From contig JAPLCF010000030.1 of NCBI GenBank assembly GCA_026392355.1, forward strand, positions 186,001 to 250,000: DNA of 64,000 bases, given 5' to 3'. The notes beneath the pieces were generated by a model. The model worked only from the letters and a program-made list of their open reading frames with translations. It was not told the DNA's origin and searched no databases. Within the stretch, counting starts at the first letter, position 1. Each line of letters begins with the position of its first letter. Shown here in pieces: positions 1 through 64,000 of the stretch. The position numbers were made by a program, and so were the translations under genes. The DNA comes from Actinomycetota bacterium (GTDB taxonomy: Bacteria > Actinomycetota > Thermoleophilia > Gaiellales > F1-60-MAGs149).

Positions 1-2
1 CA

Positions 3-617
3 CCCGTGGCAACGGGTGATGGTGGCACGTTGGTCGAACGTTGGCTGGACGCCGTCGAGCGCGATCTGCGCATCGTTGCCGCCAGCACTCCGCCCGAGAC
101 GCTGGACCGTGCCGCGGCACTGCTCGAGTCGGGTGAGGGTTGGATCCACGTGTTCGGGCAACGTGCCAGTGCAGCTGTGGCCGAGTACGCCTACTTCCTG
201 ATCAACCCGATGCTGCCGAACGTCGTGCGGGTCGAAGCGGGGGAGTCCGCGCTGGCCGACCGCCTGATCGGTATCGGTCCCGAGGATCGACTGCTCGCGT
301 TTACCTTTCGTCGCTACGCGAAGGTGACGACCGATGTCGCTGCGTTCTTCCAAGAGGCGGGAGCACCGGTCGTGCTCGTCACCGATTCGCCCGCCGCGCC
401 TGCCGCCAAGCACGCCACGGAGGTACTGATCTGCGCCGACGACGCGCCAGGACGCTTCCCGACCGCCGTGACCGGCATTTTCCTCGTCGAGCTGCTGGCG
501 GCCACGCTGCTCGAGCGCAACCCCGACGGTATCGGTCGCCGACTGGACGACGCCGAGCGCGCCTGGGGCCGGTTCGGGACGTACGGCGCGGAGCAAGGCG
601 AGCCAGACGCCAGCTGA
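3..617 (+). CDS. SIS-domain protein, probable C-terminal part of an RpiR/MurR-type regulator (5' partial)
   Basis: The reading frame is already open at the window edge, so the gene is probably cut. What is visible is about 200 residues with a sugar-isomerase (SIS) fold: the segment WIHVFGQRASAAVAEYA resembles the phosphosugar-binding GxGxS loop, followed by the alternating strands LLAFTFRRYAK and APVVLVTDSPAA typical of the fold. In RpiR/MurR regulators this domain follows an N-terminal helix-turn-helix of about 80 residues, which would lie upstream of the window. A GTG at base 6 could start a stand-alone SIS protein instead. No partner or substrate can be named. The next gene begins 163 bases later, and that gap holds only an operator-like palindrome. 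Confidence 0.6.
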   Translation, partial: PVATGDGGTLVERWLDAVERDLRIVAASTPPETLDRAAALLESGEGWIHVFGQRASAAVAEYAYFLINPMLPNVVRVEAGESALADRLIGIGPEDRLLAFTFRRYAKVTTDVAAFFQEAGAPVVLVTDSPAAPAAKHATEVLICADDAPGRFPTAVTGIFLVELLAATLLERNPDGIGRRLDDAERAWGRFGTYGAEQGEPDAS

Positions 618-746
618 AGTTCGGTAATCCGGCGGAGGACGCTCAATATCCTTACGCTGTCACTCCACACTCTGGCTCTGTCCTGCGCAGCTCGCAACGG
701 CGAGAAGCAGCCGCAGTTGCCGGCCGGCTAAGACGCCACGGGAGTC

Positions 747-766
747 GGATGAGAGCCATCTCATCC
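747..766. promoter_or_regulatory. Palindromic operator-like site upstream of the response regulator (site 1)
   Basis: A perfect inverted repeat, GGATGAGA-N4-TCTCATCC, ends 14 bases before the response-regulator start. Its right arm TCTCATCC recurs exactly at 2981-2988, and the core TGAGA-N4-YCTCA recurs at 4767-4780. The three copies sit in front of three transcription units of the same locus, so autoregulation by the adjacent OmpR-family regulator is the natural inference. No conventional Shine-Dalgarno lies between the site and the start codon. Confidence 0.55.
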
Positions 767-780
767 GCGACTGTCACGAT

Positions 781-1467
781 ATGGCCATGCGCATTCTGGT
801 TGTCGAAGACGAGCCGCTGATCGCCTCCTTCATTGAGAAGGGACTGACCGCGGAGGGTCACGCGATCGAGGTGGCTGGCGATGGGCCCGCCGCCGTCGGC
901 ACGTTCATTCACGCGCCGGCCGATCTCGTGATCCTCGACGTCATGCTCCCCGGCTTCGACGGCTTCGAGGTGCTCTCACAGATTCGCCAGTTCGACCCAC
1001 TCGTGCCTGTGATCATGCTGACCGCTCGCGGCGACATCGAGGACCGCGTGCGCGGCTTAGACCTCGGCGCGACCGACTATGTCGTGAAGCCCTTCGCCTT
1101 TGCCGAACTCGCCGCACGCGTGCGCTCACACCTCAGGACGGTCGACCGCGCTTCGGCAGCGTCGCGCAGCGACGAGGTCGTCGTCGGCGACCTCAATCTC
1201 GATCTACGGCGCCGAGAGGTGCAGCTGGACGGTGACGGCGTCCAGTTGTCTGCGCGCGAGTTCGCGTTGCTCGAGTACTTGATGCGCCATCCCGGTCAGG
1301 TGCTTTCCCGCCAGCAAATCCTCGACGGCGTCTGGGGCATCTCGCACGATCCGCGCTCCAACGTGGTCGATGTCTACATCCGGTATCTGCGCACCAAGAT
1401 TGGCGACGACGACGCCGCCCGCATCGAGACGGTCAGGGGCATGGGATACCGCCTGGTGGATCGGTGA
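781..1467 (+). CDS. OmpR/PhoB-family DNA-binding response regulator
   Basis: Cytoplasmic transcription factor of a two-component pair. Residues 1-120 form a receiver domain with the acidic pocket (EDE at 9-11), the phosphoacceptor D53 in LVILDVMLPG, T81 in the LTA motif and K103 in VVKPF. Residues about 130-228 form a winged helix ending in the family signature VRGMGYRL. The length of 228 is normal. ATG at 781 or at 787 could be the start; neither has a clear ribosome site, so the message may be close to leaderless. The stop overlaps the GTG of the kinase gene (GTGA), indicating a two-gene operon. The palindrome ending at 766 is a likely autoregulatory operator. Closest named types are MprA/CseB-like regulators, but I do not assign one. 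Confidence 0.93.
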   Translation: MAMRILVVEDEPLIASFIEKGLTAEGHAIEVAGDGPAAVGTFIHAPADLVILDVMLPGFDGFEVLSQIRQFDPLVPVIMLTARGDIEDRVRGLDLGATDYVVKPFAFAELAARVRSHLRTVDRASAASRSDEVVVGDLNLDLRRREVQLDGDGVQLSAREFALLEYLMRHPGQVLSRQQILDGVWGISHDPRSNVVDVYIRYLRTKIGDDDAARIETVRGMGYRLVDR

Positions 1468-2969
1468 ATCGTCGCCTCCCGATCCGCCTGCGCCTCGCAG
1501 CCACCAGTGTCGTCCTCGTCGTGATGGTCTTGGCGCTGACCGGGGGCGTGGTGGTGGCGCTCGAGCGCCAGAGCTTGGATGACGGCCTCGCGGAGCAGGC
1601 GACGATCGAGGCACGCAGCCTGCTTGCCGTGGCGTCCCAGGCCGAGCCCGATCCCGTGCCTTCGGACAACACCACGTCGTCTTCCGACGCGAACCCCGAC
1701 GATGACGCCGTCGTCCCCGACGTCCCCGAGCCCCCAGACGATGACACCGATGCTTCTTCGGGCAGCACCGACGAGCCCGACGCGCGCAGCACGGCGTCCG
1801 GCACCGCCGTGCTTGACGCCAGTACTGAGCCCTATCTCGTGCGCCGCGGCGCCTCCGACAACCTGCTTGCCGTGCAGGCTCCCGGCTCCGCCGCCGTGCT
1901 CAACAGCGAGGACGCGCGCAGACTCCTCACGTACCTCGACGATCCCATTGGCACCACGATCACCGAGCTCGATGGCGACGGCTACACCATCGCCGTTGCG
2001 CGGGATGCCGTCGGCATCACGGCCGTCGCCGGCGTGCCGCGGGAGGCTGCGGACGAGCGCATTGGCGAGGTGGTGCGAGCACTACTGATCGCCGGTGGCG
2101 TCGGCGCAGCCCTGACCATCCTCGGCGCGTGGTTCGCCGCCCGCAGCGCGCTGCGCCCGCTGACAACCATGACGCGCCGAGCCGAGGCCGTCTCTGCCGG
2201 TCGCCTCGACGCCCGCGTTGGACCGATCAGCGGAGACGACGAGATCGCACGACTGACCCGTGCCGTCGACGACATGCTTGAGCGACTCCAGCAGGCATTC
2301 GCCGCCCAGCAGCGTTTCGTCCAAGACGCATCGCACGAACTGCGGACGCCCATCACGATCGCCAGGGGCCATCTCGAGGTGACGAATCCGGCGCACGAGG
2401 ATCCTGCTGCCGTGCAGGCGGAGATCGACTTGGCGGTCGCTGAGCTCGCCCGGATGGGAGAACTTGTAGAGCGCCTCTTGCTCCTCGCGCGGGCCGGCGA
2501 GCTGCCGGCCGAACGCCTGCGCCGTTCCTCGGCCAATGTGCTCGCAGAGGATGCCCTAGCGCGCGTGCGCGGCAACGGTTCACGCCGCTGGGAAATTGAA
2601 TCGGATCCTGCCAATCCGCACGTGTTGGCCGACCACGATGCGCTCGTCGACGTGCTCGTCAACCTGCTCCGCAACGCAGAGCGCCACACGGGCAATAACG
2701 GCACGATCCGCGTGACCGTGCGTGCCGATCACCATCAGGTGGAGTTGTCGGTGGAGGACGATGGCGAGGGTATTCCCGCCAATCTGCTGCCCACGATCTT
2801 CGATCGATTCACCCGCGCGGACGCCGCCCGGACCCGCGATGCCGGCGGCGCCGGACTCGGTCTCGCGATCTCTCGGGCGTACGCGGAGGCGCACGGAGGC
2901 ACCATCGCGGTAGCGTCGGAGCCTGGCCGTGGCGCCACCTTTACCGTGAGCCTGCCACGCGTCGACTGA
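1464..2969 (+). CDS. Membrane sensor histidine kinase, partner of the preceding regulator
   Basis: Senses a signal outside the membrane and phosphorylates the adjacent response regulator. A first membrane segment lies at about residues 11-33. An extracytoplasmic region follows that contains an unusual stretch of about 50 residues rich in Asp, Pro and Ser (about 65-115) before a folded part. The second membrane segment is at about 204-228, then a HAMP linker. The HisKA motif SHELRTPIT carries phosphoacceptor H291. The ATPase domain shows the N box (NLLRNAERH), G1 box (DDGEGI), F box (FDRFTR) and G2 box (GAGLGLAI). Length 501. The disordered acidic insert may be the ligand- or metal-sensing element; that is a guess. 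Confidence 0.93.
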   Translation: MNRRLPIRLRLAATSVVLVVMVLALTGGVVVALERQSLDDGLAEQATIEARSLLAVASQAEPDPVPSDNTTSSSDANPDDDAVVPDVPEPPDDDTDASSGSTDEPDARSTASGTAVLDASTEPYLVRRGASDNLLAVQAPGSAAVLNSEDARRLLTYLDDPIGTTITELDGDGYTIAVARDAVGITAVAGVPREAADERIGEVVRALLIAGGVGAALTILGAWFAARSALRPLTTMTRRAEAVSAGRLDARVGPISGDDEIARLTRAVDDMLERLQQAFAAQQRFVQDASHELRTPITIARGHLEVTNPAHEDPAAVQAEIDLAVAELARMGELVERLLLLARAGELPAERLRRSSANVLAEDALARVRGNGSRRWEIESDPANPHVLADHDALVDVLVNLLRNAERHTGNNGTIRVTVRADHHQVELSVEDDGEGIPANLLPTIFDRFTRADAARTRDAGGAGLGLAISRAYAEAHGGTIAVASEPGRGATFTVSLPRVD

Positions 2970-2996
2970 GGTGAGAGTCCTCTCATCCGGTTCTCA
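2969..2996. promoter_or_regulatory. Operator-like site upstream of the exported-protein genes (site 2)
   Basis: Contains TGAGA-N4-TCTCATCC (imperfect palindrome, bases 2972-2988) and a direct repeat TCTCA at 2981 and again at 2992, exactly 11 bases apart. Direct repeats with one-helical-turn spacing are the usual target of OmpR/PhoB-type winged-helix regulators. It lies in the 108-base gap between the kinase gene and the first small exported protein, and its right arm is identical to the right arm of site 1. Confidence 0.55.
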
Positions 2997-3077
2997 CGGA
3001 ACGAGCGGACACACGGAGCAGGATGGGTGCGACAGAGAATCCCCGCCCCGGGGACACCACGTCGAGGAACCCGTCTC

Positions 3078-3440
3078 ATGCAAAGCACCACCATCACCCG
3101 AATCACCACCGGCTCCCTCGCCGCGCTCCTCGCGGGCTCGGTCGGGTACGGCATCCACCAGACCAATCAGGCCGACGCGGCCCGCAGCACGGCAGCCGCG
3201 TGGCAGCAGGAGGCCACCGGCTGGCAAACGGCCGCCGCCTCAACGCAGGTCGCGAACGAGAAGCTGGTTCGCACGTACAACAACCTCATCACCCAGACGC
3301 GACAGGCGGAACAGGCGCAAGCCGCAGCCGCAGCCGTGCCAGCGACACCTGTCACCGCGGCCGTCGCGTCCACTCCCGCCCCCGCAGCCCCGGCGGTGCA
3401 GGCGGCTCCTGCCCAAGCCCCGACCAGTCAGGCGAGTTGA
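3078..3440 (+). CDS. Small exported or membrane-anchored Ala/Gln-rich protein of unknown function
   Basis: A 120-residue protein starting at an ATG placed 8 bases after a good ribosome site (GAGGAA at 3064-3069). The N-terminus TRITTGSLAALLAGSVGYGI is a signal peptide or single membrane anchor. Residues about 33-80 are rich in Ala, Gln and Thr with a helical, coiled-coil-like pattern (AWQQEATGWQTAAAS). The C-terminal 40 residues are Ala/Pro-rich, a probable extended cell-wall-spanning segment. No domain is recognised and no Cys is present. It stands directly before a second small exported protein and ApbE, so it may be a structural or electron-carrying part of that extracytoplasmic system; there is no FMN-attachment motif of the D-x-x-(S/T)-G-A-(S/T) type. 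Confidence 0.7.
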   Translation: MQSTTITRITTGSLAALLAGSVGYGIHQTNQADAARSTAAAWQQEATGWQTAAASTQVANEKLVRTYNNLITQTRQAEQAQAAAAAVPATPVTAAVASTPAPAAPAVQAAPAQAPTSQAS

Positions 3441-3444
3441 GATC

Positions 3445-3888
3445 ATGAAGCACTATCGAACCCGCATCATCGGCAGCGTTGCCGCCGGAACAGGCGCGGC
3501 CGCGCTGGTGATTGCCGGCATGGCCTTCGGCATGCCGAACTTCAACGAGGAGCGCGATCCCGCCCTCACGGAGTCCGCCCGCGCTCGACAGGAGTTGCGT
3601 CAGCGTGACGTCGCATCGACGAGCACGTCGCCCTGGGGCTCCTCGGACGCGAGCCGCACCAAGGCCGGCGAGCAGATCCTTCCCGCGCAGGCCGCTCCGG
3701 CTCCTGCTGCGGACGCAGCGATTGCCGCCGCCCCTGCGGTCGTGCCTGCCGCTGCCGAGGAGCCAACGTCGGCCCCCTCGCCCGTGTACGCAGGCGAGTA
3801 CGACGAGGACGACGACGAGAGCGCTGGGCATGCCGAATATGAAGGCGGCGACGACTACGGCGATGACGAGGGCGGTGAGGACGATTGA
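3445..3888 (+). CDS. Exported protein with an Asp/Glu-rich C-terminal tail, unknown function
   Basis: A 147-residue protein beginning 4 bases after its neighbour's stop. Residues about 8-30 form a signal peptide or membrane anchor. The middle is Ala/Pro-rich and probably disordered. The last 33 residues are dominated by Asp, Glu and Gly (YDEDDDESAG... GGDDYGDDEGGEDD), a strongly acidic tail that could bind divalent or ferric cations or basic partners. The final codons overlap the TTG start of apbE, so the two are translationally coupled. No ApbE flavinylation motif is visible. Function unknown; the link to iron or flavin chemistry comes only from the neighbours. Confidence 0.7.
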   Translation: MKHYRTRIIGSVAAGTGAAALVIAGMAFGMPNFNEERDPALTESARARQELRQRDVASTSTSPWGSSDASRTKAGEQILPAQAAPAPAADAAIAAAPAVVPAAAEEPTSAPSPVYAGEYDEDDDESAGHAEYEGGDDYGDDEGGEDD

Positions 3889-4769
3889 ACAGCGCGCCGA
3901 CCGAACCCACGGTCCCCTTGCTTGACTGGACATTCCGCGCGATGGGCACGTCGTGGCGCATCCACCATGGCGGCGGGGTGTCCGGTGAGCTCGCGCAGCT
4001 GGTTGCCGATGCAGTCGGTGCCGATGAGCGACGGTGGTCGCGCTTTCAGTCGCAGAGCGACGTCGCCCGCATCAGTAGCGGGGCGGGCGAGCCAGTGGAG
4101 GTCGCCGCAGAGACGATCGAACTGATCGAGGCCGCCGTCGCCTGGAGCCGAGCCACCCAGTGTGTGTTCCAGCCGCTCGTCGGAGATCAGCTCGCGCGTT
4201 GGGGCTACCGACACGAGCTTGGCGACGCCATCGTGGCGCCCACGGACGCCTCAGTGCCCGACGCCGCGACCATCGTCGTTTCTGCCGCCAACCGCACGGT
4301 ATGTATCCCCGCCGCCTCCCAGCTGGATCTCGGGGGCATCGGCAAGTCGTGGTCGGCCGTGCGCGCCGGCCGCCTGCTCGCAGAACGTGTCGCTGACCAG
4401 CGGCTGATCATCGACGCAGGCGGCGATCTGGCGATCGTCCGCGGCTCGCACGCGATCAGCACCATCGCCGGCTCGGTGCCGGCCATGGCCGGAGAGGGTG
4501 TGGCAACCTCGAGCAGCGAACGACGCAGCTGGAGCGTGCCCGAGGTCGGCGACGGACATCATCTGATCGATCCCGCGACAGGCGTCCCTGGCGCGCGCGG
4601 TACCGCCGTCGTCGTCGGACAGGATCCCGTTGCCGCCGACGTATTGGCCTCATGCCTCGTGCTGCGTCCGGCGCTGCTGGACGACCTCGAAGTGCCGGCG
4701 GCCCGTATCGAGCTCGACGGCACCGTGCATACAAACGCCGCCTGGATCGCCCGCTGCGCCACCGCATGA
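3885..4769 (+). CDS. apbE: FAD:protein FMN transferase (ApbE family)
   Basis: ApbE enzymes cut FAD and attach FMN covalently to a Thr/Ser of exported flavoproteins. Family landmarks are present in order: AMGTSW at about residue 20, RRWSRFQSQSDVARIS (about 46-61), FQPLVGDQLARWGYR, LDLGGIGKSW (flavin/Mg site), IDAGGDLAI, and the C-terminal HHLIDPATGVP. Length 294 is at the short end but complete. Start is TTG at 3885, overlapping the previous stop (TTGA). No obvious signal peptide or lipobox is present, so where it acts is unclear. In other bacteria ApbE sits beside an FMN_bind-domain substrate; none is visible here, which makes the two small exported proteins and the ferric-reductase-like protein the only local partners. 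Confidence 0.9.
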   Translation: MNSAPTEPTVPLLDWTFRAMGTSWRIHHGGGVSGELAQLVADAVGADERRWSRFQSQSDVARISSGAGEPVEVAAETIELIEAAVAWSRATQCVFQPLVGDQLARWGYRHELGDAIVAPTDASVPDAATIVVSAANRTVCIPAASQLDLGGIGKSWSAVRAGRLLAERVADQRLIIDAGGDLAIVRGSHAISTIAGSVPAMAGEGVATSSSERRSWSVPEVGDGHHLIDPATGVPGARGTAVVVGQDPVAADVLASCLVLRPALLDDLEVPAARIELDGTVHTNAAWIARCATA

Positions 4770-4794
4770 GAGAACCCTCATGCGTCGCTCATGC
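4763..4794. promoter_or_regulatory. Operator-like site upstream of the ferric-reductase-like gene (site 3)
   Basis: CGCATGAG-N6-CTCATGCG is a perfect 8-bp-arm palindrome (4763-4784), and CTCATGC is repeated exactly at 4777 and 4788, an 11-base period. The core TGAGA-N4-CCTCA matches sites 1 and 2. It overlaps the apbE stop codon and lies about 70 bases before the ferric-reductase-like gene, suggesting that this gene has its own promoter under the same regulator. Confidence 0.55.
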
Positions 4795-4863
4795 AAACCG
4801 CAGGGCGACCCCCGACCATGAGTCCATGCACCCACCGCACATGACACCCGAGAAGGAAACCCC

Positions 4864-5400
4864 ATGATCCTCTGGGAGATCGCCCGCGCGACTGGCCTCG
4901 TCGCCATCGTCGTTTACACCCTCACCGCAGCCTGGGGAATCCTGCTCGCCGGCCGCGGCATCCAACAGCCGAAGGGCGCGCTCGAGCTGCATCGTTCATT
5001 GCAGACGCTCGGCCTGATCGCGATCATCACGCACGTCGGCGTGCTGCTACTCGATAGCTACGCCAAGGTCGAGTGGACCGCCGTGTTCGGTATCGACTCG
5101 CGGCCCGCGATCGTACTCGGCGCAATCGCCCTGTGGCTGGCGATCGCTCTGCCGCTTTCCTTTGCACTCCGACAGCGCAAGCGGGTCAGCTTCAAAGCAT
5201 GGCGCGCCGTGCACTACCTCGCCTACGCGTTCTGGGCAAGTGCCGTTGCTCACGGACTGTGGATTGGTACGGACACCCGCAACCCCATAGTCCTCGCCGG
5301 CTACGGCGTCGCCATCGCACTGGTGGTCGGCGCGACCGCCTGGCGGCTGCTCGGCGGCGCGCCGCCCAAGTCCAGTCGGCGAGAGGCACCGGCCGCCTGA
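4864..5400 (+). CDS. Ferric-reductase-like transmembrane protein (b-type heme, short form)
   Basis: A 178-residue integral membrane protein with about five hydrophobic segments. Two pairs of membrane-embedded histidines, H43-x13-H57 and H117-x12-H130, match the bis-heme ligand pattern of the ferric reductase/NOX/MsrQ superfamily. There is no attached FAD/NAD(P)H-binding reductase domain, so electrons must come from the quinone pool or from another protein, as in MsrQ-like members. AAGGAAA just before the ATG is a ribosome site. With ApbE next door this looks like a transmembrane electron conduit feeding a flavinylated or metal-binding extracytoplasmic acceptor; the direction of electron flow is inference. 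Confidence 0.82.
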   Translation: MILWEIARATGLVAIVVYTLTAAWGILLAGRGIQQPKGALELHRSLQTLGLIAIITHVGVLLLDSYAKVEWTAVFGIDSRPAIVLGAIALWLAIALPLSFALRQRKRVSFKAWRAVHYLAYAFWASAVAHGLWIGTDTRNPIVLAGYGVAIALVVGATAWRLLGGAPPKSSRREAPAA

Positions 5401-5433
5401 GCCCGGTCAGCGTGTCGGATACGGTTCCCAGGC

Positions 5434-5516
5434 GCGGGTGTGGCGAAATGGCAGACGCGCCAGGTTTAGGTCCTGGTGGGGGAAACCCCGTGGAGGTTCA
5501 AGTCCTCTCACCCGCA
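5434..5516 (+). tRNA. tRNA-Leu (anticodon TAG)
   Basis: An 83-base class II tRNA: acceptor GCGGGTG pairs with CACCCGC, the anticodon stem CCAGG/CCTGG encloses loop TTTAGGT with anticodon TAG, there is a long variable arm (TGGGGGAAACCCCG region), and the T-loop is GTTCAAGTC. Discriminator A; CCA is not encoded. It reads CUA leucine codons (and other CUN by wobble). It lies 73 bases before tig. Confidence 0.97.
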
Positions 5517-5589
5517 TCGGAATACCCACACCACGTGATCCCGTACGATGGCGATCCGTATCGGGCCCAGCCGTCGGAGAAAGAAGCGC

Positions 5590-6940
5590 ATGGAAACCGC
5601 TGTAGAGACCCTCGAGGACAACAAGGTCAAGATTCGCGTCGAGGTCGATGCGCATGACGTCAATCACGCGTTCGAGCACGCGCTCAACGACCTCCGCAAG
5701 GACATGCGCCTTCCGGGCTTCCGTCCGGGCAAAGCGCCCATTGCCGTGATCCGCCAGCGGATCGGCGAGGAGGCGGTCGCCGAAGAGGCGCTGCGCACTC
5801 ACATTGACGCCTGGTGGCGGCGCGCGTGCGCTGCCGCTGCTGTCGAGGGCATCGACCGTCCCGAGATCGACTTTGACGCTCCGCCCGTTCAGGGCTCGCC
5901 CTTCGTCTTCACCGGCACCGTCGCCGTCCCGCCGAAGGCCGTGCTGCCCGCCAAGTTCGACCTGGCCGCCGTGCGCCCGTCCGTCGAGGTCTCCGATGAG
6001 GTGATCGACGAAGAGCTCGAGCGCATTCGACTCGCCGGCGCGGAGTTTCAGCCGATTGACGCCGCCGTTGAAGCAGGGCACCAGGTACTCGTGGACATGA
6101 GCGGTGCCGTTGACGGCCATCTGATCAAGGACGCGCAGGCCACCGACCTGATGGTGGAGGGACGAGGCGATCATCGGCATGAAGACCGGCGATGTGAAGG
6201 ATGTCGCGATGATCCTTCCCGCCGACCAGAAGCCAAAGAAGCTGGCCGGTGCCGAGGCGACCTTCACCGTGACGGTGAAGGAGGTGCGCGCCCGCGTGTT
6301 GCCGGACCTCGACGATGAGTTCGCCAAGAACATGGCCGGCTTCGACACCCTCACCGAACTGCGCGACGACATCCGCACGGCGCGTTCCGAGACCGCGAAG
6401 AACGAGGCCGACGGGTCCTTCCGACGCAACGTCCTCCAGGATCTGGGGGCCCAGGCCGAGGTCGAGATTCCGCCGTCCATGGTCGCCCGCCGAATCGACG
6501 ATCGCATGCAGTCGATGGCTCGCTCGTTGCAGCAGCAGGGCATTGGCCTCGAGCAGTACATGCAGATGATCGGTCGCGACATGAACTCGCTGTACATGGA
6601 GCTGATGCCCGAGGCTGGCCGCGAGGTCCGCGAGGAACTGGCGCTCGATGCCTACATCGAGGCCAACGGCATCACGGTCAACGACGAGACCCTGCGCGCA
6701 TTCATCGCAGAGCAGGCCGCGGAGGAGGCGGAGTCCGATGAGGTCATCGAGCGCATCATGGGCGACTCCGCGATGCGCGAAGACGTGCGTCGCGACCTGA
6801 CGCTCCGCGATGCTCTCGATCACGCGGTCGCAGCGGCCAAGGAGATCTCGCCCGAAGAGGCAGAGGCTCGTGCCAACGCGCGCCGTCCGCAGGCGGAGAC
6901 GCCCGCGAAGGAAGATGATGGGGAGGACGCGGACAACTAG
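5590..6940 (+). pseudogene. tig: Trigger factor, interrupted by a +1 frameshift near base 6162
   Basis: Ribosome-associated chaperone and peptidyl-prolyl isomerase. The N-terminal ribosome-binding domain with the signature GFRPGKAP is at about residues 46-53; the PPIase and C-terminal chaperone domains follow. The first frame reads to about codon 190 (DLMVEG), then diverges and stops at 6318. The homologous sequence resumes in the +1 frame (EAIIGMKTGDVKD...) and runs to the stop at 6938-6940. Removing one base from GGGAC at 6159-6163 restores VEGEAIIGM and a 449-residue protein of normal length. Both halves keep good conservation and the clpP-clpX neighbourhood is intact, so I suspect a sequencing or assembly insertion rather than a true pseudogene. 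Confidence 0.88.
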
Positions 6941-6990
6941 TCCGTGTCGCCCGAGCAGGAAACACCGAACCACCACCGAAAGGTCCCAAC

Positions 6991-7575
6991 GTGAGCCCTC
7001 TGGTCCCCATGGTCGTCGAGCAGACGTCGCGCGGCGAACGCGCCTTCGACATCTACAGTCGCCTCCTCAGCGAGCGCATCATCTTCCTCGGCACGCCCGT
7101 GGACGACCAGATCGCCAACCTGATCGTCGCGCAGTTGATCCATCTGGAGTCGGAAGACCCGGACAAGGACATCTCCCTGTACATCAACTCGCCGGGCGGT
7201 TCTGTCTACGCCGGCATGGCGATCTACGACACGATGCAGTTCATCAAGCCCGACGTGCAGACGATCTGCTGCGGCATTGCGATGTCGATGGGCGCGTTCC
7301 TGCTCGCCGGCGGTGCGAAGGGCAAGCGCATGGCGCTGCCGAACTCCAAGATCCTGATCCATCAGGTTTCGGCCGGCTTCCAGGGCCAAGCTACCGATAT
7401 CGAGATCCACGCCCGCGAGATCATCGACATGCGTCAGAACCTCGACCGTCTGCTCTCGCTCCATACCGGTCAGCCGGCGGAGAAGGTCAAGCAGGACACG
7501 GAGCGCGACAACTTCATGAGCGCCGAAGAGGCGAAGACGTACGGCATCATCGATCAGGTCATCGAACACCGCTGA
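6991..7575 (+). CDS. clpP: ATP-dependent Clp protease proteolytic subunit
   Basis: Serine peptidase that forms the tetradecameric chamber of ClpXP. The catalytic triad is visible: S99 in IAMSMGAF, H124 in KILIHQ and D173 in ERDNFM, at almost the same positions as in the E. coli enzyme. Length 194. GTG start with AAAGG about 7 bases upstream. It follows tig by 50 bases and precedes clpX by one base, the standard tig-clpP-clpX arrangement. Many actinobacteria carry two clpP genes; only one is seen here. Confidence 0.97.
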
Positions 7576-7576
7576 G

Positions 7577-8851
7577 ATGACACCGTCGGACAACACCGGC
7601 GAGCAGCTTCTCTGCTCCTTCTGCGGCAAGACGCAGCGACAGGTGCGGAAGCTGATCGCCGGTCCCGGCGTCTACATCTGCGACGAGTGCATCGATCTCT
7701 GCAACGAGATCATCGAAGAAGAGCTCAAGGCGCCGACGTCGCTCGATACGCGTTCGCTCCCTGCTCCGCAGGAGATGTACTCGTTCCTCAACGATTACGT
7801 GATCGGCCAGGACGAGGCCAAGCGCATGCTCTCGGTGGCGGTCTACAACCACTACAAGCGCGTCCGCATGGCTGCCGAGTCCGATGGCGACATCGAGCTC
7901 GGTAAGTCCAACATCCTGCTGCTCGGCCCGACCGGCTGTGGCAAGACGCTGCTCGCACAGACGATGGCGCGCATTCTTGACGTGCCGTTCGCGATTGCCG
8001 ACGCCACTGCGTTGACTGAGGCCGGTTACGTCGGCGAGGACGTTGAGAACATTCTGCTCAAGTTGATCCAGGCGGCCGACTTCGACATCAAGAAGGCCGA
8101 GGCCGGAATCATCTATATCGACGAGATCGACAAGGTCGCTCGCAAGTCGGAAAACCCGTCGATTACGCGCGACGTCTCTGGCTAGGGCGTGCAGCAGGCG
8201 CTGCTCAAGATTCTCGAGGGCACCGTCGCCTCCGTCCCGCCGCAGGGTGGTCGTAAGCATCCGCATCAGGAGTTCCTGTCGATCGACACGACGAACATTC
8301 TGTTCATCTGCGGTGGCGCCTTTGCCGGTCTCGACCGGATCATCGAGCGGCGCGTCGGCAAGAACAGCGTCGGCTTTGGGGTCGAGATGAAGGAACATCG
8401 CTTCATCGAGGCTGCCGATCTTCTGCAGGAGGTCCGCCCCGAGGATCTGGTGCAGTTCGGCCTGATCCCCGAATTTGTCGGTCGCATGCCGATCATCAGT
8501 GCCGTCCATCAGCTCGGGCGGGAGCAGCTGGTCCAGATTCTGGTTGAGCCGAAGAACGCGCTGACCAAGCAGTATCAGCGCTTCTTCCAGTACGACAACG
8601 CCGAGCTCGTGTTCCACGACGACGCGCTCTGGGCGATTGCCGACAAGGCGCTTGAGCGCGAGACCGGCGCTCGTGGACTCCGTTCCATCATCGAGAACGC
8701 CCTCACCGACGTCATGTTCGAGTTGCCGAGTCGTTCCGACATTGCCCGCTGCATCGTCACCGCAGACTCGATCGAGCGCGGTGTCCGGCCGACGCTCGTC
8801 ACGTCCGGCGGTCATATGTCGACCGAACTCCCGGCCGAAGAGTCCGCCTAG
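7577..8851 (+). pseudogene. clpX: Clp protease ATP-binding subunit ClpX with an in-frame TAG at 8183-8185
   Basis: AAA+ unfoldase that delivers substrates to ClpP. The zinc-binding domain has C13/C16 and C35/C38. Walker A GPTGCGKT lies at about residue 116, pore loop GYVGED at about 150, and Walker [10 protein letters not shown] at about 180. Codon 203 is TAG where the conserved sequence [13 protein letters not shown] has Glu, that is GAG changed to TAG. After it the same frame continues without defect (sensor regions, ClpP-contacting VGF loop, C-terminal small domain) to a normal 424-codon length. As read, only a 202-residue fragment would be made. Because clpX is widely required and the remainder is fully conserved, a base-call error is most likely. 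Ends 6 bases before the next gene. Confidence 0.92.
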
Positions 8852-8857
8852 CGCCGC

Positions 8858-9352
8858 ATGTCGGGCACGGTCCGACTCAACCGCTATCTCGCTGCTGCTG
8901 GGCTCGGAACGCGCCGTGAGGTGGAGGGGCTGCTCCGCGTGGGGCGTGTCTCGGTCAACGGTGTTGCCTGCTCCGACCCCGCGGTGCAGATCGGGTCAGT
9001 CGATCTCGTGCTCCTTGACGATCAGCCCCTTGGCGCCGGCCCAACGGGAGCGGTGCTGTATCGCGGGCCGAGTCAGCCGATCGCTCTGGTGCACCCAGGA
9101 GTGCTCCATCCCGTGCTCGGACGCGGGGAGGTGGGGGCGGGGCTCGAGCTCCTCTTGGCCGATGCCGCCTTGGCCGGGCGCCTAGCCAATCCTGCGTTCC
9201 CGCTGACCGAGCGCATCACCGGCGCGGGACTTCGTACGCGTCTTGGCGACCTTGAGCTCGGCGACCTGGAGCCGGGCACATGGCGACCCGTGACGCCCCG
9301 CGAGCTCGAACGCCTCCGCCGTGGTGCCCGGCTCCCGCCCCGCGCCGGGTAG
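8858..9352 (+). CDS. S4-domain protein, shortened and catalytically degenerate RsuA/RluB-type pseudouridine synthase relative
   Basis: Residues 1-50 form an S4 RNA-binding domain (RLNRYLAAAGLGTRREVEGL). Residues about 76-115 align with the catalytic segment of RsuA/RluB enzymes, but GRLDxxTxGLLLL has become GRGEVGAGLELLL: the catalytic Asp is Glu91. The C-terminus (LGDLEPGTWRPVTPRELERL) matches the end of the family. At 164 residues it lacks roughly 80-90 central residues of the usual 240-270. It is therefore probably an RNA-binding protein without synthase activity. It has an uninterrupted frame and lies between clpX and rbfA, next to ribosome-maturation genes, so a role in 30S or rRNA handling is plausible but unproven. 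Confidence 0.72.
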   Translation: MSGTVRLNRYLAAAGLGTRREVEGLLRVGRVSVNGVACSDPAVQIGSVDLVLLDDQPLGAGPTGAVLYRGPSQPIALVHPGVLHPVLGRGEVGAGLELLLADAALAGRLANPAFPLTERITGAGLRTRLGDLELGDLEPGTWRPVTPRELERLRRGARLPPRAG

Positions 9353-9362
9353 CCTTCGGTAT

Positions 9363-9407
9363 ATGAGTGCCGTTCCCGCCCACGTCTGTCTGCTGGTGCC
9401 CGCGTGA
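9363..9407 (+). other. 14-codon upstream reading frame overlapping the rbfA start
   Basis: ATG AGT GCC... encodes MSAVPAHVCLLVPA and its TGA overlaps the GTG start of rbfA by the same GTGA arrangement used elsewhere in this window. It may be a leader peptide coupling rbfA translation, or the remnant of a longer gene. There is no evidence of expression. Confidence 0.25.
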
Positions 9408-9772
9408 AGCGCGGCGGCAAAGAGCGCGGACGTCGCATTGACGGTCTGCTGCGGGAGGTCCTGGGAGAGCGCATCGCGCGCCTCAACGATCCGCGCCTGC
9501 GGGCCGTGACTGTCGTCGAGGTGCGGGCCTCCAAGGACACCGCCGTCGCCGATGTCTTCGTTCAGCTCCACGGCAACGAGAAGGCGCAGGCACGTGCGCT
9601 CGATGGGCTAGAGGCTGCGCGCCCCGTGCTTCAGGCCGCGGTCAACGATGAGCTCTCGCTCCGCAACACGCCCGTGCTGCGCTTCATCCACGACGAGTCG
9701 ATCGATCGCGCGAATCGCATTGAACAGTTGCTGCGTGATAACCCGCCGGTCCTGCCGGAGGACGACGCGTGA
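9404..9772 (+). CDS. rbfA: 30S ribosome-binding factor A
   Basis: Small KH-fold protein needed for 16S rRNA 5'-end maturation and late 30S assembly. The 122-residue product shows the RbfA pattern: a basic start (KRGGKERGRRIDGLLREVL), the segment ERIARLNDPRL followed by VTVVEVRASKDTAVADVFV, and a helix before LRNTPVLRFIHDESID. GTG start. The stop overlaps the next gene (GTGA). infB, the usual upstream neighbour, is not in the window. Confidence 0.93.
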   Translation: MKRGGKERGRRIDGLLREVLGERIARLNDPRLRAVTVVEVRASKDTAVADVFVQLHGNEKAQARALDGLEAARPVLQAAVNDELSLRNTPVLRFIHDESIDRANRIEQLLRDNPPVLPEDDA

Positions 9773-10740
9773 GCCTCACCGACGCGGCTGCTGCACTACG
9801 CGCGCACGGTCGGATCGCCGTCGCGTGCCACGAGGCCCCCGACGGCGATGCCCTCGGTTCGCTCGTGGGGTGTGGGCGCTCCCTCCGTGCTGCCGGCTGG
9901 GATGTGGTGTTGTGGGCCCCCGGCGACGCTCCCTTGCCCGCCGACTTTGCGTGGCTCGGCTACAACGACATGGTGCGCAGTGCTCCCGCCGACCTTGAGC
10001 AGCGGCTCCTGTTGACGCTGGACTGCGGCTCCGCCCTGCGCCTCGGCGCGGATGGCGAACTGGCCGTTGCGCGCGCCGCGACCAGCGTGAACATCGACCA
10101 CCACGCCGACAACACGCGCTTTGCTGACGTCAACGAGGTCGACGCAGGCGCAGCCTGTGCCACGGTCTTGTGTCTGCGTCTGCTGCGACTCCTCGAGGTG
10201 CCGCTCGATCAGCCAGCCGCGGAGGCCCTCTACGTCGGCATCGTCACCGACACGGGGCGGTTCATGTTCTCGAACACGAACGCCGAGGCGCATGCTGCAG
10301 CCGCCGATCTGATCGTTATGGGTGTTGAGCCCGACGCCGTGTTCCGGCACCTGTACGAGGGGAAGCCGGCTGCCCGCGTGCGCTTGCTCGCTCGAGCTCT
10401 CACGACATTGGACGTACGCGCCAACGGCCGTCTTGCGGTCGCGTGCATCACCCTCGACGATCTCGAGCAGACCGGCGCGGACGAGGCTGATTCCGAGGGC
10501 GTCATCGATCATCTACGCGCCATCCGAGGCGTCGAAATCGCCGCAGTCATCCGGGAGCCGCGGGCCGGCGGCGGAACGCTCAAGAAGGTCTCGATGCGCA
10601 GCGCCCAGCCGCACGTGGATGTCGCGCGCATCGCCCACGCTGGCGGTGGCGGGGGGCATGCCATGGCTGCGGGATTCTCCATGGAAGGCGACTTTGCGCA
10701 CGTCATCGAGCTGATCGAGACGGAGTTCACGCGTGCCTGA
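9769..10740 (+). CDS. nrnA: DHH/DHHA1 phosphoesterase, NrnA-type oligoribonuclease/pAp phosphatase
   Basis: Degrades short oligoribonucleotides and 3'-phosphoadenosine 5'-phosphate. Metal-binding motifs of the DHH domain are present: HEAPDGDALGS (about residue 20), LDCGS, the namesake NIDHHADN (about 110), and GIVTDTGRF. The C-terminal DHHA1 domain carries GGGGHAMAAGF. Length 323 is typical. Starts with GTG overlapping the rbfA stop, and its own stop overlaps truB. The rbfA-nrnA-truB-ribF order is common in Gram-positive genomes. Confidence 0.93.
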   Translation: MSLTDAAAALRAHGRIAVACHEAPDGDALGSLVGCGRSLRAAGWDVVLWAPGDAPLPADFAWLGYNDMVRSAPADLEQRLLLTLDCGSALRLGADGELAVARAATSVNIDHHADNTRFADVNEVDAGAACATVLCLRLLRLLEVPLDQPAAEALYVGIVTDTGRFMFSNTNAEAHAAAADLIVMGVEPDAVFRHLYEGKPAARVRLLARALTTLDVRANGRLAVACITLDDLEQTGADEADSEGVIDHLRAIRGVEIAAVIREPRAGGGTLKKVSMRSAQPHVDVARIAHAGGGGGHAMAAGFSMEGDFAHVIELIETEFTRA

Positions 10741-11605
10741 CGCGCCGACTGCCGGCCTCCTGCTGGTTGATAAGCCGGCAGGGATCAGTTCGTTCGGGGC
10801 CATCGCACGCCTCCGCCGCGCCTACGGACGCAAGCTTGGCCACACCGGCACCCTCGATCCGTTCGCGACCGGTCTGCTGGTCGTGTTGCACGGGCGCGCC
10901 ACGCGCCTGGCGCCGTACCTAGGCGGGCTAGACAAGCGGTATCTCGCGACGGTGCAGTTCGGCGCCACGTCCACGACCGACGATCCCGAGGGGGACGTTG
11001 AACAGACGGGAGGCACGACGACGGAGGCTCAGCTCGTCGCTGCGCTGCCGGCCTTCATCGGCGAGATCCAGCAGATTCCGCCAGCGGCCAGCGCTGTTCA
11101 CATCGATGGGGAACGGGCCTACCGGCGATTTCGGCGCGGTGAGACCGTTACCGTCCCTGCTCGACAGGTTGCTGTTCACGGAATCACGCTGATGCACTTC
11201 GACGTTGCCACGCAGACTGCCCAGCTCGACATCTCCTGCGGGACCGGTACGTACATCCGCAGCATCGCTCGCGACCTCGGCGACGAACTCGGCACCGGCG
11301 CATACCTCACCGCGCTGCGGCGCACCGAAGTCGGCGGCTTTCGCGTCGAGGATGCCGCGGCGCCCGACGCGATCGCCGACTCGCTGCCAGGCACCCTCGC
11401 CTGGGCTGCGCCGCTGGCAGCAATTCCCACACTACCGCGGCGCGAAATCACGCCCGCTGAGCGCACGGCGATCGGCCACGGCCAGCGCATTCCAAATCTC
11501 GAGCTGCACGGCGACGTCGCGCTCATCGCCGCCGATGCCCTCGTGGCGATTGGTGCGGCGGACGGTCTTGAGATCGCACCGCGTCTCGTGCTGGAGCCTG
11601 CATGA
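10733..11605 (+). CDS. truB: tRNA pseudouridine(55) synthase
   Basis: Makes the universal pseudouridine in the tRNA T-loop. The catalytic motif GHTGTLDPFATGLL with the catalytic Asp lies at about residues 36-49. The N-terminus LLLVDKPAGISSF and the segment DKRYLATVQFG are family landmarks. The 290 residues include a C-terminal extension for tRNA binding. The GTG start overlaps the nrnA stop by 8 bases, and the stop overlaps ribF (ATGA). Confidence 0.95.
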   Translation: MPDAPTAGLLLVDKPAGISSFGAIARLRRAYGRKLGHTGTLDPFATGLLVVLHGRATRLAPYLGGLDKRYLATVQFGATSTTDDPEGDVEQTGGTTTEAQLVAALPAFIGEIQQIPPAASAVHIDGERAYRRFRRGETVTVPARQVAVHGITLMHFDVATQTAQLDISCGTGTYIRSIARDLGDELGTGAYLTALRRTEVGGFRVEDAAAPDAIADSLPGTLAWAAPLAAIPTLPRREITPAERTAIGHGQRIPNLELHGDVALIAADALVAIGAADGLEIAPRLVLEPA

Positions 11606-12558
11606 CCGAGCGCCAGATCCGCACGCTCCATCAGGGAATTGCAGAGGTCCCGCCGGGACGACGCTCGGTTGCTCTCGGCACGTTCGATGGCGTGCACCTC
11701 GGGCATCAGGCGGTGATCCGCGCCGCGAAGGAGACGGGCGAACGACTCGGCGTGAGCACGATGGCCGCGACATTCCATCCGCGTCCCGCGACCGTGATCC
11801 GCCCGGGCACACCATCTGCGTCGCTGAGCGGCATCACGGAGCGTATCCGCATGCTGTATCAGGCCGGCGCCGATGAGGTCGTGATGATGCGCTTCACGCC
11901 TCAACTGGCGGCGTTGAGTGCCCGCGACTTCGTCGAGCAGGTGCTGGTTGACGCGTTCGGCGCAGTGGCGATCACCGTCGGTGAAGACTTTCGCTTCGGC
12001 CATGATCGTCTCGGTGGTGTCGAGGCGATGCAGGCCCTCTGCGAGCCGCTTGGCGTGGAGGTTGCCGCTGTGCTCCTTCTTGCCAACGACGGCGACAAGA
12101 TCTCCTCGTCGCGGATCCGTGGTCTGATCAGCGAGGGGGAAATGCAGGAGGCTGCGAAGCTGCTCGGACGTCTGCCTTCCCTCGACGGCGTCGTCTCCCA
12201 CGGTGATAAGCGCGGGCGCGAGATTGGCTTCCCGACGGCGAACCTGAGCGCCGTGCCTGGCCAGCAGTTGCCGGCCGAGGGCGTCTACGCCGGCTGGGCG
12301 ACGATCAATCCCGGCGAGCAGCGGTTTGCCGCTGCCATCAGCGTCGGTCGTAATCCGCACTTCGGCGACGTGGACGACCTGCGCGTCGAAGCGCACTTGC
12401 TCAACTACGACGGTCCCGAGATCTACGACCAACCCTTGCGCCTCGACTTCCATTCCATGGTGCGCCGACAGGGCGTCTACGACAGCATCGAAGCGCTGAT
12501 CGCGCAGATCACCGCAGATGTCGAGGTAGTTCGCCAGCGCACGTCCGCTTTCGCGTAG
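11602..12558 (+). CDS. ribF: Bifunctional riboflavin kinase / FAD synthetase
   Basis: Converts riboflavin to FMN and FMN to FAD. The N-terminal nucleotidyltransferase domain has LGTFDGVHLGHQ (HxGH motif) at about residues 27-38 and ISSSRIR at about 170. The C-terminal kinase domain shows GREIGFPTANL (about 208-218). Length 318 is normal. Last gene of the rbfA-nrnA-truB-ribF operon. It supplies FAD, the substrate that ApbE in this window consumes, though no regulatory link is visible. Confidence 0.96.
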   Translation: MTERQIRTLHQGIAEVPPGRRSVALGTFDGVHLGHQAVIRAAKETGERLGVSTMAATFHPRPATVIRPGTPSASLSGITERIRMLYQAGADEVVMMRFTPQLAALSARDFVEQVLVDAFGAVAITVGEDFRFGHDRLGGVEAMQALCEPLGVEVAAVLLLANDGDKISSSRIRGLISEGEMQEAAKLLGRLPSLDGVVSHGDKRGREIGFPTANLSAVPGQQLPAEGVYAGWATINPGEQRFAAAISVGRNPHFGDVDDLRVEAHLLNYDGPEIYDQPLRLDFHSMVRRQGVYDSIEALIAQITADVEVVRQRTSAFA

Positions 12559-12576
12559 GCGGTACTCTGGGTGGAT

Positions 12577-14178
12577 ATGCGACGTCCGCTGCTCCTCGCG
12601 CTGCTTGCGCTGCTCATCCTGCCGAATGCCGCCGGTGCCATCACCTCACGCATCATTGGTGGGAACGTGGCGTCGATCGCCGACTGGCCGTCGACCGTAG
12701 CCCTCGAGACGTCGTACGGCTCGCAGTTCTGCGGTGGCTCGCTCGTCGCGCCTCAGTGGGTGCTGACGGCAGGGCACTGCAAGCTGTATCCGAGCAGCCA
12801 GATCCGCGTGCGCTCCGGGAGCGCATCATTGACCAGCAGTACGGGGGAGATCCTCACCGTTCAGCGCCAAGTGCGTCATCCCAACTACAAGCAGATCGTG
12901 CCTGGCGCTCCGCGGGACGACCTGATGCTTCTGCGTCTCGCCACACCGAGCTCGTCGCCGGCGATTGCCCTGGCCAACACGCAGCAGCCGCCAGCGACCG
13001 GCACCCTGCTCCACGTCGCCGGGTGGGGATCCACCAGCTACAACGCGGCCAACGACTCCTTCGGTGCTGCCTCGAGCGAATTGCGCGCTGTTGCCGTACG
13101 CGTCAAGCCGTCGCAGCAGTGCGTCGATGCCTACGGCGCGAAGGCGTTCTACCCGCAGGACATGGTGTGTGCGTCGCTGCCGCACAAGGATGCGTGCGCC
13201 GGTGACAGTGGGGGACCCCTCGTGGATCGGCCGGGCTCCGCAGGCGTGTTGATCGGCGTCGTGTCGTGGGGTACCGGGTGCGCAATGGCCCGCTACCCCG
13301 GCGTGTATTCCCTCGTCGCACACAACCGCTGCTGGGTGGAGTCAACGATCGGGCCGCCGGGCGCGCCGAGCGCCGTCGCAGTGGCGCAGGCAGACAGCTC
13401 CTTGATCGTCGATTGGCAGTGGACGCGACCGTGCGCAGACGCGCCACTTCCCTCTGCCTATCGCATCCGGGTTACCGAGACCGGTCAGACGATTGACGTG
13501 GCCGGCGGGGATCGTCGCGTGGTCCTCACGGGCCTCGCCAACGGGACGACCTACACCGTCACCGTCTCTGCAGTCAACGAGAACGGCGAGAGCGGACCGC
13601 TCGGCCTGAGTGCCGTCCCGGGACCGAACTTCGTCGCGACGCAGCGTTCCGCGTGGACCGGATACAAGACCGGACGCATCACCTTCACGCTCGCAGCGCA
13701 CGGTGCACCGCTGCAGTGGCGCGCCGAAGCGGGAACCGGACTGCGCTTCAACGCGCGCCCGTGGCAGACCGTGGCGCCGAGCGAGGTGCCTCAAGTGCTG
13801 ACCGCCGATCTGGAGGGACTCCCCGTCGGCAAGGCCACAGATGTCCGCATCGTGGTCACCGACGGTACGACGATGACCAGCGCTGAGCGCACGCAATTGC
13901 CCGCGCCAACGAAGCCCGCGCCGATCAGTGGCGTCAGCATCCGCGGTACCGGCGACGTGGGTCGTGCGGTTCGCTGCGACCTCGGCCGCTGGGCCGGAAC
14001 GCGGCCGTTTGTCATTGCTCGGCAATGGCTGCTGGCCGGCCGCGCGATTGCCGGCGCCTCCGACCGGACGTACACGCCAAACGCGGCACAGAGCGGCGAG
14101 ACGTTGGCGTGCCGCGTGACGGTAAGCGGGGCCGGTGGGATCACGAAGCGGACCACCCCCGGCGTGACCGTCAACTAG
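12577..14178 (+). CDS. Secreted trypsin-like serine protease with fibronectin type III and Ig-like tail
   Basis: Exported S1-family endopeptidase. The signal peptide LLLALLALLILPNAAGA is at residues 4-20. The mature protease begins at IIGGNVAS with IIGG activation-type termini; the triad is His in VLTAGHC, Asp in DDLMLLRL and Ser in DACAGDSGGPL. Residues about 258-350 form a fibronectin type III domain (NGTTYTVTVSAVNENGESG), and the last 90 residues form an Ig-like repeat (GRWAGTRPFVIARQWL, LACRVTVSGAGG). ATG at 12577 is preferred to GTG at 12571 because it puts the basic residues right before the hydrophobic core. Its stop shares the bases CTAG with the convergent malic enzyme gene. Substrate unknown. 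Confidence 0.9.
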   Translation: MRRPLLLALLALLILPNAAGAITSRIIGGNVASIADWPSTVALETSYGSQFCGGSLVAPQWVLTAGHCKLYPSSQIRVRSGSASLTSSTGEILTVQRQVRHPNYKQIVPGAPRDDLMLLRLATPSSSPAIALANTQQPPATGTLLHVAGWGSTSYNAANDSFGAASSELRAVAVRVKPSQQCVDAYGAKAFYPQDMVCASLPHKDACAGDSGGPLVDRPGSAGVLIGVVSWGTGCAMARYPGVYSLVAHNRCWVESTIGPPGAPSAVAVAQADSSLIVDWQWTRPCADAPLPSAYRIRVTETGQTIDVAGGDRRVVLTGLANGTTYTVTVSAVNENGESGPLGLSAVPGPNFVATQRSAWTGYKTGRITFTLAAHGAPLQWRAEAGTGLRFNARPWQTVAPSEVPQVLTADLEGLPVGKATDVRIVVTDGTTMTSAERTQLPAPTKPAPISGVSIRGTGDVGRAVRCDLGRWAGTRPFVIARQWLLAGRAIAGASDRTYTPNAAQSGETLACRVTVSGAGGITKRTTPGVTVN

Positions 14179-15608
14179 TTGCGGGTTGCCTCGACCTCGG
14201 GGATATCACGACGCGCAACGCCATCGGCGATAGCAGCAGCGGCGACGGCGGCGGCAACGCTTTCCACGACCTTGCGGTTGAACACGCTCGGGACGATGTA
14301 CTCCGGCGTGAGCTCATCGATACCGATCGTGTCGGCAATCGCGTTGGCGGCCGCTAGCTTCATGCCCGGTGTGATGTTGCGTGCCCGTACATCCAGCGCG
14401 CCGCGGAAGATGCCGGGAAATGCGAGGACATTGTTGATCTGGTTCGGGTAGTCACTCCGACCTGTTGCCATCACGGCAGCAATGCCCTCAACCTCTCCCG
14501 GGAGGATCTCTGGGTTCGGATTGGCCATCGCGAAGATGATCGGGTCCGCTGCCATCGTGCGCACCATGTCCACGGTGATGACCCCCGGACGCGACACGCC
14601 AATCACGACGTCCGCTCCCTGCAGAGCCTCCGCGGGGCCGCCCGTGATGCCGTCAGGGTTCGTGCGCTCGGCGTACGCCTGCAGTTCCGCATTCATGCCC
14701 GCTCGGTCGCGATGCACGATGCCTTCAACATCCACGCCGACCACGTGTGCGACGCCGCCCGCGATCAGCATGTCGGTGACAGCCGTTCCCGCCGCACCTG
14801 TACCGATGATCGCGACGCGGATCTTGTCGATGTCCTTGTGCACCACGCGAAGGGCATTACGCAGCGCAGCAAGCACCGTGATCGCCGTGCCGTGCTGGTC
14901 GTCGTGGAACACGGGGATATCCAGTGCCTCCTCGAGACGACGCTCGATCTCGAAGCAGCGCGGGGCTGAGATGTCCTCGAGGTTGATGCCGCCGAAACCG
15001 GGGGAGATCAACTCGACGGCTCGGATGATCTCCTCGGGATCTTTCGAGTCAAGACAGATCGGCCACGCATCGACGCCGGCGAACTCCTTGAAGAGCATGG
15101 CCTTGCCTTCCATCACCGGCATGGCCGCGCCAGGGCCAATGTCGCCAAGTCCCAGCACCGCTGTGCCGTCGGTCACGACGGCAATCGTGTTGCCCTTGCC
15201 GGTCAGATTCCAGACGTTGTCCGGCTCATCGGCAATCGAACGCGACACGCGTGCCACACCAGGCGTATACGCCATCGACAAGTCGTCGCGCGTACGAATC
15301 GGTACCTTGGGGGTCATCTCGATCTTGCCACCGACGTGCATCAGGAACGTGCGATCGGAGACGTTGATCACGCGGATACCGTCGATCGCGCTGATCGCGT
15401 CGACGACGCGCTCACCGTGCTCCTCATTGGCGCAGAGCACGCTGATGTCGCGCACGACAAAGTCCTGATCGACCCGCACGAGATCGATCGCACCGAGGAT
15501 TGCGTCGGCCTCGCCAATCGCAGCCGCCACCCGCGCAAACTGGCCCGGCTCGTGCGGAATCAACGCACGGATCGTCAGGCTGTACGACGCAGAGTGGTGA
15601 GTCGCCAT
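14175..15608 (-). CDS. NAD(P)-dependent malic enzyme with N-terminal ACT domain
   Basis: Oxidatively decarboxylates malate to pyruvate. Residues about 5-85 resemble an ACT regulatory domain (LTIRALIPHEPGQFARVAAA), suggesting control by a small metabolite such as an amino acid. The catalytic part follows: MAYTPGVARV, DGTAVLGLGDIG, the metal-binding EDISAPRCFEIE and FHDDQHGTAI, and the dinucleotide fold IIGTGAAGTAV. The start is placed at MATHHSAS because the upstream in-frame codons have no conserved content; 477 residues result. Divergent from polA with 44 bases between. Stop shared with the protease gene. Confidence 0.93.
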   Translation of the reverse strand: MATHHSASYSLTIRALIPHEPGQFARVAAAIGEADAILGAIDLVRVDQDFVVRDISVLCANEEHGERVVDAISAIDGIRVINVSDRTFLMHVGGKIEMTPKVPIRTRDDLSMAYTPGVARVSRSIADEPDNVWNLTGKGNTIAVVTDGTAVLGLGDIGPGAAMPVMEGKAMLFKEFAGVDAWPICLDSKDPEEIIRAVELISPGFGGINLEDISAPRCFEIERRLEEALDIPVFHDDQHGTAITVLAALRNALRVVHKDIDKIRVAIIGTGAAGTAVTDMLIAGGVAHVVGVDVEGIVHRDRAGMNAELQAYAERTNPDGITGGPAEALQGADVVIGVSRPGVITVDMVRTMAADPIIFAMANPNPEILPGEVEGIAAVMATGRSDYPNQINNVLAFPGIFRGALDVRARNITPGMKLAAANAIADTIGIDELTPEYIVPSVFNRKVVESVAAAVAAAAIADGVARRDIPEVEATRN

Positions 15609-15652
15609 GCGTCTCAGGGTAGCGCGCATGGTGTGACGGCTAGGCTGCACCT

Positions 15653-18256
15653 ATGGTGAAGAAGGCCTCCGAGCTCGATCTCAATGACACCCCAGCCCGC
15701 GAGAGCCGTCTGTTCCTCGTCGACGGCAACTCACTTGCGTATCGCGCGTTCTACGCGCTGCCGGAGGACTTCTCCACGAGCGACGGGTTTCCGACCGGCG
15801 CACTGTTCGGTTTCGCGAGCATGATGATGAAGCTGTTGCAGGACTACACGCCGTCTGGGGTGATCGTCTGCTGGGATGAGAAGCCGACCGAGCGCCTCGA
15901 GCTGCACCCCGGCTACAAGGGCTCACGCAAGCCAACGCCGGAGCTGCTCAAGGAGCAGCGGCCGTTCTTCCCGGAACTCGTGGAGGCCTTTGGCTACCGC
16001 AACCTCAGCGTGATTGGTCGCGAGGCCGATGACGTGATCGGCACACTCACGCGCATCGCCGACGAGCAGGCAATTGCAACCTGCATCGTGTCGACCGACC
16101 GCGACGCCTTTCAGCTCGTCAGCGACCTGGTCTGTCTGATGATGAATCCGCGTGGGATGACCGAGGTGCTCGTGTACACGCCGGAGCGCGTCGCGGAGCG
16201 TCTCGGTGTGCCGCACACCGCCGTGCCCGACCTGATTGGCCTCAAAGGGGACACCTCCGACGACATTCCCGGCGTGCCGGGTATCGGCGAGAAGACCGCC
16301 GCCGAACTGCTCGATGCCTACACGACACTCGAGGGCGTCTACGAGCACATCGACGAGATCAAGGGGCCCAAGCGCAAGCAGAACCTGATTGAGCACCGCG
16401 ACGAGGCGTTCCGCTCACGCGAACTGGGCACGATCGTGCGCGACATCCCCGAACTCGCCGACTTCGACCCCAGCAGCGTGCTCGATGCGCCCCCCGATCG
16501 CTCCAAGCTGGCCGAGCTGTTCCGCAAGTGGGAGATGCATCAGCTGCTGCGCCGCCTCGACGATCTCGAGGATCTGCTGCCCTCTATGGCGGCCGCCACA
16601 GCGGTCCCCGCGGGCCCGGGCGAGAGCGCAGCCCACATCACCGGCGCCGAGCTGGCGACGCGGCTCGCAGACTGTTTCGAGGCCGGCATCGCCTGCGCCG
16701 ATGGGCTCTTGGCCGTCTCGACCGAGCAGGGCAACTGGCTTGTCGATGCCAACGACCCGAGCATCCCCGCCGCGCTCGCCGAGCCGGCACTGATCGGCCA
16801 CGACGTGAAGGCAGCGCTCCGAGCCGTGGGGGCCGAGCGCATCGCGCCCGCGTTTGATACGGCACTCGCCGCGTACCTGCTTGATCCCGGCCGCAACGGC
16901 TACGCCTTCGACGACCTGCTGCGCGAGTACGCCATCGGCATCGCGACGGACGGGGAAGGAGCCGAGGCGCTGCGCGAGGCGATTGGCGTACGGCAGCTGC
17001 GCCAGCCGCTCACCGACCGGCTCGCCGAGCGCCACCTCCTACCGCTGCTCGCCGACCTCGAACTACCCCTTGTGCCCGTGCTCGCCGAGATGGAGCGTGC
17101 GGGCATCGCGGTCGATATTCCGGTACTCGAGGCGATCGCGACCCGCTGTGCCACCGAAGTCGCCGAGCTCGAGACGGAGGCGCATCGTCTCGCGGGCGGT
17201 TCCTTCACGCTCGGCTCTCCGAAGCAACTCGGCGATATTCTCTTCAACCGCCTCGACCTGCCCGTCCAGACCTCTGGCAAGACCGGTCCCTCGACGGATC
17301 GCACGGTGCTGGCGAAACTGCGGCCCCTGCACCCGATCATCCCGGTGATCGAGCGCTGGCGCGAGCTCTCGAAGCTGCTGTCGACCTACCTGCGTGCACT
17401 CCCCGAGGCCGCCGTGGGTGATGGTCGTATTCACACCACGTTCTCGCAGCACACCGCTGCGACCGGCCGACTGTCCTGCACGAACCCCAACCTGCAGGCG
17501 ATTCCCGTGCGCTCGCCGATTGGCAAGGAGATCCGCGCGGCCTTCGTCGCGGCCCCCGGCACGCAGCTGATCTCCTGCGACTACTCGCAAGTGGAGCTGC
17601 GCATCCTCGCGCACCTCTGCCAAGAACCCGGACTCGTCGACGCCTTCCGTCGCGGCGATGACGTGCACCGCGCAACCGCTGCCGAGGTGCTCGGCAAGGC
17701 CCCCGCAGACGTGACGAAGGACGAGCGCGATCGCGCCAAAGCCGTCAACTTCGGGATCATCTACGGCATCAGCTCGTTTGGGCTGGCTGAGCAGCTCGAA
17801 ATCGGTCGGGACGAGGCGCAGCAGTACATCGACACGTACCTCGGCCGCTATCCCGGCGTGCAGGCGTTCATCACACGCACCATCGAGGAGACGGCGGAGC
17901 GCGGCTATGCCCTCACGCTGCTCGGACGCCAGCGCCCAATCCCGGAGTTGCGGGCAAAGAATCGGCAGGTGCACCAGCTCGGCGAGCGATTGGCGGTCAA
18001 CTCGCTGATCCAGGGCTCTGCCGCAGACATCATCAAGGTGGCCATGATCGCCTGCGATCGCCGTATCCGCGACGAGGGGCGCCAGGCCACACTGGTCCTG
18101 CAGGTGCATGACGAACTGGTTTTCGAGGTCGCCGACAGCGACGTTGACGCTGTGCGGGACTTGATCGTCGAAGAGATGGTCAACGCGCACGTGCTGGACC
18201 CGCCGCTTGTCGCCGACGCCGGCGTCGGCAGCACCTGGGCCGCTGCGAAGGAGTAG
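15653..18256 (+). CDS. polA: DNA polymerase I (proofreading domain degenerate)
   Basis: Repair and Okazaki-fragment polymerase. Residues 1-300 form the 5'-3' exonuclease (LFLVDGNSLAYRAFYALP, GLKGDTSDDIPGVPGIGEK). The central domain has lost the D-x-E of Exo I (it reads ACADGLLAVS), so 3'-5' proofreading is probably absent, as in Taq and most actinobacterial enzymes. The polymerase domain has motif A (SCDYSQVELRILAHL), the O-helix (RAKAVNFGIIYGIS) and motif C (QVHDELVFEV). Length 867. It precedes rpsA and coaE, a typical actinobacterial order. Confidence 0.97.
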   Translation: MVKKASELDLNDTPARESRLFLVDGNSLAYRAFYALPEDFSTSDGFPTGALFGFASMMMKLLQDYTPSGVIVCWDEKPTERLELHPGYKGSRKPTPELLKEQRPFFPELVEAFGYRNLSVIGREADDVIGTLTRIADEQAIATCIVSTDRDAFQLVSDLVCLMMNPRGMTEVLVYTPERVAERLGVPHTAVPDLIGLKGDTSDDIPGVPGIGEKTAAELLDAYTTLEGVYEHIDEIKGPKRKQNLIEHRDEAFRSRELGTIVRDIPELADFDPSSVLDAPPDRSKLAELFRKWEMHQLLRRLDDLEDLLPSMAAATAVPAGPGESAAHITGAELATRLADCFEAGIACADGLLAVSTEQGNWLVDANDPSIPAALAEPALIGHDVKAALRAVGAERIAPAFDTALAAYLLDPGRNGYAFDDLLREYAIGIATDGEGAEALREAIGVRQLRQPLTDRLAERHLLPLLADLELPLVPVLAEMERAGIAVDIPVLEAIATRCATEVAELETEAHRLAGGSFTLGSPKQLGDILFNRLDLPVQTSGKTGPSTDRTVLAKLRPLHPIIPVIERWRELSKLLSTYLRALPEAAVGDGRIHTTFSQHTAATGRLSCTNPNLQAIPVRSPIGKEIRAAFVAAPGTQLISCDYSQVELRILAHLCQEPGLVDAFRRGDDVHRATAAEVLGKAPADVTKDERDRAKAVNFGIIYGISSFGLAEQLEIGRDEAQQYIDTYLGRYPGVQAFITRTIEETAERGYALTLLGRQRPIPELRAKNRQVHQLGERLAVNSLIQGSAADIIKVAMIACDRRIRDEGRQATLVLQVHDELVFEVADSDVDAVRDLIVEEMVNAHVLDPPLVADAGVGSTWAAAKE

Positions 18257-18351
18257 CGAACGGGCTGGAGCCCGAGATTCCCTGCGTTGATACGCTCAGG
18301 CGCTGTATCAGGGTCATTCCGACCCGCAATGACAAGGACAGTCCTCTACCG

Positions 18352-19860
18352 ATGAGCATGACCAAAGAAGAGATGATCGCCGCAGACCCGAGTGTCTGGA
18401 TCGAAATCGACGGCGAGATGGTGCCGAACTACGACGCGACGATCACGGAGTTCTCCGAAGGCGACGTCGTCACCGGCAAGGTCGTGCGCATCGACAAGGA
18501 CGAGGTCCTGATCGACATCGGCTACAAGAGCGAGGGTGTTATTCCCGTCGCCGAGCTGAGCATCCGCCGCTCCGTCGACCCCGGTGACGAGGTCGAGATG
18601 GGCGAAGAGGTCGACGCCCTGGTCATGCAGAAGGAAGATCAGGACGGCCGCCTGATCCTGTCGAAGAAGCGTGCCCGCTTCGAGAAGGCGTGGAAGCGCA
18701 TTGAAGCTGCCGCCGAGTCCGGCGAGCCCGTCGACGGCACGGTCATCGAGGTCGTCAAGGGCGGCCTCATCATCGACCTCGGCGTCCGCGGCTTCCTGCC
18801 TGCCTCGCTGGTCGATATCCGCCGCGTCCAGGATCTCGAAGAGTTCCGCGGTCAAGAGCTGCGCTGCAAGGTGATCGAGCTCAACCGCTCGCGCAACAAC
18901 GTCGTGCTGTCGCGCCGCGCCATGCTCGAGGAGGAGCGCCGTGAGGTTCGCCAGCGCATCCTCGACGACCTCGCCCCGGGCAAGACCGTCAAGGGCGTCG
19001 TATCGAACATCGTCGATTTCGGCGCGTTCGTTGACCTCGACGGCATCGACGGCCTGATCCACATCTCCGAGCTGTCGTGGAGCCACGTCAACCACCCGTC
19101 CGAGCTCCTCGAGATCGGCCAGGAGGTCGAGGTCAAGGTGCTCGACGTCGATCGCGACCGCCAGCGCATCTCCCTTGGTCTCAAGCAGACCCAGGCCGAT
19201 CCGTGGCAGCGCGTCCTCGAGAGCTATCAGCAGGGCGATGTCGTGCACGGCCGCGCCACCAAGGTGGTCACGTTCGGTGCCTTCGTCGAGATCCTGCAGG
19301 GCGTTGAGGGTCTCGTCCACATCTCCGAGCTGGCCGAGCGCCACATCGAGAACCCGCGCGAGATCGTCTCGCAGAACGACCATGTGCTCGTCCGCATCAT
19401 CGAGATCGACGCCGAACGCCGCCGTCTCTCCCTGTCGATGAAGCAGGTGCTGCCGGGCGATCCGATTCTGCCCCCGATCAGCCTGATCCCGGGTGGTGAT
19501 CCGTTCATCGATCCGAACGAGCCGATTGCCGAGCCGAGTGGCTCGCCGGACCTCGAGCTCGATCATGTCGAGGAGGGCGAATACGACCTCGAGGGTCTGC
19601 TCCCGCCGGGCATGGCTGCTGAGCTCGCGGCTGCGGTTGCGGCCGAGCAGGCCAATAAGGAGGCCGCTGCGGCCGCCGAGACTGGTACGGCAGAGCCGGC
19701 TGCAGAGGCCGAAGCCGAGGTCGTTGCTGAGGCGGAGGTCGTTGCTGAGGCGGAGGTCGTTGCTGAGGCGGAGGCCGAGGCCAAGGTCGTTGCAGAGGCA
19801 GAGGCGATCGCAGAGGACGCCGCCGAGGCTGAGGCCGACGCGGACGCCACCGAGGCCTAG
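18352..19860 (+). CDS. rpsA: 30S ribosomal protein S1 with acidic repeat tail
   Basis: mRNA-binding ribosomal protein. Four S1 (OB-fold) repeats start at about residues 33, 120, 205 and 290, for example GDVVTGKVVRIDKDEVLIDI and GKTVKGVVSNIVDFGAFVDL. Residues about 430-502 form an Ala/Glu/Val-rich acidic tail containing three identical EVVAEA units. Length 502. The start ATGAGCATG allows ATG at 18352 or 18358. The 95-base leader contains an inverted repeat TGATAC...GTATCA (18288-18310) that may be regulatory. Essential core gene; the tail is the variable part. Confidence 0.96.
   Translation: MSMTKEEMIAADPSVWIEIDGEMVPNYDATITEFSEGDVVTGKVVRIDKDEVLIDIGYKSEGVIPVAELSIRRSVDPGDEVEMGEEVDALVMQKEDQDGRLILSKKRARFEKAWKRIEAAAESGEPVDGTVIEVVKGGLIIDLGVRGFLPASLVDIRRVQDLEEFRGQELRCKVIELNRSRNNVVLSRRAMLEEERREVRQRILDDLAPGKTVKGVVSNIVDFGAFVDLDGIDGLIHISELSWSHVNHPSELLEIGQEVEVKVLDVDRDRQRISLGLKQTQADPWQRVLESYQQGDVVHGRATKVVTFGAFVEILQGVEGLVHISELAERHIENPREIVSQNDHVLVRIIEIDAERRRLSLSMKQVLPGDPILPPISLIPGGDPFIDPNEPIAEPSGSPDLELDHVEEGEYDLEGLLPPGMAAELAAAVAAEQANKEAAAAAETGTAEPAAEAEAEVVAEAEVVAEAEVVAEAEAEAKVVAEAEAIAEDAAEAEADADATEA
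19717..19770 (+). repeat. Three perfect tandem copies of an 18-bp unit inside rpsA
   Basis: GAGGTCGTTGCTGAGGCG is repeated at 19717, 19735 and 19753 without a mismatch, encoding EVVAEA three times in the acidic S1 tail. The identical codons suggest recent slippage or unequal exchange, so copy number may vary between strains, and short-read assembly could also miscount it. Confidence 0.95.
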
Positions 19861-19869
19861 TCCGAGGCG

Positions 19870-20475
19870 ATGTCCGGTCAGCCGCTGCTGATCGGGGTCA
19901 CCGGCGCCATTGGTGCCGGCAAATCGAGTGTGCTCCAGGCGTTTGCCCTGCACGGGTGCGCCTGCCTGAGTGCGGATGCCGTCGTGCACACGCTGTATCA
20001 CCAGAGCCGTGTGCGCGACGTCGTCGTCACGCGATTTGGCGAGCAGGTGCTTGACCCAAGCGGCGAGATCGACCGTGTCACGCTTGCGCGGCTGGTGTTT
20101 GGTGATGCCAATGCGCTCGAGTGGCTCGAGGAGTACTTGCATCCACTGGTCGACGAGCACATGCGCACGTGGCTCGCCGAGGCACAACTGCGCGAGCCAG
20201 CGCCGCCACTTATCGTCTACGAGTCTCCCTTGCTGTTCGAGGCCGGTTTGGCGTCGCGCTTTGATCGGACGCTTGTGGTGACGGCCGACGATGCCGTCCG
20301 CAGGGCGCGTGTCGGAGCACGGGGTGGGCTTGAGCGCCTGGCCGAGCGAGAGGCACGGATGTGGACGATTGACGAGCGCTGTGCCGCAGCGGACGACACG
20401 ATCGACAACAGCGGCACGCTTGAGGAACTCCGGGACACCGTCGACGCGTACATCGAGCGATACGCTGGGGCGTGA
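19870..20475 (+). CDS. coaE: Dephospho-CoA kinase
   Basis: Last step of coenzyme A synthesis: phosphorylates the ribose 3'-hydroxyl of dephospho-CoA. P-loop GVTGAIGAGKSSV at residues 9-21, substrate motif LSADAVVHTLY, and the lid region RARVGARGGLERLAEREARM. Length 201 is typical. It begins 9 bases after rpsA and its stop overlaps the transglycosylase start, continuing the polA-rpsA-coaE run. Confidence 0.95.
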   Translation: MSGQPLLIGVTGAIGAGKSSVLQAFALHGCACLSADAVVHTLYHQSRVRDVVVTRFGEQVLDPSGEIDRVTLARLVFGDANALEWLEEYLHPLVDEHMRTWLAEAQLREPAPPLIVYESPLLFEAGLASRFDRTLVVTADDAVRRARVGARGGLERLAEREARMWTIDERCAAADDTIDNSGTLEELRDTVDAYIERYAGA

Positions 20476-21041
20476 TGCGCCGTGTCTTCGGGTTCATTCT
20501 CCTCGCGCTCGTCGCGTTCGGCGCGTTCGGACTCTACGTCGCGAACGCTGAACCCGATTGGTTCCTCCGGATGCGCTACCCGCTGGAGTATCGCGCCATC
20601 ATCGATACTCACGCCGATAACTACGCACTCGAGCCGTCGCTGCTCGCCGCCGTCATCTACACGGAGTCGAAGTTCGATCCGCGTGCCGAATCGGCCGCGG
20701 GCGCCATCGGCCTGATGCAACTGCTGCCCGACACCGCACAAGGCATCGCTGATCACACGGGCGGAGGAAACTACACGACGGCGGATCTCTACGACCCCGA
20801 GCTCAACATCCGGTATGGCGCGTGGTATCTCGCGCGCCTCCAGAAGAAATACCGGGACCATCCGCAGTCGCTCGACCTGGCCTTGGCCGCCTACAACGCG
20901 GGGCAGGGCAACGTTGATGAATGGGTTGCGGCCACCGCAGACGGTGCGCGTGTGCGTGTTCCCTTCCGTGAGACACGCGACTACCTCAAACGCGTGCACC
21001 GCCTGCAGGGCATCTACGCGGACGCATACGGGCTACGCTGA
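20475..21041 (+). CDS. Membrane-anchored lytic transglycosylase (SLT domain)
   Basis: Cleaves peptidoglycan between MurNAc and GlcNAc with anhydro-sugar formation. An N-terminal anchor (FGFILLALVAFGAFGLYVA) precedes a compact goose-lysozyme-like SLT domain: catalytic Glu in LAAVIYTESKFD, the motif AAGAIGLMQLLPDTA, the segment NIRYGAWYLARL, and AAYNAGQGNVDEW. Length 188. TGATG overlap with coaE. This small SltE/MltE-like type acts in cell-wall remodelling; no secretion apparatus or phage genes are nearby. Confidence 0.92.
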   Translation: MRRVFGFILLALVAFGAFGLYVANAEPDWFLRMRYPLEYRAIIDTHADNYALEPSLLAAVIYTESKFDPRAESAAGAIGLMQLLPDTAQGIADHTGGGNYTTADLYDPELNIRYGAWYLARLQKKYRDHPQSLDLALAAYNAGQGNVDEWVAATADGARVRVPFRETRDYLKRVHRLQGIYADAYGLR

Positions 21042-21045
21042 CACG

Positions 21046-21726
21046 ATGCTGCTGCAGCCACGCGAGATCGATCGTCTTCTGCTCTTCCAGGCCGCCGAGC
21101 TGGCGCGCGCGCGGCGCGCTCGCGGCCTCCTTCTTAATGCGCCAGAGGCGATCGCGATTATCTCCGACACCGCCTGCGAAGCGGCTCGGGACGGCGCCAC
21201 GCACGCCGAGGCGGTTGCCGCGGCGCACGCTGCCCTCGGTCCCGCCGATGTTCTACCGGGCGTACCGTCGCTGGTTGGCCACATCGAGGTCGAGGCCTTG
21301 TTTACCGACGGTTCCCGTCTCTTGCTGATTATCGAACCGCTTGGTCCCGGCACTGCTGACGGACCGGGAGCGGTCCTGGCCGCTGAGGTCGAGCACGCAC
21401 CGCTCGTCGACCCGGTCGAGCTCGAAGTCACAAGCACTGCGCTCGTTCCGATCGCGATCACGAGCCACTGGCACTTCTTCGAGGCGAATCGCCTGCTCGA
21501 CTTCGACCGCGCAGCGGCATGGGGGATGCGGCTCGTGATCCCGACCGGTAGCACCGTCCGTTGGGGACCGGGAGAAACGCACCTCGTGCAGCTGCGGCCG
21601 TTTGCCGGCAAGCGCATCGCCTACGGCTTTTCCGGCCTCGTCAATGGCCCGCTCGATGCCGACGGGGCCAAAGCAGCCGCACTCGCCCTCGCAGCCGAGC
21701 GCGGGTATCTGGGAGCAACCGCATGA
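21046..21726 (+). CDS. ureAB: Urease gamma-beta fusion subunit (UreAB-type)
   Basis: Structural subunit of a urease-like complex. Residues 1-100 match the gamma subunit (PREIDRLLLFQAAELARAR, LLNAPEAIAIISD, DVLPGVPSLVGHIEVEA), and residues about 110-226 match the beta subunit (ITSHWHFFEANRLLDFDR, RLVIPTGSTVRWGPGE, IAYGFSGLVNGPLD). Gamma-beta fusions occur in actinobacteria and Helicobacter. The start ATG is 4 bases after the previous stop; a longer upstream frame exists but overlaps the transglycosylase. Sequence is clearly more divergent than ordinary ureases, as in its partner UreC. No ureD, E, F or G is present in the window. Confidence 0.88.
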   Translation: MLLQPREIDRLLLFQAAELARARRARGLLLNAPEAIAIISDTACEAARDGATHAEAVAAAHAALGPADVLPGVPSLVGHIEVEALFTDGSRLLLIIEPLGPGTADGPGAVLAAEVEHAPLVDPVELEVTSTALVPIAITSHWHFFEANRLLDFDRAAAWGMRLVIPTGSTVRWGPGETHLVQLRPFAGKRIAYGFSGLVNGPLDADGAKAAALALAAERGYLGATA

Positions 21727-23396
21727 GCCTCGACCCGCAGGCCTACGCCCGGGTCTACGGACCGACCGTTGGCGACCGCGTTCGCCTCGGTGACACGAGC
21801 TTGGTGATCGAGGTCGAGGCCGACGATCAGGAGCGCGGTAATGAGGTCCTGGGTGGCTTTGCGAAGACAGCACGGGATGGCCTGATGGCGCAGGCCACTC
21901 TCGACGCAGTCGAGATCGCCGTCACCCAAGTGCTGGCCGTGGATCCGATCCTCGGAGTGCGCAAGACCGCGATTGGCATCACCGACGGACGCATCGTGGC
22001 GATCGGCCGTGCCGGCAATCCCGACATCATGGACGGCGTTGATGTCGTGCTGGGTACCGACACCGCGATCGTCTCGGGCGAGGGGCTGATCGCTACCGCC
22101 GGCTCGATCGACACCCATGTGCACCTCCTCAGCCCGCGCATCTGCGATCAGGCACTGGCCGCGGGCTTTACGACGCTCGTGATCCAGGACTACGGTCCGG
22201 TCTGGAACCTCGGGACGAATCCCGTGTGGGCGCTCCGCCACGTGCATGCCGCGCTGGAGCAGACGCCGCTCAACACCCTCATGCTTGCGCGCGGCTCGTC
22301 GAGTCGACCGGAGCCCCTGGAGCGAATGCTGGCTGCGGGAGCGGCGGGTCTCAAGATCCACGAGGATGTCGGCGCCAACGCGACAGCACTCGATATGGCA
22401 CTGCGCGTGGCAGACGCGCATGACGTTCAGGTCTGCATGCACACCGATGGCCTCAACGAGGGCCTGCTCGTGGACGACACGCTCCGCGTGATCGACGGGC
22501 GCACCATCCACGCGTACCACATTGAGGGGACCGGTGGCGGTCACGCTCCCGACGTCATGCGGCTGGCCGGCGAACCGAACGTCCTCACCTCATCGACCAA
22601 TCCGACGTTTCCCTACGGCATCAACACGGCTGCCGAGCACGCCGCCATGGTCGAGCTGGTCCACGTGCTGCGGGAGGATCTGCCGGGCGACCATCAACTC
22701 GCTCTCGACCGCGTGCGCCCCGCCACCATGGCTGCCGAGGATGTGCTCCACGACCTCGGGCTGATCCACATGACGTCCAGTGACAGCCAGGGCATGGGGC
22801 GCATCGGCGAGACCCTCCGCCGGACCTTCCAGCTGGCGAGCGTGATGAAGGATGCCCGCGGTGCTGACGGCCCGAACGACAACGGGCGGGTGTTGCAGTA
22901 CCTCGCCAAGACAACCATTAACCCGGCCATCGCCCATGGCATGGGGCACGAGATCGGCTCGCTTGAAGTGGGCAAGTTGGCCGACATCGTGCTGTGGGAG
23001 CCCGGCTGGTTCGCCGTCAAGCCGTTTCTTGTGCTCAAGGCTGGCTTCCCCACGTGGGGCGCGGTCGGTGAGCCGAACGCCTCCACGGCGTTTTCCCAGC
23101 CCACGCAGGTGGCGGCGCAGATCGGCGGTATCGGCAATGCCCCGGCGCGCGTGTCGGTGGCCTTCACGAGCACAGAGGCGTTGCGCTCGGGCGGCGCCGC
23201 CGAGTTGCCGACGAGCAAGCGCCGCGTGGCCGTCGCCGGGACCCGCGCAATCGGTGCCCGAGACATGGTGCGCAATAGCCGGATTGCCGCGGTGCGCGTC
23301 GATCCCGGCACCCATGCCGTGACCGTCGACGGAGAAATCGTCCAAACTCCACCCGTCCGAGATGTTCCACTCTCGGCGCTGCACCTCCTCGGCTAA
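21723..23396 (+). CDS. ureC: Divergent urease alpha subunit-like amidohydrolase (UreC-like)
   Basis: Catalytic subunit of a urease-family enzyme, 557 residues. All bimetal ligands are conserved: H132 and H134 (THVH), carbamylated K211 and H213 (GLKIHED), H240, H266 and D354 (SSDSQGMGR); the catalytic flap His is H314. Differences are marked: the canonical MVCHHL flap reads ELVHVL, so the flap Cys is Val, and the region normally GGGTGPA...ATTCTPG reads IQDYGPVWNLGTNPVWALR. Active-site shape is therefore altered while the nickel chemistry could remain. It overlaps ureAB (ATGA) and glycerate kinase (TAATG). Either a divergent urease or a paralogue acting on a urea-like compound; I cannot decide from sequence. 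Confidence 0.85.
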   Translation: MSLDPQAYARVYGPTVGDRVRLGDTSLVIEVEADDQERGNEVLGGFAKTARDGLMAQATLDAVEIAVTQVLAVDPILGVRKTAIGITDGRIVAIGRAGNPDIMDGVDVVLGTDTAIVSGEGLIATAGSIDTHVHLLSPRICDQALAAGFTTLVIQDYGPVWNLGTNPVWALRHVHAALEQTPLNTLMLARGSSSRPEPLERMLAAGAAGLKIHEDVGANATALDMALRVADAHDVQVCMHTDGLNEGLLVDDTLRVIDGRTIHAYHIEGTGGGHAPDVMRLAGEPNVLTSSTNPTFPYGINTAAEHAAMVELVHVLREDLPGDHQLALDRVRPATMAAEDVLHDLGLIHMTSSDSQGMGRIGETLRRTFQLASVMKDARGADGPNDNGRVLQYLAKTTINPAIAHGMGHEIGSLEVGKLADIVLWEPGWFAVKPFLVLKAGFPTWGAVGEPNASTAFSQPTQVAAQIGGIGNAPARVSVAFTSTEALRSGGAAELPTSKRRVAVAGTRAIGARDMVRNSRIAAVRVDPGTHAVTVDGEIVQTPPVRDVPLSALHLLG

Positions 23397-24496
23397 TGCC
23401 CATCGCACTCTGCGCACCCGACAAGCTCCGCGGCGCCCTCGACGCGCATGAGGCCGCCGCTGCGCTGGCGCAGGGCGCGCGCGACGCGGGCTGGGACGCG
23501 TTCGAGCACCCGCTCGCCGACGGCGGCGAGGGCACCTGCGACGCGATCGTGCGCGGCCGCGGAGGGGAGCGCGTGATGGTGCGCACCCGCGATGCGATTG
23601 GTCGTCCCCGCAAGGCCATGCTCGGCGTCCTGCCTGACGGGACGTGCGTGGTGGAGGGAGCAGAGGCGATCGGTCTCATGCACATCCCGCGCAACCGACG
23701 TGATGTGATGCGCGCCACCAGCGCCGGCATCGCACCGCTCGTGCTCGAGGCACTCGATCGCGGAGCGCCACGCCTAGTGATCGGTCTAGGCGGCTCAGCG
23801 ACCACCGATGGTGGGCTCGGCCTCCTGATCGGCTTGGGCCTACGCGTCTACGACGCCGAAGGTGGTCTGCTGCGCGGACGAGGAATGGATCTGCCGCACG
23901 TCGCCGGGATCGATCTCACCGGTCTCGACCCGCGACTCGAGCGCACTGAGTTGATCGTTGCTGTCGATGTCGAGAGTCCGCTCTCTGGCCCGCTGGGCGC
24001 CGCCTGCGTCTTCGGACCCCAGAAGGGCGCCACGCCCGAGCAGGTTGCCGTGCTCGACGGTGGCCTCGCTCGCCTCGAAGAGCTGTACGGCGATCGCGCC
24101 CGCCGCCCGGGAGCAGGCGCCGCAGGTGGCCTCGGTGCCGCGTGCTTCCTACTCGGCGCAGAACCGATTCCGGGAGCCGAGCTCGTGATGCGCGAGACGG
24201 GCTTTGCGGCACGGCTCGCGCAGGCCGACATCGTGCTGACGGCGGAGGGCTCCGTCGATGCCCAGAGCGCTGCGGGCAAGACCGTGGCTCGCGTCGCCAC
24301 GGCCAGTCGCGCCGCGAACACGCCGTGTGTGATCTTCGGAGGACGCGTCGAAGACGACGTGCAGGCGCTCTATGACGCGGGCGCAGCCGCCGTTCTTGGC
24401 ATCGGACGCGGAGCGCGGCCGATTCGCGACGCTTTGCGCTTCAGCGCCGACGACCTCCGCGCAGCCGCACGCGCGGTGTGCACGCTGCGCTCCTGA
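23396..24496 (+). CDS. Glycerate kinase (GlxK/GarK family)
   Basis: Phosphorylates glycerate to a phosphoglycerate, linking glyoxylate and serine catabolism to glycolysis. Family landmarks: APDKLRGALDAHEAAAAL at the N-terminus, PLADGGEGTCDAI (about residues 39-51), GLGGSATTDGGLGLL (about 130-144), and the C-terminal AEGSVDAQSAAGKTV. Length 366. The start overlaps the ureC stop, implying co-transcription with the urease-like genes; a shared route such as purine or glyoxylate/ureide breakdown is a possible but unproven explanation. Convergent with ispH, 4 bases apart. Confidence 0.92.
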   Translation: MPIALCAPDKLRGALDAHEAAAALAQGARDAGWDAFEHPLADGGEGTCDAIVRGRGGERVMVRTRDAIGRPRKAMLGVLPDGTCVVEGAEAIGLMHIPRNRRDVMRATSAGIAPLVLEALDRGAPRLVIGLGGSATTDGGLGLLIGLGLRVYDAEGGLLRGRGMDLPHVAGIDLTGLDPRLERTELIVAVDVESPLSGPLGAACVFGPQKGATPEQVAVLDGGLARLEELYGDRARRPGAGAAGGLGAACFLLGAEPIPGAELVMRETGFAARLAQADIVLTAEGSVDAQSAAGKTVARVATASRAANTPCVIFGGRVEDDVQALYDAGAAAVLGIGRGARPIRDALRFSADDLRAAARAVCTLRS

Positions 24497-24500
24497 ATCG

Positions 24501-25472
24501 TTACTCGGCCGCGTCCGCGTCGATCACGGCCAGAGCGCGGCGGATCGGACGGGGCAGATTGAAGGAGACGTCCTCATGGACGGTCTCAACCTCCGTGACT
24601 GACGTCACGGTGTAACGCTGCTCGAACCAGGCGATCACTCCACGAACCAGCCGCTCCGGAGCCGACGCGCCGGAGGTGAGGCCCATCCTCGAGACACCAT
24701 CAAGCCATGCGAGGTCGATCTCTGTCTCGTCTTCGATCAGATGACTAGCCGCCCCGGACTCACGCGCCACTTCGACGAGGCGGCACGAGTTGGACGAGTT
24801 CGCCGACCCAATCACAAGCACGAGCTCGACCTCCTTCGCCAGTTCCTTGACGGCCGCCTGACGATTGGACGTGGCGTAACAGATGTCTTCTTTGACCGGG
24901 CTGTGAATCCACGGGTACCGCGCCTTGAGCGCAGCGATGATGCCGCGCGTCTCGTCAACGGAGAGCGTCGTCTGGGTGAGGTACGCCAGTGGCTGGTCCT
25001 CACTGAACGCGGGGAGCAGAGGAACATCCTCGGCGGTTTCGACCAGCGTGATGGCGTCCGGCGCCTCACCCATGGTGCCGACGACCTCCTCATGCCCCTC
25101 GTGGCCGATCAGGAGCATCTTGTACCCGCGCGCGTCGTAGCGCTTGGCCTCGCTGTGCACCTTCGTGACCAGCGGACACGTGGCATCGACGACGTCCAAC
25201 CGCCGCACCTGTGCGTCGGCATGCACCGTGGGCGCCACGCCGTGCGCAGAGAAGACGACGGTCGCCCCCTCGGGGATCTCCGACACGTCATCGACAAAGA
25301 TCGCACCGCGCGTCTCGAGATCGCGCACCACATGAATGTTGTGGACGATCTGCTTGCGCACATAGACGGGGGCACCTTGCAGCTCGAGCGCGCGCTCAAC
25401 CGTCTCGACCGCTCGATCGACACCTGCGCAGTAGCCGCGCGGAGCGGCGAGGAAGATCTCAAGATCGGTCAT
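24501..25472 (-). CDS. ispH: 4-hydroxy-3-methylbut-2-enyl diphosphate reductase
   Basis: Final enzyme of the MEP isoprenoid pathway, producing IPP and DMAPP. The three cluster cysteines are C15 (GYCAGV), C99 (DATCPLV) and C198 (DICYATSNRQ). Further family motifs are FSAHGVAP, TQTTLS and GSANSSNS. Length 323 with the ATG at 25472; a GTG two codons upstream is an alternative. It supplies isoprenoid precursors and lies next to, but divergent from, two carotenoid genes 61 bases away, so a shared intergenic control region is possible. Confidence 0.97.
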   Translation of the reverse strand: MTDLEIFLAAPRGYCAGVDRAVETVERALELQGAPVYVRKQIVHNIHVVRDLETRGAIFVDDVSEIPEGATVVFSAHGVAPTVHADAQVRRLDVVDATCPLVTKVHSEAKRYDARGYKMLLIGHEGHEEVVGTMGEAPDAITLVETAEDVPLLPAFSEDQPLAYLTQTTLSVDETRGIIAALKARYPWIHSPVKEDICYATSNRQAAVKELAKEVELVLVIGSANSSNSCRLVEVARESGAASHLIEDETEIDLAWLDGVSRMGLTSGASAPERLVRGVIAWFEQRYTVTSVTEVETVHEDVSFNLPRPIRRALAVIDADAAE

Positions 25473-25533
25473 AGACACAGGATACCGACCGGCCTATCGC
25501 AACCCGCCGGGCATTCGGCCGTACGATTGCGGC

Positions 25534-26304
25534 ATGCGCACCGCCCGACTGTCTGCGCTCGTTGCGCTTGTACTCCTCGCCCTGCTGATCGTGACGCAGC
25601 TGATCTACCCTCAGGTGCCGGAGTCGTGGACGATCCCGATGACGGCGGTCACCGTCTTCCTGTTCCTCGGTGCCTCCGTAGCGGCCGCGTGGAACCGCTC
25701 GGGCCCCCGCTACGCACTGTGCCTTGCGGGTCTCGCGTTTCTCGTGGGTCTGCTCTCCGAGATCTCAGGCGTACACACCGGGATCCCCTTCAGCACCTAC
25801 TCGTACACCAGCGCGCTGCAGCCCCAACTTGCCGGTGTGCCAATCGTCATCCCTCTGGCCTGGGCGATGATGGCCTACCCGGCGTGGCGCATCGGCGAGC
25901 TGATCGGGTCGACGCCGCTGACACGGGCGCTGGTGGCGGCCGGGGCGCTGACCGCCTGGGATGTCGCGCTCGATCCACAGATGGTTGGCCTTGGCATCTG
26001 GGTCTGGCCCAATGGTGGCTTCTACGACGGCATCCCGCTGGTCAATTTCTTGGGCTGGTTCGCAGTCGGGTTTGTGCTGTTCGGGGTGTGGGCGCTCCTG
26101 GAGCGGGACCAAACCCATCCCGGCGATGACGTGCTCTCGGACCTGCTCGGGCCCGCGCTCTTCATCTGGACGTGGATCGGTGAGACGGTGGCGCACGCGC
26201 TGTTCTTCGAGGGCTACGTCGTCGCGCTGGCTAGCTTCATCGCCATGGGGTTGTTCGCGATTCCCGCCATGCTGCGACTACGCGTTGTGGAGCGGTGGCG
26301 ATGA
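25534..26304 (+). CDS. Carotenoid biosynthesis membrane protein, CruF/bisanhydrobacterioruberin hydratase family
   Basis: A 256-residue protein with about seven membrane segments. The family pattern is visible in GLLSEISGVHTGIPF followed by YSYTSALQPQLAGVP, IPLAWAMMAYPAW, ALDPQMVGLGIWVWP and GIPLVNFLGWF, as in CruF-type carotenoid 1',2'-hydratases, which add water to the end of acyclic or monocyclic carotenoids. The ATGA overlap with the next gene, a CrtI-type desaturase, supports a carotenoid role. Which carotenoid is made cannot be told here, since phytoene synthase and cyclase genes are not in the window. Confidence 0.82.
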   Translation: MRTARLSALVALVLLALLIVTQLIYPQVPESWTIPMTAVTVFLFLGASVAAAWNRSGPRYALCLAGLAFLVGLLSEISGVHTGIPFSTYSYTSALQPQLAGVPIVIPLAWAMMAYPAWRIGELIGSTPLTRALVAAGALTAWDVALDPQMVGLGIWVWPNGGFYDGIPLVNFLGWFAVGFVLFGVWALLERDQTHPGDDVLSDLLGPALFIWTWIGETVAHALFFEGYVVALASFIAMGLFAIPAMLRLRVVERWR

Positions 26305-27767
26305 CCCACGTCGTCGTGATCGGTGCAGGGGTCGGCGGTCTCGGTGCTGCGGTCCGCCTGGTCGGGGCAGGCTGCGACGTGACCGTCCTTGAAGCGGCGA
26401 AGACGATCGGCGGCAAGCTCAACATCGAGGCGAGCGACGGGCACACGTTCGATACGGGCCCGTCGCTGATGACCATGCCGTTCACCCTTGCCGACACGCT
26501 GGCTGCTGCCGACGTGCGCCTCGACAACGTGCTTGAGCTTCTCCCCGTTGAACCGATCTGCCGGTATCGGTGGCACGATGGCTCGCGCCTCGAAACGTGG
26601 AGCGATGACGATCGGACGGCCGCTGAGCTAGAGCGTTTCGAACACGGAGCGGGACAGGAGTGGCACGCCCTGCTCGAGCAGGGGCGTCGCACGTGGGAGA
26701 TGTCGCTCCCGCTGTTCCTGTCCGAACCCGTTGGCTCGTTCATCGACATCGCGCGACGTAGTGGAAAGCCAATCGACCCGCGCGACATTCAGGCACACGT
26801 GACGCTGTCGCAGATCGCACAGCGACGATTTCGCGACCCGCGGCTGCAGCAGGTGATCGAACGCTTCGCCACGTACGCCGGTGCGGATCCGGCGCGCGCA
26901 CCCGGCACCCTGTCGGTGATCCCCTACACCGAGACGGCGTTCGGCGCCTGGCATCCGCGCGGCGGCATGCATCGTATCGCCGAGGTCCTGCGTGACGTGA
27001 TCGTTGAGCGTGGGGGGACCGTTCGGACGGGTACAACCGTCACCCGTGTCCTGATTGACGGCGGGGTTGCCACCGGTGTCGAGCTTGCTGACGGCGAGCG
27101 CATCGACGCCGACGCGGTCATCTCCAACGTGGATGCCTCGCACCTCTACGGCTCGCTGCTCGATGCCCCAGACGAGGCGCGCCGAGTCGCGGACACCCCG
27201 CAAAGCGTCTCCGGTTTCGTTCTCATGCTTGCGATGGAGGGGAAGACCCCCGAGCTCGCGCATCACAACATCTGGTTCCCACGCGACTACCGCGCGGAGT
27301 TTGCGGATGTCTTCGATGACCCGCAGCCACCCCATGACCCGGCCATCTACGTGTGCAACCCTGCGGTGACGGACCCGTCGTGCGCGCCCGACGGCGACGA
27401 GTCCTGGTTCGTGCTCGTCAACGCTCCCCGCAATGGCCCCGTGGACTGGGATGCACTCGGCGAGCGCTATCAGGAGCACCTGCTTGACCGACTGGACGCG
27501 TTGGGACTCGAGGCGCGAGCACGAGCAAAGTGGATCGTCCGCCGCACACCCGCCGATCTGGAGCGCTTGACCGGTGCACCGGGCGGTGCCATCTACGGCA
27601 CGGCGTCGATGGGCCCGCGTTCTGCCTTCCTGCGGCCGCGCAACGAATCCCCCGTGGCCAAGCGGCTCTACCTCGCCACCGGCAGTGCCCATCCCGGCGG
27701 CGGCGTGCCGCTTGTCCTGCTGTCCGGCAAGATCGCAGCCGACCTCGTCCTGCGCGACTGCGGCTGA
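26301..27767 (+). CDS. Phytoene desaturase-family FAD oxidoreductase (CrtI/CrtD-like)
   Basis: Membrane-associated carotenoid dehydrogenase or isomerase. The N-terminal FAD-binding motif is VVVIGAGVGGLGAAVRLVGAG with EAAKTIGGKLN; the region DTGPSLMTMP follows, and the C-terminus carries the bacterial desaturase signature ending YLATGSAHPGGGVPLVLLSGK. Length 488. The start ATG overlaps the CruF-like stop. In several organisms a hydratase of the CruF type works with a 3,4-desaturase (CrtD), so a CrtD-like role on a hydroxylated acyclic carotenoid is the best inference; ordinary phytoene desaturation remains possible. Confidence 0.85.
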   Translation: MTHVVVIGAGVGGLGAAVRLVGAGCDVTVLEAAKTIGGKLNIEASDGHTFDTGPSLMTMPFTLADTLAAADVRLDNVLELLPVEPICRYRWHDGSRLETWSDDDRTAAELERFEHGAGQEWHALLEQGRRTWEMSLPLFLSEPVGSFIDIARRSGKPIDPRDIQAHVTLSQIAQRRFRDPRLQQVIERFATYAGADPARAPGTLSVIPYTETAFGAWHPRGGMHRIAEVLRDVIVERGGTVRTGTTVTRVLIDGGVATGVELADGERIDADAVISNVDASHLYGSLLDAPDEARRVADTPQSVSGFVLMLAMEGKTPELAHHNIWFPRDYRAEFADVFDDPQPPHDPAIYVCNPAVTDPSCAPDGDESWFVLVNAPRNGPVDWDALGERYQEHLLDRLDALGLEARARAKWIVRRTPADLERLTGAPGGAIYGTASMGPRSAFLRPRNESPVAKRLYLATGSAHPGGGVPLVLLSGKIAADLVLRDCG

Positions 27768-27813
27768 GCATCGGCAATCTGCGAAACACTGACGTAGCGT
27801 CCGCCTCCCGCTG

Positions 27814-30078
27814 ATGATCCGATTCGCCTCTTTCTCCGACCGCTTCCGCTGGCCCATCGTCGCGGCTTGGGTGGTGGTGATCGCGCTCGGCGCCTACGCC
27901 AGTGCCGGGCTCAACGACCTGCTGTCGAACCGCTTCGACATTCCCGACACGGAATCGACCGCGGTGCTGAACGTCCTGCAGCAGGACTTCGGCCAGCGCG
28001 GCGACTCGACCTTCGTCCTCGTCGTGCAGACCCAGGACGGCAAACCGGCGACACCTGCGCTGGTGGTGGAAACGACAGCCGCGGCCACCCGCGCCGCAGA
28101 TGCACTCGGCGACGCGACCGTCGGGCTCGTGCAGACCAGCGACGATCTTGCGTATGCCTCGATCGGGACGACGCTTGAGCCCGGGAAGGCGCAGGTCCGT
28201 GTGGCCGCCATGCGCGAGGCGATCGGCACCGTACCCGGCGCCACCACCTATCTCTCTGGGCAGACCGCGATCAATCGTGATCTCCAGCCGATCGTCAACG
28301 AGGATCTCGTCCGCGGCGAACTGATCGCCATCCCGATCGCGATCATCGTCCTGCTCTTCATCTTCGGAACGCTGATCGCTACCTTCGTGCCGCTGGCCTT
28401 CGCGCTCGCAACGGTGCCGACGACCCTCGGCATCGTGTGGATCGCGGCCCACGAGATCAACATGGCGATCTACGTCACCAACCTCGTCACGCTGATTGGC
28501 ATTAGCATTGCGATCGACTACTCACTGCTCGTGGTCTATCGCTTCCGCGAGGAGATGCTCGCGATCCAACGGCGGAAACTCGGCCCCGAGGGGGATGCGC
28601 GGCGCGTACCCCTGACGCGCGCGGAGGTGCGCGAGGCGCTCGATCCCACCATGGAATACGCCGGACACGCTGTGGTGTTCTCTGGCCTGACGGTCGCCGT
28701 CGGACTGGCGGGCCTGATCCTGCTGCCCCTGCCGTTTATCCGCTCGATGGGTGTGGGCGGCATGATCATCCCGCTGATTTCTATTCTGGCCGCCGTCACG
28801 CTGCTGCCAGCGCTTCTGTCGCTGTGCGGCGTCTGGCTCGGCCGCATCCGGGTCGTTCCCATGCGTGTGCTCGACGCGCGCACCGACGACACCAGCGGCT
28901 TCTGGGTCCGGCTGTCGAACTCGATCATGCGTCGCCCATGGCCGTTCCTTGTCGTGGGCTCCGCGCTCCTGATCGCGTTGGCGATTCCCACGTTCTGGAT
29001 CTCCATGACACCCGGCTCAAACAAGGGGCTGCCGACTCAGAGCGAGGCCGTGCAGGGCATGTTGCGGCTGGAGCGCTCCGTCGGCGAGGGCACGCTCGCT
29101 CCCAACCAGATCGTCGTCAATACCGGGAAGCCCGCTGGCGTCTGGGCGCCGGCCGAGCTCGCCGCGATCGGTCGCCTCGCCACGGAACTGCGCGCCGATC
29201 CCGCCATGAGCACACAGCCCACAGCCGTGGCCGCGGTCTCCGATCTCGTCGCCAAGGGCGACACGCCTGAGGCCCGCAAGCAGGCCATCGCCGGCGGTCT
29301 CGTCGACGCCTCGGGGCAATACGCACTCGTCCTGGCCGCATCGCGCGATGCCTACGGCTCGGAGGAGGCGCAGGAGCAGGCGCGCCGCATCCGCAGCACG
29401 CTCGTCCCCGACGCCGCGTTCCCTGCCGGCACGACCGTCCTCGTCGGTGGTGGCCCCGCCGCGGGCGTTGACTTCATCGACCAGATCTACGGGTCGTTCC
29501 CGTACCTGATCCTGTTCGTGCTTAGTGTGTCGTTCATCCTGCTGATGCGCGCCTTCCGGTCGGTACTGCTCCCGTTGAAGGCCGTGATCCTGAACGTGCT
29601 CAGCGTGGCCGCCGCGTACGGCCTGCTGGTGATGGTCTTTCAGTTCGGGTGGGGAGAATGGGCTGGACTGCCGCAGACCGGACAGATCGAGGCCTGGATC
29701 CCGATCTTCCTGTTCGCCATGCTCTTCGGCCTCTCGATGGACTACGAGGTCTTCCTCGTGACGCGGATGCGCGAGCTGTACGACACCGGCCTCTCCAACG
29801 AGGCGGCGGTAGCGCAGGGACTGCAGCGCACCGGACGCATCGTCTCCGCTGCGGCCATCATCCTCGTGGCCGCTTTCGGGGGATTCCTGCTCGGCTCGCT
29901 CGCTGCCTTCCAACAGTTCGGCCTCGGACTCGCCGCCGGCATCCTGATCGACGCCACGTTGATCCGCATGATCCTCGTTCCCGCGTATATGCGGATCGCC
30001 GGTGACGTCAACTGGTATCTCCCCAACTGGCTCGCGCGCATCCTGCGCGTCGAGCCGTCGCCCATCCGGCATTCCTGA
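27814..30078 (+). CDS. MMPL-family RND transporter
   Basis: Inner-membrane proton-driven exporter, 754 residues, two repeats of the MMPL fold. Membrane segment 1 is at residues 13-33, an extracytoplasmic loop of about 140 residues follows, then a cluster of five segments (for example LIAIPIAIIVLLFIFGTLIA and IGISIAIDYSLLVVYRF with the conserved DY pair). The second half repeats this, with FAMLFGLSMDYEVFLVTRM near the C-terminus. Actinobacterial MMPL proteins export lipids, pigments or drugs. The position 46 bases after a carotenoid desaturase suggests, without proof, carotenoid or lipid trafficking. Confidence 0.93.
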   Translation: MIRFASFSDRFRWPIVAAWVVVIALGAYASAGLNDLLSNRFDIPDTESTAVLNVLQQDFGQRGDSTFVLVVQTQDGKPATPALVVETTAAATRAADALGDATVGLVQTSDDLAYASIGTTLEPGKAQVRVAAMREAIGTVPGATTYLSGQTAINRDLQPIVNEDLVRGELIAIPIAIIVLLFIFGTLIATFVPLAFALATVPTTLGIVWIAAHEINMAIYVTNLVTLIGISIAIDYSLLVVYRFREEMLAIQRRKLGPEGDARRVPLTRAEVREALDPTMEYAGHAVVFSGLTVAVGLAGLILLPLPFIRSMGVGGMIIPLISILAAVTLLPALLSLCGVWLGRIRVVPMRVLDARTDDTSGFWVRLSNSIMRRPWPFLVVGSALLIALAIPTFWISMTPGSNKGLPTQSEAVQGMLRLERSVGEGTLAPNQIVVNTGKPAGVWAPAELAAIGRLATELRADPAMSTQPTAVAAVSDLVAKGDTPEARKQAIAGGLVDASGQYALVLAASRDAYGSEEAQEQARRIRSTLVPDAAFPAGTTVLVGGGPAAGVDFIDQIYGSFPYLILFVLSVSFILLMRAFRSVLLPLKAVILNVLSVAAAYGLLVMVFQFGWGEWAGLPQTGQIEAWIPIFLFAMLFGLSMDYEVFLVTRMRELYDTGLSNEAAVAQGLQRTGRIVSAAAIILVAAFGGFLLGSLAAFQQFGLGLAAGILIDATLIRMILVPAYMRIAGDVNWYLPNWLARILRVEPSPIRHS

Positions 30079-30133
30079 CAAACCTCAGCAGCCCCGGTAC
30101 TGTTCGGTCATCGCACGGACCCGGGGAGGGGAC

Positions 30134-31657
30134 ATGAGCACAGACCTTGACTACATCATCGTCGGCGGTGGCACCGCTGGCTCGGTGATTGCCGCACGGC
30201 TGACCGAGAACCCCGACATCAAGGTGGGTCTGATCGAGGCGGGACCGGATGATCGCCCCTACGACGAGGTGCTGAAGATCAAGCGCTGGCTCGAATTGCT
30301 TGAGAGCGATTTCGACTACAAGTACACGACGCAGATTCAGCCGCGCGGCAACTCGCACATCGTGCACAGCCGCGCCAAGGTGCTGGGCGGCTGTTCCTCG
30401 CACAACACGATGATCTGGTTCAAACCCCTGCCAGGCGACTGGGATGACTGGGCCAAGCAGGGCGCCGCCGGCTGGGAAGGCGCCAACATGGAGCAGTACT
30501 ACGCCAAGCTCCCGAACAAGCACCAGATCGTGCCCGAGCAGGACCGTGATCCGATCCTCCCCGATTGGATCGAGTCGGCCGTGGCCGCCACCGGGGTGCA
30601 GAAGTCGCCCGATTGGAATGCCGAGCCGTTCAGTGACGGCGCCGGGTTCCTTGACGTTGCGTACGACCCCGACACGGGCATCCGCTCCTCGGCCAGCGTG
30701 TCGTACCTGCATCCGATCATGGACACGCGCGAGAACCTCCACGTGATCCTGAACACGCGTGCGCTACGAGTAAACCTCACCGGTGATCGCGCCACGTCGG
30801 TCGACTGCCTCAACGAACTCACCGGCGAGCGCCTTACGTACCACGCTGCCAAGGAGATCATCCTGTGTGCCGGCGCGATCGACTCGCCGCGCCTGCTGCT
30901 GCTGTCGGGGATCGGCCCCGCCGACGACCTGCGCGAACTCGACATTGCGGTGCAGCACGACCTGCCGAGTGTGGGTGGCGAGATCCTCGACCACCCCGAG
31001 TCGATCATCATGTGGGAGCTGAAGAAGCCGCTCGGTCCACAGACGGTGATGGGCGCTGACTGCGCGCTGTTCGTCAACCGCCTCAAGCACGACGATCGCC
31101 CGGACCTGATGTACCACACGTACCAGCTCCCGTTCACACTCAACACCGAGCGGCTCGGCTATCCCGTGCCGGAGAACGTGATCTGCATGACGCCGAACAT
31201 CCCGCGCACCAAGTCACGCGGGCGCCTGTGGCTCCTGTCGAACAACCCCGACATCAAGCCGGCGATCGACTTCGGCTACTTCACCGATCCCGACGGCTAC
31301 GACGAGCAGACGATCGTGGACGGGCTAGAGATCGCACGCGAGGTGGCCGCGACCGGCCCGTTTAAGGACTGGATCAAGCGCGAGGTCGCGCCGGGCCCGA
31401 AGATCACGACGCGCAAGGATCTGTCGACGTACGGACGCGCGGCGCATCACACGGTGTACCACCCGCTCGGCGGCTGCAAGATCGGAGCGGTTGACGACCC
31501 GACAACCGTGGTGGGGCCGGACCTGAAGGTGAAGGGCATTGACGGCCTACGCGTGGCCGACGGCGCGATCTTCCCGGCCCTGACGACGGTCAACCCCGTC
31601 GTGGGCGTCCACATGATCGGCGAGAAGTGCGCCGACCTGATCCTCACCGGGCAGTAG
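30134..31657 (+). CDS. GMC-family FAD-dependent oxidoreductase (choline/alcohol dehydrogenase-like)
   Basis: Flavoenzyme oxidising an alcohol substrate. The Rossmann motif DYIIVGGGTAGSVIAARL starts at residue 6; the GMC signature 1 region is AKVLGGCSSHNTMIWF (about 78-93) and signature 2 is GAIDSPRLLLLSGIGP. The catalytic pair is probably His in VYHPLGGCKIG and Asn in TTVNPVVGVHMIG. Length 507. The start ATG is preceded by a strong ribosome site (GGGGAGGGG); a longer upstream frame overlaps the transporter. No lipid, choline or betaine genes are adjacent, so the substrate is unknown. Confidence 0.9.
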   Translation: MSTDLDYIIVGGGTAGSVIAARLTENPDIKVGLIEAGPDDRPYDEVLKIKRWLELLESDFDYKYTTQIQPRGNSHIVHSRAKVLGGCSSHNTMIWFKPLPGDWDDWAKQGAAGWEGANMEQYYAKLPNKHQIVPEQDRDPILPDWIESAVAATGVQKSPDWNAEPFSDGAGFLDVAYDPDTGIRSSASVSYLHPIMDTRENLHVILNTRALRVNLTGDRATSVDCLNELTGERLTYHAAKEIILCAGAIDSPRLLLLSGIGPADDLRELDIAVQHDLPSVGGEILDHPESIIMWELKKPLGPQTVMGADCALFVNRLKHDDRPDLMYHTYQLPFTLNTERLGYPVPENVICMTPNIPRTKSRGRLWLLSNNPDIKPAIDFGYFTDPDGYDEQTIVDGLEIAREVAATGPFKDWIKREVAPGPKITTRKDLSTYGRAAHHTVYHPLGGCKIGAVDDPTTVVGPDLKVKGIDGLRVADGAIFPALTTVNPVVGVHMIGEKCADLILTGQ

Positions 31658-31660
31658 CGC

Positions 31661-32587
31661 TTACGTGCTGGCAGCGCGGGCCCGGCTCACCTGAGCTGCG
31701 GTCACCGCTGCCAGCACGATCACGCCGCCCAACACCTGCTCCGTCGTGAGCACTTGGCCGAGCGCTACCCAGGCCACTGCGCCCGCCAGGATCGGCTCGA
31801 GCATCGCCGTCACCGACGCACCATCGGCACCGATGCGATGCACACCAGCCAGCATGAGCGCAAAGGGGACGACGGTCCCCAGCACGACCACGTACACGCA
31901 GTAGAGCCAGGCCGGAGCGTCGAGTGGGGCAGAGGAGGCCGTCTCCATCAGGGCAGCCCACGGAAACGACCACCAGGGCATCACAATCGAGAGCACGACG
32001 GCACCGAAGGCCAGTCCGATACCGAGCACAGCAGCGGCAGAACGGTGGCGCGTCAGGCTCTCCGCGTGCAGCACGTAATAGGCGTAGGCCACGCCCGCAG
32101 CCACGCTCCACAACAGGCCGGCAGTGGACAGACCGGCGAGTTGTCCACCACCAATCCCGAGCACGAGGGCGAGTCCAGCCAGCGCCACCGGGATCGCCAC
32201 CCACGCCAACAGCGGCAATCGCCGTCCCCATACGAAGCGCACCCAGAGCGCGACCAGGAGTGGTGCGGAGTACTCGATGATCAGCGCGATCCCAATGGGC
32301 ACTCGATCGATCGCCTCGAAGTACGTCCATTGGACGCAGACCAGTCCAATGCCACCGAACGCGAGAAACGGCAGGATCTCTCGCCGCTGCAGCCGCAAGG
32401 CGCCGCGTTCTCGCCAGAGGAGCCAGAGGATCAGCAGCACCGCCGACGCGGCGATGCGAATCTCGGCAAGGCGAGCCGGCTGCACGCCGGCGTCCATCAC
32501 GACACGCGACACGGTTCCGTTGACGCCCCACAGCGTGACGGCACCGACGACCATGAGCGTCCCGGTAAGCATTCGCGAGGCGCGCAT
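31661..32587 (-). CDS. EamA/DMT-superfamily permease
   Basis: Ten-segment drug/metabolite exporter of the EamA type, two five-helix repeats. The first repeat shows LMVVGAVTLWGVNGTVSR and LIIEYSAPLLVALWVR; the second shows VVLGTVVPFALMLAGV and AMLEPILAGAVAWVALGQVL, the usual glutamate-containing helix end. About 308 residues from the ATG at 32587; a further in-frame ATG at 32572 could also serve. Converges on the GMC gene 3 bases away and diverges from the next gene with only 19 bases between starts. Substrate unknown, often amino acids or related metabolites. Confidence 0.88.
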   Translation of the reverse strand: MRASRMLTGTLMVVGAVTLWGVNGTVSRVVMDAGVQPARLAEIRIAASAVLLILWLLWRERGALRLQRREILPFLAFGGIGLVCVQWTYFEAIDRVPIGIALIIEYSAPLLVALWVRFVWGRRLPLLAWVAIPVALAGLALVLGIGGGQLAGLSTAGLLWSVAAGVAYAYYVLHAESLTRHRSAAAVLGIGLAFGAVVLSIVMPWWSFPWAALMETASSAPLDAPAWLYCVYVVVLGTVVPFALMLAGVHRIGADGASVTAMLEPILAGAVAWVALGQVLTTEQVLGGVIVLAAVTAAQVSRARAAST

Positions 32588-32606
32588 CGCCGGTAGCCTA
32601 CGGGCA

Positions 32607-33302
32607 GTGCTCGCCGAATCCGCCATCCTGCCGCTCGTCACGGCGCTGATCGCCGGCGCGCTTGCCGCCCGCATGGCCGGCAGCGCCACTCGCTCGTTTG
32701 CGCCGTCCAAGCCGCTCTGGGCGCTCGGCCTCCTGCTCTTTGCGGCCGCCAGCGCCGCCGCTGCCTACGGCACGGCAGACGGGTGGGGGAGCATTTCGTT
32801 CCGCGTCTACTACCTCACGGGAGCGTGCCTGTGCGTCGCGGTGCTGGGCGCCGGCAGCGCCTTCCTCGCTCTGCCGCGCACGCTCGCGCTGATCATCTTC
32901 GGCATGACCATCACCGCCACCATCGGTGCCACGGTGACCGTGCTGATCGCGCCGGTCGATGCGAGCGCCTTCGACACCTTGACCGGGCTCACGGCGCCGC
33001 CCAACAGTGCCATCGGCGGGCACGCCGCGATCTGGGCCATCGCGATGAACAGCGTCGGCACGGTCCTGCTGGTCATCGGCGCCGGCGTCTCGCTCGTGCG
33101 TCGCGTACGTATCGGCCCGAACGCCACGATTCTCGCCGGTGTGATCGTGATCGCCCTCGCTGGCACCCTCACGCGCTTCGGTGGTCACGAGACGCTCTAC
33201 CTCAGCCAAATGATCGGTCTGCTCATTCTCGGCGCCGGTATGGAGTGGGCCAATCGCCTCGGCTATCGACGCGGGCAGATCCCCCCGATCGCCACCGTCT
33301 AG
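32607..33302 (+). CDS. Hypothetical seven-segment membrane protein
   Basis: A 231-residue protein with seven predicted membrane helices, such as LPLVTALIAGALAARMAG, YYLTGACLCVAVLGAGSAF and ATILAGVIVIALAGTLTRF, and short polar loops. No recognised domain, no conserved charged motif in the membrane, and no binding site visible. GTG start chosen because the region upstream in frame overlaps the divergent permease gene and has no conserved content. Probably shares a compact divergent promoter region with the EamA gene. I do not recognise a family. Confidence 0.6.
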   Translation: MLAESAILPLVTALIAGALAARMAGSATRSFAPSKPLWALGLLLFAAASAAAAYGTADGWGSISFRVYYLTGACLCVAVLGAGSAFLALPRTLALIIFGMTITATIGATVTVLIAPVDASAFDTLTGLTAPPNSAIGGHAAIWAIAMNSVGTVLLVIGAGVSLVRRVRIGPNATILAGVIVIALAGTLTRFGGHETLYLSQMIGLLILGAGMEWANRLGYRRGQIPPIATV

Positions 33303-33303
33303 G

Positions 33304-33684
33304 TCAGCGGGCCCAGCGCTGATCGCGCGGCCACGAGACGCGCTGGCAGAACGTGCTGCCGCCCTCGATGAACGGCATGAAGGCCTTGCGGAAGTCCTCG
33401 CTCAGACCAATCTCCTCGGCCGCGGCATGCATGTGGTCGGCCCAGGCTTTGCGCTGCTCGCCCGTGATCTTCAGGCCGTGGTGCGCGCCCCGCATCACAG
33501 CAAAGCCGCCGCGCTGCTCCGAGTGGAGCTTCGGCCCGCCCAACAGCTCTGCCAGCCAGAGCGTGAGACGCTCGGCATGCGGATCGGCTGGATCACGGAA
33601 TAGCGGCACGAGCAACGGGTCGGCGAAGACGCGCTCGTAGAACCGTGTGGTGAGACGCTCGAGGCCGGGGAGACCGCCGGCCAT
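33304..33684 (-). CDS. Truncated (group II, GlbO-like) hemoglobin
   Basis: Small heme protein of the 2-on-2 globin fold, about 126 residues from the ATG. Landmarks: GGLPGLERLTTRFYERVFAD (helices A-B), LVPLFRD, LLGGP, the proximal heme His in GAHHGLKITGEQ, and the Trp at the G-helix in RKAWADHM, typical of group II. Such proteins bind O2 or NO and help with oxidative or nitrosative stress. Conserved residues start almost at the ATG (FSM precedes it in frame), so the native start is tight. It lies 25 bases downstream of tRNA-Pro and the sigma-factor gene on the same strand. Confidence 0.88.
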   Translation of the reverse strand: MAGGLPGLERLTTRFYERVFADPLLVPLFRDPADPHAERLTLWLAELLGGPKLHSEQRGGFAVMRGAHHGLKITGEQRKAWADHMHAAAEEIGLSEDFRKAFMPFIEGGSTFCQRVSWPRDQRWAR

Positions 33685-33709
33685 GCTGAAGAGATTCCGA
33701 TCCGCAGGA

Positions 33710-33783
33710 TCGGGACGGTCAGATTCGAACTGACGACCCCGCGCTCCCAAAGCGCGTGCGCTACCAGGCTGCGCCACGTCCCG
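33710..33783 (-). tRNA. tRNA-Pro (anticodon TGG)
   Basis: A 74-base tRNA on the minus strand: acceptor CGGGACG/CGTCCCG, D-arm GCGCAGCCTGGTAGCGC, anticodon stem GCGC/GCGC around TTTGGGA with anticodon TGG, T-loop GTTCGAATC, discriminator A, no encoded CCA. It sits 26 bases after the sigma-factor stop and 25 before the globin start, all on one strand. Confidence 0.97.
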
Positions 33784-33809
33784 CTGCGGATCGGTACCGC
33801 CCGTGGAGT

Positions 33810-34883
33810 CTACGCCCCTGGGACGGCCCGAAGGCCCTGGATCTCGCGGATGGCGGCGAGCTCACGCAGCGCCTCAACCTCGATCTGACGGATGCGCTCG
33901 CGCGTGAGACCGAACTCACGGCCGATCTCGTCCAGCGTCCGCGGGTCGAGACCATCGAGGCCGTAGCGCAGCTCGAGCACGCGACGATGACGCTCCGGGA
34001 GGGCGTTGAGGCCCTCCTGTAGCGCCTCGTGGCGCAGCTGGTCGGAGACGGCGTCCATCGGATCGATGGCTTCGCTGTCGGCTAGGAAGTCGGAGAAGCT
34101 CGACTCGCCCTCGTCGCCCACCGGCTCCTCAAGGGAGATGGGGGAGCGGGCGGCCTTGCGGACGTCGAGCACCTGATACAGCGGGAGCTTGGCCTCTTCG
34201 GCAATCTCCTCGTTGGAGGGCTCGCGGCCGAGGCGGAGCATCAGCGTGCGCTCTGCGCGGTTGATCTTCTGGAGGCGCTCCACGACGTGCACGGGGAGGC
34301 GGATGGTGCGGCTCTTGTCCGCGAGGGCACGCGCCACGGCCTGGCGGATCCACCAGGTGGCGTACGTCGAGAACTTGAGGTCGCGGCGCCAGTCGAACTT
34401 CTCGACGGCACGGATCAGGCCGAGGATGCCCTCCTGGATCAAGTCGAGGAAGCCGAGGCCCTGGCCGCGGTAATTCTTCGCAATCGACACGACGAGGCGC
34501 AGGTTCGACTCGACCATCTGCTGCTTCGCCTGCATATCGCCCTTCTCGACGCGCTTGGCGAGACGAATCTCGTCAGCCTTCGTCAACAGGGGATAGCGGC
34601 CGACCTCATGGAGGAAGAGCTGCAGAGAATCGGTGGTGCCCTCGTAGGCGAGACGGCGCTCGAGCGCAGTGGGCTCAGCCGGGCGATCGTTGTCCTCGAT
34701 GATCTCGATGCCCTCGGCCTCGATCATGCCCTTGACGGCATCCATCGCGTCGGGCTCGAGCTCGTGCTCGGCAAGGGCCTCGACGATCTCGCCGAAGGCA
34801 AGGGTGCCACGCTCATTACCGACCTCGATCAGGCGCTGGTACTCGGGAAGTTCCTGAACCTCTTGCGGCTGCTCGACGATCAT
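33810..34883 (-). CDS. sigA: Primary RNA polymerase sigma factor (sigma-70 group 1, SigA/RpoD)
   Basis: Housekeeping sigma factor. A short region 1.1 is at residues about 12-60, region 1.2 at about 82-110 ([17 protein letters not shown]), region 2 with the RpoD box and -10 recognition ([36 protein letters not shown]), region 3 ([14 protein letters not shown]), and region 4 with the -35 helix-turn-helix ([20 protein letters not shown]). Length 357. It is divergent from the MBL hydrolase gene (92-base gap) and followed on the same strand by tRNA-Pro and globin. Confidence 0.96.
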
Positions 34884-34975
34884 GCGGGACCCTTTCGGCT
34901 GGTTCGGCGCGACGCGCCGGTAGACTGCTGCAAGCGCACTGGCGCTCCTGACCTAACGTACGACGGAGACACCCT

Positions 34976-35626
34976 ATTCCCCTGCAGGCCACATCACTCT
35001 CGCTCGGGCCCTACGGGACGAACTGTTACATCGTTCACCCCGACGATTCGGCCGACTGCGTGGTGATCGATCCTGGTGAAGAGCCGGAACGCGTCATTGG
35101 CGCGCTCGCAGAGCTCGGGCTGCGATGCGTTGCGGTCTTGGTGACCCACGGGCATCTCGATCACATCGGCGCGGTCGGCGCCGTCGCCGGGGAGGCGACG
35201 AGCCCAGTCTATACCAGTGCTGGAGATCGGGATGTGGTTGCCCACATCAACGATCACCTATGGCCGGGATTCGGGCCGTATATCGAGCACGAGCCCGAGG
35301 GCGTGCTCGAACCAGGGGCCCCCCTGACGCTGGCGGGCATGACCATCGACGTCTTCGCGACGCCCGGCCACTACCCGCATGCCGTATCGCTCCTGCTGAC
35401 CGGCCCCGATGGTTCGCAGCTGCTCGCCGCGGGCGACGTGCTGTTCGCCGGCTCTGTCGGTCGCACCGACCTCGACGGGGGCGATTGGGACGTGCTCGAG
35501 CAGTCGATCGCGCTCCTGATGCGCGAAGTGGAGCTCGATACCCACGTGCTGCCGGGGCACGGTCCGGTCACCACACTGCGCCATGAACTGGCGACCAACC
35601 CGTTCCTGTCAGGATTGCGTCTATGA
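34976..35626 (+). CDS. Metallo-beta-lactamase-fold hydrolase (glyoxalase II-like), apparent ATT start
   Basis: Cytoplasmic metal-dependent hydrolase, glyoxalase II/YcbL-like. The zinc motif THGHLDHIGA is near residue 57; further ligands are His in TPGHYPHAVS, Asp in LLAAGDVLF and His in HVLPGHGP. The conserved family N-terminus LGPYGTNCYIV lies upstream of any ATG, GTG or TTG in frame: between the stop at 34949-34951 and the GTG at 35060 there is none. ATT at 34976 is 7 bases after GGAG and gives a natural start, IPLQATSLSLGPYG. CTG at 34982 is the alternative. It may be a genuine rare start or an ATG misread. Overlaps hisS (ATGA). Confidence 0.85.
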   Translation: MPLQATSLSLGPYGTNCYIVHPDDSADCVVIDPGEEPERVIGALAELGLRCVAVLVTHGHLDHIGAVGAVAGEATSPVYTSAGDRDVVAHINDHLWPGFGPYIEHEPEGVLEPGAPLTLAGMTIDVFATPGHYPHAVSLLLTGPDGSQLLAAGDVLFAGSVGRTDLDGGDWDVLEQSIALLMREVELDTHVLPGHGPVTTLRHELATNPFLSGLRL

Positions 35627-36891
35627 GCGACGAGTTCATTCCGCCGCGCGGCACACTCGACTGGTTGCCGGCGCGTCAGGCCGCCCGTCACGCCATGCTC
35701 GACGCGTTCCGCGCGATCTGCGATGGCTCGGGGTACAGCGAAGTCGCGACGCCCGTCTTCGAGGAGAAGGCGCTGTTCTCGCGCACCGCGGGCGAGAGCT
35801 CCGAGGTCGTCGGCAAGGAGATGTACCTCTTCGAGGATCAGGGCGAGCGCGTGCTGGCGCTGCGACCCGAGTTCACCGCGTCACTCATGCGCCTCTACCT
35901 CGGCAACGGCATGTCGCGCGAGGCCCAGCCGGTCCGCGTCTGGTGCGCCGGCTCCTGCTACCGCTACGCCGCCGTGCAGCGTGGCCGCTACCGCGAGTTC
36001 ACGCAGGTCGACGCCGAGGCAATCGGCTCGGACGATCCGGCCGTTGATGCCGAGCTGATCGCTCTCCAGCTGCGCTGGTACGCCGCGCTCGGCCTCGAGG
36101 GCGTCGAGTTGCGTATCAACACGATCGGCGACAAGGGCGATCGCGAGCCCTATCTGGCCGTGCTGCGCGCGTACCTCGATGCGCATATCGATCAGGTCGA
36201 CGATGAGATCCGTCGCCAACGCGACCTCAACCCGCTGCGCGCCTTCGACACCAAGGACCCGGCGTCACAGAAGGTCATGGCCGACGCGCCGAAGATCGCC
36301 GATCACGTCAGCGAGGCCGCACAGGAACACTTTGCCGCCGTCCGCTCGTTCCTCGACGCGCGCGGCATCGACTACACCGTCGATCCGACACTCGTCCGTG
36401 GCCTCGACTACTACTGCCGCACCACGTGGGAAGTCGCCTGGCCGGAACTGGGCGCACAGTCCGGCATCGGTGGCGGTGGACGCTACGACGGCCTAGCCGA
36501 GTCGATCGGTGGTCCGGCCACACCGGGCGTCGGCTTCGCCTCGGGCGTCGAGCGGGTTCTGCTCGCACTCGAGGATCAGGGCCGACTGCCGGCCACCACG
36601 GGCGGTGTCGACGCCTTCTTCGCGATCTTCGCTGACGCTGCGCGACCCGAGCTCCACGCGCTGCTCGATCAGGCACGCGACGCGGGCGTCCGCTGCGAGG
36701 CCGATCTCGCCGGCCGCGCCGTCAAGGGCCAGATGAAGCAGGCCGACCGCATCGGTGCCGCACAAACCGTCGTCTGCGGCGACGATGAGTGGGCGCGCCG
36801 AGTCTGCCTCGTGCGCGACATGACCAGCGGCGAGCAGGTGGATGTGCCGTTCGACGGACTGGTCGAATTTCTCGTGAACGCGAAGGGGTAG
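35623..36891 (+). CDS. hisS: Histidyl-tRNA synthetase
   Basis: Class II aminoacyl-tRNA synthetase charging tRNA-His. Motif 1 region near residue 20-35, motif 2 with RYREFTQVDAE (about 126-136), the HisRS-specific peptides LVRGLDYYCRTTWE (about 250-263) and GGGGRYDGL, and motif 3 with GVGFASGVERVLLAL. The C-terminal anticodon-binding domain is complete. Length 422. The ATG overlaps the hydrolase stop; aspS follows after 3 bases, the common hisS-aspS pairing. Confidence 0.97.
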   Translation: MSDEFIPPRGTLDWLPARQAARHAMLDAFRAICDGSGYSEVATPVFEEKALFSRTAGESSEVVGKEMYLFEDQGERVLALRPEFTASLMRLYLGNGMSREAQPVRVWCAGSCYRYAAVQRGRYREFTQVDAEAIGSDDPAVDAELIALQLRWYAALGLEGVELRINTIGDKGDREPYLAVLRAYLDAHIDQVDDEIRRQRDLNPLRAFDTKDPASQKVMADAPKIADHVSEAAQEHFAAVRSFLDARGIDYTVDPTLVRGLDYYCRTTWEVAWPELGAQSGIGGGGRYDGLAESIGGPATPGVGFASGVERVLLALEDQGRLPATTGGVDAFFAIFADAARPELHALLDQARDAGVRCEADLAGRAVKGQMKQADRIGAAQTVVCGDDEWARRVCLVRDMTSGEQVDVPFDGLVEFLVNAKG

Positions 36892-36894
36892 GAC

Positions 36895-38688
36895 GTGACG
36901 TACAGGACTAGGCACTGCGGCGAGTTCGAGGCCTCCCAGATCGGCGAGGAGGTAGACGCCTCCGGCTGGACAGCGCGCCTGCGCGATCACGGCGGGCTCG
37001 TCTTCATCGATCTGCGCGACCGCAGCGGCGTGGTTCAGCTCGTCATCGACCCCGAGCACGCGCCGAAGGCGATCGAGGTTGCCCAGTCGATTCGTGTCGA
37101 GAGCGTGATCCACGCCCGCGGCAAGGTCGTGGCGCGCACCGACGGCACCGTCAACCCGAACCTACCGACCGGCGCGATCGAGATCCTCGTCGACGAGCTC
37201 GACGAGCTCGCCCCGAGCGATCCGCTGCCGTTCCAGCTCGACGACGAGAACGTCGACGAGGCGTTGCGCATCCGTCATCGGGCACTGGATCTGCGCCGCG
37301 ATGAGATGCAGAAGAACCTCAAGATTCGCTCGCAGGTGACGCGCATCATCCGCGACCACCTGGAGGCACAGGGCTTCCTCGAGCTCGAGACACCGATCCT
37401 GACGAAGTCGACGCCGGAGGGCGCACGCGACTTCGTGGTCCCGGCCCGCCTGCACCCCGGCAGCGTTTACGCGCTGCCGCAGTCACCGCAGCTCTTCAAG
37501 CAGCTGTACATGATGGCCGGGCTCGAGCGCTACTACCAGATTGCTCGCTGCTTCCGCGATGAGGCGCAGCGCGCCGATCGCCAGCTCGAATTCACGCAGC
37601 TCGACCTCGAGATGTCGTTCGTCGAGCGCGACGAGATTCTCGATCTCGCCGAGGACCTGTACTGCCGCATCTGGAAGGAGGTCCTCGACATCGAGCTGCC
37701 GCGGCCCTTCCCGAAGATGCCGCACAGCGAGGCGATCCTGCGCTTCGGGAGCGACAAGCCCGACCTTCGCTACGGCCTCGAGATCAGCGACATCTCCGAG
37801 CTCGTACGCGACTCGGGCTTCAGCGTCTTCAAGGGCGCGGTCGAGAGCGGCGGCTGTGTTCGCGCGCTGGCCTGCCCCGGCGGCGCCGGCCTCAGCCGCA
37901 AGGACCTCGACGAGCTCGCCGAGTTTGCCAAGGAGTGGGGCGGCAAAGGGCTCGCCTATCTGCTACTCGACGAGTCGGGCGAGGTCCGTTCACCGATCGC
38001 CAAGTTCCTGTCCGAGGACGAGCTCAGCGGCATCCGCGCGGCGACCGGTGCCAACCCTGGCGACGCCATCTTCCTCGCTGCCGACACCGAGACCGTGGTC
38101 GTGCGCGTGCTTGGCGCGCTGCGCCCGCACCTCGCCGAGCGCTTCGAGCTCGCCGATCCCAACGCATGGGCGATGCTCTTTGTCGTTGACTTCCCGCTGT
38201 TTGGCTACAACGAGGACGAGCAGCGCTGGGTCGCCGAGCACCACATGTTCACGGCGCCCCGCGCCGAGGACGAGGACCGCATTGAGTCCGATCCCGGCTC
38301 CGTGCTGTCTGAGGCCTACGACATGGTTATCAACGGCAGCGAGATCGCGTCGGGCTCCATCCGTATCAACCGCCCGGAGCTCCAGGAGCGCGTCTTCCGC
38401 ACGGTCGGGTTCTCCGACGAGGAGGCCGAGGAGCGCTTCGGTTTCTTGCTGCGCGCTCTGCACTACGGCGCGCCGCCACATGGCGGCATCGCGCCGGGCA
38501 TCGACCGCACGATCATGTTGCTGGCCGGCACCGATTCGATCCGCGACGTGATCGCCTTCCCGAAGATCGCGGGAGGCTTCGATCCGCTCACCGACGCGCC
38601 GTCGCCGGCTGCCGATGAGCAGTGGAGGGACCTCGGCCTGCCGATCCCGCCGAAGCCCAAGTCCAAGGACACGGAGGAGCAGACATGA
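36895..38688 (+). CDS. aspS: Aspartyl-tRNA synthetase
   Basis: Class II synthetase charging tRNA-Asp. The N-terminal OB-fold anticodon domain contains [20 protein letters not shown]. Motif 1 lies near [17 protein letters not shown], motif 2 is [18 protein letters not shown], and motif 3 is [12 protein letters not shown]. The bacterial GAD insertion domain fills residues about 285-420. Length 597, normal for the bacterial type. Whether it is discriminating or also charges tRNA-Asn cannot be judged here, and no gatCAB is in the window. GTG start; the stop overlaps rph. Confidence 0.97.
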
Positions 38689-39389
38689 GTCGCCCCGACG
38701 GTCGAGGCTTCGACGAGGCCCGTCCGATCCTGATCACGCCGGGCTTCCTCCAGTCGGCGCCGTCCGCGCTGATCGAGATCGGGCAGACGCGCGTCTTGTG
38801 TACCGCCATCATCGAAGAGAGCGTGCCGCCGTGGATGCGCGGTCAGGGACGTGGCTGGCTAACCGCCGAGTACGGGATGCTGCCGGCCTCGACCGGGCAG
38901 CGCAAGCAGCGCGATGCGACCAAGGGGAAGCTCGACGGCCGTACGGTCGAGATCCAGCGACTCATCGGCCGTTCACTCCGCGCGGTGGTCGATCTTGAGC
39001 AGCTCGGTGAGAACACGCTATGGGTCGACTGCGACGTACTCGAGGCCGATGGTGGCACGCGCTGCGCGTCGATCACCGGCGCCTACGTGGCAGCACATCT
39101 CGCCCTCGCCAAGATCGGGCGCACGGGTGCACTGCGCGACTCGATCGCCGCCATCAGTGTCGGCATCGTTGATGGCAACGCGGTGCTTGATCTGCCGTAC
39201 GTCGAGGACTCCCGCGCCGACGTCGACATGAACGTTGTGATGACCGGCTCCGATGGCCTCGTCGAGGTACAGGGCACGGCCGAGGGAACGCCGTTCCCGC
39301 GCGCCGATCTCAACAGCCTGCTCGATCTTGCCAGCATCGGCATGACCGCCCTGCGTGCTGCGCAGCAGGCCGCTATCGACGCCGCGTGA
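38685..39389 (+). CDS. rph: Ribonuclease PH
   Basis: Phosphorolytic 3'-5' exoribonuclease trimming tRNA 3' ends. Signature segments: [13 protein letters not shown] at the N-terminus, [33 protein letters not shown], the phosphate-site motif [19 protein letters not shown], and [19 protein letters not shown]. Length 234. The ATG overlaps the aspS stop, and its own stop overlaps rdgB, as in other actinobacteria where rph and rdgB are paired. Confidence 0.96.
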
Positions 39390-39955
39390 TCGAGCGGATC
39401 CTCCTCGCCACGGGCAACGCCGGCAAGGCCGCCGAGCTCGCGCGTCTGCTCGGCTGCCCGGTGCTGCCGATCGAGGGCTGGGACCCACCCGTCGAGGACG
39501 GTGCGACGTTCCATGCCAATGCCCGTATCAAGGCGCTGGCCGGAGCCGCACAGTGCCCGGGCGACTGGGTCGTCGCCGACGATTCTGGCATCGAAGTTGA
39601 CGCGCTCGACGGCGAACCTGGTGTGCTGAGCGCGCGGTACGGCGGCGATGGCCTCGATGACGCTGGGCGTACCGCCGCGTTGCTGGCAGCGACCGAGGGT
39701 GTCACGGACCGCGCAGCGCGCTTTCGCTGCGCACTCGTCGCCATTGGCCCCGACGGCGAGGAGTTCAGCGCCGACGGAACGCTGGAGGGAACCATTGCGA
39801 CGGCGCCCCGCGGGGCGCGCGGCTTCGGCTACGACCCAATCCTGATTCCCGCTGGCGAGACACGGACGTGTGGCGAGCTGACAGCCGACGAGAAGAACGC
39901 GATCTCCCATCGCGGCGCCGCGGCGCGCGCACTGCGCGATACCCTCGGGCTGTGA
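39386..39955 (+). CDS. rdgB: XTP/dITP diphosphatase (RdgB/HAM1 family)
   Basis: Hydrolyses non-canonical purine triphosphates to prevent their incorporation. Conserved motifs: [31 protein letters not shown] followed by [16 protein letters not shown], and the C-terminal [10 protein letters not shown]. Length 189. GTG start overlapping the rph stop; the stop overlaps the next gene (GTGA). This is the standard rph-rdgB unit, after which the operon runs on into unusual genes. Confidence 0.96.
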
Positions 39956-40899
39956 ATCGCGTCGCCACCCTCGGCCTGCCTGTGGCCTACGGACTGTCGG
40001 GACTCGTGCTACTCGCTCTGTCCCTCGTGACGGGATCCGCCGGTGCCCTGACTGCAGCCGTGCTGCTGGCAACGCTCTTGCTCGCGCAGGTTGCCGACCC
40101 GCCGCTCAGCGGGGCCTCGCCACGGCGTCGCGCGTGGGGTCGTATCGTCGCCGCCGTGATTGCACTCACGCTCGCCACCGTGGCGATGATCGCGGCGATC
40201 GCTGCGGGCCTTGAGCTGGTGCCGCAGTGGCAATGGGTCGCGGTTGGGAGCGGTATCTGCGCGTTGATCTTGCTGATGCCGCTGCTGGCACTCGGGCGTG
40301 TGACGCTCGAGGTACCGATCCTGCGGTCGGAGCGGACCGCGCTCACCCGTGGTGCTGCGATCTGCGCCACGCTCGGGGCCGCCATGCTGATTGCCGGGTA
40401 CGTGCTGCCCGCCACCGCGGCCCTGATCGCCGTGGCGTTCGCACTCTTCGCCGTCTTGGAGGGCGTCGCCATGGCCCGACCCGGCGGCGCCGGCCTCCGG
40501 CGCCTACCCAGCGAGCAGGAGATAGCAGCCGTCGATGCGGCTGTCGCAACGGGGCCGCCAGAGGTCATTGGGCACCGCCGTATCGTGGTTCGCTCCGCCG
40601 GTGGGGCCGAGTACCTCTCCCTCGAGGTGCTGATGCGCCAGCGCGTGGCTGCGGGACGAGCGCAGGAGATCTGCAGCCTCCTTGAGCAATCGATCAAGGG
40701 CGCACTCCCCGATCTGGTCATCAGCGTCCGCATCCGCGTTGGCGAGCTGCCGCCGCTCGGCCCAGACGATCCCACGCGACAGCTCGATGACACGCGCACG
40801 CAGGTGTTCGACGAGGAGGCAATCGTGCTGGCAGAGGATCAGCCAACGGAGGCCAATGCCGACCCCGTGCTACCGTCCGCGCCATGGCAGCAGCAATGA
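39952..40899 (+). CDS. CDF (cation diffusion facilitator)-fold membrane protein lacking the metal-site residues
   Basis: A 315-residue protein with six membrane helices within residues 6-176 and a soluble domain at about 205-265 (RIVVRSAGGAEYLSLEVLM, ICSLLEQSIKGALPDLVISV) that resembles the CDF cytoplasmic dimerisation domain. The order of helices and the GR turn between helices 2 and 3 also fit CDF transporters. Yet the residues that bind metal in helices 2 and 5 (D-x3-H/D and H-x3-D patterns) are absent: there is no His at all before residue 208 and the only nearby Asp is D49. It probably does not transport metal and may serve as a membrane scaffold or sensor. Ends in an acidic tail. Co-transcribed with rdgB upstream and a roadblock-like gene downstream. 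Confidence 0.6.
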   Translation: MNRVATLGLPVAYGLSGLVLLALSLVTGSAGALTAAVLLATLLLAQVADPPLSGASPRRRAWGRIVAAVIALTLATVAMIAAIAAGLELVPQWQWVAVGSGICALILLMPLLALGRVTLEVPILRSERTALTRGAAICATLGAAMLIAGYVLPATAALIAVAFALFAVLEGVAMARPGGAGLRRLPSEQEIAAVDAAVATGPPEVIGHRRIVVRSAGGAEYLSLEVLMRQRVAAGRAQEICSLLEQSIKGALPDLVISVRIRVGELPPLGPDDPTRQLDDTRTQVFDEEAIVLAEDQPTEANADPVLPSAPWQQQ

Positions 40900-41225
40900 C
40901 ACCCGACGCCGCGCTCGCGGAACTCCTGGATGTCTCGGACCGCCTGCGCAGCATCGCCCTGTTCGATGCCGAAGGCGCTGTGCTGGCCGAAATTGGTGGG
41001 CTCGGGGCCGATGCGCACGCCATCCTCACTGCAGCCGATGACGCCGCGCGCCTGCTGGGCCGCCCGCCGGTCACGCAGTGCGAGGTGGGGCTGCCCGAGG
41101 CGCTCGTCTTCGCGGTGCGCGAGCAGGGACTCGCCGCGGTCGCGGTTGCCGACCCAGATGCCACTGCCGGCCTCATCTTCTACGACCTGCGGCAGGCTCT
41201 GCGCGCAGTGGCCGGAGCGGCCTGA
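40896..41225 (+). CDS. Roadblock/LC7-like small protein
   Basis: A protein of about 110 residues with an alpha-beta pattern like the roadblock/LC7 fold: LDVSDRLRSIALFDAEGAVLA, then AHAILTAADDAARLLG, and paired strands ALVFAVREQGLAAVAVADPD ending with TAGLIFYDLRQALRAV. Roadblock proteins often bind small GTPases (MglB type) or act as dimeric scaffolds; no GTPase gene is nearby. Start at ATG 40896 matches the local ATGA overlap habit; ATG 40884 is also possible. The family call is tentative. It sits between a CDF-fold protein and a one-helix membrane peptide. Confidence 0.5.
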   Translation: MTPDAALAELLDVSDRLRSIALFDAEGAVLAEIGGLGADAHAILTAADDAARLLGRPPVTQCEVGLPEALVFAVREQGLAAVAVADPDATAGLIFYDLRQALRAVAGAA

Positions 41226-41422
41226 TGCGCCGCACACTCGGGCTCCTCGCTGCCGCGACCGCCGCCGCGGGCGCGATCGTGCTGCTTCGCCGGCGCAACT
41301 CGACGACTGCTGCGCGTGCCGATTTGTACTTCGCCGATGGCTCGATGCTCTCGCTGGATGATGAGGCACCCGAGATCGACGGCCTGATGCGCGCAGCGCG
41401 CGCCGCAATGGGAGCTCACTAA
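41225..41422 (+). CDS. Small single-helix membrane protein
   Basis: A 65-residue product: an N-terminal membrane helix (RTLGLLAAATAAAGAIVLL) followed by a basic RRR stop-transfer segment and a short soluble tail with DLYFADGSMLSLDD. It overlaps the upstream stop (TGATG) and the pyrE start (TAATG), so its frame is held in a continuous operon, which supports it being real. No family recognised. It could be a partner of the CDF-fold or roadblock-like proteins. Confidence 0.55.
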   Translation: MRRTLGLLAAATAAAGAIVLLRRRNSTTAARADLYFADGSMLSLDDEAPEIDGLMRAARAAMGAH

Positions 41423-41949
41423 TGTCCGATCTCGCCGACCGCATCCGCGCCGTGGCCTACCTCGAGGGAGACTTCGTCCTCCGCTCCGGGCGCCGCAGCT
41501 CCTTCTATCTCGACAAGTACCGGTTCGAGACGCAGCCGGACTTGCTGCGTGAGATCGGTGAGCTCCTCGCCGCACGCATCGCCGAGGTCGAGCCCGCCGC
41601 AGTACGCATCGCCGGTCCCGAACTCGGCGCCGTTGCTCTGGCCGCGTCTGCGAGCATGGCCTCCGGTAAGCCGTTCCTGATCGTGCGCGGCGCGGCCAAG
41701 GATTACGGCACGTCGAACCGCCTCGAGGGGATCTTCGAGGAGGGCGAGCGGGTCGTGGTTGTCGAGGACATCGTGACGAGCGGCGGCGCTGCACTCGACG
41801 CCGTGCGCAGCCTGCGCCAGGCTGGTCTGATCTGCGAGACCGTGATCTGCGTCGTGGATCGTGGCGAGGGTGGTGCAGAGGCGATGACCGACGCTGGCGT
41901 GCACCTCGAGCGCCTGCTCGACGCCGACGCGCTTCGGCTCGGACGCTAG
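41422..41949 (+). CDS. pyrE: Orotate phosphoribosyltransferase
   Basis: Transfers PRPP ribose-phosphate to orotate in pyrimidine synthesis. The PRPP-binding motif VVVVEDIVTSGG is at about residues 112-123; FVLRSGRRSSFYLDKYRF and RIAGPELGAVALAA match the orotate-binding side. Length 175. Last gene of the long rph-to-pyrE operon. pyrF, the next pathway enzyme, lies 550 bases downstream behind the HU gene and its terminator. Confidence 0.94.
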   Translation: MSDLADRIRAVAYLEGDFVLRSGRRSSFYLDKYRFETQPDLLREIGELLAARIAEVEPAAVRIAGPELGAVALAASASMASGKPFLIVRGAAKDYGTSNRLEGIFEEGERVVVVEDIVTSGGAALDAVRSLRQAGLICETVICVVDRGEGGAEAMTDAGVHLERLLDADALRLGR

Positions 41950-41963
41950 AGCCGCCGCCGAAG

Positions 41964-42045
41964 TTTGGCTCAGTTGAGCCAAAAGCGCTGATATTTGGCT
42001 TATCTACGCGGGTCCGTTTTGGCAATCCCGCATCGTTGAGCGAAA
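41964..42045. promoter_or_regulatory. Repeated TTTGGC palindrome cluster upstream of the HU gene
   Basis: TTTGGCTCA-GT-TGAGCCAAA (41964-41983) is a perfect 9-bp-arm palindrome. Related half-sites follow: TTTGGCTTA at 41994, TTTTGGCAA at 42017 and TTGAGCGAAA at 42036. There is no T-tract after the palindrome, so it looks more like a multi-site operator for the HU promoter than a terminator for pyrE, although an RNA hairpin with a 4-base loop is also possible. Confidence 0.5.
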
Positions 42046-42102
42046 CTCCGTCCGATGGGGGTGGTACCTTCGTGCCGTTCCCAAACGGCCTGGAGGAAAT
42101 CA

Positions 42103-42381
42103 ATGACCAAGGCAGAGTTTATCGACGAGGTGGCACGCAAGACCGGCCAGAGCAAGAAGGACGCTGGCGACGCAGTCGAGGCAGTGCTGAGCACGATCAC
42201 CGACACGCTTAAGCGCGGTGGCGACGTCACGTTCACCGGCTTCGGCAAGTTCACGGTGCAGGCACGCGCCGCCCGCACGGGTGTCAACCCGCGCACCGGC
42301 GAGAAGGTCCAGATCGCAGCGACGAAGGTGCCGAAGTTCTCGGCCGGCTCGCAGCTCAAGGCCAGCGTTAAGGGAGGCTGA
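42103..42381 (+). CDS. HU-family nucleoid DNA-binding protein
   Basis: Small histone-like protein that bends and compacts DNA. The 92-residue product has the complete HU fold: MTKAEFIDEVARKTG, FTGFGKFTVQARAARTGVNP containing the family signature, and PRTGEK with IPxF-like KVPKFSAGSQLK. No long basic C-terminal tail, unlike mycobacterial HupB. A strong ribosome site, GGAGGAA, stands 6 bases before the ATG, as expected for an abundant protein. It is monocistronic: an operator-like region precedes it and two stable hairpins follow. Confidence 0.96.
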   Translation: MTKAEFIDEVARKTGQSKKDAGDAVEAVLSTITDTLKRGGDVTFTGFGKFTVQARAARTGVNPRTGEKVQIAATKVPKFSAGSQLKASVKGG

Positions 42382-42389
42382 TCCGCCTC

Positions 42390-42408
42390 GTCGCGGATCG
42401 TCCGCGAC
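42390..42408 (+). terminator. First hairpin downstream of the HU gene
   Basis: GTCGCGGA-TCG-TCCGCGAC, a perfect 8-bp stem with a 3-base loop, begins 8 bases after the HU stop. No T-tract follows, so it may protect the 3' end or form the first half of a tandem terminator. Confidence 0.5.
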
Positions 42409-42419
42409 ATTGCGGTATC

Positions 42420-42455
42420 ACGGCCGCCTCGTCCCTCCGGGGATGAGGCGGCCGT
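42420..42455 (+). terminator. Strong hairpin terminator downstream of the HU gene
   Basis: ACGGCCGCCTC at 42420 pairs with GAGGCGGCCGT ending at 42455 (11 perfect pairs), with extra TCCC/GGGA pairing inside, and is followed by TTCTGCGTT. This is the best intrinsic-terminator candidate in the window. It separates the HU gene from pyrF, whose start is 46 bases further on. Confidence 0.75.
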
Positions 42456-42500
42456 TCTGCGTTGTGGGGGCCTGCCGCCCGCCGTAGTAGCGTGCCGCTC

Positions 42501-43394
42501 ATGCAGACCCCTTTCGGAGATCGGCTCGCCGCCAAGGTGGCCAGTAGCGGCAGCGCACTGTGTGTCGGCATCGATCCACGTGGGCCGTTTCCCGACGCCG
42601 TCATGCGTGGGCTCTCCGATAGTCGTTCTGGCCACGCACGGGCGGTGGAGCGGTACTGCCAGGGCCTGATCGAGGCGGTGGCGCCCTACTGCTGTGCGAT
42701 CAAGCCACAGGTAGCCCTCTTTGAGCTCTACGGCGGCTACGGCCTGACCGCGCTCGATGCGGTCTGCGCCACGGCTCGCGAGCATGGCCTCCTGATCATC
42801 GCCGACGCCAAACGCGGTGACATCGCCTCGACCGCGACGGCCTACGCGGAGGCCTGGATCGGGATCCGGCCCGGCGAGAGCACGCCGCTGGCCGATGCCG
42901 TCACCGTTAACGCCTACATGGGGCCGGATACCGTCGAGCCGTTCCTCGAGGTCGCCGATCGGCACGGTGCGGGCCTCTTCATCCTCGCGCGCACCTCGAA
43001 CCCCGGCGCAGCCGAACTTGAGGAGCAGACACTCAGCGCCGGCGGCGAGGTGTGGGAGCGCGTCGCGGGGTGGATCGACCAGTGGAGCGCGGGGCGGACA
43101 GGCACGAGCGGCGTCGCGAGTGTTGGCGCCGTGATCGGCGCGACCGCGCCCGCCGTTGTGCGAGCCGCGCGAGACCACATGCCATCGACGCCGCTCTTGC
43201 TCCCCGGGGTGGGCGCGCAGGGCGGGCGCATCGAAGATCTCGCGCCGGCGTTTGAGCGCCATCCAGCTGGCGGGCTCGTCGTCGCCGCCCGCAGCGTGAT
43301 CGAGGCGTGGCGCGAGACCGACGGCGACTGGATGGCCGCGGTCGCAGAGTCTGCACGACAGCACCACGCGTCCGTCACTGCACTGACGTCCTGA
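42501..43394 (+). CDS. pyrF: Orotidine 5'-phosphate decarboxylase (type 2)
   Basis: Converts OMP to UMP. The catalytic Lys/Asp motif reads IIADAKRGDIASTATAYA (about residues 96-113), with LCVGIDPRGPFP near the N-terminus and LLLPGVGAQGG near the C-terminus, the pattern of the longer type 2 family common in actinobacteria. Length 297. The start is placed at MQTPFGDRL; the in-frame codons upstream are inside the terminator region. It stands alone rather than in a full pyr operon. Confidence 0.95.
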   Translation: MQTPFGDRLAAKVASSGSALCVGIDPRGPFPDAVMRGLSDSRSGHARAVERYCQGLIEAVAPYCCAIKPQVALFELYGGYGLTALDAVCATAREHGLLIIADAKRGDIASTATAYAEAWIGIRPGESTPLADAVTVNAYMGPDTVEPFLEVADRHGAGLFILARTSNPGAAELEEQTLSAGGEVWERVAGWIDQWSAGRTGTSGVASVGAVIGATAPAVVRAARDHMPSTPLLLPGVGAQGGRIEDLAPAFERHPAGGLVVAARSVIEAWRETDGDWMAAVAESARQHHASVTALTS

Positions 43395-43529
43395 CCCTAC
43401 AAACCGTCTACGGTACGTGGCGTTACAGCGCCGCCGGAACGCGCATCAGCTGATCCGGCCGCTCGACACGCCGTCCCCGAACGACGAAATCAGACTTCGC
43501 TCGCATAATCGGACTAGAGTCAACTCAGC

Positions 43530-44477
43530 ATGATCATCACCGTCACCCCGAACGCCGCGCTCGATAAGACCATTCAGGTCCCGAGCATGCAGATCGGCAT
43601 GCGCCATCGCGGCGCCCACGGCTTCGTCGCTCCGGGCGGCAAGGGCATCAACGTGGCGCGCACGCTCCTGCTGCTGCAGCAGCCGGTGATCGCCACCGGA
43701 CTCGCGGGCGGAGAGACGGGCGCACGGATCCAGCGTGAGCTCGACGCAGAAGGCATTCTCAATGACTTCGTGCAGATCGAGGGCGAGTCGCGCAGCACGA
43801 CGGTTCTGATCGATCCGACCAGCGGCCGCCAGACCGAAATCATCGAGAACGGGCCGAGCGTCACCAGCGCCGAGCTCGATGCGCTACTCGACCGCCTTGA
43901 GTACGTTGCGCGCTACTCCTCGACGGTCGTGCTCGCCGGTTCGCTGCCGCGCGACGCGCCGGAGGACTGGTACGCCGACGCCATCAAGCGCCTGCGTCGA
44001 ACGGGTGCGCAACTCGTGCTCGACAGCGGGGGCGAACCGCTCCGTCACGCCGTGGCGGCCGAGCCGTATCTCGTCGCACCGAACCAGCTGGAGGCCGAGG
44101 AGCTGGTGGGGCACGAGTTCTCGAACGACAGCGATGTCATCAATGCGCTCGACGAGATCGCCGATATGGGACCCCGCAACGTACTGATCACCAACGAGAC
44201 GGGTGCGGTTCTGCTCCTGCGCGAGAACGGCCAGGAGCGCCGCCTGCGCGTCACCATCCCGCGCGTCGAGGCAATCAGCACGGTTGGCGCGGGCGACGCA
44301 CTGCTCGCGGGCTATCTGTCGCAGCGGCGCCGTGACGCCTCGCCGGAGGACGCGCTGCGCCACGCCGTGGCGTGTGGCACCGCCAGCACGCTCGTGCCCG
44401 GTGCCGGCGTCCTTGACCCGCGCGAGGTCAAGCGGCAAGTGGCACAGACGGAGCTGCACGAGCTAAGCCTGCGCTAA
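43530..44477 (+). CDS. PfkB-family sugar-phosphate kinase, 1-phosphofructokinase-like
   Basis: Phosphorylates a sugar phosphate, most likely fructose 1-phosphate, fructose 6-phosphate or tagatose 6-phosphate. PfkB signature 1 is GGKGINVARTL (about residues 37-47) and signature 2, with the catalytic Asp, is STVGAGDALLAGYL (about 250-263). The N-terminus IITVTPNAALDKT is characteristic of FruK/LacC. Length 315. No PTS or fructose transport gene is adjacent, so it may act as a minor 6-phosphofructokinase. The 135-base gap before it holds CATAAT (43504-43509), a possible -10 box. Confidence 0.85.
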   Translation: MIITVTPNAALDKTIQVPSMQIGMRHRGAHGFVAPGGKGINVARTLLLLQQPVIATGLAGGETGARIQRELDAEGILNDFVQIEGESRSTTVLIDPTSGRQTEIIENGPSVTSAELDALLDRLEYVARYSSTVVLAGSLPRDAPEDWYADAIKRLRRTGAQLVLDSGGEPLRHAVAAEPYLVAPNQLEAEELVGHEFSNDSDVINALDEIADMGPRNVLITNETGAVLLLRENGQERRLRVTIPRVEAISTVGAGDALLAGYLSQRRRDASPEDALRHAVACGTASTLVPGAGVLDPREVKRQVAQTELHELSLR

Positions 44478-44602
44478 CCCGTTCGACGACGATTCGTACT
44501 TCCGTCCGAAGGCGCGACTAGTGTCCGAGACAGGCATCGACAGACAGCGCAGACGGGTTCGCACGTGAGAACCCCCGTCGCCGAAAGGACACGGAATACC
44601 CG

Positions 44603-45763
44603 GTGGAGATCGAAATCGGACGTGGCAAGAAGGCGCGACGCGCCTATGGCTTTGATGACATCGCGATTGTGCCCTCGCGGCGCACGCGTGACGCCGAGGA
44701 CGTGGACATCGGCTGGAAGCTGGGTCCGTACCTGATCGAACTCCCGCTGCTCGCGTCCGCGATGGACGGCGTCGTCTCGCCCGCCACGGCGATTGAACTC
44801 GGCAAGCTCGGTGGCCTTGGCGTCCTCAATCTTGAGGGCCTCTGGGGCCGCTACGCCGACGCCGACGCCATCCTCGAAGAGATCGCCTCGCTGCCGCCGG
44901 AGCTCGCCACGCGCCGCATGCAGGAGATCTACGAGGCGCCGCTCGACGTCGATCTGATGGCGCAGCGCGTCAAGGAGATCAAGGCCGCGGGCGTCATCAC
45001 CGCCGCGTCGCTCACGCCGCAGCGCGTCCGTGACAACTGGGAGGCCGTCGTGGCCGCCGGTCTCGACGTGCTCGTAATCCAGGGCACCGTCGTCTCGGCA
45101 GAGCACGTGTCGCGCAGCGTTGAGCCGCTCAACCTCAAGGAGTTCATCGCTACCGTCGGCATTCCGTGCATCGTCGGCGGGTGCGCCAGCTACCAGACCG
45201 CGCTGCACCTGATGCGCACCGGAGCCGCTGGCGTCCTCGTCGGCGTCGGTCCGGGCGCCGCCTGCACCACGCGTGGCGTCCTCGGCGTCGGCGTCCCGCA
45301 GGCCACGGCCATCGCCGATGCCGCGGCGGCCCGCGTCCAGCACCTGCTCGAGACCGGCCAGTACGTCAACGTCATTGCCGATGGCGGCATGCGCACCGGC
45401 GGCGACATCTCGAAGGCGATCGCCTGTGGCGCCGACTCCGTGATGATCGGCTCGCCGCTGGCCCGCGCCCACGAGGCACCCGGCAAGGGCACGCACTGGG
45501 GGATGGCGACGTTCCATCCCACGCTGCCCCGCGGCGCTCGCGTCAAGACCACGCAGGTCGCGACGATGAAGGAGATCCTGCTCGGGCCGGCCAACGAGAA
45601 CGACGGCACGCTCAACCTGATGGGCGCGCTGCGCACGTCGATGGCAACCACCGGGTACGAGACGATCCACGAGTTCCAAAAGGCCGAGATCATGGTCGCG
45701 CCCTCGCTGCAGACAGAAGGCAAGAAGCTGCAGCGCGAGCAGGGCATCGGAATGTCGCGCTAG
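44603..45763 (+). CDS. guaB3: GuaB3-type IMP dehydrogenase/GMP reductase family protein
   Basis: TIM-barrel protein of the IMPDH/GMPR superfamily, 386 residues, without the CBS domain pair of ordinary GuaB. The nucleotide-binding and catalytic loop is [15 protein letters not shown] with C221; other landmarks are [22 protein letters not shown], and [18 protein letters not shown]. This is the GuaB3 group typical of actinobacteria and cyanobacteria. Its placement 4 bases before guaA supports a role in the IMP-XMP-GMP branch. GTG start with GGA 7 bases upstream. A classical guaB is not in the window. Confidence 0.88.
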
Positions 45764-45767
45764 TCCG

Positions 45768-47303
45768 TTGAGTGTCGACCGCCCGATCATCGTCCTCGAC
45801 TTCGGGGCCCAATACGCCCAGCTGATCGCTCGCCGAATCCGTGAGTGCCGTGTGTTGTCGGAGCTCGTGCCGCACGACATCTCGCTCGACGAGATCCGTG
45901 CGCTCGATCCGGCCGGCATCGTCCTCTCGGGCGGCCCGGCCTCGGTCAACGAGCCAGGGGCACCCAGCCTCGATCCGGGCATCTTCGACCTCGGGGTACC
46001 GGTGCTGGGTATCTGTTACGGCATGCAGGCGATGGCGCAGGCGCTCGGCGGCGAGGTTGCCGGTACCGGCACCGGCGAGTTCGGCAAGACCGAGATCGAG
46101 TTGCAGAGCGATGCGGTGCTGTTTCACGGCGTCCCGTCAACGCACACGTGCTGGATGAGCCACAACGACTCCGTCACGCGACTGCCGGAGGGCTTCCGCG
46201 CCACGGCGACGACGCCCGGTGCGCCGACGGCGGCGATGGAGCACGTCGAGCGCAAGCTGCACGCCGTCCAGTTCCACCCCGAGGTCGTGCACACGCCGTT
46301 CGGTACCGAGATGCTCGAGCGCTTCGCGTATGCGGTGTGTGGGCAGGACGGCACGTGGACGCCACAGCACGTGATCGATGAGCAGGTGGCGCGCATCCGC
46401 GCCCAGGTCGGCGACCAACGCGTGCTGTGCGCTCTGTCCGGCGGCGTCGACTCGGCGGTCGCCGCACTCTTGGTGCACAAGGCCGTCGGCGACCAGCTCA
46501 CCTGCGTCTTCGTCGATCACGGGATGCTCCGCGAGGGCGAGGCCGAGCAGGTGGTGGAGACCTTCGGCACCCACTACAAGGTCGACCTCGTGCACGTGCA
46601 GGCACAGGAGCGCTTCCTCGGACTCTTAGCCGGCGTCACCGACCCCGAGCAAAAGCGCAAGATCATCGGCGAGACGTTCATTCGTGTGTTCGAGGAGGAG
46701 TCGCGTCGACTCGAGGGGATCAAGTACCTCGTGCAGGGCACGCTCTACTCCGACGTGATCGAGTCGGGGTCCAAGACGGCCGCGAAGATCAAGTCACACC
46801 ACAACGTGGGCGGCCTGCCGGAGGACATGGACCTCGAGCTCTGCGAGCCGCTGCGCCTGCTGTTCAAGGACGAGGTACGCAAGGTCGGTATCGAGCTCGG
46901 CATGCCCGATCGCATGGTCTGGCGCCAGCCGTTCCCCGGTCCTGGTCTCGCGATCCGCATCATCGGCGACATCACGCAGGAGCGTCTTGACATCCTGCGC
47001 CGCGCCGACTTCGTGCTGCAGGAAGAGATTCGCGCCGCCGGTTGGTACAACAAGGTCTGGCAGAGCTTCGCCGTCCTCCCGTGCGTCAAGAGCGTGGGGG
47101 TGATGGGTGACGCCCGCACCTACGAGTATCCGATCATCATTCGCGCCGTCACCAGCGAGGACGCGATGACCGCAGATTGGGCCCGGTTGCCCTATGACCT
47201 GCTCGAACGCATCTCGACGCGCATCATCAACGAGGTGCAGGGCGTCAACCGCGTGGCGCTCGACATCTCGTCGAAGCCGCCCGGCACGATCGAGTGGGAA
47301 TAG
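45768..47303 (+). CDS. guaA: GMP synthase (glutamine-hydrolysing)
   Basis: Aminates XMP to GMP. The class I glutamine amidotransferase domain has the nucleophile Cys in GICYGMQAM (about residue 84) and the His/Glu of [12 protein letters not shown]. The ATP-pyrophosphatase P-loop is [14 protein letters not shown] (about 222). The C-terminal dimerisation domain includes [15 protein letters not shown] and ends with the canonical PPGTIEWE. Length 511. The only in-frame start near the conserved N-terminus is TTG. Followed by a short hairpin. Confidence 0.97.
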
Positions 47304-47310
47304 CGATCCG

Positions 47311-47330
47311 GCTCGCAGAGCCCTGCGAGC
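47311..47330 (+). terminator. Hairpin after guaA
   Basis: GCTCGCAG-AGCC-CTGCGAGC, a perfect 8-bp stem with a 4-base loop, starts 8 bases after the guaA stop. No T-tract follows. It may terminate or protect the guaB3-guaA transcript before the deacetylase gene. Confidence 0.5.
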
Positions 47331-47350
47331 GCTAGGGGTATCCTGCGTCC

Positions 47351-48310
47351 GTGACAGGCAAGCGGACACCGGCACGATCGGCTGCACGTGATGCTGCTGT
47401 GCGGCGCCGCCGACGCGGCCTGATCATCGTCGTGCTCGGCCTGGTCGTCTTCGGCGCCTTTGCGTACGTACTGCGCCCCAGCGACTCTGGCTCAGCCAGC
47501 GCGCCCGTCTCGACCGATAGCGCGATCGACATCGCGGCGAAGAAAGCCGCGGCGAACGCGGCAGCGGGTGCTGAGGCGGCCAACGCGATTGAGCAGCGCG
47601 CGTGGGCCATTGGCCAGTACGCCACGGCGGTCCCGCCCACCGATGGCGTCAACGCCGGTACCTCGACCACGGGTAACCTCGTGGCCCTCACGTTTGATGA
47701 CGGACCGGGCAAGGACACCTGGGACGTGCTGGCGCTGCTCAAGCGCTACAAGATGAAGGCCACGTTCTTCGTGATCGGCCAGAACGTCGTCAACAACCCC
47801 GGGGTGATCGAGGCAGCGGTGGCCGACGGCCACGTCGTCGCAGACCACTCGATGACACACGCGAGCCTCCCGAGCCTCGACAAGGCCGGGCTGAAGTCCG
47901 AGATCGTTGGCACGAAGGAACTGATCACCAAGGCCGCCGGGCGGCCACCGACGCTGATGCGCCCGCCCTTCGGCGACTTCACGGGTAAGACGAACGCGTA
48001 CTCCCGCGCGCAGGGCATGCTGCCGGTGCTGTGGACGATCGATAGCGACGACTGGGCACTGCAAGACCCCGGTACGATCGCCGCGAACGTGCTCAACTCG
48101 CCGGCCCTCAAGCCCGGTGCGATCATCCTGCTGCACGACGGATCGATGAACCGCCAGATGACGGTTAACGCGCTGCCGATGATCCTCGACGGGCTGAAGG
48201 CCCGCGGCCTCCGCTCCGTGACGGTGCCCGAACTCCTGCGCCTCGGTCCGCCGTCGATCGCACGCCCCGGCGATTACACGCTCAGCGACTACGCCACCGG
48301 ATCCAACTAG
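47351..48310 (+). CDS. Membrane-anchored polysaccharide deacetylase (NodB domain)
   Basis: Carbohydrate esterase family 4 enzyme, probably a peptidoglycan or cell-wall polysaccharide N-deacetylase. A basic N-terminus and one membrane helix (LIIVVLGLVVFGAFAYVL, about residues 24-41) place the catalytic domain outside. All five NodB motifs are visible: TFDDGPG, HSMTHASL (metal His pair), RPPFGD, the WTIDSDDW segment, and ILLHDG. An Ala-rich linker of about 45 residues separates anchor and domain. Length 319. GTG start. Its TAG stop shares the bases CTAG with the convergent HIT gene. Confidence 0.93.
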   Translation: MTGKRTPARSAARDAAVRRRRRGLIIVVLGLVVFGAFAYVLRPSDSGSASAPVSTDSAIDIAAKKAAANAAAGAEAANAIEQRAWAIGQYATAVPPTDGVNAGTSTTGNLVALTFDDGPGKDTWDVLALLKRYKMKATFFVIGQNVVNNPGVIEAAVADGHVVADHSMTHASLPSLDKAGLKSEIVGTKELITKAAGRPPTLMRPPFGDFTGKTNAYSRAQGMLPVLWTIDSDDWALQDPGTIAANVLNSPALKPGAIILLHDGSMNRQMTVNALPMILDGLKARGLRSVTVPELLRLGPPSIARPGDYTLSDYATGSN

Positions 48311-48717
48311 AGGGCGCTGCGCAGCCGCGCAGCATGCCCCTCGATCTCCGCGAGATCGCCGTCGGTGTGGGGCCACGGGAAGACGAAGCCGTCGCCGGCG
48401 ACGCGTGGGATCACATGGATGTGCAGGTGAAAGACGGTCTGACCGGCATCGGGGCGCGCCAACGACTGGAAGGTCACACCGGTGGCACCGAGCTGCGACA
48501 CCGCGGCCTGTCCGACGCGCGACGCCAACTGCATGCACGCCGCGAGATCCTCGTCCGTTGCACCGAGCGCGTCGTCGTGGTGCGCACGCGGAATCACCAA
48601 CGCGTGCCCGGGGGCGGCGGGGAAGATATCCATGAAGGCGATCGCTCGATCTGTCTCCACAATGCGGATGGCAGGAATGTCTCCGGCAGCGATCTTGCAG
48701 AACAGGCAGTCGGTCAT
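48307..48717 (-). CDS. HIT-family nucleotide-binding hydrolase
   Basis: Histidine-triad protein, a likely purine nucleoside phosphoramidase or dinucleotide hydrolase. Landmarks: DCLFCKIAAGDIPA with a CxxC zinc-type start, FMDIFPAAPGHALVIPRAHH, and the triad HLHIHVIPR (about residues 97-105). Length 136. Divergent from the exonuclease gene with about 60 bases between. The stop overlaps the deacetylase stop. Confidence 0.94.
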   Translation of the reverse strand: MTDCLFCKIAAGDIPAIRIVETDRAIAFMDIFPAAPGHALVIPRAHHDDALGATDEDLAACMQLASRVGQAAVSQLGATGVTFQSLARPDAGQTVFHLHIHVIPRVAGDGFVFPWPHTDGDLAEIEGHAARLRSAL

Positions 48718-48776
48718 GGCCGGATCCTATCCGGCCGACGGGCGTGCCATCCGCCCGTGCTGGTTTCCTTCGTGAC

Positions 48777-50069
48777 GTGAGCGCGTTCTCTGATCCGAGG
48801 TGGTTCGACCGTGAGGCCGCCGTGGACCGCGAAGACGTCATCTGCCGCGCCGTACCGCAAGACGATGGCGGCTACATGCGCCACGCCGCGACGCAGTCGG
48901 GCCTCCAGCTCGACGTGGTCACGTTTCGCGTTTGCGAGGGGCCGCTCTCCGGCCATCACGCGGGGCTGCTGATCTGGCCGCCGCGCAATGCAGCCGATCG
49001 CGAGCGCGCGCTCGGCGCGCTCGCCTCGACGCCGGACGACCACCTCGCCGCCCGCCTCGCTGACGTCGCGGTGCGCTGCAGGGTGGAGACCTCGCCGTTC
49101 GGCGAGCTCGAGGTGCGCAAGCTGCTCGAGGTCGTGCCCGACATCGAGCTCCCCGAGGCAGCCGGGCCGAACCCACCGATGGTGCGCGAGGACCTGCTCC
49201 CACCGCGGCCACCCGAGCCTCCGGTGACCACGATCAAGGTGCTGCGCACGCCCGACGAAGTGGTGCAGGCCGTCGAACTCCTCAAGGACCAGCCGGTCCT
49301 CGGCTTCGACATCGAGACCGCCTGCACGCGTCTCCCGCCGGAGCAGCGCGAGGACCGCGCCGCCTTCGAACCCTGGAACGGCACGGTGCGTCTGGTGCAG
49401 ATCGCCGCCCCTGGACCGGACGGTGGTGCAATCTCACTCGTGCTCGACTGCTGGGCCGTGGATCCCGCGCCGCTCCTGCGTCTGCTGGGCGACGGCCGGC
49501 GGGTCCTCGCCCACAACGCGAAGTTCGAGCAGAGCTGGGTCAAGTACCGCTGGGACATCGACCTGACCGACATTCTCGACACGTGCGCCTGGTGGACGGT
49601 GATCGCGGGACATCTCAACGCCGCCGGGTTCGAGCACGGGGTGGAGGACGCCAAGCTCGTCACGCTGGCTGATCGCTTCCTGCACGCCGAGCTCGACAAG
49701 ACCTTCCAAACGTCGGACTGGGCGCAGGAGGAGCTGTCCGAAGGGCAGCTCGCGTACGCCGGAGAGGACGCGGCGATCCTCCTGCCATTGGCTGATCTCC
49801 TCGAGGAGCTCGGTGAGGAGCTGGGTTGCGCCGAGCAGGCACGACTGGCCTCACAGGCCGGCGGACGCCGCGCCGCCAGCTCGATGCACTATGCCGGCGA
49901 TCGTCATGGCGACGAGCGCGACGAAGCGCTGGCGATGATTGCGAGTGCGGGGTCCGCGGCCGATCTGGAGGCCGCCGGTGGCTTCATGCGTCGCATGGTG
50001 CTCAGCGCCGCGTCACGACAGGCCGTGGCCGCCGCGTACAAGGCGCGTCGCTCTCAGTTGTCGATCTGA
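48777..50069 (+). CDS. DEDDy 3'-5' exonuclease-domain protein with an uncharacterised N-terminal region
   Basis: Contains an RNase D/DNA polymerase-type exonuclease domain at about residues 155-345: Exo I with LGFDIETA, Exo II with VLAHNAKFEQSW, and Exo III with YAGEDAAILLPL (Tyr four residues before Asp). It should degrade RNA or DNA from the 3' end. The first 150 residues match nothing I recognise, and the last 80 are an Ala-rich helical tail instead of the HRDC domains of RNase D. Length about 430. GTG at 48777 is chosen; GTG at 48744 is possible. Substrate unknown. Confidence 0.8.
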   Translation: MSAFSDPRWFDREAAVDREDVICRAVPQDDGGYMRHAATQSGLQLDVVTFRVCEGPLSGHHAGLLIWPPRNAADRERALGALASTPDDHLAARLADVAVRCRVETSPFGELEVRKLLEVVPDIELPEAAGPNPPMVREDLLPPRPPEPPVTTIKVLRTPDEVVQAVELLKDQPVLGFDIETACTRLPPEQREDRAAFEPWNGTVRLVQIAAPGPDGGAISLVLDCWAVDPAPLLRLLGDGRRVLAHNAKFEQSWVKYRWDIDLTDILDTCAWWTVIAGHLNAAGFEHGVEDAKLVTLADRFLHAELDKTFQTSDWAQEELSEGQLAYAGEDAAILLPLADLLEELGEELGCAEQARLASQAGGRRAASSMHYAGDRHGDERDEALAMIASAGSAADLEAAGGFMRRMVLSAASRQAVAAAYKARRSQLSI

Positions 50070-50395
50070 TCCGCGCGACGATCCCAGGCGCCCGTGAAGA
50101 TCGCCCACGACGCGAGGGCAGCAACCCCGCCGATCACGAGCGTCTGCCGACGACGAGAATGCAGAAGGCAGGCGACTCCGATGCCGATGCCCGCGTGCAC
50201 CGCGTAGAGCGCGTGCTCGCGCGCCGCGAGACGACGATCGGCGTCCGGGACCGTCAACGGCCACCACAGCGACGGCAGCGCGCGATTCAGCGCGTCATGC
50301 ACGGTATTGGTACGGTGATCGAGCGCCGAGATCCCCGCCGTTAAGCGATCCGCGACGGTTCGAGTGGGTGGTGCAACGCCTGCCATAAGCCTCAT
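50054..50395 (-). CDS. Small hypothetical membrane protein
   Basis: About 113 residues. The N-terminal half is polar ([19 protein letters not shown]), and two hydrophobic segments follow ([16 protein letters not shown] and [20 protein letters not shown]). It fills a stretch that has no other gene and converges on the exonuclease gene, overlapping its end by 16 bases. No family recognised. Start could be ATG 50395 or ATG 50386. It is divergent from rplM with about 44 bases between, so it may share that promoter region. Confidence 0.45.
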
Positions 50396-50439
50396 GGTAC
50401 GGTTCCGCCCCGTGCGGTGTTCAACCCGCGCCAACGACT

Positions 50440-50871
50440 ATGCCTCAGAAGACTCTCTCCGCAAAGCCCGCCGACGTCGAGCACGGCTGGTTCATCATTG
50501 ACGCCGACGGCGAGGTGCTCGGCCGCCTCGCAACCCGTATCGCTGACGCGCTGCGCGGTAAGGGCAAGACCAACTTCACGCCGCACGTGAACACCGGCGA
50601 TTTCGTCGTCGTGATCAACTGCGAGCGGGTCCGTGTGACGGGCAACAAGCTGGAGCAGAAGAAGTACTACCGCCACTCCGGCTACCCGGGCGGCCTGCGC
50701 GAGCGCACCCTCCAGGAGCAGCTTGATCGCAACCCCACCGAAGTGATCCGTCATGCCGTCAAGGGCATGCTCCCGAAGAACAAGCTTGGCGCTGCTCAGC
50801 TGAACATGCTGAAGATCTACGCCGGCTCCGACCATCCGCACGCGGCGCAGCAGCCGCAGCCGCTGCCGTAA
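50440..50871 (+). CDS. rplM: 50S ribosomal protein L13
   Basis: Early-assembling 23S rRNA-binding protein. Characteristic segments are [55 protein letters not shown] and the C-terminal [11 protein letters not shown] with [11 protein letters not shown]. Length 143. rpsI follows after 17 bases, the near-universal L13-S9 pair. Confidence 0.97.
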
Positions 50872-50888
50872 GGCAAAGAGGGAAGACG

Positions 50889-51284
50889 ATGAGCGACAAG
50901 GCCATGTATCGCGCAACCGGCAAGCGCAAGACCTCGGTCGCGCGTGTCATTCTGACCCCCGGCACCGGCACGGTCACCTGCAACGGCCGCCCGGCCGAGC
51001 AGTACTTCGACCGCGCTCCGCTACGCGCCATGGCGCTCAGTCCGCTCGTCGAGGTTGGCCTTGCTGATCGCTTCGACGTGACGCTTCTCCTGCATGGCGG
51101 TGGCATCAGCGGCCAAGCCGGCGCGACGCGCCACGGCATCGCCCGCGCACTCGTCGAGGCCGATCCGAACCTCCGCGGCGATCTCAAGCGCGCCGGCTTC
51201 CTGGCCCGTGACGCCCGTGCTGTCGAGCGCAAGAAGGCAGGCCTCAAGAAGGCCCGCAAGCGCCCGCAGTTCTCCAAGCGCTAG
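50889..51284 (+). CDS. rpsI: 30S ribosomal protein S9
   Basis: Its C-terminal tail reaches the decoding centre. Landmarks: [19 protein letters not shown] near the N-terminus, [21 protein letters not shown], and the conserved C-terminal [12 protein letters not shown]. Length 131. A strong ribosome site (GAGGGAAG) precedes the ATG. Confidence 0.97.
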
Positions 51285-51294
51285 GGAGCCCACT

Positions 51295-52635
51295 ATGGCC
51301 CGTGCCTGGTTCGGCACCGATGGCATTCGCGGTGTCGCCAACGAGCGGCTCTCGCCGGAGCTTGCGCTGCGCGTAGGACGTGCCGCGGCACTGCGCCTGC
51401 GCGACTCGCATCCAGCACCCGTGATCCTGATCGGGCGCGACACGCGTCGCTCCGGCACGATGCTCGAGGATGCTCTGGCTGCGGGCATCGCTTCGGCTGG
51501 CGGACACGCCGTGCGCCTTGGGGTTGTGCCAACGCCAGCGGTCGCGTGGGGCGTGGTGCAACGCGGCGCCGCGGCCGGGATCGTGATCAGCGCTAGCCAT
51601 AATCCCTATCCTGACAACGGCATCAAGCTGTTCGGCGCCGACGGCTACAAGCTCCTCGACGCCGAAGAGGAGGCCATTGAGGCCCTCCTCGAGACCGACG
51701 TGGACCTGCCGACCGGCGGAGACGTCGGCACCACAAGCACCGCCATGGGGGCCGCGGAGGCCTACGCAGAGTGGGTGGCCGAGGTCGCGGGCGTGCCGCT
51801 CACTGGCATGCGTATCGTCGTCGACTGCGCGCATGGCGCCGCGGCGACGGTTGCGCCGCGACTCTTCGAGCTGCTCGGGGCCGACGTCGTGCTGATCGCC
51901 TGCGAGCCGGATGGCTGCAACATCAACGTGGAGTGCGGCTCGACGCACCTCGGACATGTCGCTGCCGCAGTCGTGGCTGAGGGAGCAACGTTGGGCGTGG
52001 CTTTCGACGGAGACGCTGATCGCGTGCTCTTCGTCGACGCGGACGGCAACCCCGTCGACGGCGACCACATCCTCACGCTGCTGGCTGCCGACGCTATCGC
52101 GCGCGATGCGCTGCCCGGAAACCGGGTCGTCGTGACGAGCATGGCGAATCTCGGCGCGCATCACGCTCTACGCGCACTCGGCTGCACGCTTGAGATCACC
52201 GACGTCGGCGACCGCTACGTGCTCGAGGCCATGCGCCGTGATGGCTCCGTCCTCGGCGGCGAACAGTCCGGTCATGTCATCGCGCTCGATCATCAGACCA
52301 CGGGCGACGGGCCGCTGACGGCGACGCTGGTGCTCGCCGCACTCGCGCGCTCCGGGCAGACGCTGGCCGAGGCCGCGTCCGCCGTGGAGAAGTTCCCGCA
52401 GAACCTGATCAGCGTGCGTGCACGCCGCGAAGGACTGGGGGAGTGTGCACCACTGTGGGATGCCATCGCCGCAGCCGAAGTGCAGCTCGGTGACAACGGA
52501 CGCATCGTGGTGCGCGCCTCGGGTACCGAACCGCTCGTGCGTGTCATGGTCGAGGCGCGAGACGGCGCCGAGTGCCGCGCAATCGCCGAAGAGCTCGTCG
52601 CGATCGTCGAACGAGAACTGCCGGTTCCTCACTGA
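51295..52635 (+). CDS. glmM: Phosphoglucosamine mutase
   Basis: Interconverts glucosamine 6-phosphate and glucosamine 1-phosphate for UDP-GlcNAc and peptidoglycan synthesis. FGTDGIRGVAN at the N-terminus, catalytic phosphoserine in ISASHNPYPDNGIK (about residues 98-111), Mg-binding AFDGDADRVLF, sugar-binding GEQSGHVIAL and phosphate-binding RASGTEPLVRVM. Length 446. ATG with GGGAG upstream, 10 bases after rpsI; the rplM-rpsI-glmM-glmS-acpS order is typical of actinobacteria. Confidence 0.96.
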   Translation: MARAWFGTDGIRGVANERLSPELALRVGRAAALRLRDSHPAPVILIGRDTRRSGTMLEDALAAGIASAGGHAVRLGVVPTPAVAWGVVQRGAAAGIVISASHNPYPDNGIKLFGADGYKLLDAEEEAIEALLETDVDLPTGGDVGTTSTAMGAAEAYAEWVAEVAGVPLTGMRIVVDCAHGAAATVAPRLFELLGADVVLIACEPDGCNINVECGSTHLGHVAAAVVAEGATLGVAFDGDADRVLFVDADGNPVDGDHILTLLAADAIARDALPGNRVVVTSMANLGAHHALRALGCTLEITDVGDRYVLEAMRRDGSVLGGEQSGHVIALDHQTTGDGPLTATLVLAALARSGQTLAEAASAVEKFPQNLISVRARREGLGECAPLWDAIAAAEVQLGDNGRIVVRASGTEPLVRVMVEARDGAECRAIAEELVAIVERELPVPH

Positions 52636-52637
52636 CC

Positions 52638-52659
52638 CGCGGCGGGTCACCCCGCCGCG
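52638..52659 (+). other. GC-rich hairpin between glmM and glmS
   Basis: CGCGGCGGG-TCAC-CCCGCCGCG forms a perfect 9-bp stem with a 4-base loop, starting 2 bases after the glmM stop and ending 18 bases before the glmS start. An overlapping palindrome TGACCCGC-G-GCGGGTCA is also present. No T-tract. It may attenuate, stabilise the upstream message or reduce glmS translation. Confidence 0.55.
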
Positions 52660-52677
52660 AACGGTAGGATTGGCCCT

Positions 52678-54516
52678 GTGTGCGGGATCATCGGCTACGT
52701 CGGGGCGCGTCCCTGCAAGGAACTCGTCCTGTCGGGCCTCGAGCACCTCGAGTACCGCGGCTACGACTCCTCCGGCATGGTGCTGGTCGGCGATGGCGCG
52801 CTCGATCGCGCCCGTGCGGTCGGTCCCGTCAAGGAGCTGCGCAAGGTAGCCGGCGACGTCTCCGAGACCGCCACGCTCGGCATGGGGCATACCCGCTGGG
52901 CCACGCACGGCGGCGTCGAGGTACGCAACGCGCACCCCTTCACCTCCGAGGACGGCCGCTTCGCCGTCCTGATGAACGGCATCTTCGAGAATTACATCGA
53001 GCTGCGTGCAGGCGTCACTGCCCGCGGGCACACGCTCACGAGTGATACCGACACCGAGGCGCTCGTCCACTTGATCGAGGAGGAGTACGACGGCGATCTG
53101 GCCGAGACCTGCCGCCGCATCTTCCCGCGCTTGGAGGGGCACTTCGCGTTCCTCGCGATTGCCCTCGACGAGCCCGATCGCATCGTTGCCGCCCGCCTCG
53201 CCTGGCCGCCGCTCGTGATTGGCCGCGGCGAGGGCGAGAACTTCATCGCTTCGTTCACGCCCGCCTTCCTCGAGAAGACGCGCATGATCCAAGTCGTCGA
53301 CGAGTCCGAGATCGTGATCGTCAAGGCCGACAGCGTTGAGTACCGCGCCGTGGCCGACGGCACGGTGCGCGAGCACCCGATCGAGCAGGCCGACGATTCG
53401 ATCGAGGTTGCAGCCAAGGGTGGCTACGAGACGTTCATGCTCAAGGAGATCCACGAGCAGCCCACGGCGATCAGCGACACCATCGCCGAGCGCTTTCACC
53501 ATGGCGAGCTGCATCTCGACGGCTTCGGCCTCAGCGACGACGATCTGCGCGAGATCAACCGCGTACTGATCGTCGGCTGCGGTACGGCGCTGCACTCGGG
53601 CCTCGTGGGTCGGTACCTGATCGAAGAGTGGGGCGGGGTGGCCACCGAGGCCGATGTCGCCAGCGAATGGCGCTACCGCAACGGCGTCTTCGACCCCAAG
53701 ACACTCGTGCTTGCCATCTCGCAGTCGGGCGAGACTGCCGACACGCTCGCCGCCATGCAGATCGCCAAGGAGCGCGGTGCTCGCGTCGTGGCCGTCACGA
53801 ACATCATGGGTTCGGCCATTGCCCGAGCGGCCGACGGTGTGCTCTACACCCGCGCAGGCCTCGAGATTGGCGTCGCCGCCTCGAAGACGTTTACCGCGCA
53901 GGTCACGCTAATGACGCTAATCGCCCTGCACCTCGGCGCGGTCCGCGGCATCCTCACCTCCGAACAGGTCGCGCTGATCGGCGCGGAGTTGCGCGAGGTA
54001 CCGGAACTCGTCCAAGAGCTGCTGGATGACAAGGCACTCGATGCCCAGCTCGACATGCTCGCCGACCGCTTTGCGCACGATCGCTTCTTCCTCTACCTGG
54101 GACGCCACTTGGGCTTGCCCATCTGCCAAGAGGGGGCGCTCAAACTCAAGGAGATTTCGTACATCCCGACCGATGCGTACGCCGCGGGCGAGATGAAGCA
54201 CGGGCCGATCGCCCTCCTCGGGGAGGACACGCCCGTAGTGGCCGTCGCCACCGACAGCCACGTCTTCGAGAAGATGGCGTCGAACCTCGAGGAGGTTCGC
54301 GCACGGGGTGCCCACGTGATCGCCGTCGCAACCGCCGGCAACACCGCCATCGCGCAGCACGCCGAGCACGTGCTCTACGTGCCGCGCACGCGACCCGAGC
54401 TGCAGCCGATCCTCGCGATCGTGCCGTTGCAGTTGCTCGCCTACAAGATCACCGGTCGGCTGGGCCTCGACGTGGATCGTCCGCGCAATCTCGCCAAGAC
54501 CGTCACGGTCGAGTGA
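52678..54516 (+). CDS. glmS: Glutamine-fructose-6-phosphate aminotransferase (isomerising)
   Basis: First enzyme of the hexosamine pathway. The N-terminal Ntn glutaminase uses the Cys of MCGIIGYVG as nucleophile; HTRWATHGGV and NGIFENYIELR are part of that site. Two SIS domains follow (IVGCGTALHSGLVG, ISQSGETADTLAAM, GRHLGLPICQEGALKLKEIS), and the C-terminus ends DRPRNLAKTVTVE. Length 612. GTG start encodes Met before the catalytic Cys. Its stop overlaps acpS (GTGA). Confidence 0.97.
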   Translation: MCGIIGYVGARPCKELVLSGLEHLEYRGYDSSGMVLVGDGALDRARAVGPVKELRKVAGDVSETATLGMGHTRWATHGGVEVRNAHPFTSEDGRFAVLMNGIFENYIELRAGVTARGHTLTSDTDTEALVHLIEEEYDGDLAETCRRIFPRLEGHFAFLAIALDEPDRIVAARLAWPPLVIGRGEGENFIASFTPAFLEKTRMIQVVDESEIVIVKADSVEYRAVADGTVREHPIEQADDSIEVAAKGGYETFMLKEIHEQPTAISDTIAERFHHGELHLDGFGLSDDDLREINRVLIVGCGTALHSGLVGRYLIEEWGGVATEADVASEWRYRNGVFDPKTLVLAISQSGETADTLAAMQIAKERGARVVAVTNIMGSAIARAADGVLYTRAGLEIGVAASKTFTAQVTLMTLIALHLGAVRGILTSEQVALIGAELREVPELVQELLDDKALDAQLDMLADRFAHDRFFLYLGRHLGLPICQEGALKLKEISYIPTDAYAAGEMKHGPIALLGEDTPVVAVATDSHVFEKMASNLEEVRARGAHVIAVATAGNTAIAQHAEHVLYVPRTRPELQPILAIVPLQLLAYKITGRLGLDVDRPRNLAKTVTVE

Positions 54517-54914
54517 GCGACGAGCTGGCGGCACCACGGCTGCTCGTTGGCCTCGACCTGATCGAGATTGAGCGCGTGGAACACGCACTGGTACGCCACC
54601 CGTTGCGTTTTCGCGAGCGCTGCTTCACGGCGCGCGAGATCGAGGAGCTCGATCGCAAGCCGCGTCCCAGCGAGAGCTACGCGGGACGCTTCGCCGCGAA
54701 AGAGGCGATCGGCAAGGCACTCGGCACCGGCGTGCACTTCACCTGGACGGAGATCGAGGTCGCCGGGCGCGGGAAGCCCTCCGTGACGCTCCATGGCTGG
54801 ACCAAGGACGTCGCGGCACGCAAGGGAGTCATCGCGATCGATGTCTCAATCACGCACTCGCGCACGACAAGCGCCGCAGTGGCGATCGCGATTCTGGGGC
54901 CTGAGGCGGCTTAG
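54513..54914 (+). CDS. acpS: Holo-[acyl-carrier-protein] synthase
   Basis: Transfers phosphopantetheine from CoA to acyl carrier protein. Signature motifs: GLDLIEIERVEHAL (Mg/CoA site, about residues 13-26) and RFAAKEAIGKALGTG (about 58-72), then VSITHSRTTSAAVAIA. Length 133. GTG start overlapping glmS. Its TAG overlaps the stop of the convergent rpsT gene in the bases TTAG. Confidence 0.94.
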   Translation: MSDELAAPRLLVGLDLIEIERVEHALVRHPLRFRERCFTAREIEELDRKPRPSESYAGRFAAKEAIGKALGTGVHFTWTEIEVAGRGKPSVTLHGWTKDVAARKGVIAIDVSITHSRTTSAAVAIAILGPEAA

Positions 54915-55465
54915 GACTCGTCGGCCGGGGCGTCAGCCTCGGCAGCGGGCTCTTCAGCGGGAGCCTCGTCGGCCTTCTTTGCGGCCGGCTTCTTGGCGGG
55001 AGCCTTCTTGGCAGCCGGCTTCTTAGCGGGCGCCTTCTTCTCCGCAGCGGCGGGAGCCTCATCAGCGACGGCCTCAGCGGCCTCCTCGACGGGGGCTTCC
55101 TCGACGGGAGCCTCCTCGGCGACGGCCTCAGCAGCAGCCTTCTTCGGCGCGGCCTTCGTGGCCGTCTTGCGCGTCACGCGGCGCTTCTTGGTCTCTTCGA
55201 CCTGCGGACCGCGGGCGATCACGCGCGTGGCGCGAGACTTCTTGCGGGCAGCCGTCTTCTCATGCAGGGCGCGCTTGGCAGCGGCGCGATCGACCAGCTT
55301 GATGTAGTGCTGGTGCGCGGCCTCGACGGCCGTGGCATCGCCACTCTGCACTGCATCGATCAGGCGGCGGAACGCCGTCTTGATCGAGGAGCGGTAGCGG
55401 ATGTTCTCGACGCGCTGACGCTCGGCAACGAGGATGCGCTTCTTCTGCTGCTTGATATTCGCCAT
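54911..55465 (-). CDS. rpsT: 30S ribosomal protein S20 with a long Lys/Ala/Glu-rich C-terminal extension
   Basis: Residues 1-85 are an ordinary S20: MANIKQQKKRILVAERQR, YRSSIKTAFRRLIDAVQSGD, and KLVDRAAAKRALHEKTAARK. The normal protein ends near residue 88, but this one continues to 184. The extension has three parts: a basic stretch, an acidic EEAPVEEAPVEEA region, and two APAKKPAAKK repeats resembling the tail of histone H1 or of HupB, closing with an acidic end. The upstream in-frame region is antisense to murJ and is not part of the gene. The start is the ATG at 55465. The acpS stop overlaps its stop. Confidence 0.92.
   Translation of the reverse strand: MANIKQQKKRILVAERQRVENIRYRSSIKTAFRRLIDAVQSGDATAVEAAHQHYIKLVDRAAAKRALHEKTAARKKSRATRVIARGPQVEETKKRRVTRKTATKAAPKKAAAEAVAEEAPVEEAPVEEAAEAVADEAPAAAEKKAPAKKPAAKKAPAKKPAAKKADEAPAEEPAAEADAPADES
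54984..55043 (-). repeat. Tandem 30-bp repeat encoding the S20 Lys/Pro/Ala tail
   Basis: Two 30-base units starting at 54984 and 55014 differ at only a few positions and encode APAKKPAAKK-type decapeptides. The DNA repeat explains how the histone-like tail could expand or contract. Confidence 0.8.
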
Positions 55466-55567
55466 AGACCTTGTGTGTCCGCGCGCGGGGATCTCCCCGC
55501 AACGCTGCGGAGGGTAGCAGGGTCCCGGTATCAGCCGCGCAACCGGATCGCCTGCCATTATCGGTGC

Positions 55568-57163
55568 ATGGCGACGAACGAGGATGCGCCCGTGGTCGGC
55601 GCTCGCAGCCGCTCGGTTTCCGCCGCGCTGTTTAGTGCTGCGACCGGGGTCTCGCGGGTGCTCGGTCTGGTGCGTGAAGTGATCTCCGCGCAGCTGCTCG
55701 GCGTGTCCGCGCCGGCCAGTGCCTTCGTTGTCGCGAACAACGTGCCGAACACCGTGCGCTCGCTCGTCGCCGACTCCGCTCTTGGCGCCTCGTTCGTGCC
55801 GGTGTTCAATGAACTGCTGGTCAAGGGCGAGCGAGAGCGCGCCTGGCGTGTTGCGTCCAGCGCCCTGACGCTCGCGACGCTCGCACTGATGGGCATCACG
55901 GCCCTGGGCATTCTGTTCGCCCGGCCGCTGCTCAGTTTCGCCAACATGACGGGCGAGCAACTCGACCTCGCGGTCCAGATGACGCGGATTCTGTTCCCGA
56001 TCCTGATTCTGCTCGGCATCTCCGGTCTCGTGCAGGCGATTCTCAACTCGTTCGACGAGTTCGTCCTGCCCGCCATTGCGCCGGTCTTCTGGAACCTCGT
56101 GATCATCGGCTTCCTGATCTACGCGTTCACCGTGCCCGATCTGGGGCAGCGCGCGGTGATCTTGGCGGTTGGCACGCTGGTAGGCACCGCCGTGCAGATG
56201 GTGATTCCGCTGCCCGCCCTGCGTGGCAAGGGCGGCCGCCTGCGGCCGCTGATCGATGTGCGGGATCCGGCCGTCCGCCGCATCCTGATTCTCCTGATCC
56301 CGGTCGCCCTCGGACTTGGCCTCGCCAACGTGAACCTGACCGTCTCGACGTACATCGCTACCTACGTCGACCCCACGTACGCGCCGCGCGCCATCGATGC
56401 CGCCTTCCGTGTGTACATGCTGCCGCAGGGGATCTTCAGCGTGGCGGTCTCCACGGTGATGTTCCCGAGCTTGGCTCGGGCGGTGGCGGCCTACGACTTC
56501 ACGCGCTTCCGCACCTCGCTGGCCGACGGCACCAAGCTGATCATCTTCCTGTTGCTCCCCGCCAGCGCCGTCATTGCCGTGCTCGCCGAGCCGATCATCC
56601 AGTTGCTGTTCCAGCGTGGCGCGTGGACTGCGGCCGAGACGCCCGGCGTGGCCGAAGCGCTGATCGCCTTCAGCATCGGCCTCGCGCTCAATGGCGTGAT
56701 TCTGCTGCTGACGCGCTGCTTCTTTGCCCTCCAGCACGTCTGGGCCGCCACGGCAATCGCTCTCGTCAATCTCGTGCTGGCCGCCGGCCTGAGTCTGCTG
56801 CTGTTCGGCCCCTGCGGCGTCTGGGGCATTCCGCTGGCTAACTCGCTCGCCAACATCGTCGTCGTGCCCTTGATGTGGCTCCTGCTCTCCAAGCGCGTCG
56901 GTCACCTCGACAATCGCGGCGTCCTCCTCAGCGCTCTGCGCTCGCTGATCGTGGCAGCGGCCGCCGGCGCGATCGCCTACGGCATCTGGAGTGTTCTGCG
57001 CGCTGCGCTCGGCGAGTCGCTCGTGGCCCAGTTGATCGAGGTCGGTCTGGCCGTCTCCATCGCCGGGCTCGCGTACCTCGGCGTTATGCACCTACTGCGC
57101 GTACCCGAGGCCAGCCGCATTCTTGCGCTGGTACGACGACGCGACATAGAGACGACCTCGTGA
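55568..57163 (+). CDS. murJ: Lipid II flippase MurJ (MviN family)
   Basis: Moves lipid-linked peptidoglycan precursor across the membrane. 531 residues with about 14 membrane helices. Family features: ATGVSRVLGLVREVISAQLLG at the N-terminus, VANNVPNTVRSLVADSALGASFVPVF, and the middle region YMLPQGIFSVAVSTVMFPSLA. No C-terminal kinase-like domain of the mycobacterial MviN type is present. The ATG at 55568 is chosen since longer in-frame sequence overlaps rpsT. The TGATG overlap with the next gene indicates co-transcription. Confidence 0.93.
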   Translation: MATNEDAPVVGARSRSVSAALFSAATGVSRVLGLVREVISAQLLGVSAPASAFVVANNVPNTVRSLVADSALGASFVPVFNELLVKGERERAWRVASSALTLATLALMGITALGILFARPLLSFANMTGEQLDLAVQMTRILFPILILLGISGLVQAILNSFDEFVLPAIAPVFWNLVIIGFLIYAFTVPDLGQRAVILAVGTLVGTAVQMVIPLPALRGKGGRLRPLIDVRDPAVRRILILLIPVALGLGLANVNLTVSTYIATYVDPTYAPRAIDAAFRVYMLPQGIFSVAVSTVMFPSLARAVAAYDFTRFRTSLADGTKLIIFLLLPASAVIAVLAEPIIQLLFQRGAWTAAETPGVAEALIAFSIGLALNGVILLLTRCFFALQHVWAATAIALVNLVLAAGLSLLLFGPCGVWGIPLANSLANIVVVPLMWLLLSKRVGHLDNRGVLLSALRSLIVAAAAGAIAYGIWSVLRAALGESLVAQLIEVGLAVSIAGLAYLGVMHLLRVPEASRILALVRRRDIETTS

Positions 57164-58080
57164 TGCTGCGGCTCGACCAGCTGCCGTGGCCGCTTGAGCC
57201 GCTACTGATCGTTCTGTCCGACTCGATCGGCCGCTTCCAGCGTCATCGCTGCACGACAGCAGCAGCCGCGATCGCCTTTCACGTGCTGTTCAGCGTCTTC
57301 CCACTGATCCTGCTGATCACCGCTGTCGTCGGGTCGCGCATGCGCAGTGCAGAGGTGCGGAACGCCATCACCGATGGACTGATGAACGCACTCCCGCTCG
57401 ACCCGTCCGCCCGCGATCAGATCGACAACCTCCTCAAGATCACGAACGCCAACCTGCCGGCGATCGGCATCATTGGCGCCGTGGCGCTCGTCTGGAGCGC
57501 CAGCGGCATGCTCGGCAGTGTGCGCGGTGCGATGGAACTGGCGTGGGAGGGCTTCAGCGGCACCCGCCCGTTCCTGCGCGGTAAGCTCGTCGACGCGATT
57601 CTGCTGACGGTGCTCGTCACCGTGATCCTGTCGTCGTTCCTGATCGGTGTGCTCCTCAGCTTCGTGCCGCAGATACCGCGTGACGCTCTCGGTGACAGCG
57701 GCGTCTGGAATGACGCCACCTTGTTCGTCCGCTCATGGATCGGGCCGCTGGCCTCGCTGGTCTCCAGCATCCTCGTGATGCTGGTGGCGTACAAGTTCCT
57801 CCCCAAGCCACGCCCCGCGTTCCGCTACGCGCTGGTCGGCGCAGTCATTGCCGGGGTCCTGTTCGAGATCGCACGCCGCGTCTTCACGATCTACGTCGAG
57901 AAGATCGCGCGCTACGACATCGTGTACGGGGCTCTCGGCTCGATCATCGCGTTCCTGTTCTTCGTGTACATCGCGGCGATGATCCTGCTCTACGGCGCCG
58001 AGCTCGGCGCCTCCATCCGACGCGTCCAGAACGCCGGCCGGCTGCTGCCGCGGAAGAAGGCGAAGCCCGAGGCGGCATGA
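57163..58080 (+). CDS. YihY/BrkB-family membrane protein
   Basis: A 305-residue protein with six membrane helices. Family pattern: [20 protein letters not shown] (about residues 33-52), [20 protein letters not shown], and the C-terminal [21 protein letters not shown] with GAELGASI. Once called ribonuclease BN by mistake, the family is now regarded as membrane proteins of uncertain transport function. Position after murJ hints at an envelope role. Ends 10 bases before lepA. Confidence 0.92.
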
Positions 58081-58090
58081 CAGGTACCCT

Positions 58091-59902
<1,812 letters not shown>

Positions 59903-59904
59903 CC

Positions 59905-59919
59905 GACCGGCTGCCGGTC
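59905..59919. terminator. Short hairpin between convergent lepA and corA
   Basis: GACCGG-CTG-CCGGTC, a 6-bp stem with a 3-base loop, lies between the two stop codons. It could act as a weak bidirectional terminator; no T-tract is present on either strand. Confidence 0.35.
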
Positions 59920-60901
59920 AGACCCAGCGCAGCCACTTGAAGATGCCGAGCAGCACCGCGATGGTGCTGACCAGCACCGCGAGGATGGCGGCGAAGGCAA
60001 ACGACACGTGGTCGAACGGCACCGGCACGTTCATGCCGAAGAGATTCGTCACGAACGTGACCGGGAGGAACACCACCGTCAACACGGTCAGCACCTGCAG
60101 GATGCGGTTCTGGCGATGGCTGATCGCCGTCTCGTTCGTCTGCTCGAGCGCCTCGGCGACCTCTTTGTAATTCTCGAGGAGGTCCCAGATGCGCTCGGCG
60201 GAGTCGACGAGGTCGTCGTAGTAGATGTCGAGGTCCTCGCTGGCGAGGTAGCGCTCACCCGCGCGCTCGAGCTGGCGCAGCACCGGACGCTGTGGCTTGG
60301 TGATCTTGCGGTAGGAGATGATCTCCTGCTTGACGTTCGAGATCATCCGCACGACCGACTCATCGGGATCGCGCTCGAAAAGGTGGTCCTCAATGTCCTC
60401 GAGCTTGCGACCGATCTGGTCGAGGATCGGGAAGCAGTAGCCGTACAGCGAGTCGAGCACCTCGTAGAAGAGGAAGCCGGACCCCTTGGCGAACCACTCG
60501 GCGCGCTCCTCCTCGTTGGCTTCGAGCCGCCGGAAGACGTTGCTGACCGGCTTGAGCGGGACGTTCGGGATCGTGATCAGAAAGTCGGGCCCGATGAAGG
60601 CGTTCACCTCGGCGGGGAACAGGCGACCCGACTGTTTGTCGTACCAGGGGAAGTGGAGCACCACAAAGACGTAGTCGGGGTACTCGTCGACCTTCGGTCG
60701 CTGTCGGCGCGAGCGCACATCCTCAAGATCGAGCTCGTGGAAGGAGAACTCCTCCTCGAGCCAGGCGATCTCAGCGGGGCCGGGGGACTCCAGCTGAATC
60801 CAGCGCAGGCCACCCGTCTCGAGCATGCTGACGCGCGGCTCCATGACAGCGGGAGCCGACAGGGACACCGCACGGTGCCGGGGTCGTCGGATGCGAGGCA
60901 T
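59918..60901 (-). CDS. corA: CorA-family magnesium/divalent cation channel
   Basis: Pentameric Mg2+ channel. A large cytoplasmic domain (PDYVFVVLHFPWYD, then long helices through VVRMISNVKQEIISYRK) leads to two C-terminal membrane helices. The signature GMN at the end of the first helix is present in TNLFGMNVPVPFD. The last helix is FAFAAILAVLVSTIAVLLGI. About 327 residues from the ATG at 60901. Divergent from trkA with an 82-base gap. Confidence 0.95.
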   Translation of the reverse strand: MPRIRRPRHRAVSLSAPAVMEPRVSMLETGGLRWIQLESPGPAEIAWLEEEFSFHELDLEDVRSRRQRPKVDEYPDYVFVVLHFPWYDKQSGRLFPAEVNAFIGPDFLITIPNVPLKPVSNVFRRLEANEEERAEWFAKGSGFLFYEVLDSLYGYCFPILDQIGRKLEDIEDHLFERDPDESVVRMISNVKQEIISYRKITKPQRPVLRQLERAGERYLASEDLDIYYDDLVDSAERIWDLLENYKEVAEALEQTNETAISHRQNRILQVLTVLTVVFLPVTFVTNLFGMNVPVPFDHVSFAFAAILAVLVSTIAVLLGIFKWLRWV

Positions 60902-60983
60902 AGGTGGTAGCTGAAGGTGATCGGTGCATTGCGCCCGCATAGGATAGCGCGACGGCCGTGTTCGACCGCCCTACAATCCAGAC

Positions 60984-62309
60984 ATGCGCATTTTGGTGAT
61001 CGGGGCCGGTCAGGTCGGCACGAGCGTTTCGGCGGCTCTGCAGGCAGCACACGAGATCACGATTGTTGATCTCGACGAGGTGCTCCTCGGACACCTCACC
61101 AACCGTTACGACGTGATGGCGGTGGCCGGCAGCGGCACGTCGCGTATCGTCCTTCTGAACGCCGGCATCGCCAAGGCCGACTTGGTGATCGTTGCGACAG
61201 ATCGCGACGAGGTCAACATCGTGGCTGCGTTGCAGGCCAAGACGCTCACCGACGCGCGCATCGTCGTGCGCACCTCGAGCGCCGATTATCTCGACGCATG
61301 GCGCCGCGGCGAGCTGCCCGTCGATCAGATGATCGCTGCCGAGAACGAACTTGCGCAGGCCGTCGTGCGCGCGATCGGTCTTCCCGGCGCGCTGCAGACC
61401 GCAATGTTTGCTGACGGGCACGCCGAGATGGTGGAGTTTGAGGTACACGCCGACGCCGCGGAAAACATCGTCGGACACCGCATCGCCGATATCCGCATCC
61501 CCGACGCCAGTGTGATCGCCACGCTGATTCGCGGAGACTCCGTGACCATCCCTGGTGGCGGCGATGTGGTGGAGGAGGGAGATCGCGTCGTGCTGATCGC
61601 CTCACCCGAGGCGTCGCGTGAGTGGTCGCATCGACTCGCCCGCCGCGGCGTGCATGAGGTACGCGAAGTCGTCGTGGCCGGTGGCGGCGATACCGGCCGC
61701 GCCGTGGCAAAGGTACTGACGGAGCAAGGGCTCACGGCTCGTGTGATCGAGATCGATCCCGCTGCTGCGCGCCGCTGCGCCGAGGAGGTCGAGGCCGCGC
61801 ATGTGTTCTGCGCCGATGCCACCGATCCCGGCTTCCTGGACCGCGAGAACATTGGCCGTGCTGACGCGATCGTCTGCTGCACCGACAGCGACGAACGCGA
61901 CCTCATGATCGCACTCGTCGCCAAATCGCTCGGCGTCCCCGTGACCATCGCCGTCGTCGGTAACCCCGACCTCGTGCCGATCTTCGAGCAGGTCGGGATC
62001 GACTACGCGCTCAACCAGCGCCTGATCGTGGCGGAGGAGATCGTGCGCTTTACCCACGATCCGCGCACGCGCGGCTTCGCGATGCTCGAGAACGACCGCG
62101 TCGAGGTGTTGGAGCTCGAGATTCGCCCGGGCAGCGCGCTGCTCGGGCGACCGTTTCGCGAGCGACCGTTCGAGGGCGCGATCGTCGGTGCCATCGTGCG
62201 CGGCGGCAAAGTGCTCTTCCCGCGCGGTGACGACAGCCTGCAGGCGGGTGATTCCGCCATCATCGTCGCCGAGGCCGTGCGCGTCCCGGCGCTCGAGAAC
62301 GCCCTGTGA
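60984..62309 (+). CDS. trkA: Trk potassium uptake regulatory subunit TrkA
   Basis: Peripheral gating subunit of the Trk K+ system. Two RCK units: N-terminal Rossmann MRILVIGAGQVGTSVSAAL at residue 1 and VVVAGGGDTGRAVAKVL at about 233, each followed by a TrkA_C domain (AENIVGHRIADIRIPDASV and SALLGRPFRERPFEG). NAD(H) or ATP binding controls the channel. Length 441. Its stop overlaps the GTG of trkH, so the pair is co-expressed. Confidence 0.94.
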   Translation: MRILVIGAGQVGTSVSAALQAAHEITIVDLDEVLLGHLTNRYDVMAVAGSGTSRIVLLNAGIAKADLVIVATDRDEVNIVAALQAKTLTDARIVVRTSSADYLDAWRRGELPVDQMIAAENELAQAVVRAIGLPGALQTAMFADGHAEMVEFEVHADAAENIVGHRIADIRIPDASVIATLIRGDSVTIPGGGDVVEEGDRVVLIASPEASREWSHRLARRGVHEVREVVVAGGGDTGRAVAKVLTEQGLTARVIEIDPAAARRCAEEVEAAHVFCADATDPGFLDRENIGRADAIVCCTDSDERDLMIALVAKSLGVPVTIAVVGNPDLVPIFEQVGIDYALNQRLIVAEEIVRFTHDPRTRGFAMLENDRVEVLELEIRPGSALLGRPFRERPFEGAIVGAIVRGGKVLFPRGDDSLQAGDSAIIVAEAVRVPALENAL

Positions 62310-63823
62310 CCGCGTTGGCCCGCCGCCGCCCACGCGGCGTTGTCGACCTCGGCGCCGTCGGCAGTCTGATCTTCCGAATCATTCGCTGGCTCAGCCTGAC
62401 GCTGCTCGCGCCGATCATCGTGGCGTTGATCTACGGCGAGTCCGTGCTGCCGTTCCTCGTGACGCTGGTCGGCGGCTTCACCGTCGGCTACCTCGGCGAG
62501 CGGCTCTGCGGCGGGCGGGCGAATGACGTCGGGGTGCGCGAGGCCTTCGCGGTGGTCGCGCTGACCTGGCTCGCTGCCGCGTTACTCGGCTCTATTCCCT
62601 ACATGATCGAGGGCGGTGACATCAGCAGCCCGATCGACGCCTACTTCGAGACGATGAGCGGCTTCACGACCACCGGAGCATCCGTGATGGCCGACATCGC
62701 GAGCCACGGCGAGGCGCTGCTCTTCTGGCGCAGTCTGACGCAGTGGCTCGGTGGGATGGGGATCATCGCGCTCGCACTCGCGGTGCTCGAGCGGACAGGA
62801 CCTGGCGGCAAGGCGCTGCTGGAGCGCGAAGCGCCCGGACCGGAGGTAGAGAAGCTCACGCCACGCCTGCGCGACACGGCGATGCGCCTCTGGCTTGTGT
62901 ACATCGCCATCTCCGTCGTCTGCGCACTGTCGCTCTGGGTAGTCGGGCTCGTCGATCTGCGTCAGGGGATGAGCGCCTACAACGCGATCGTGCATACGTT
63001 CACCGCCATGTCGACCGGCGGCTTCTCACCGGAACCCCGCTCGATCGAGCCGTTCGGGTGGATCAGCCAGGTCATCCTCGTGGTGTTCATGGTCATCGCC
63101 GGAGCGAACTTCGCGCTCTGGTACAGGACCGCGCGCGGCGAGTGGCGCGCGGCACCGCGTGACGGCGAGTTCCGCGTCTACCTCGGCATTCTTGCCGGCG
63201 CCTCCGTGCTGATCGGTATCGGCCTATTGGCGACCACGGATATGGGGCTACTGAGCGCCTTCGGCCAAAGCGCGTTCCAGGTCGTTAGCTTGATGACCAC
63301 CACCGGGTACGCATCGCAAGACTTCGCTGTCTGGACAGCGTTCGCGCTGCTGATCCTGTTCGCGGTGATGTTCGTGGGCGGCTGCGCCGGCTCCACCGGA
63401 GGCGCGATCAAGGTGATTCGGATCCGGCTTGCTTTCGGCGGCCTGCGGCGCGACGTGGAGACCGCCGTCCACCCCGAGGCGGTGCTGCCCGTACGCGTGA
63501 CCGGGACGCCGGTGCGCGAGAATGCTCTCCAGGGGGCAAACGTATTTATCGGTCTGTATCTCGCGACATTCGCAGTCGGCGCGACGCTGATTCTGCTCTT
63601 CGCCACGCTGCGCGGCGTGGAGCTCGGCGCGTTCGACGCGATGGTGGCCGCCGCTACTACCATTGGCAACGTCGGCCCCGGCGTGGGGGCAGCCGGCCCC
63701 ATGGGATCGTTCGCCGGCTACACCTGGGAAAGCAAAATCGTCATGATCCTGCTGATGTGGATCGGTCGCCTGGAGATCATCCCGATCTTCGTCTTGGCGA
63801 CGCGCGCCTACTGGCGCCGCTAG
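62306..63823 (+). CDS. trkH: Trk potassium uptake channel TrkH
   Basis: K+-translocating membrane subunit, 505 residues, four M1-P-M2 repeats. The four selectivity-filter segments can be read: SGFTTTGASVM, TAMSTGGFSPEP, MTTTGYASQDF and AATTIGNVGPGVG. The intramembrane loop with FVGGCAGSTGGAIKVIRIRL is family-typical. Cytoplasmic TrkA from the preceding gene would gate it. GTG start. Convergent with tRNA-Arg 11 bases downstream. Confidence 0.95.
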   Translation: MTALARRRPRGVVDLGAVGSLIFRIIRWLSLTLLAPIIVALIYGESVLPFLVTLVGGFTVGYLGERLCGGRANDVGVREAFAVVALTWLAAALLGSIPYMIEGGDISSPIDAYFETMSGFTTTGASVMADIASHGEALLFWRSLTQWLGGMGIIALALAVLERTGPGGKALLEREAPGPEVEKLTPRLRDTAMRLWLVYIAISVVCALSLWVVGLVDLRQGMSAYNAIVHTFTAMSTGGFSPEPRSIEPFGWISQVILVVFMVIAGANFALWYRTARGEWRAAPRDGEFRVYLGILAGASVLIGIGLLATTDMGLLSAFGQSAFQVVSLMTTTGYASQDFAVWTAFALLILFAVMFVGGCAGSTGGAIKVIRIRLAFGGLRRDVETAVHPEAVLPVRVTGTPVRENALQGANVFIGLYLATFAVGATLILLFATLRGVELGAFDAMVAAATTIGNVGPGVGAAGPMGSFAGYTWESKIVMILLMWIGRLEIIPIFVLATRAYWRR

Positions 63824-63834
63824 AGCGAAGACGA

Positions 63835-63907
63835 TGCGCCCGGCAGGATTCGAACCTGCGGCCTCGAGATTAGAAGTCTCTCGCTCTATCCCCTGAGCTA
63901 CGGGCGC
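63835..63907 (-). tRNA. tRNA-Arg (anticodon TCT)
   Basis: A 73-base tRNA on the minus strand: acceptor GCGCCCG/CGGGCGC, D-arm GCTCAGGGGATAGAGC, anticodon loop CTTCTAA with anticodon TCT, T-loop GTTCGAATC, discriminator A, no encoded CCA. The outer pair of the anticodon stem is an A-G mismatch. The remaining 93 bases to the window end show no gene I can support. Confidence 0.96.
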
Positions 63908-64000
63908 CCCTGAACGGTACCCGGCGCGGTCATATGGCGATACCACGCACACTGAACTGATGCGGTATCCGTACTCCGACATCCTGCGTATGCCTTCGGT

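Follow-up and report, generated by a model that had tools for sequence, protein, structure and literature searches.

Urease is generally treated as a single-substrate enzyme with a need for nickel and dedicated helper proteins. The locus described here raises the question of what a urease-like gene pair hydrolyses, and how its metal centre is filled, in an actinobacterial, Thermoleophilia-like genome where genes for the helpers UreD, UreF, and UreG were not found. The pair lies in a stretch of 64,000 nucleotides (the window) from a genome assembly of 2.4 Mb that is 93.7% complete, and its parts and immediate neighbours are as follows.

20472..21041, + strand: lytic-transglycosylase-like gene, directly upstream of ureAB and kept across the genus (operon context only)
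21046..21726, + strand: UreAB, the gamma and beta subunits of urease in one fused protein of 226 aa (bifunctional gamma/beta model NF009671, 266.8 bits, cut-off 243; PF00547 and PF00699)
21723..23396, + strand: UreC, a full-length open frame of 557 aa for a remodelled urease alpha subunit
22185..22220, + strand: remodelled active-site loop (QDYGPVWNLGTN, UreC residues 155-166), replacing GGGTGPA..ATTCTPG (alignment)
22659..22664, + strand: flap Val313, at the position of Klebsiella Cys319, and next to it flap His314 (His320), which is kept (alignment)
22782..22793, + strand: metal ligand Asp354 (Asp360) and Gly357 (Ala363) (alignment)
23396..24496, + strand: glycerate kinase (TIGR00045, 308.7 bits, cut-off 168)

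The start of ureC overlaps the stop of ureAB by 4 bases, and its own stop overlaps the start of the glycerate kinase gene by 1 base in the junction sequence; polA, rpsA, and coaE lie upstream of ureAB in the same direction (assigned by eye from their translations). Elsewhere in the window, positions 25534-31657 (+ strand) hold a carotenoid-type pair of a phytoene-desaturase-like oxidoreductase and a small membrane protein (by eye), together with a GMC oxidoreductase (Pfam) and what looks by eye like an MMPL-type exporter. At 12571-14178 (+ strand), amid housekeeping genes, lies a gene whose translation reads by eye as a secreted trypsin-like serine protease carrying additional C-terminal domains.

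The window UreC falls within the UreC superfamily, with N-terminal urease alpha and amidohydrolase domains (Urease_alpha PF00449, 116 bits; Amidohydro_1 PF01979, 171 bits) and the two-metal ligands. It scores 693 bits against PRK13207 (cut-off 354) and matches PDB ureases with E-values of ~1e-148. The residue comparison draws on an alignment of this protein to UreC from Klebsiella and Yersinia and to ~50 relatives; Klebsiella numbering is used below, with the window residue in brackets. The first-pass annotation, made from the letters alone, held that the metal ligands, the carbamylated Lys, the flap His, and Asp354 are kept, and this is what the alignment with Klebsiella UreC displays: H134 (H132), H136 (H134), K217 (K211), H246 (H240), H272 (H266), and D360 (D354) are all present, K217 being the Lys that is carbamylated in urease and that is predicted from the alignment to be so in the window protein. 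The catalytic residues H219 (H213), D221 (D215), flap H320 (H314), and R336 (R330) are likewise present.

The walls of the pocket have changed around this intact centre. The flap C319 is Val (V313), as had been read at first pass, and the stretch GGGTGPA..ATTCTPG, then described as normally invariant, is indeed replaced, Klebsiella GGGTGPAAGTHATTCTPG corresponding to IQDYGPVWNLGTNP in the window, a loop 4 residues shorter. The word invariant slightly overstates the case, since in three accessory-linked ureases (L104, L107, and L077) the loop is likewise altered and shortened and residue 363 is Gly, with the flap Cys kept. Four more positions differ in the window UreC (A363 to G, T249 to G, W222 to V, and T273 to I); neither these nor the upstream fused UreAB had been listed before. 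Across the alignment, the Cys319-to-Val and Thr249-to-Gly changes split all remodelled rows from all accessory-linked rows, the flap Cys change occurring in 0 accessory-linked ureases of the aligned set; Ala363-to-Gly and a shortened loop are seen in a few accessory-linked ureases too. Within the new loop, Q155, G158, P159, W161, G164, and N166 are invariant across 20 homologues, and ureC is under strong purifying selection, with a dN/dS between congeners of ~0.03-0.09 by a simple counting estimate. Gene decay or chance as the source of the changes is ruled out by the intact ligands, the invariant loop residues, and this selection.

In published structures of Sporosarcina urease, two carbonyls, from Ala170 and Ala366 (Klebsiella 167 and 363), hold the urea nitrogen that is bound to metal; the distal urea nitrogen, which points to the channel, is bound by the carbonyls of Gly280 and Ala366 (PMC7433671). 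Because these carbonyls hold the urea nitrogens, the changes in the window pocket would sit where a substituent on urea would go. An AlphaFold model, the structural check proposed at first pass, bears out the overall urease fold (pTM 0.81; the best PDB matches are ureases, with a TM of ~0.85) and has a mean pLDDT of 68; it is weak at the new loop, part of which falls below 50, so that the reading of the pocket draws on sequence and not on the model.

Against the urease-alpha equivalog TIGR01792, the window UreC scores 597.8 bits, below the cut-off of 680; other clade members score 498-632, and two accessory-linked controls 827 and 973. In a maximum-likelihood tree (loop columns left out; unrooted, with few non-actinobacterial sequences), a branch with an SH-aLRT of 97 groups 28 remodelled proteins, and a second, with an SH-aLRT of 100, groups the accessory-linked ureases, so that the phylogeny suggested earlier places the window UreC in a clade of its own, apart from accessory-linked ureases. 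The urease sequences of B. subtilis and H. mustelae stand outside both this tree and the residue comparison. The window pair belongs to the actinobacterial accessory-free ure(AB)C group, which includes Streptomyces SCO5525-5526. Family models name clade members urease subunit alpha, and a UreC-like gene is present in 12/12 congeners searched.

UreD, UreF, and UreG were found neither in the window genome (93.7% complete) nor in the 12 congeners searched, which speaks against these accessory proteins being coded elsewhere in the window genome. Across 61 genomes (the window's and 60 relatives), each of the three passes its cut-off in 3, the same 3 that carry canonical UreC. On each of the grounds tested, namely the TIGR01792 score, the flap Cys and loop, and the presence of UreD, UreF, and UreG, the window UreC falls outside the canonical urease equivalog. 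Genomes that we assign to Streptomyces from their size and gene order (Streptomyces-type below) hold both a canonical urease and the ure(AB)C pair. The genomes of family f16 (G067, G082, G097, G144, G166, G176, G186, G219, G281, and G302) encode UreC homologues whose loop is very short (ITAGF..EEP); UreD was not found in these genomes, and from this search they are possibly a third group without accessory genes.

The gene neighbours of the relatives point to ureido compounds, the class of product that deiminases and hydantoinases yield in place of urea. Outside the window's genus, an agmatine-deiminase-like gene adjoins the clade's ureABC in 19 of 24 readable loci, a count that omits two on contigs too short to tell. 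The linkage holds in 9/9 Streptomyces-type loci, in G013, G025, and L013 (= G678), and in 7/7 further clade loci from a class-wide search run after the idea arose; the five clade loci lacking such a neighbour are those of G275, G019, G028, G059, and G015. The deiminase gene may lie downstream of ureABC, upstream on the same strand, or divergently, and as at least three arrangements keep the genes together, chance is hardly a likely explanation. The linked deiminases match TIGR03380 below its equivalog cut-off, with the catalytic motifs kept and with a segment before the GHVD motif that is unlike AguA sequences over the cut-off. Within family f16, G067 and G281 show the linkage and G082, G166, G097, and G176 lack it, and no deiminase-like gene was seen in the flanks of accessory-linked ureases, most of these flanks being 1.5 kb only.

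Several clade loci carry other features beside the pair. In locus L093 (G408 contig 19), a single ure(AB)C pair is surrounded by 4 agmatine-deiminase-like genes in a span of 17 kb; judged by eye, two of these have twin-arginine-like N-termini, which suggests export. In four Streptomyces-type loci (L094, L091, L092, and L095), ureAB lies beside a divergent gene for a transporter of the NCS1 family (nucleobase:cation symporter), whose substrate might reveal the pathway. Near the ureABC-like genes of L099 (G059) are genes that resemble, by eye, a polyamine-type ABC transporter, with permeases and a PotD-like binding protein.

A second remodelled branch, represented by L103 (G060), L209 (G722), L210 (G663), and L211 (G628), is linked to hydantoinases. 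Its UreC proteins have the loop GYGGAFD or SYSGAFD, Gln362 changed to Met, and Asn251 changed to Gly. A hydantoinase/allantoinase-like gene lies directly upstream of ureAB in all four loci (4/4), and hydantoinase A and B genes follow ureC in two of them (2/4); such a hydantoinase/allantoinase-like gene also occurs some kilobases away in two accessory-linked loci. A 2-hydroxyacid dehydrogenase gene lies just upstream in two second-branch loci. The hydantoinase-like genes of the branch score below equivalog cut-offs, and because the linked deiminases and hydantoinases all fall below their own cut-offs, their products are not certain. Our literature search found no paper joining urease to hydantoinase operons.

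The window's own genus is arranged differently from the Streptomyces-type loci, which combine a deiminase-like neighbour with a canonical urease: a glycerate kinase adjoins the pair and no canonical urease was found. The kinase gene lies directly downstream of ureC in 10/10 readable loci of the genus by tblastn synteny, and also in one other genus (G015), and a deiminase homologue is absent from the 9/9 genomes of the genus tested. Its coupling to ureC is a weak hint that the substrate could be a ureido acid yielding glyoxylate; as proof of ureidoglycolate it was rejected. The window genome codes for two agmatinases over the curated cut-off, enzymes that release urea, and holds no match over the cut-off to the urea importer UrtA, so that urea import by this route was dropped. 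With the deiminase absent, two agmatinases present, and no UrtA, an actual urease working on internally made urea is a strong contender in this genus, where a ureido-hydrolase reading would rest on the relatives and the shared pocket. The earlier suggestion of a different urea-like substrate gains indirect support from the TIGR01792 score, the separate clade, the missing UreD, UreF, and UreG, and the relatives' neighbours, with the plain urea from the two agmatinases weighing on the other side.

We propose, giving it about an even chance, that UreAB-UreC is a urease-fold enzyme that matures by itself and hydrolyses N-substituted ureas. It would be a two-metal hydrolase that matures without UreD, UreF, or UreG and converts an N-substituted urea (R-NH-CO-NH2) to amine, CO2, and ammonia, instead of or better than plain urea. 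Since all ligands and His219, His320, Asp221, and Arg336 are kept, the chemistry at the metal site would be expected to be that of urease. With a shorter loop, no flap Cys, and Gly for Ala363, the pocket would be more open at the channel-facing urea nitrogen, and R could be accommodated there. The neighbouring deiminase would supply the ureido compound in Streptomyces and in many Thermoleophilia, for example N-carbamoylputrescine from agmatine, and in the second branch a hydantoinase/allantoinase-like enzyme would do so. Observed here are the gene anatomy, the separate clade, the absence of helper genes, and the neighbour linkages; maturation without helpers, the kind of substrate, and the wider pocket belong to the proposal.

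The main rival, and a strong one, is a genuine but unusual urease, acting on urea made internally by agmatinases and acquiring its metal without the known helpers, with pocket changes that tune kinetics only; we regard this as a substantial possibility, though short of probable. All urea-catalytic residues are kept, as this explanation expects, and the window genome offers the two agmatinases; the adjoining glycerate kinase, moreover, needs no ureido substrate. There is also precedent in the B. subtilis ureABC genes, which have no accessory genes and very low activity (PMC8600894, citing Kim et al. 2005). Harder to reconcile with a genuine urease are the Streptomyces-type genomes, which keep the pair alongside a canonical urease with its helpers, and the deiminase and hydantoinase neighbours of the relatives, which make no urea. 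The new loop is conserved, residues conserved in canonical ureases have been lost, and there is no UrtA importer over the cut-off. Ureolysis-proven members sharing the substitutions, named at first pass as a refutation of an altered substrate or kinetics, were looked for and none were found.

A non-nickel urease, for example one with iron as in Helicobacter mustelae UreA2B2, could be combined with either substrate reading, and the absence of helpers would then reflect the metal, not the substrate. The lack of UreD, UreF, and UreG is in keeping with this, as is the appearance among the fold matches of the iron urease 3qga; 3qga is not the nearest match, however, and the ligands show nothing that separates metals, and we hold such an enzyme to be improbable. 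A catalytically dead homologue with a structural or regulatory role, which the lack of accessory genes and the changes at several pocket positions might suggest, is very improbable given that no metal ligand or catalytic residue has been lost, that selection is strongly purifying, that the new loop is conserved, and that the gene is present in every congener searched.

Returning to the proposed hydrolase of N-substituted ureas, the pair shares with canonical nickel UreABC (Klebsiella and Sporosarcina) its subunits, fold, metal ligands, and catalytic residues, and differs in the pocket loop, flap Cys, Ala363, Thr249, the lack of UreD, UreF, and UreG, and a score below the TIGR01792 cut-off. With the Streptomyces ure(AB)C genes SCO5525-5526 it has in common a fused UreAB and a UreC in a cluster without accessory genes; Streptomyces-type UreC is 57-59% identical to the window UreC and has the same Cys-to-Val, Thr249-to-Gly, and Ala363-to-Gly changes and a related loop. 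Clusters of ure(AB)C genes only have been described in S. coelicolor and S. avermitilis (PMC2492869), and a second paper counts SCO5525-5526, by annotation only, among urea-utilizing genes and gives SCO5527 as an arginine-decarboxylase pathway homologue (PMC3293853). Literature on SCO5525-5527 yielded annotation mentions only, and a functional study was not found; the 'SCO5526-SCO5524' of one paper are described there as nrdABS and have no bearing on ure(AB)C. The ure(AB)C genes are thus already known, and the pocket signature and linkages appear to be unreported in the literature searched.

B. subtilis UreABC and H. mustelae UreA2B2 resemble the window pair in having structural genes without dedicated helpers, the latter being an iron urease; we know of no deiminase or hydantoinase linkage for either. 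AguB and the N-carbamoyl-amino-acid hydrolases offer another likeness, functional and inferred only, in the proposed reaction and the operon position, that is, carbamoyl removal after a deiminase or hydantoinase. AguB is nitrilase-like and unrelated in protein family to UreC. No AguB over the cut-off was found in 40 genomes; displacement of AguB by ure(AB)C, or a missing carbamoylase, is nonetheless not proven, because AguB-like amidases of ~260 bits are present in Streptomyces-type genomes, and it was dropped as a proven reading.

More tentatively, at somewhat less than even confidence, a widespread branch of the urease fold may not be urease at all, being instead a self-maturing, metal-dependent substituted-urea hydrolase that replaces carbamoylases after deiminases or hydantoinases, with a glycerate-linked version in the window's genus. 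If true, this would change the genome-based reading of urea use across a large actinobacterial branch, in which helpers can be missing and substituted ureas may be the substrates. It would also provide an accessory-free system for studying the assembly of a carbamylated-lysine metal site and would supply a missing step in agmatine-type and hydantoin catabolism, and the operon linkages make the substrate question directly testable.
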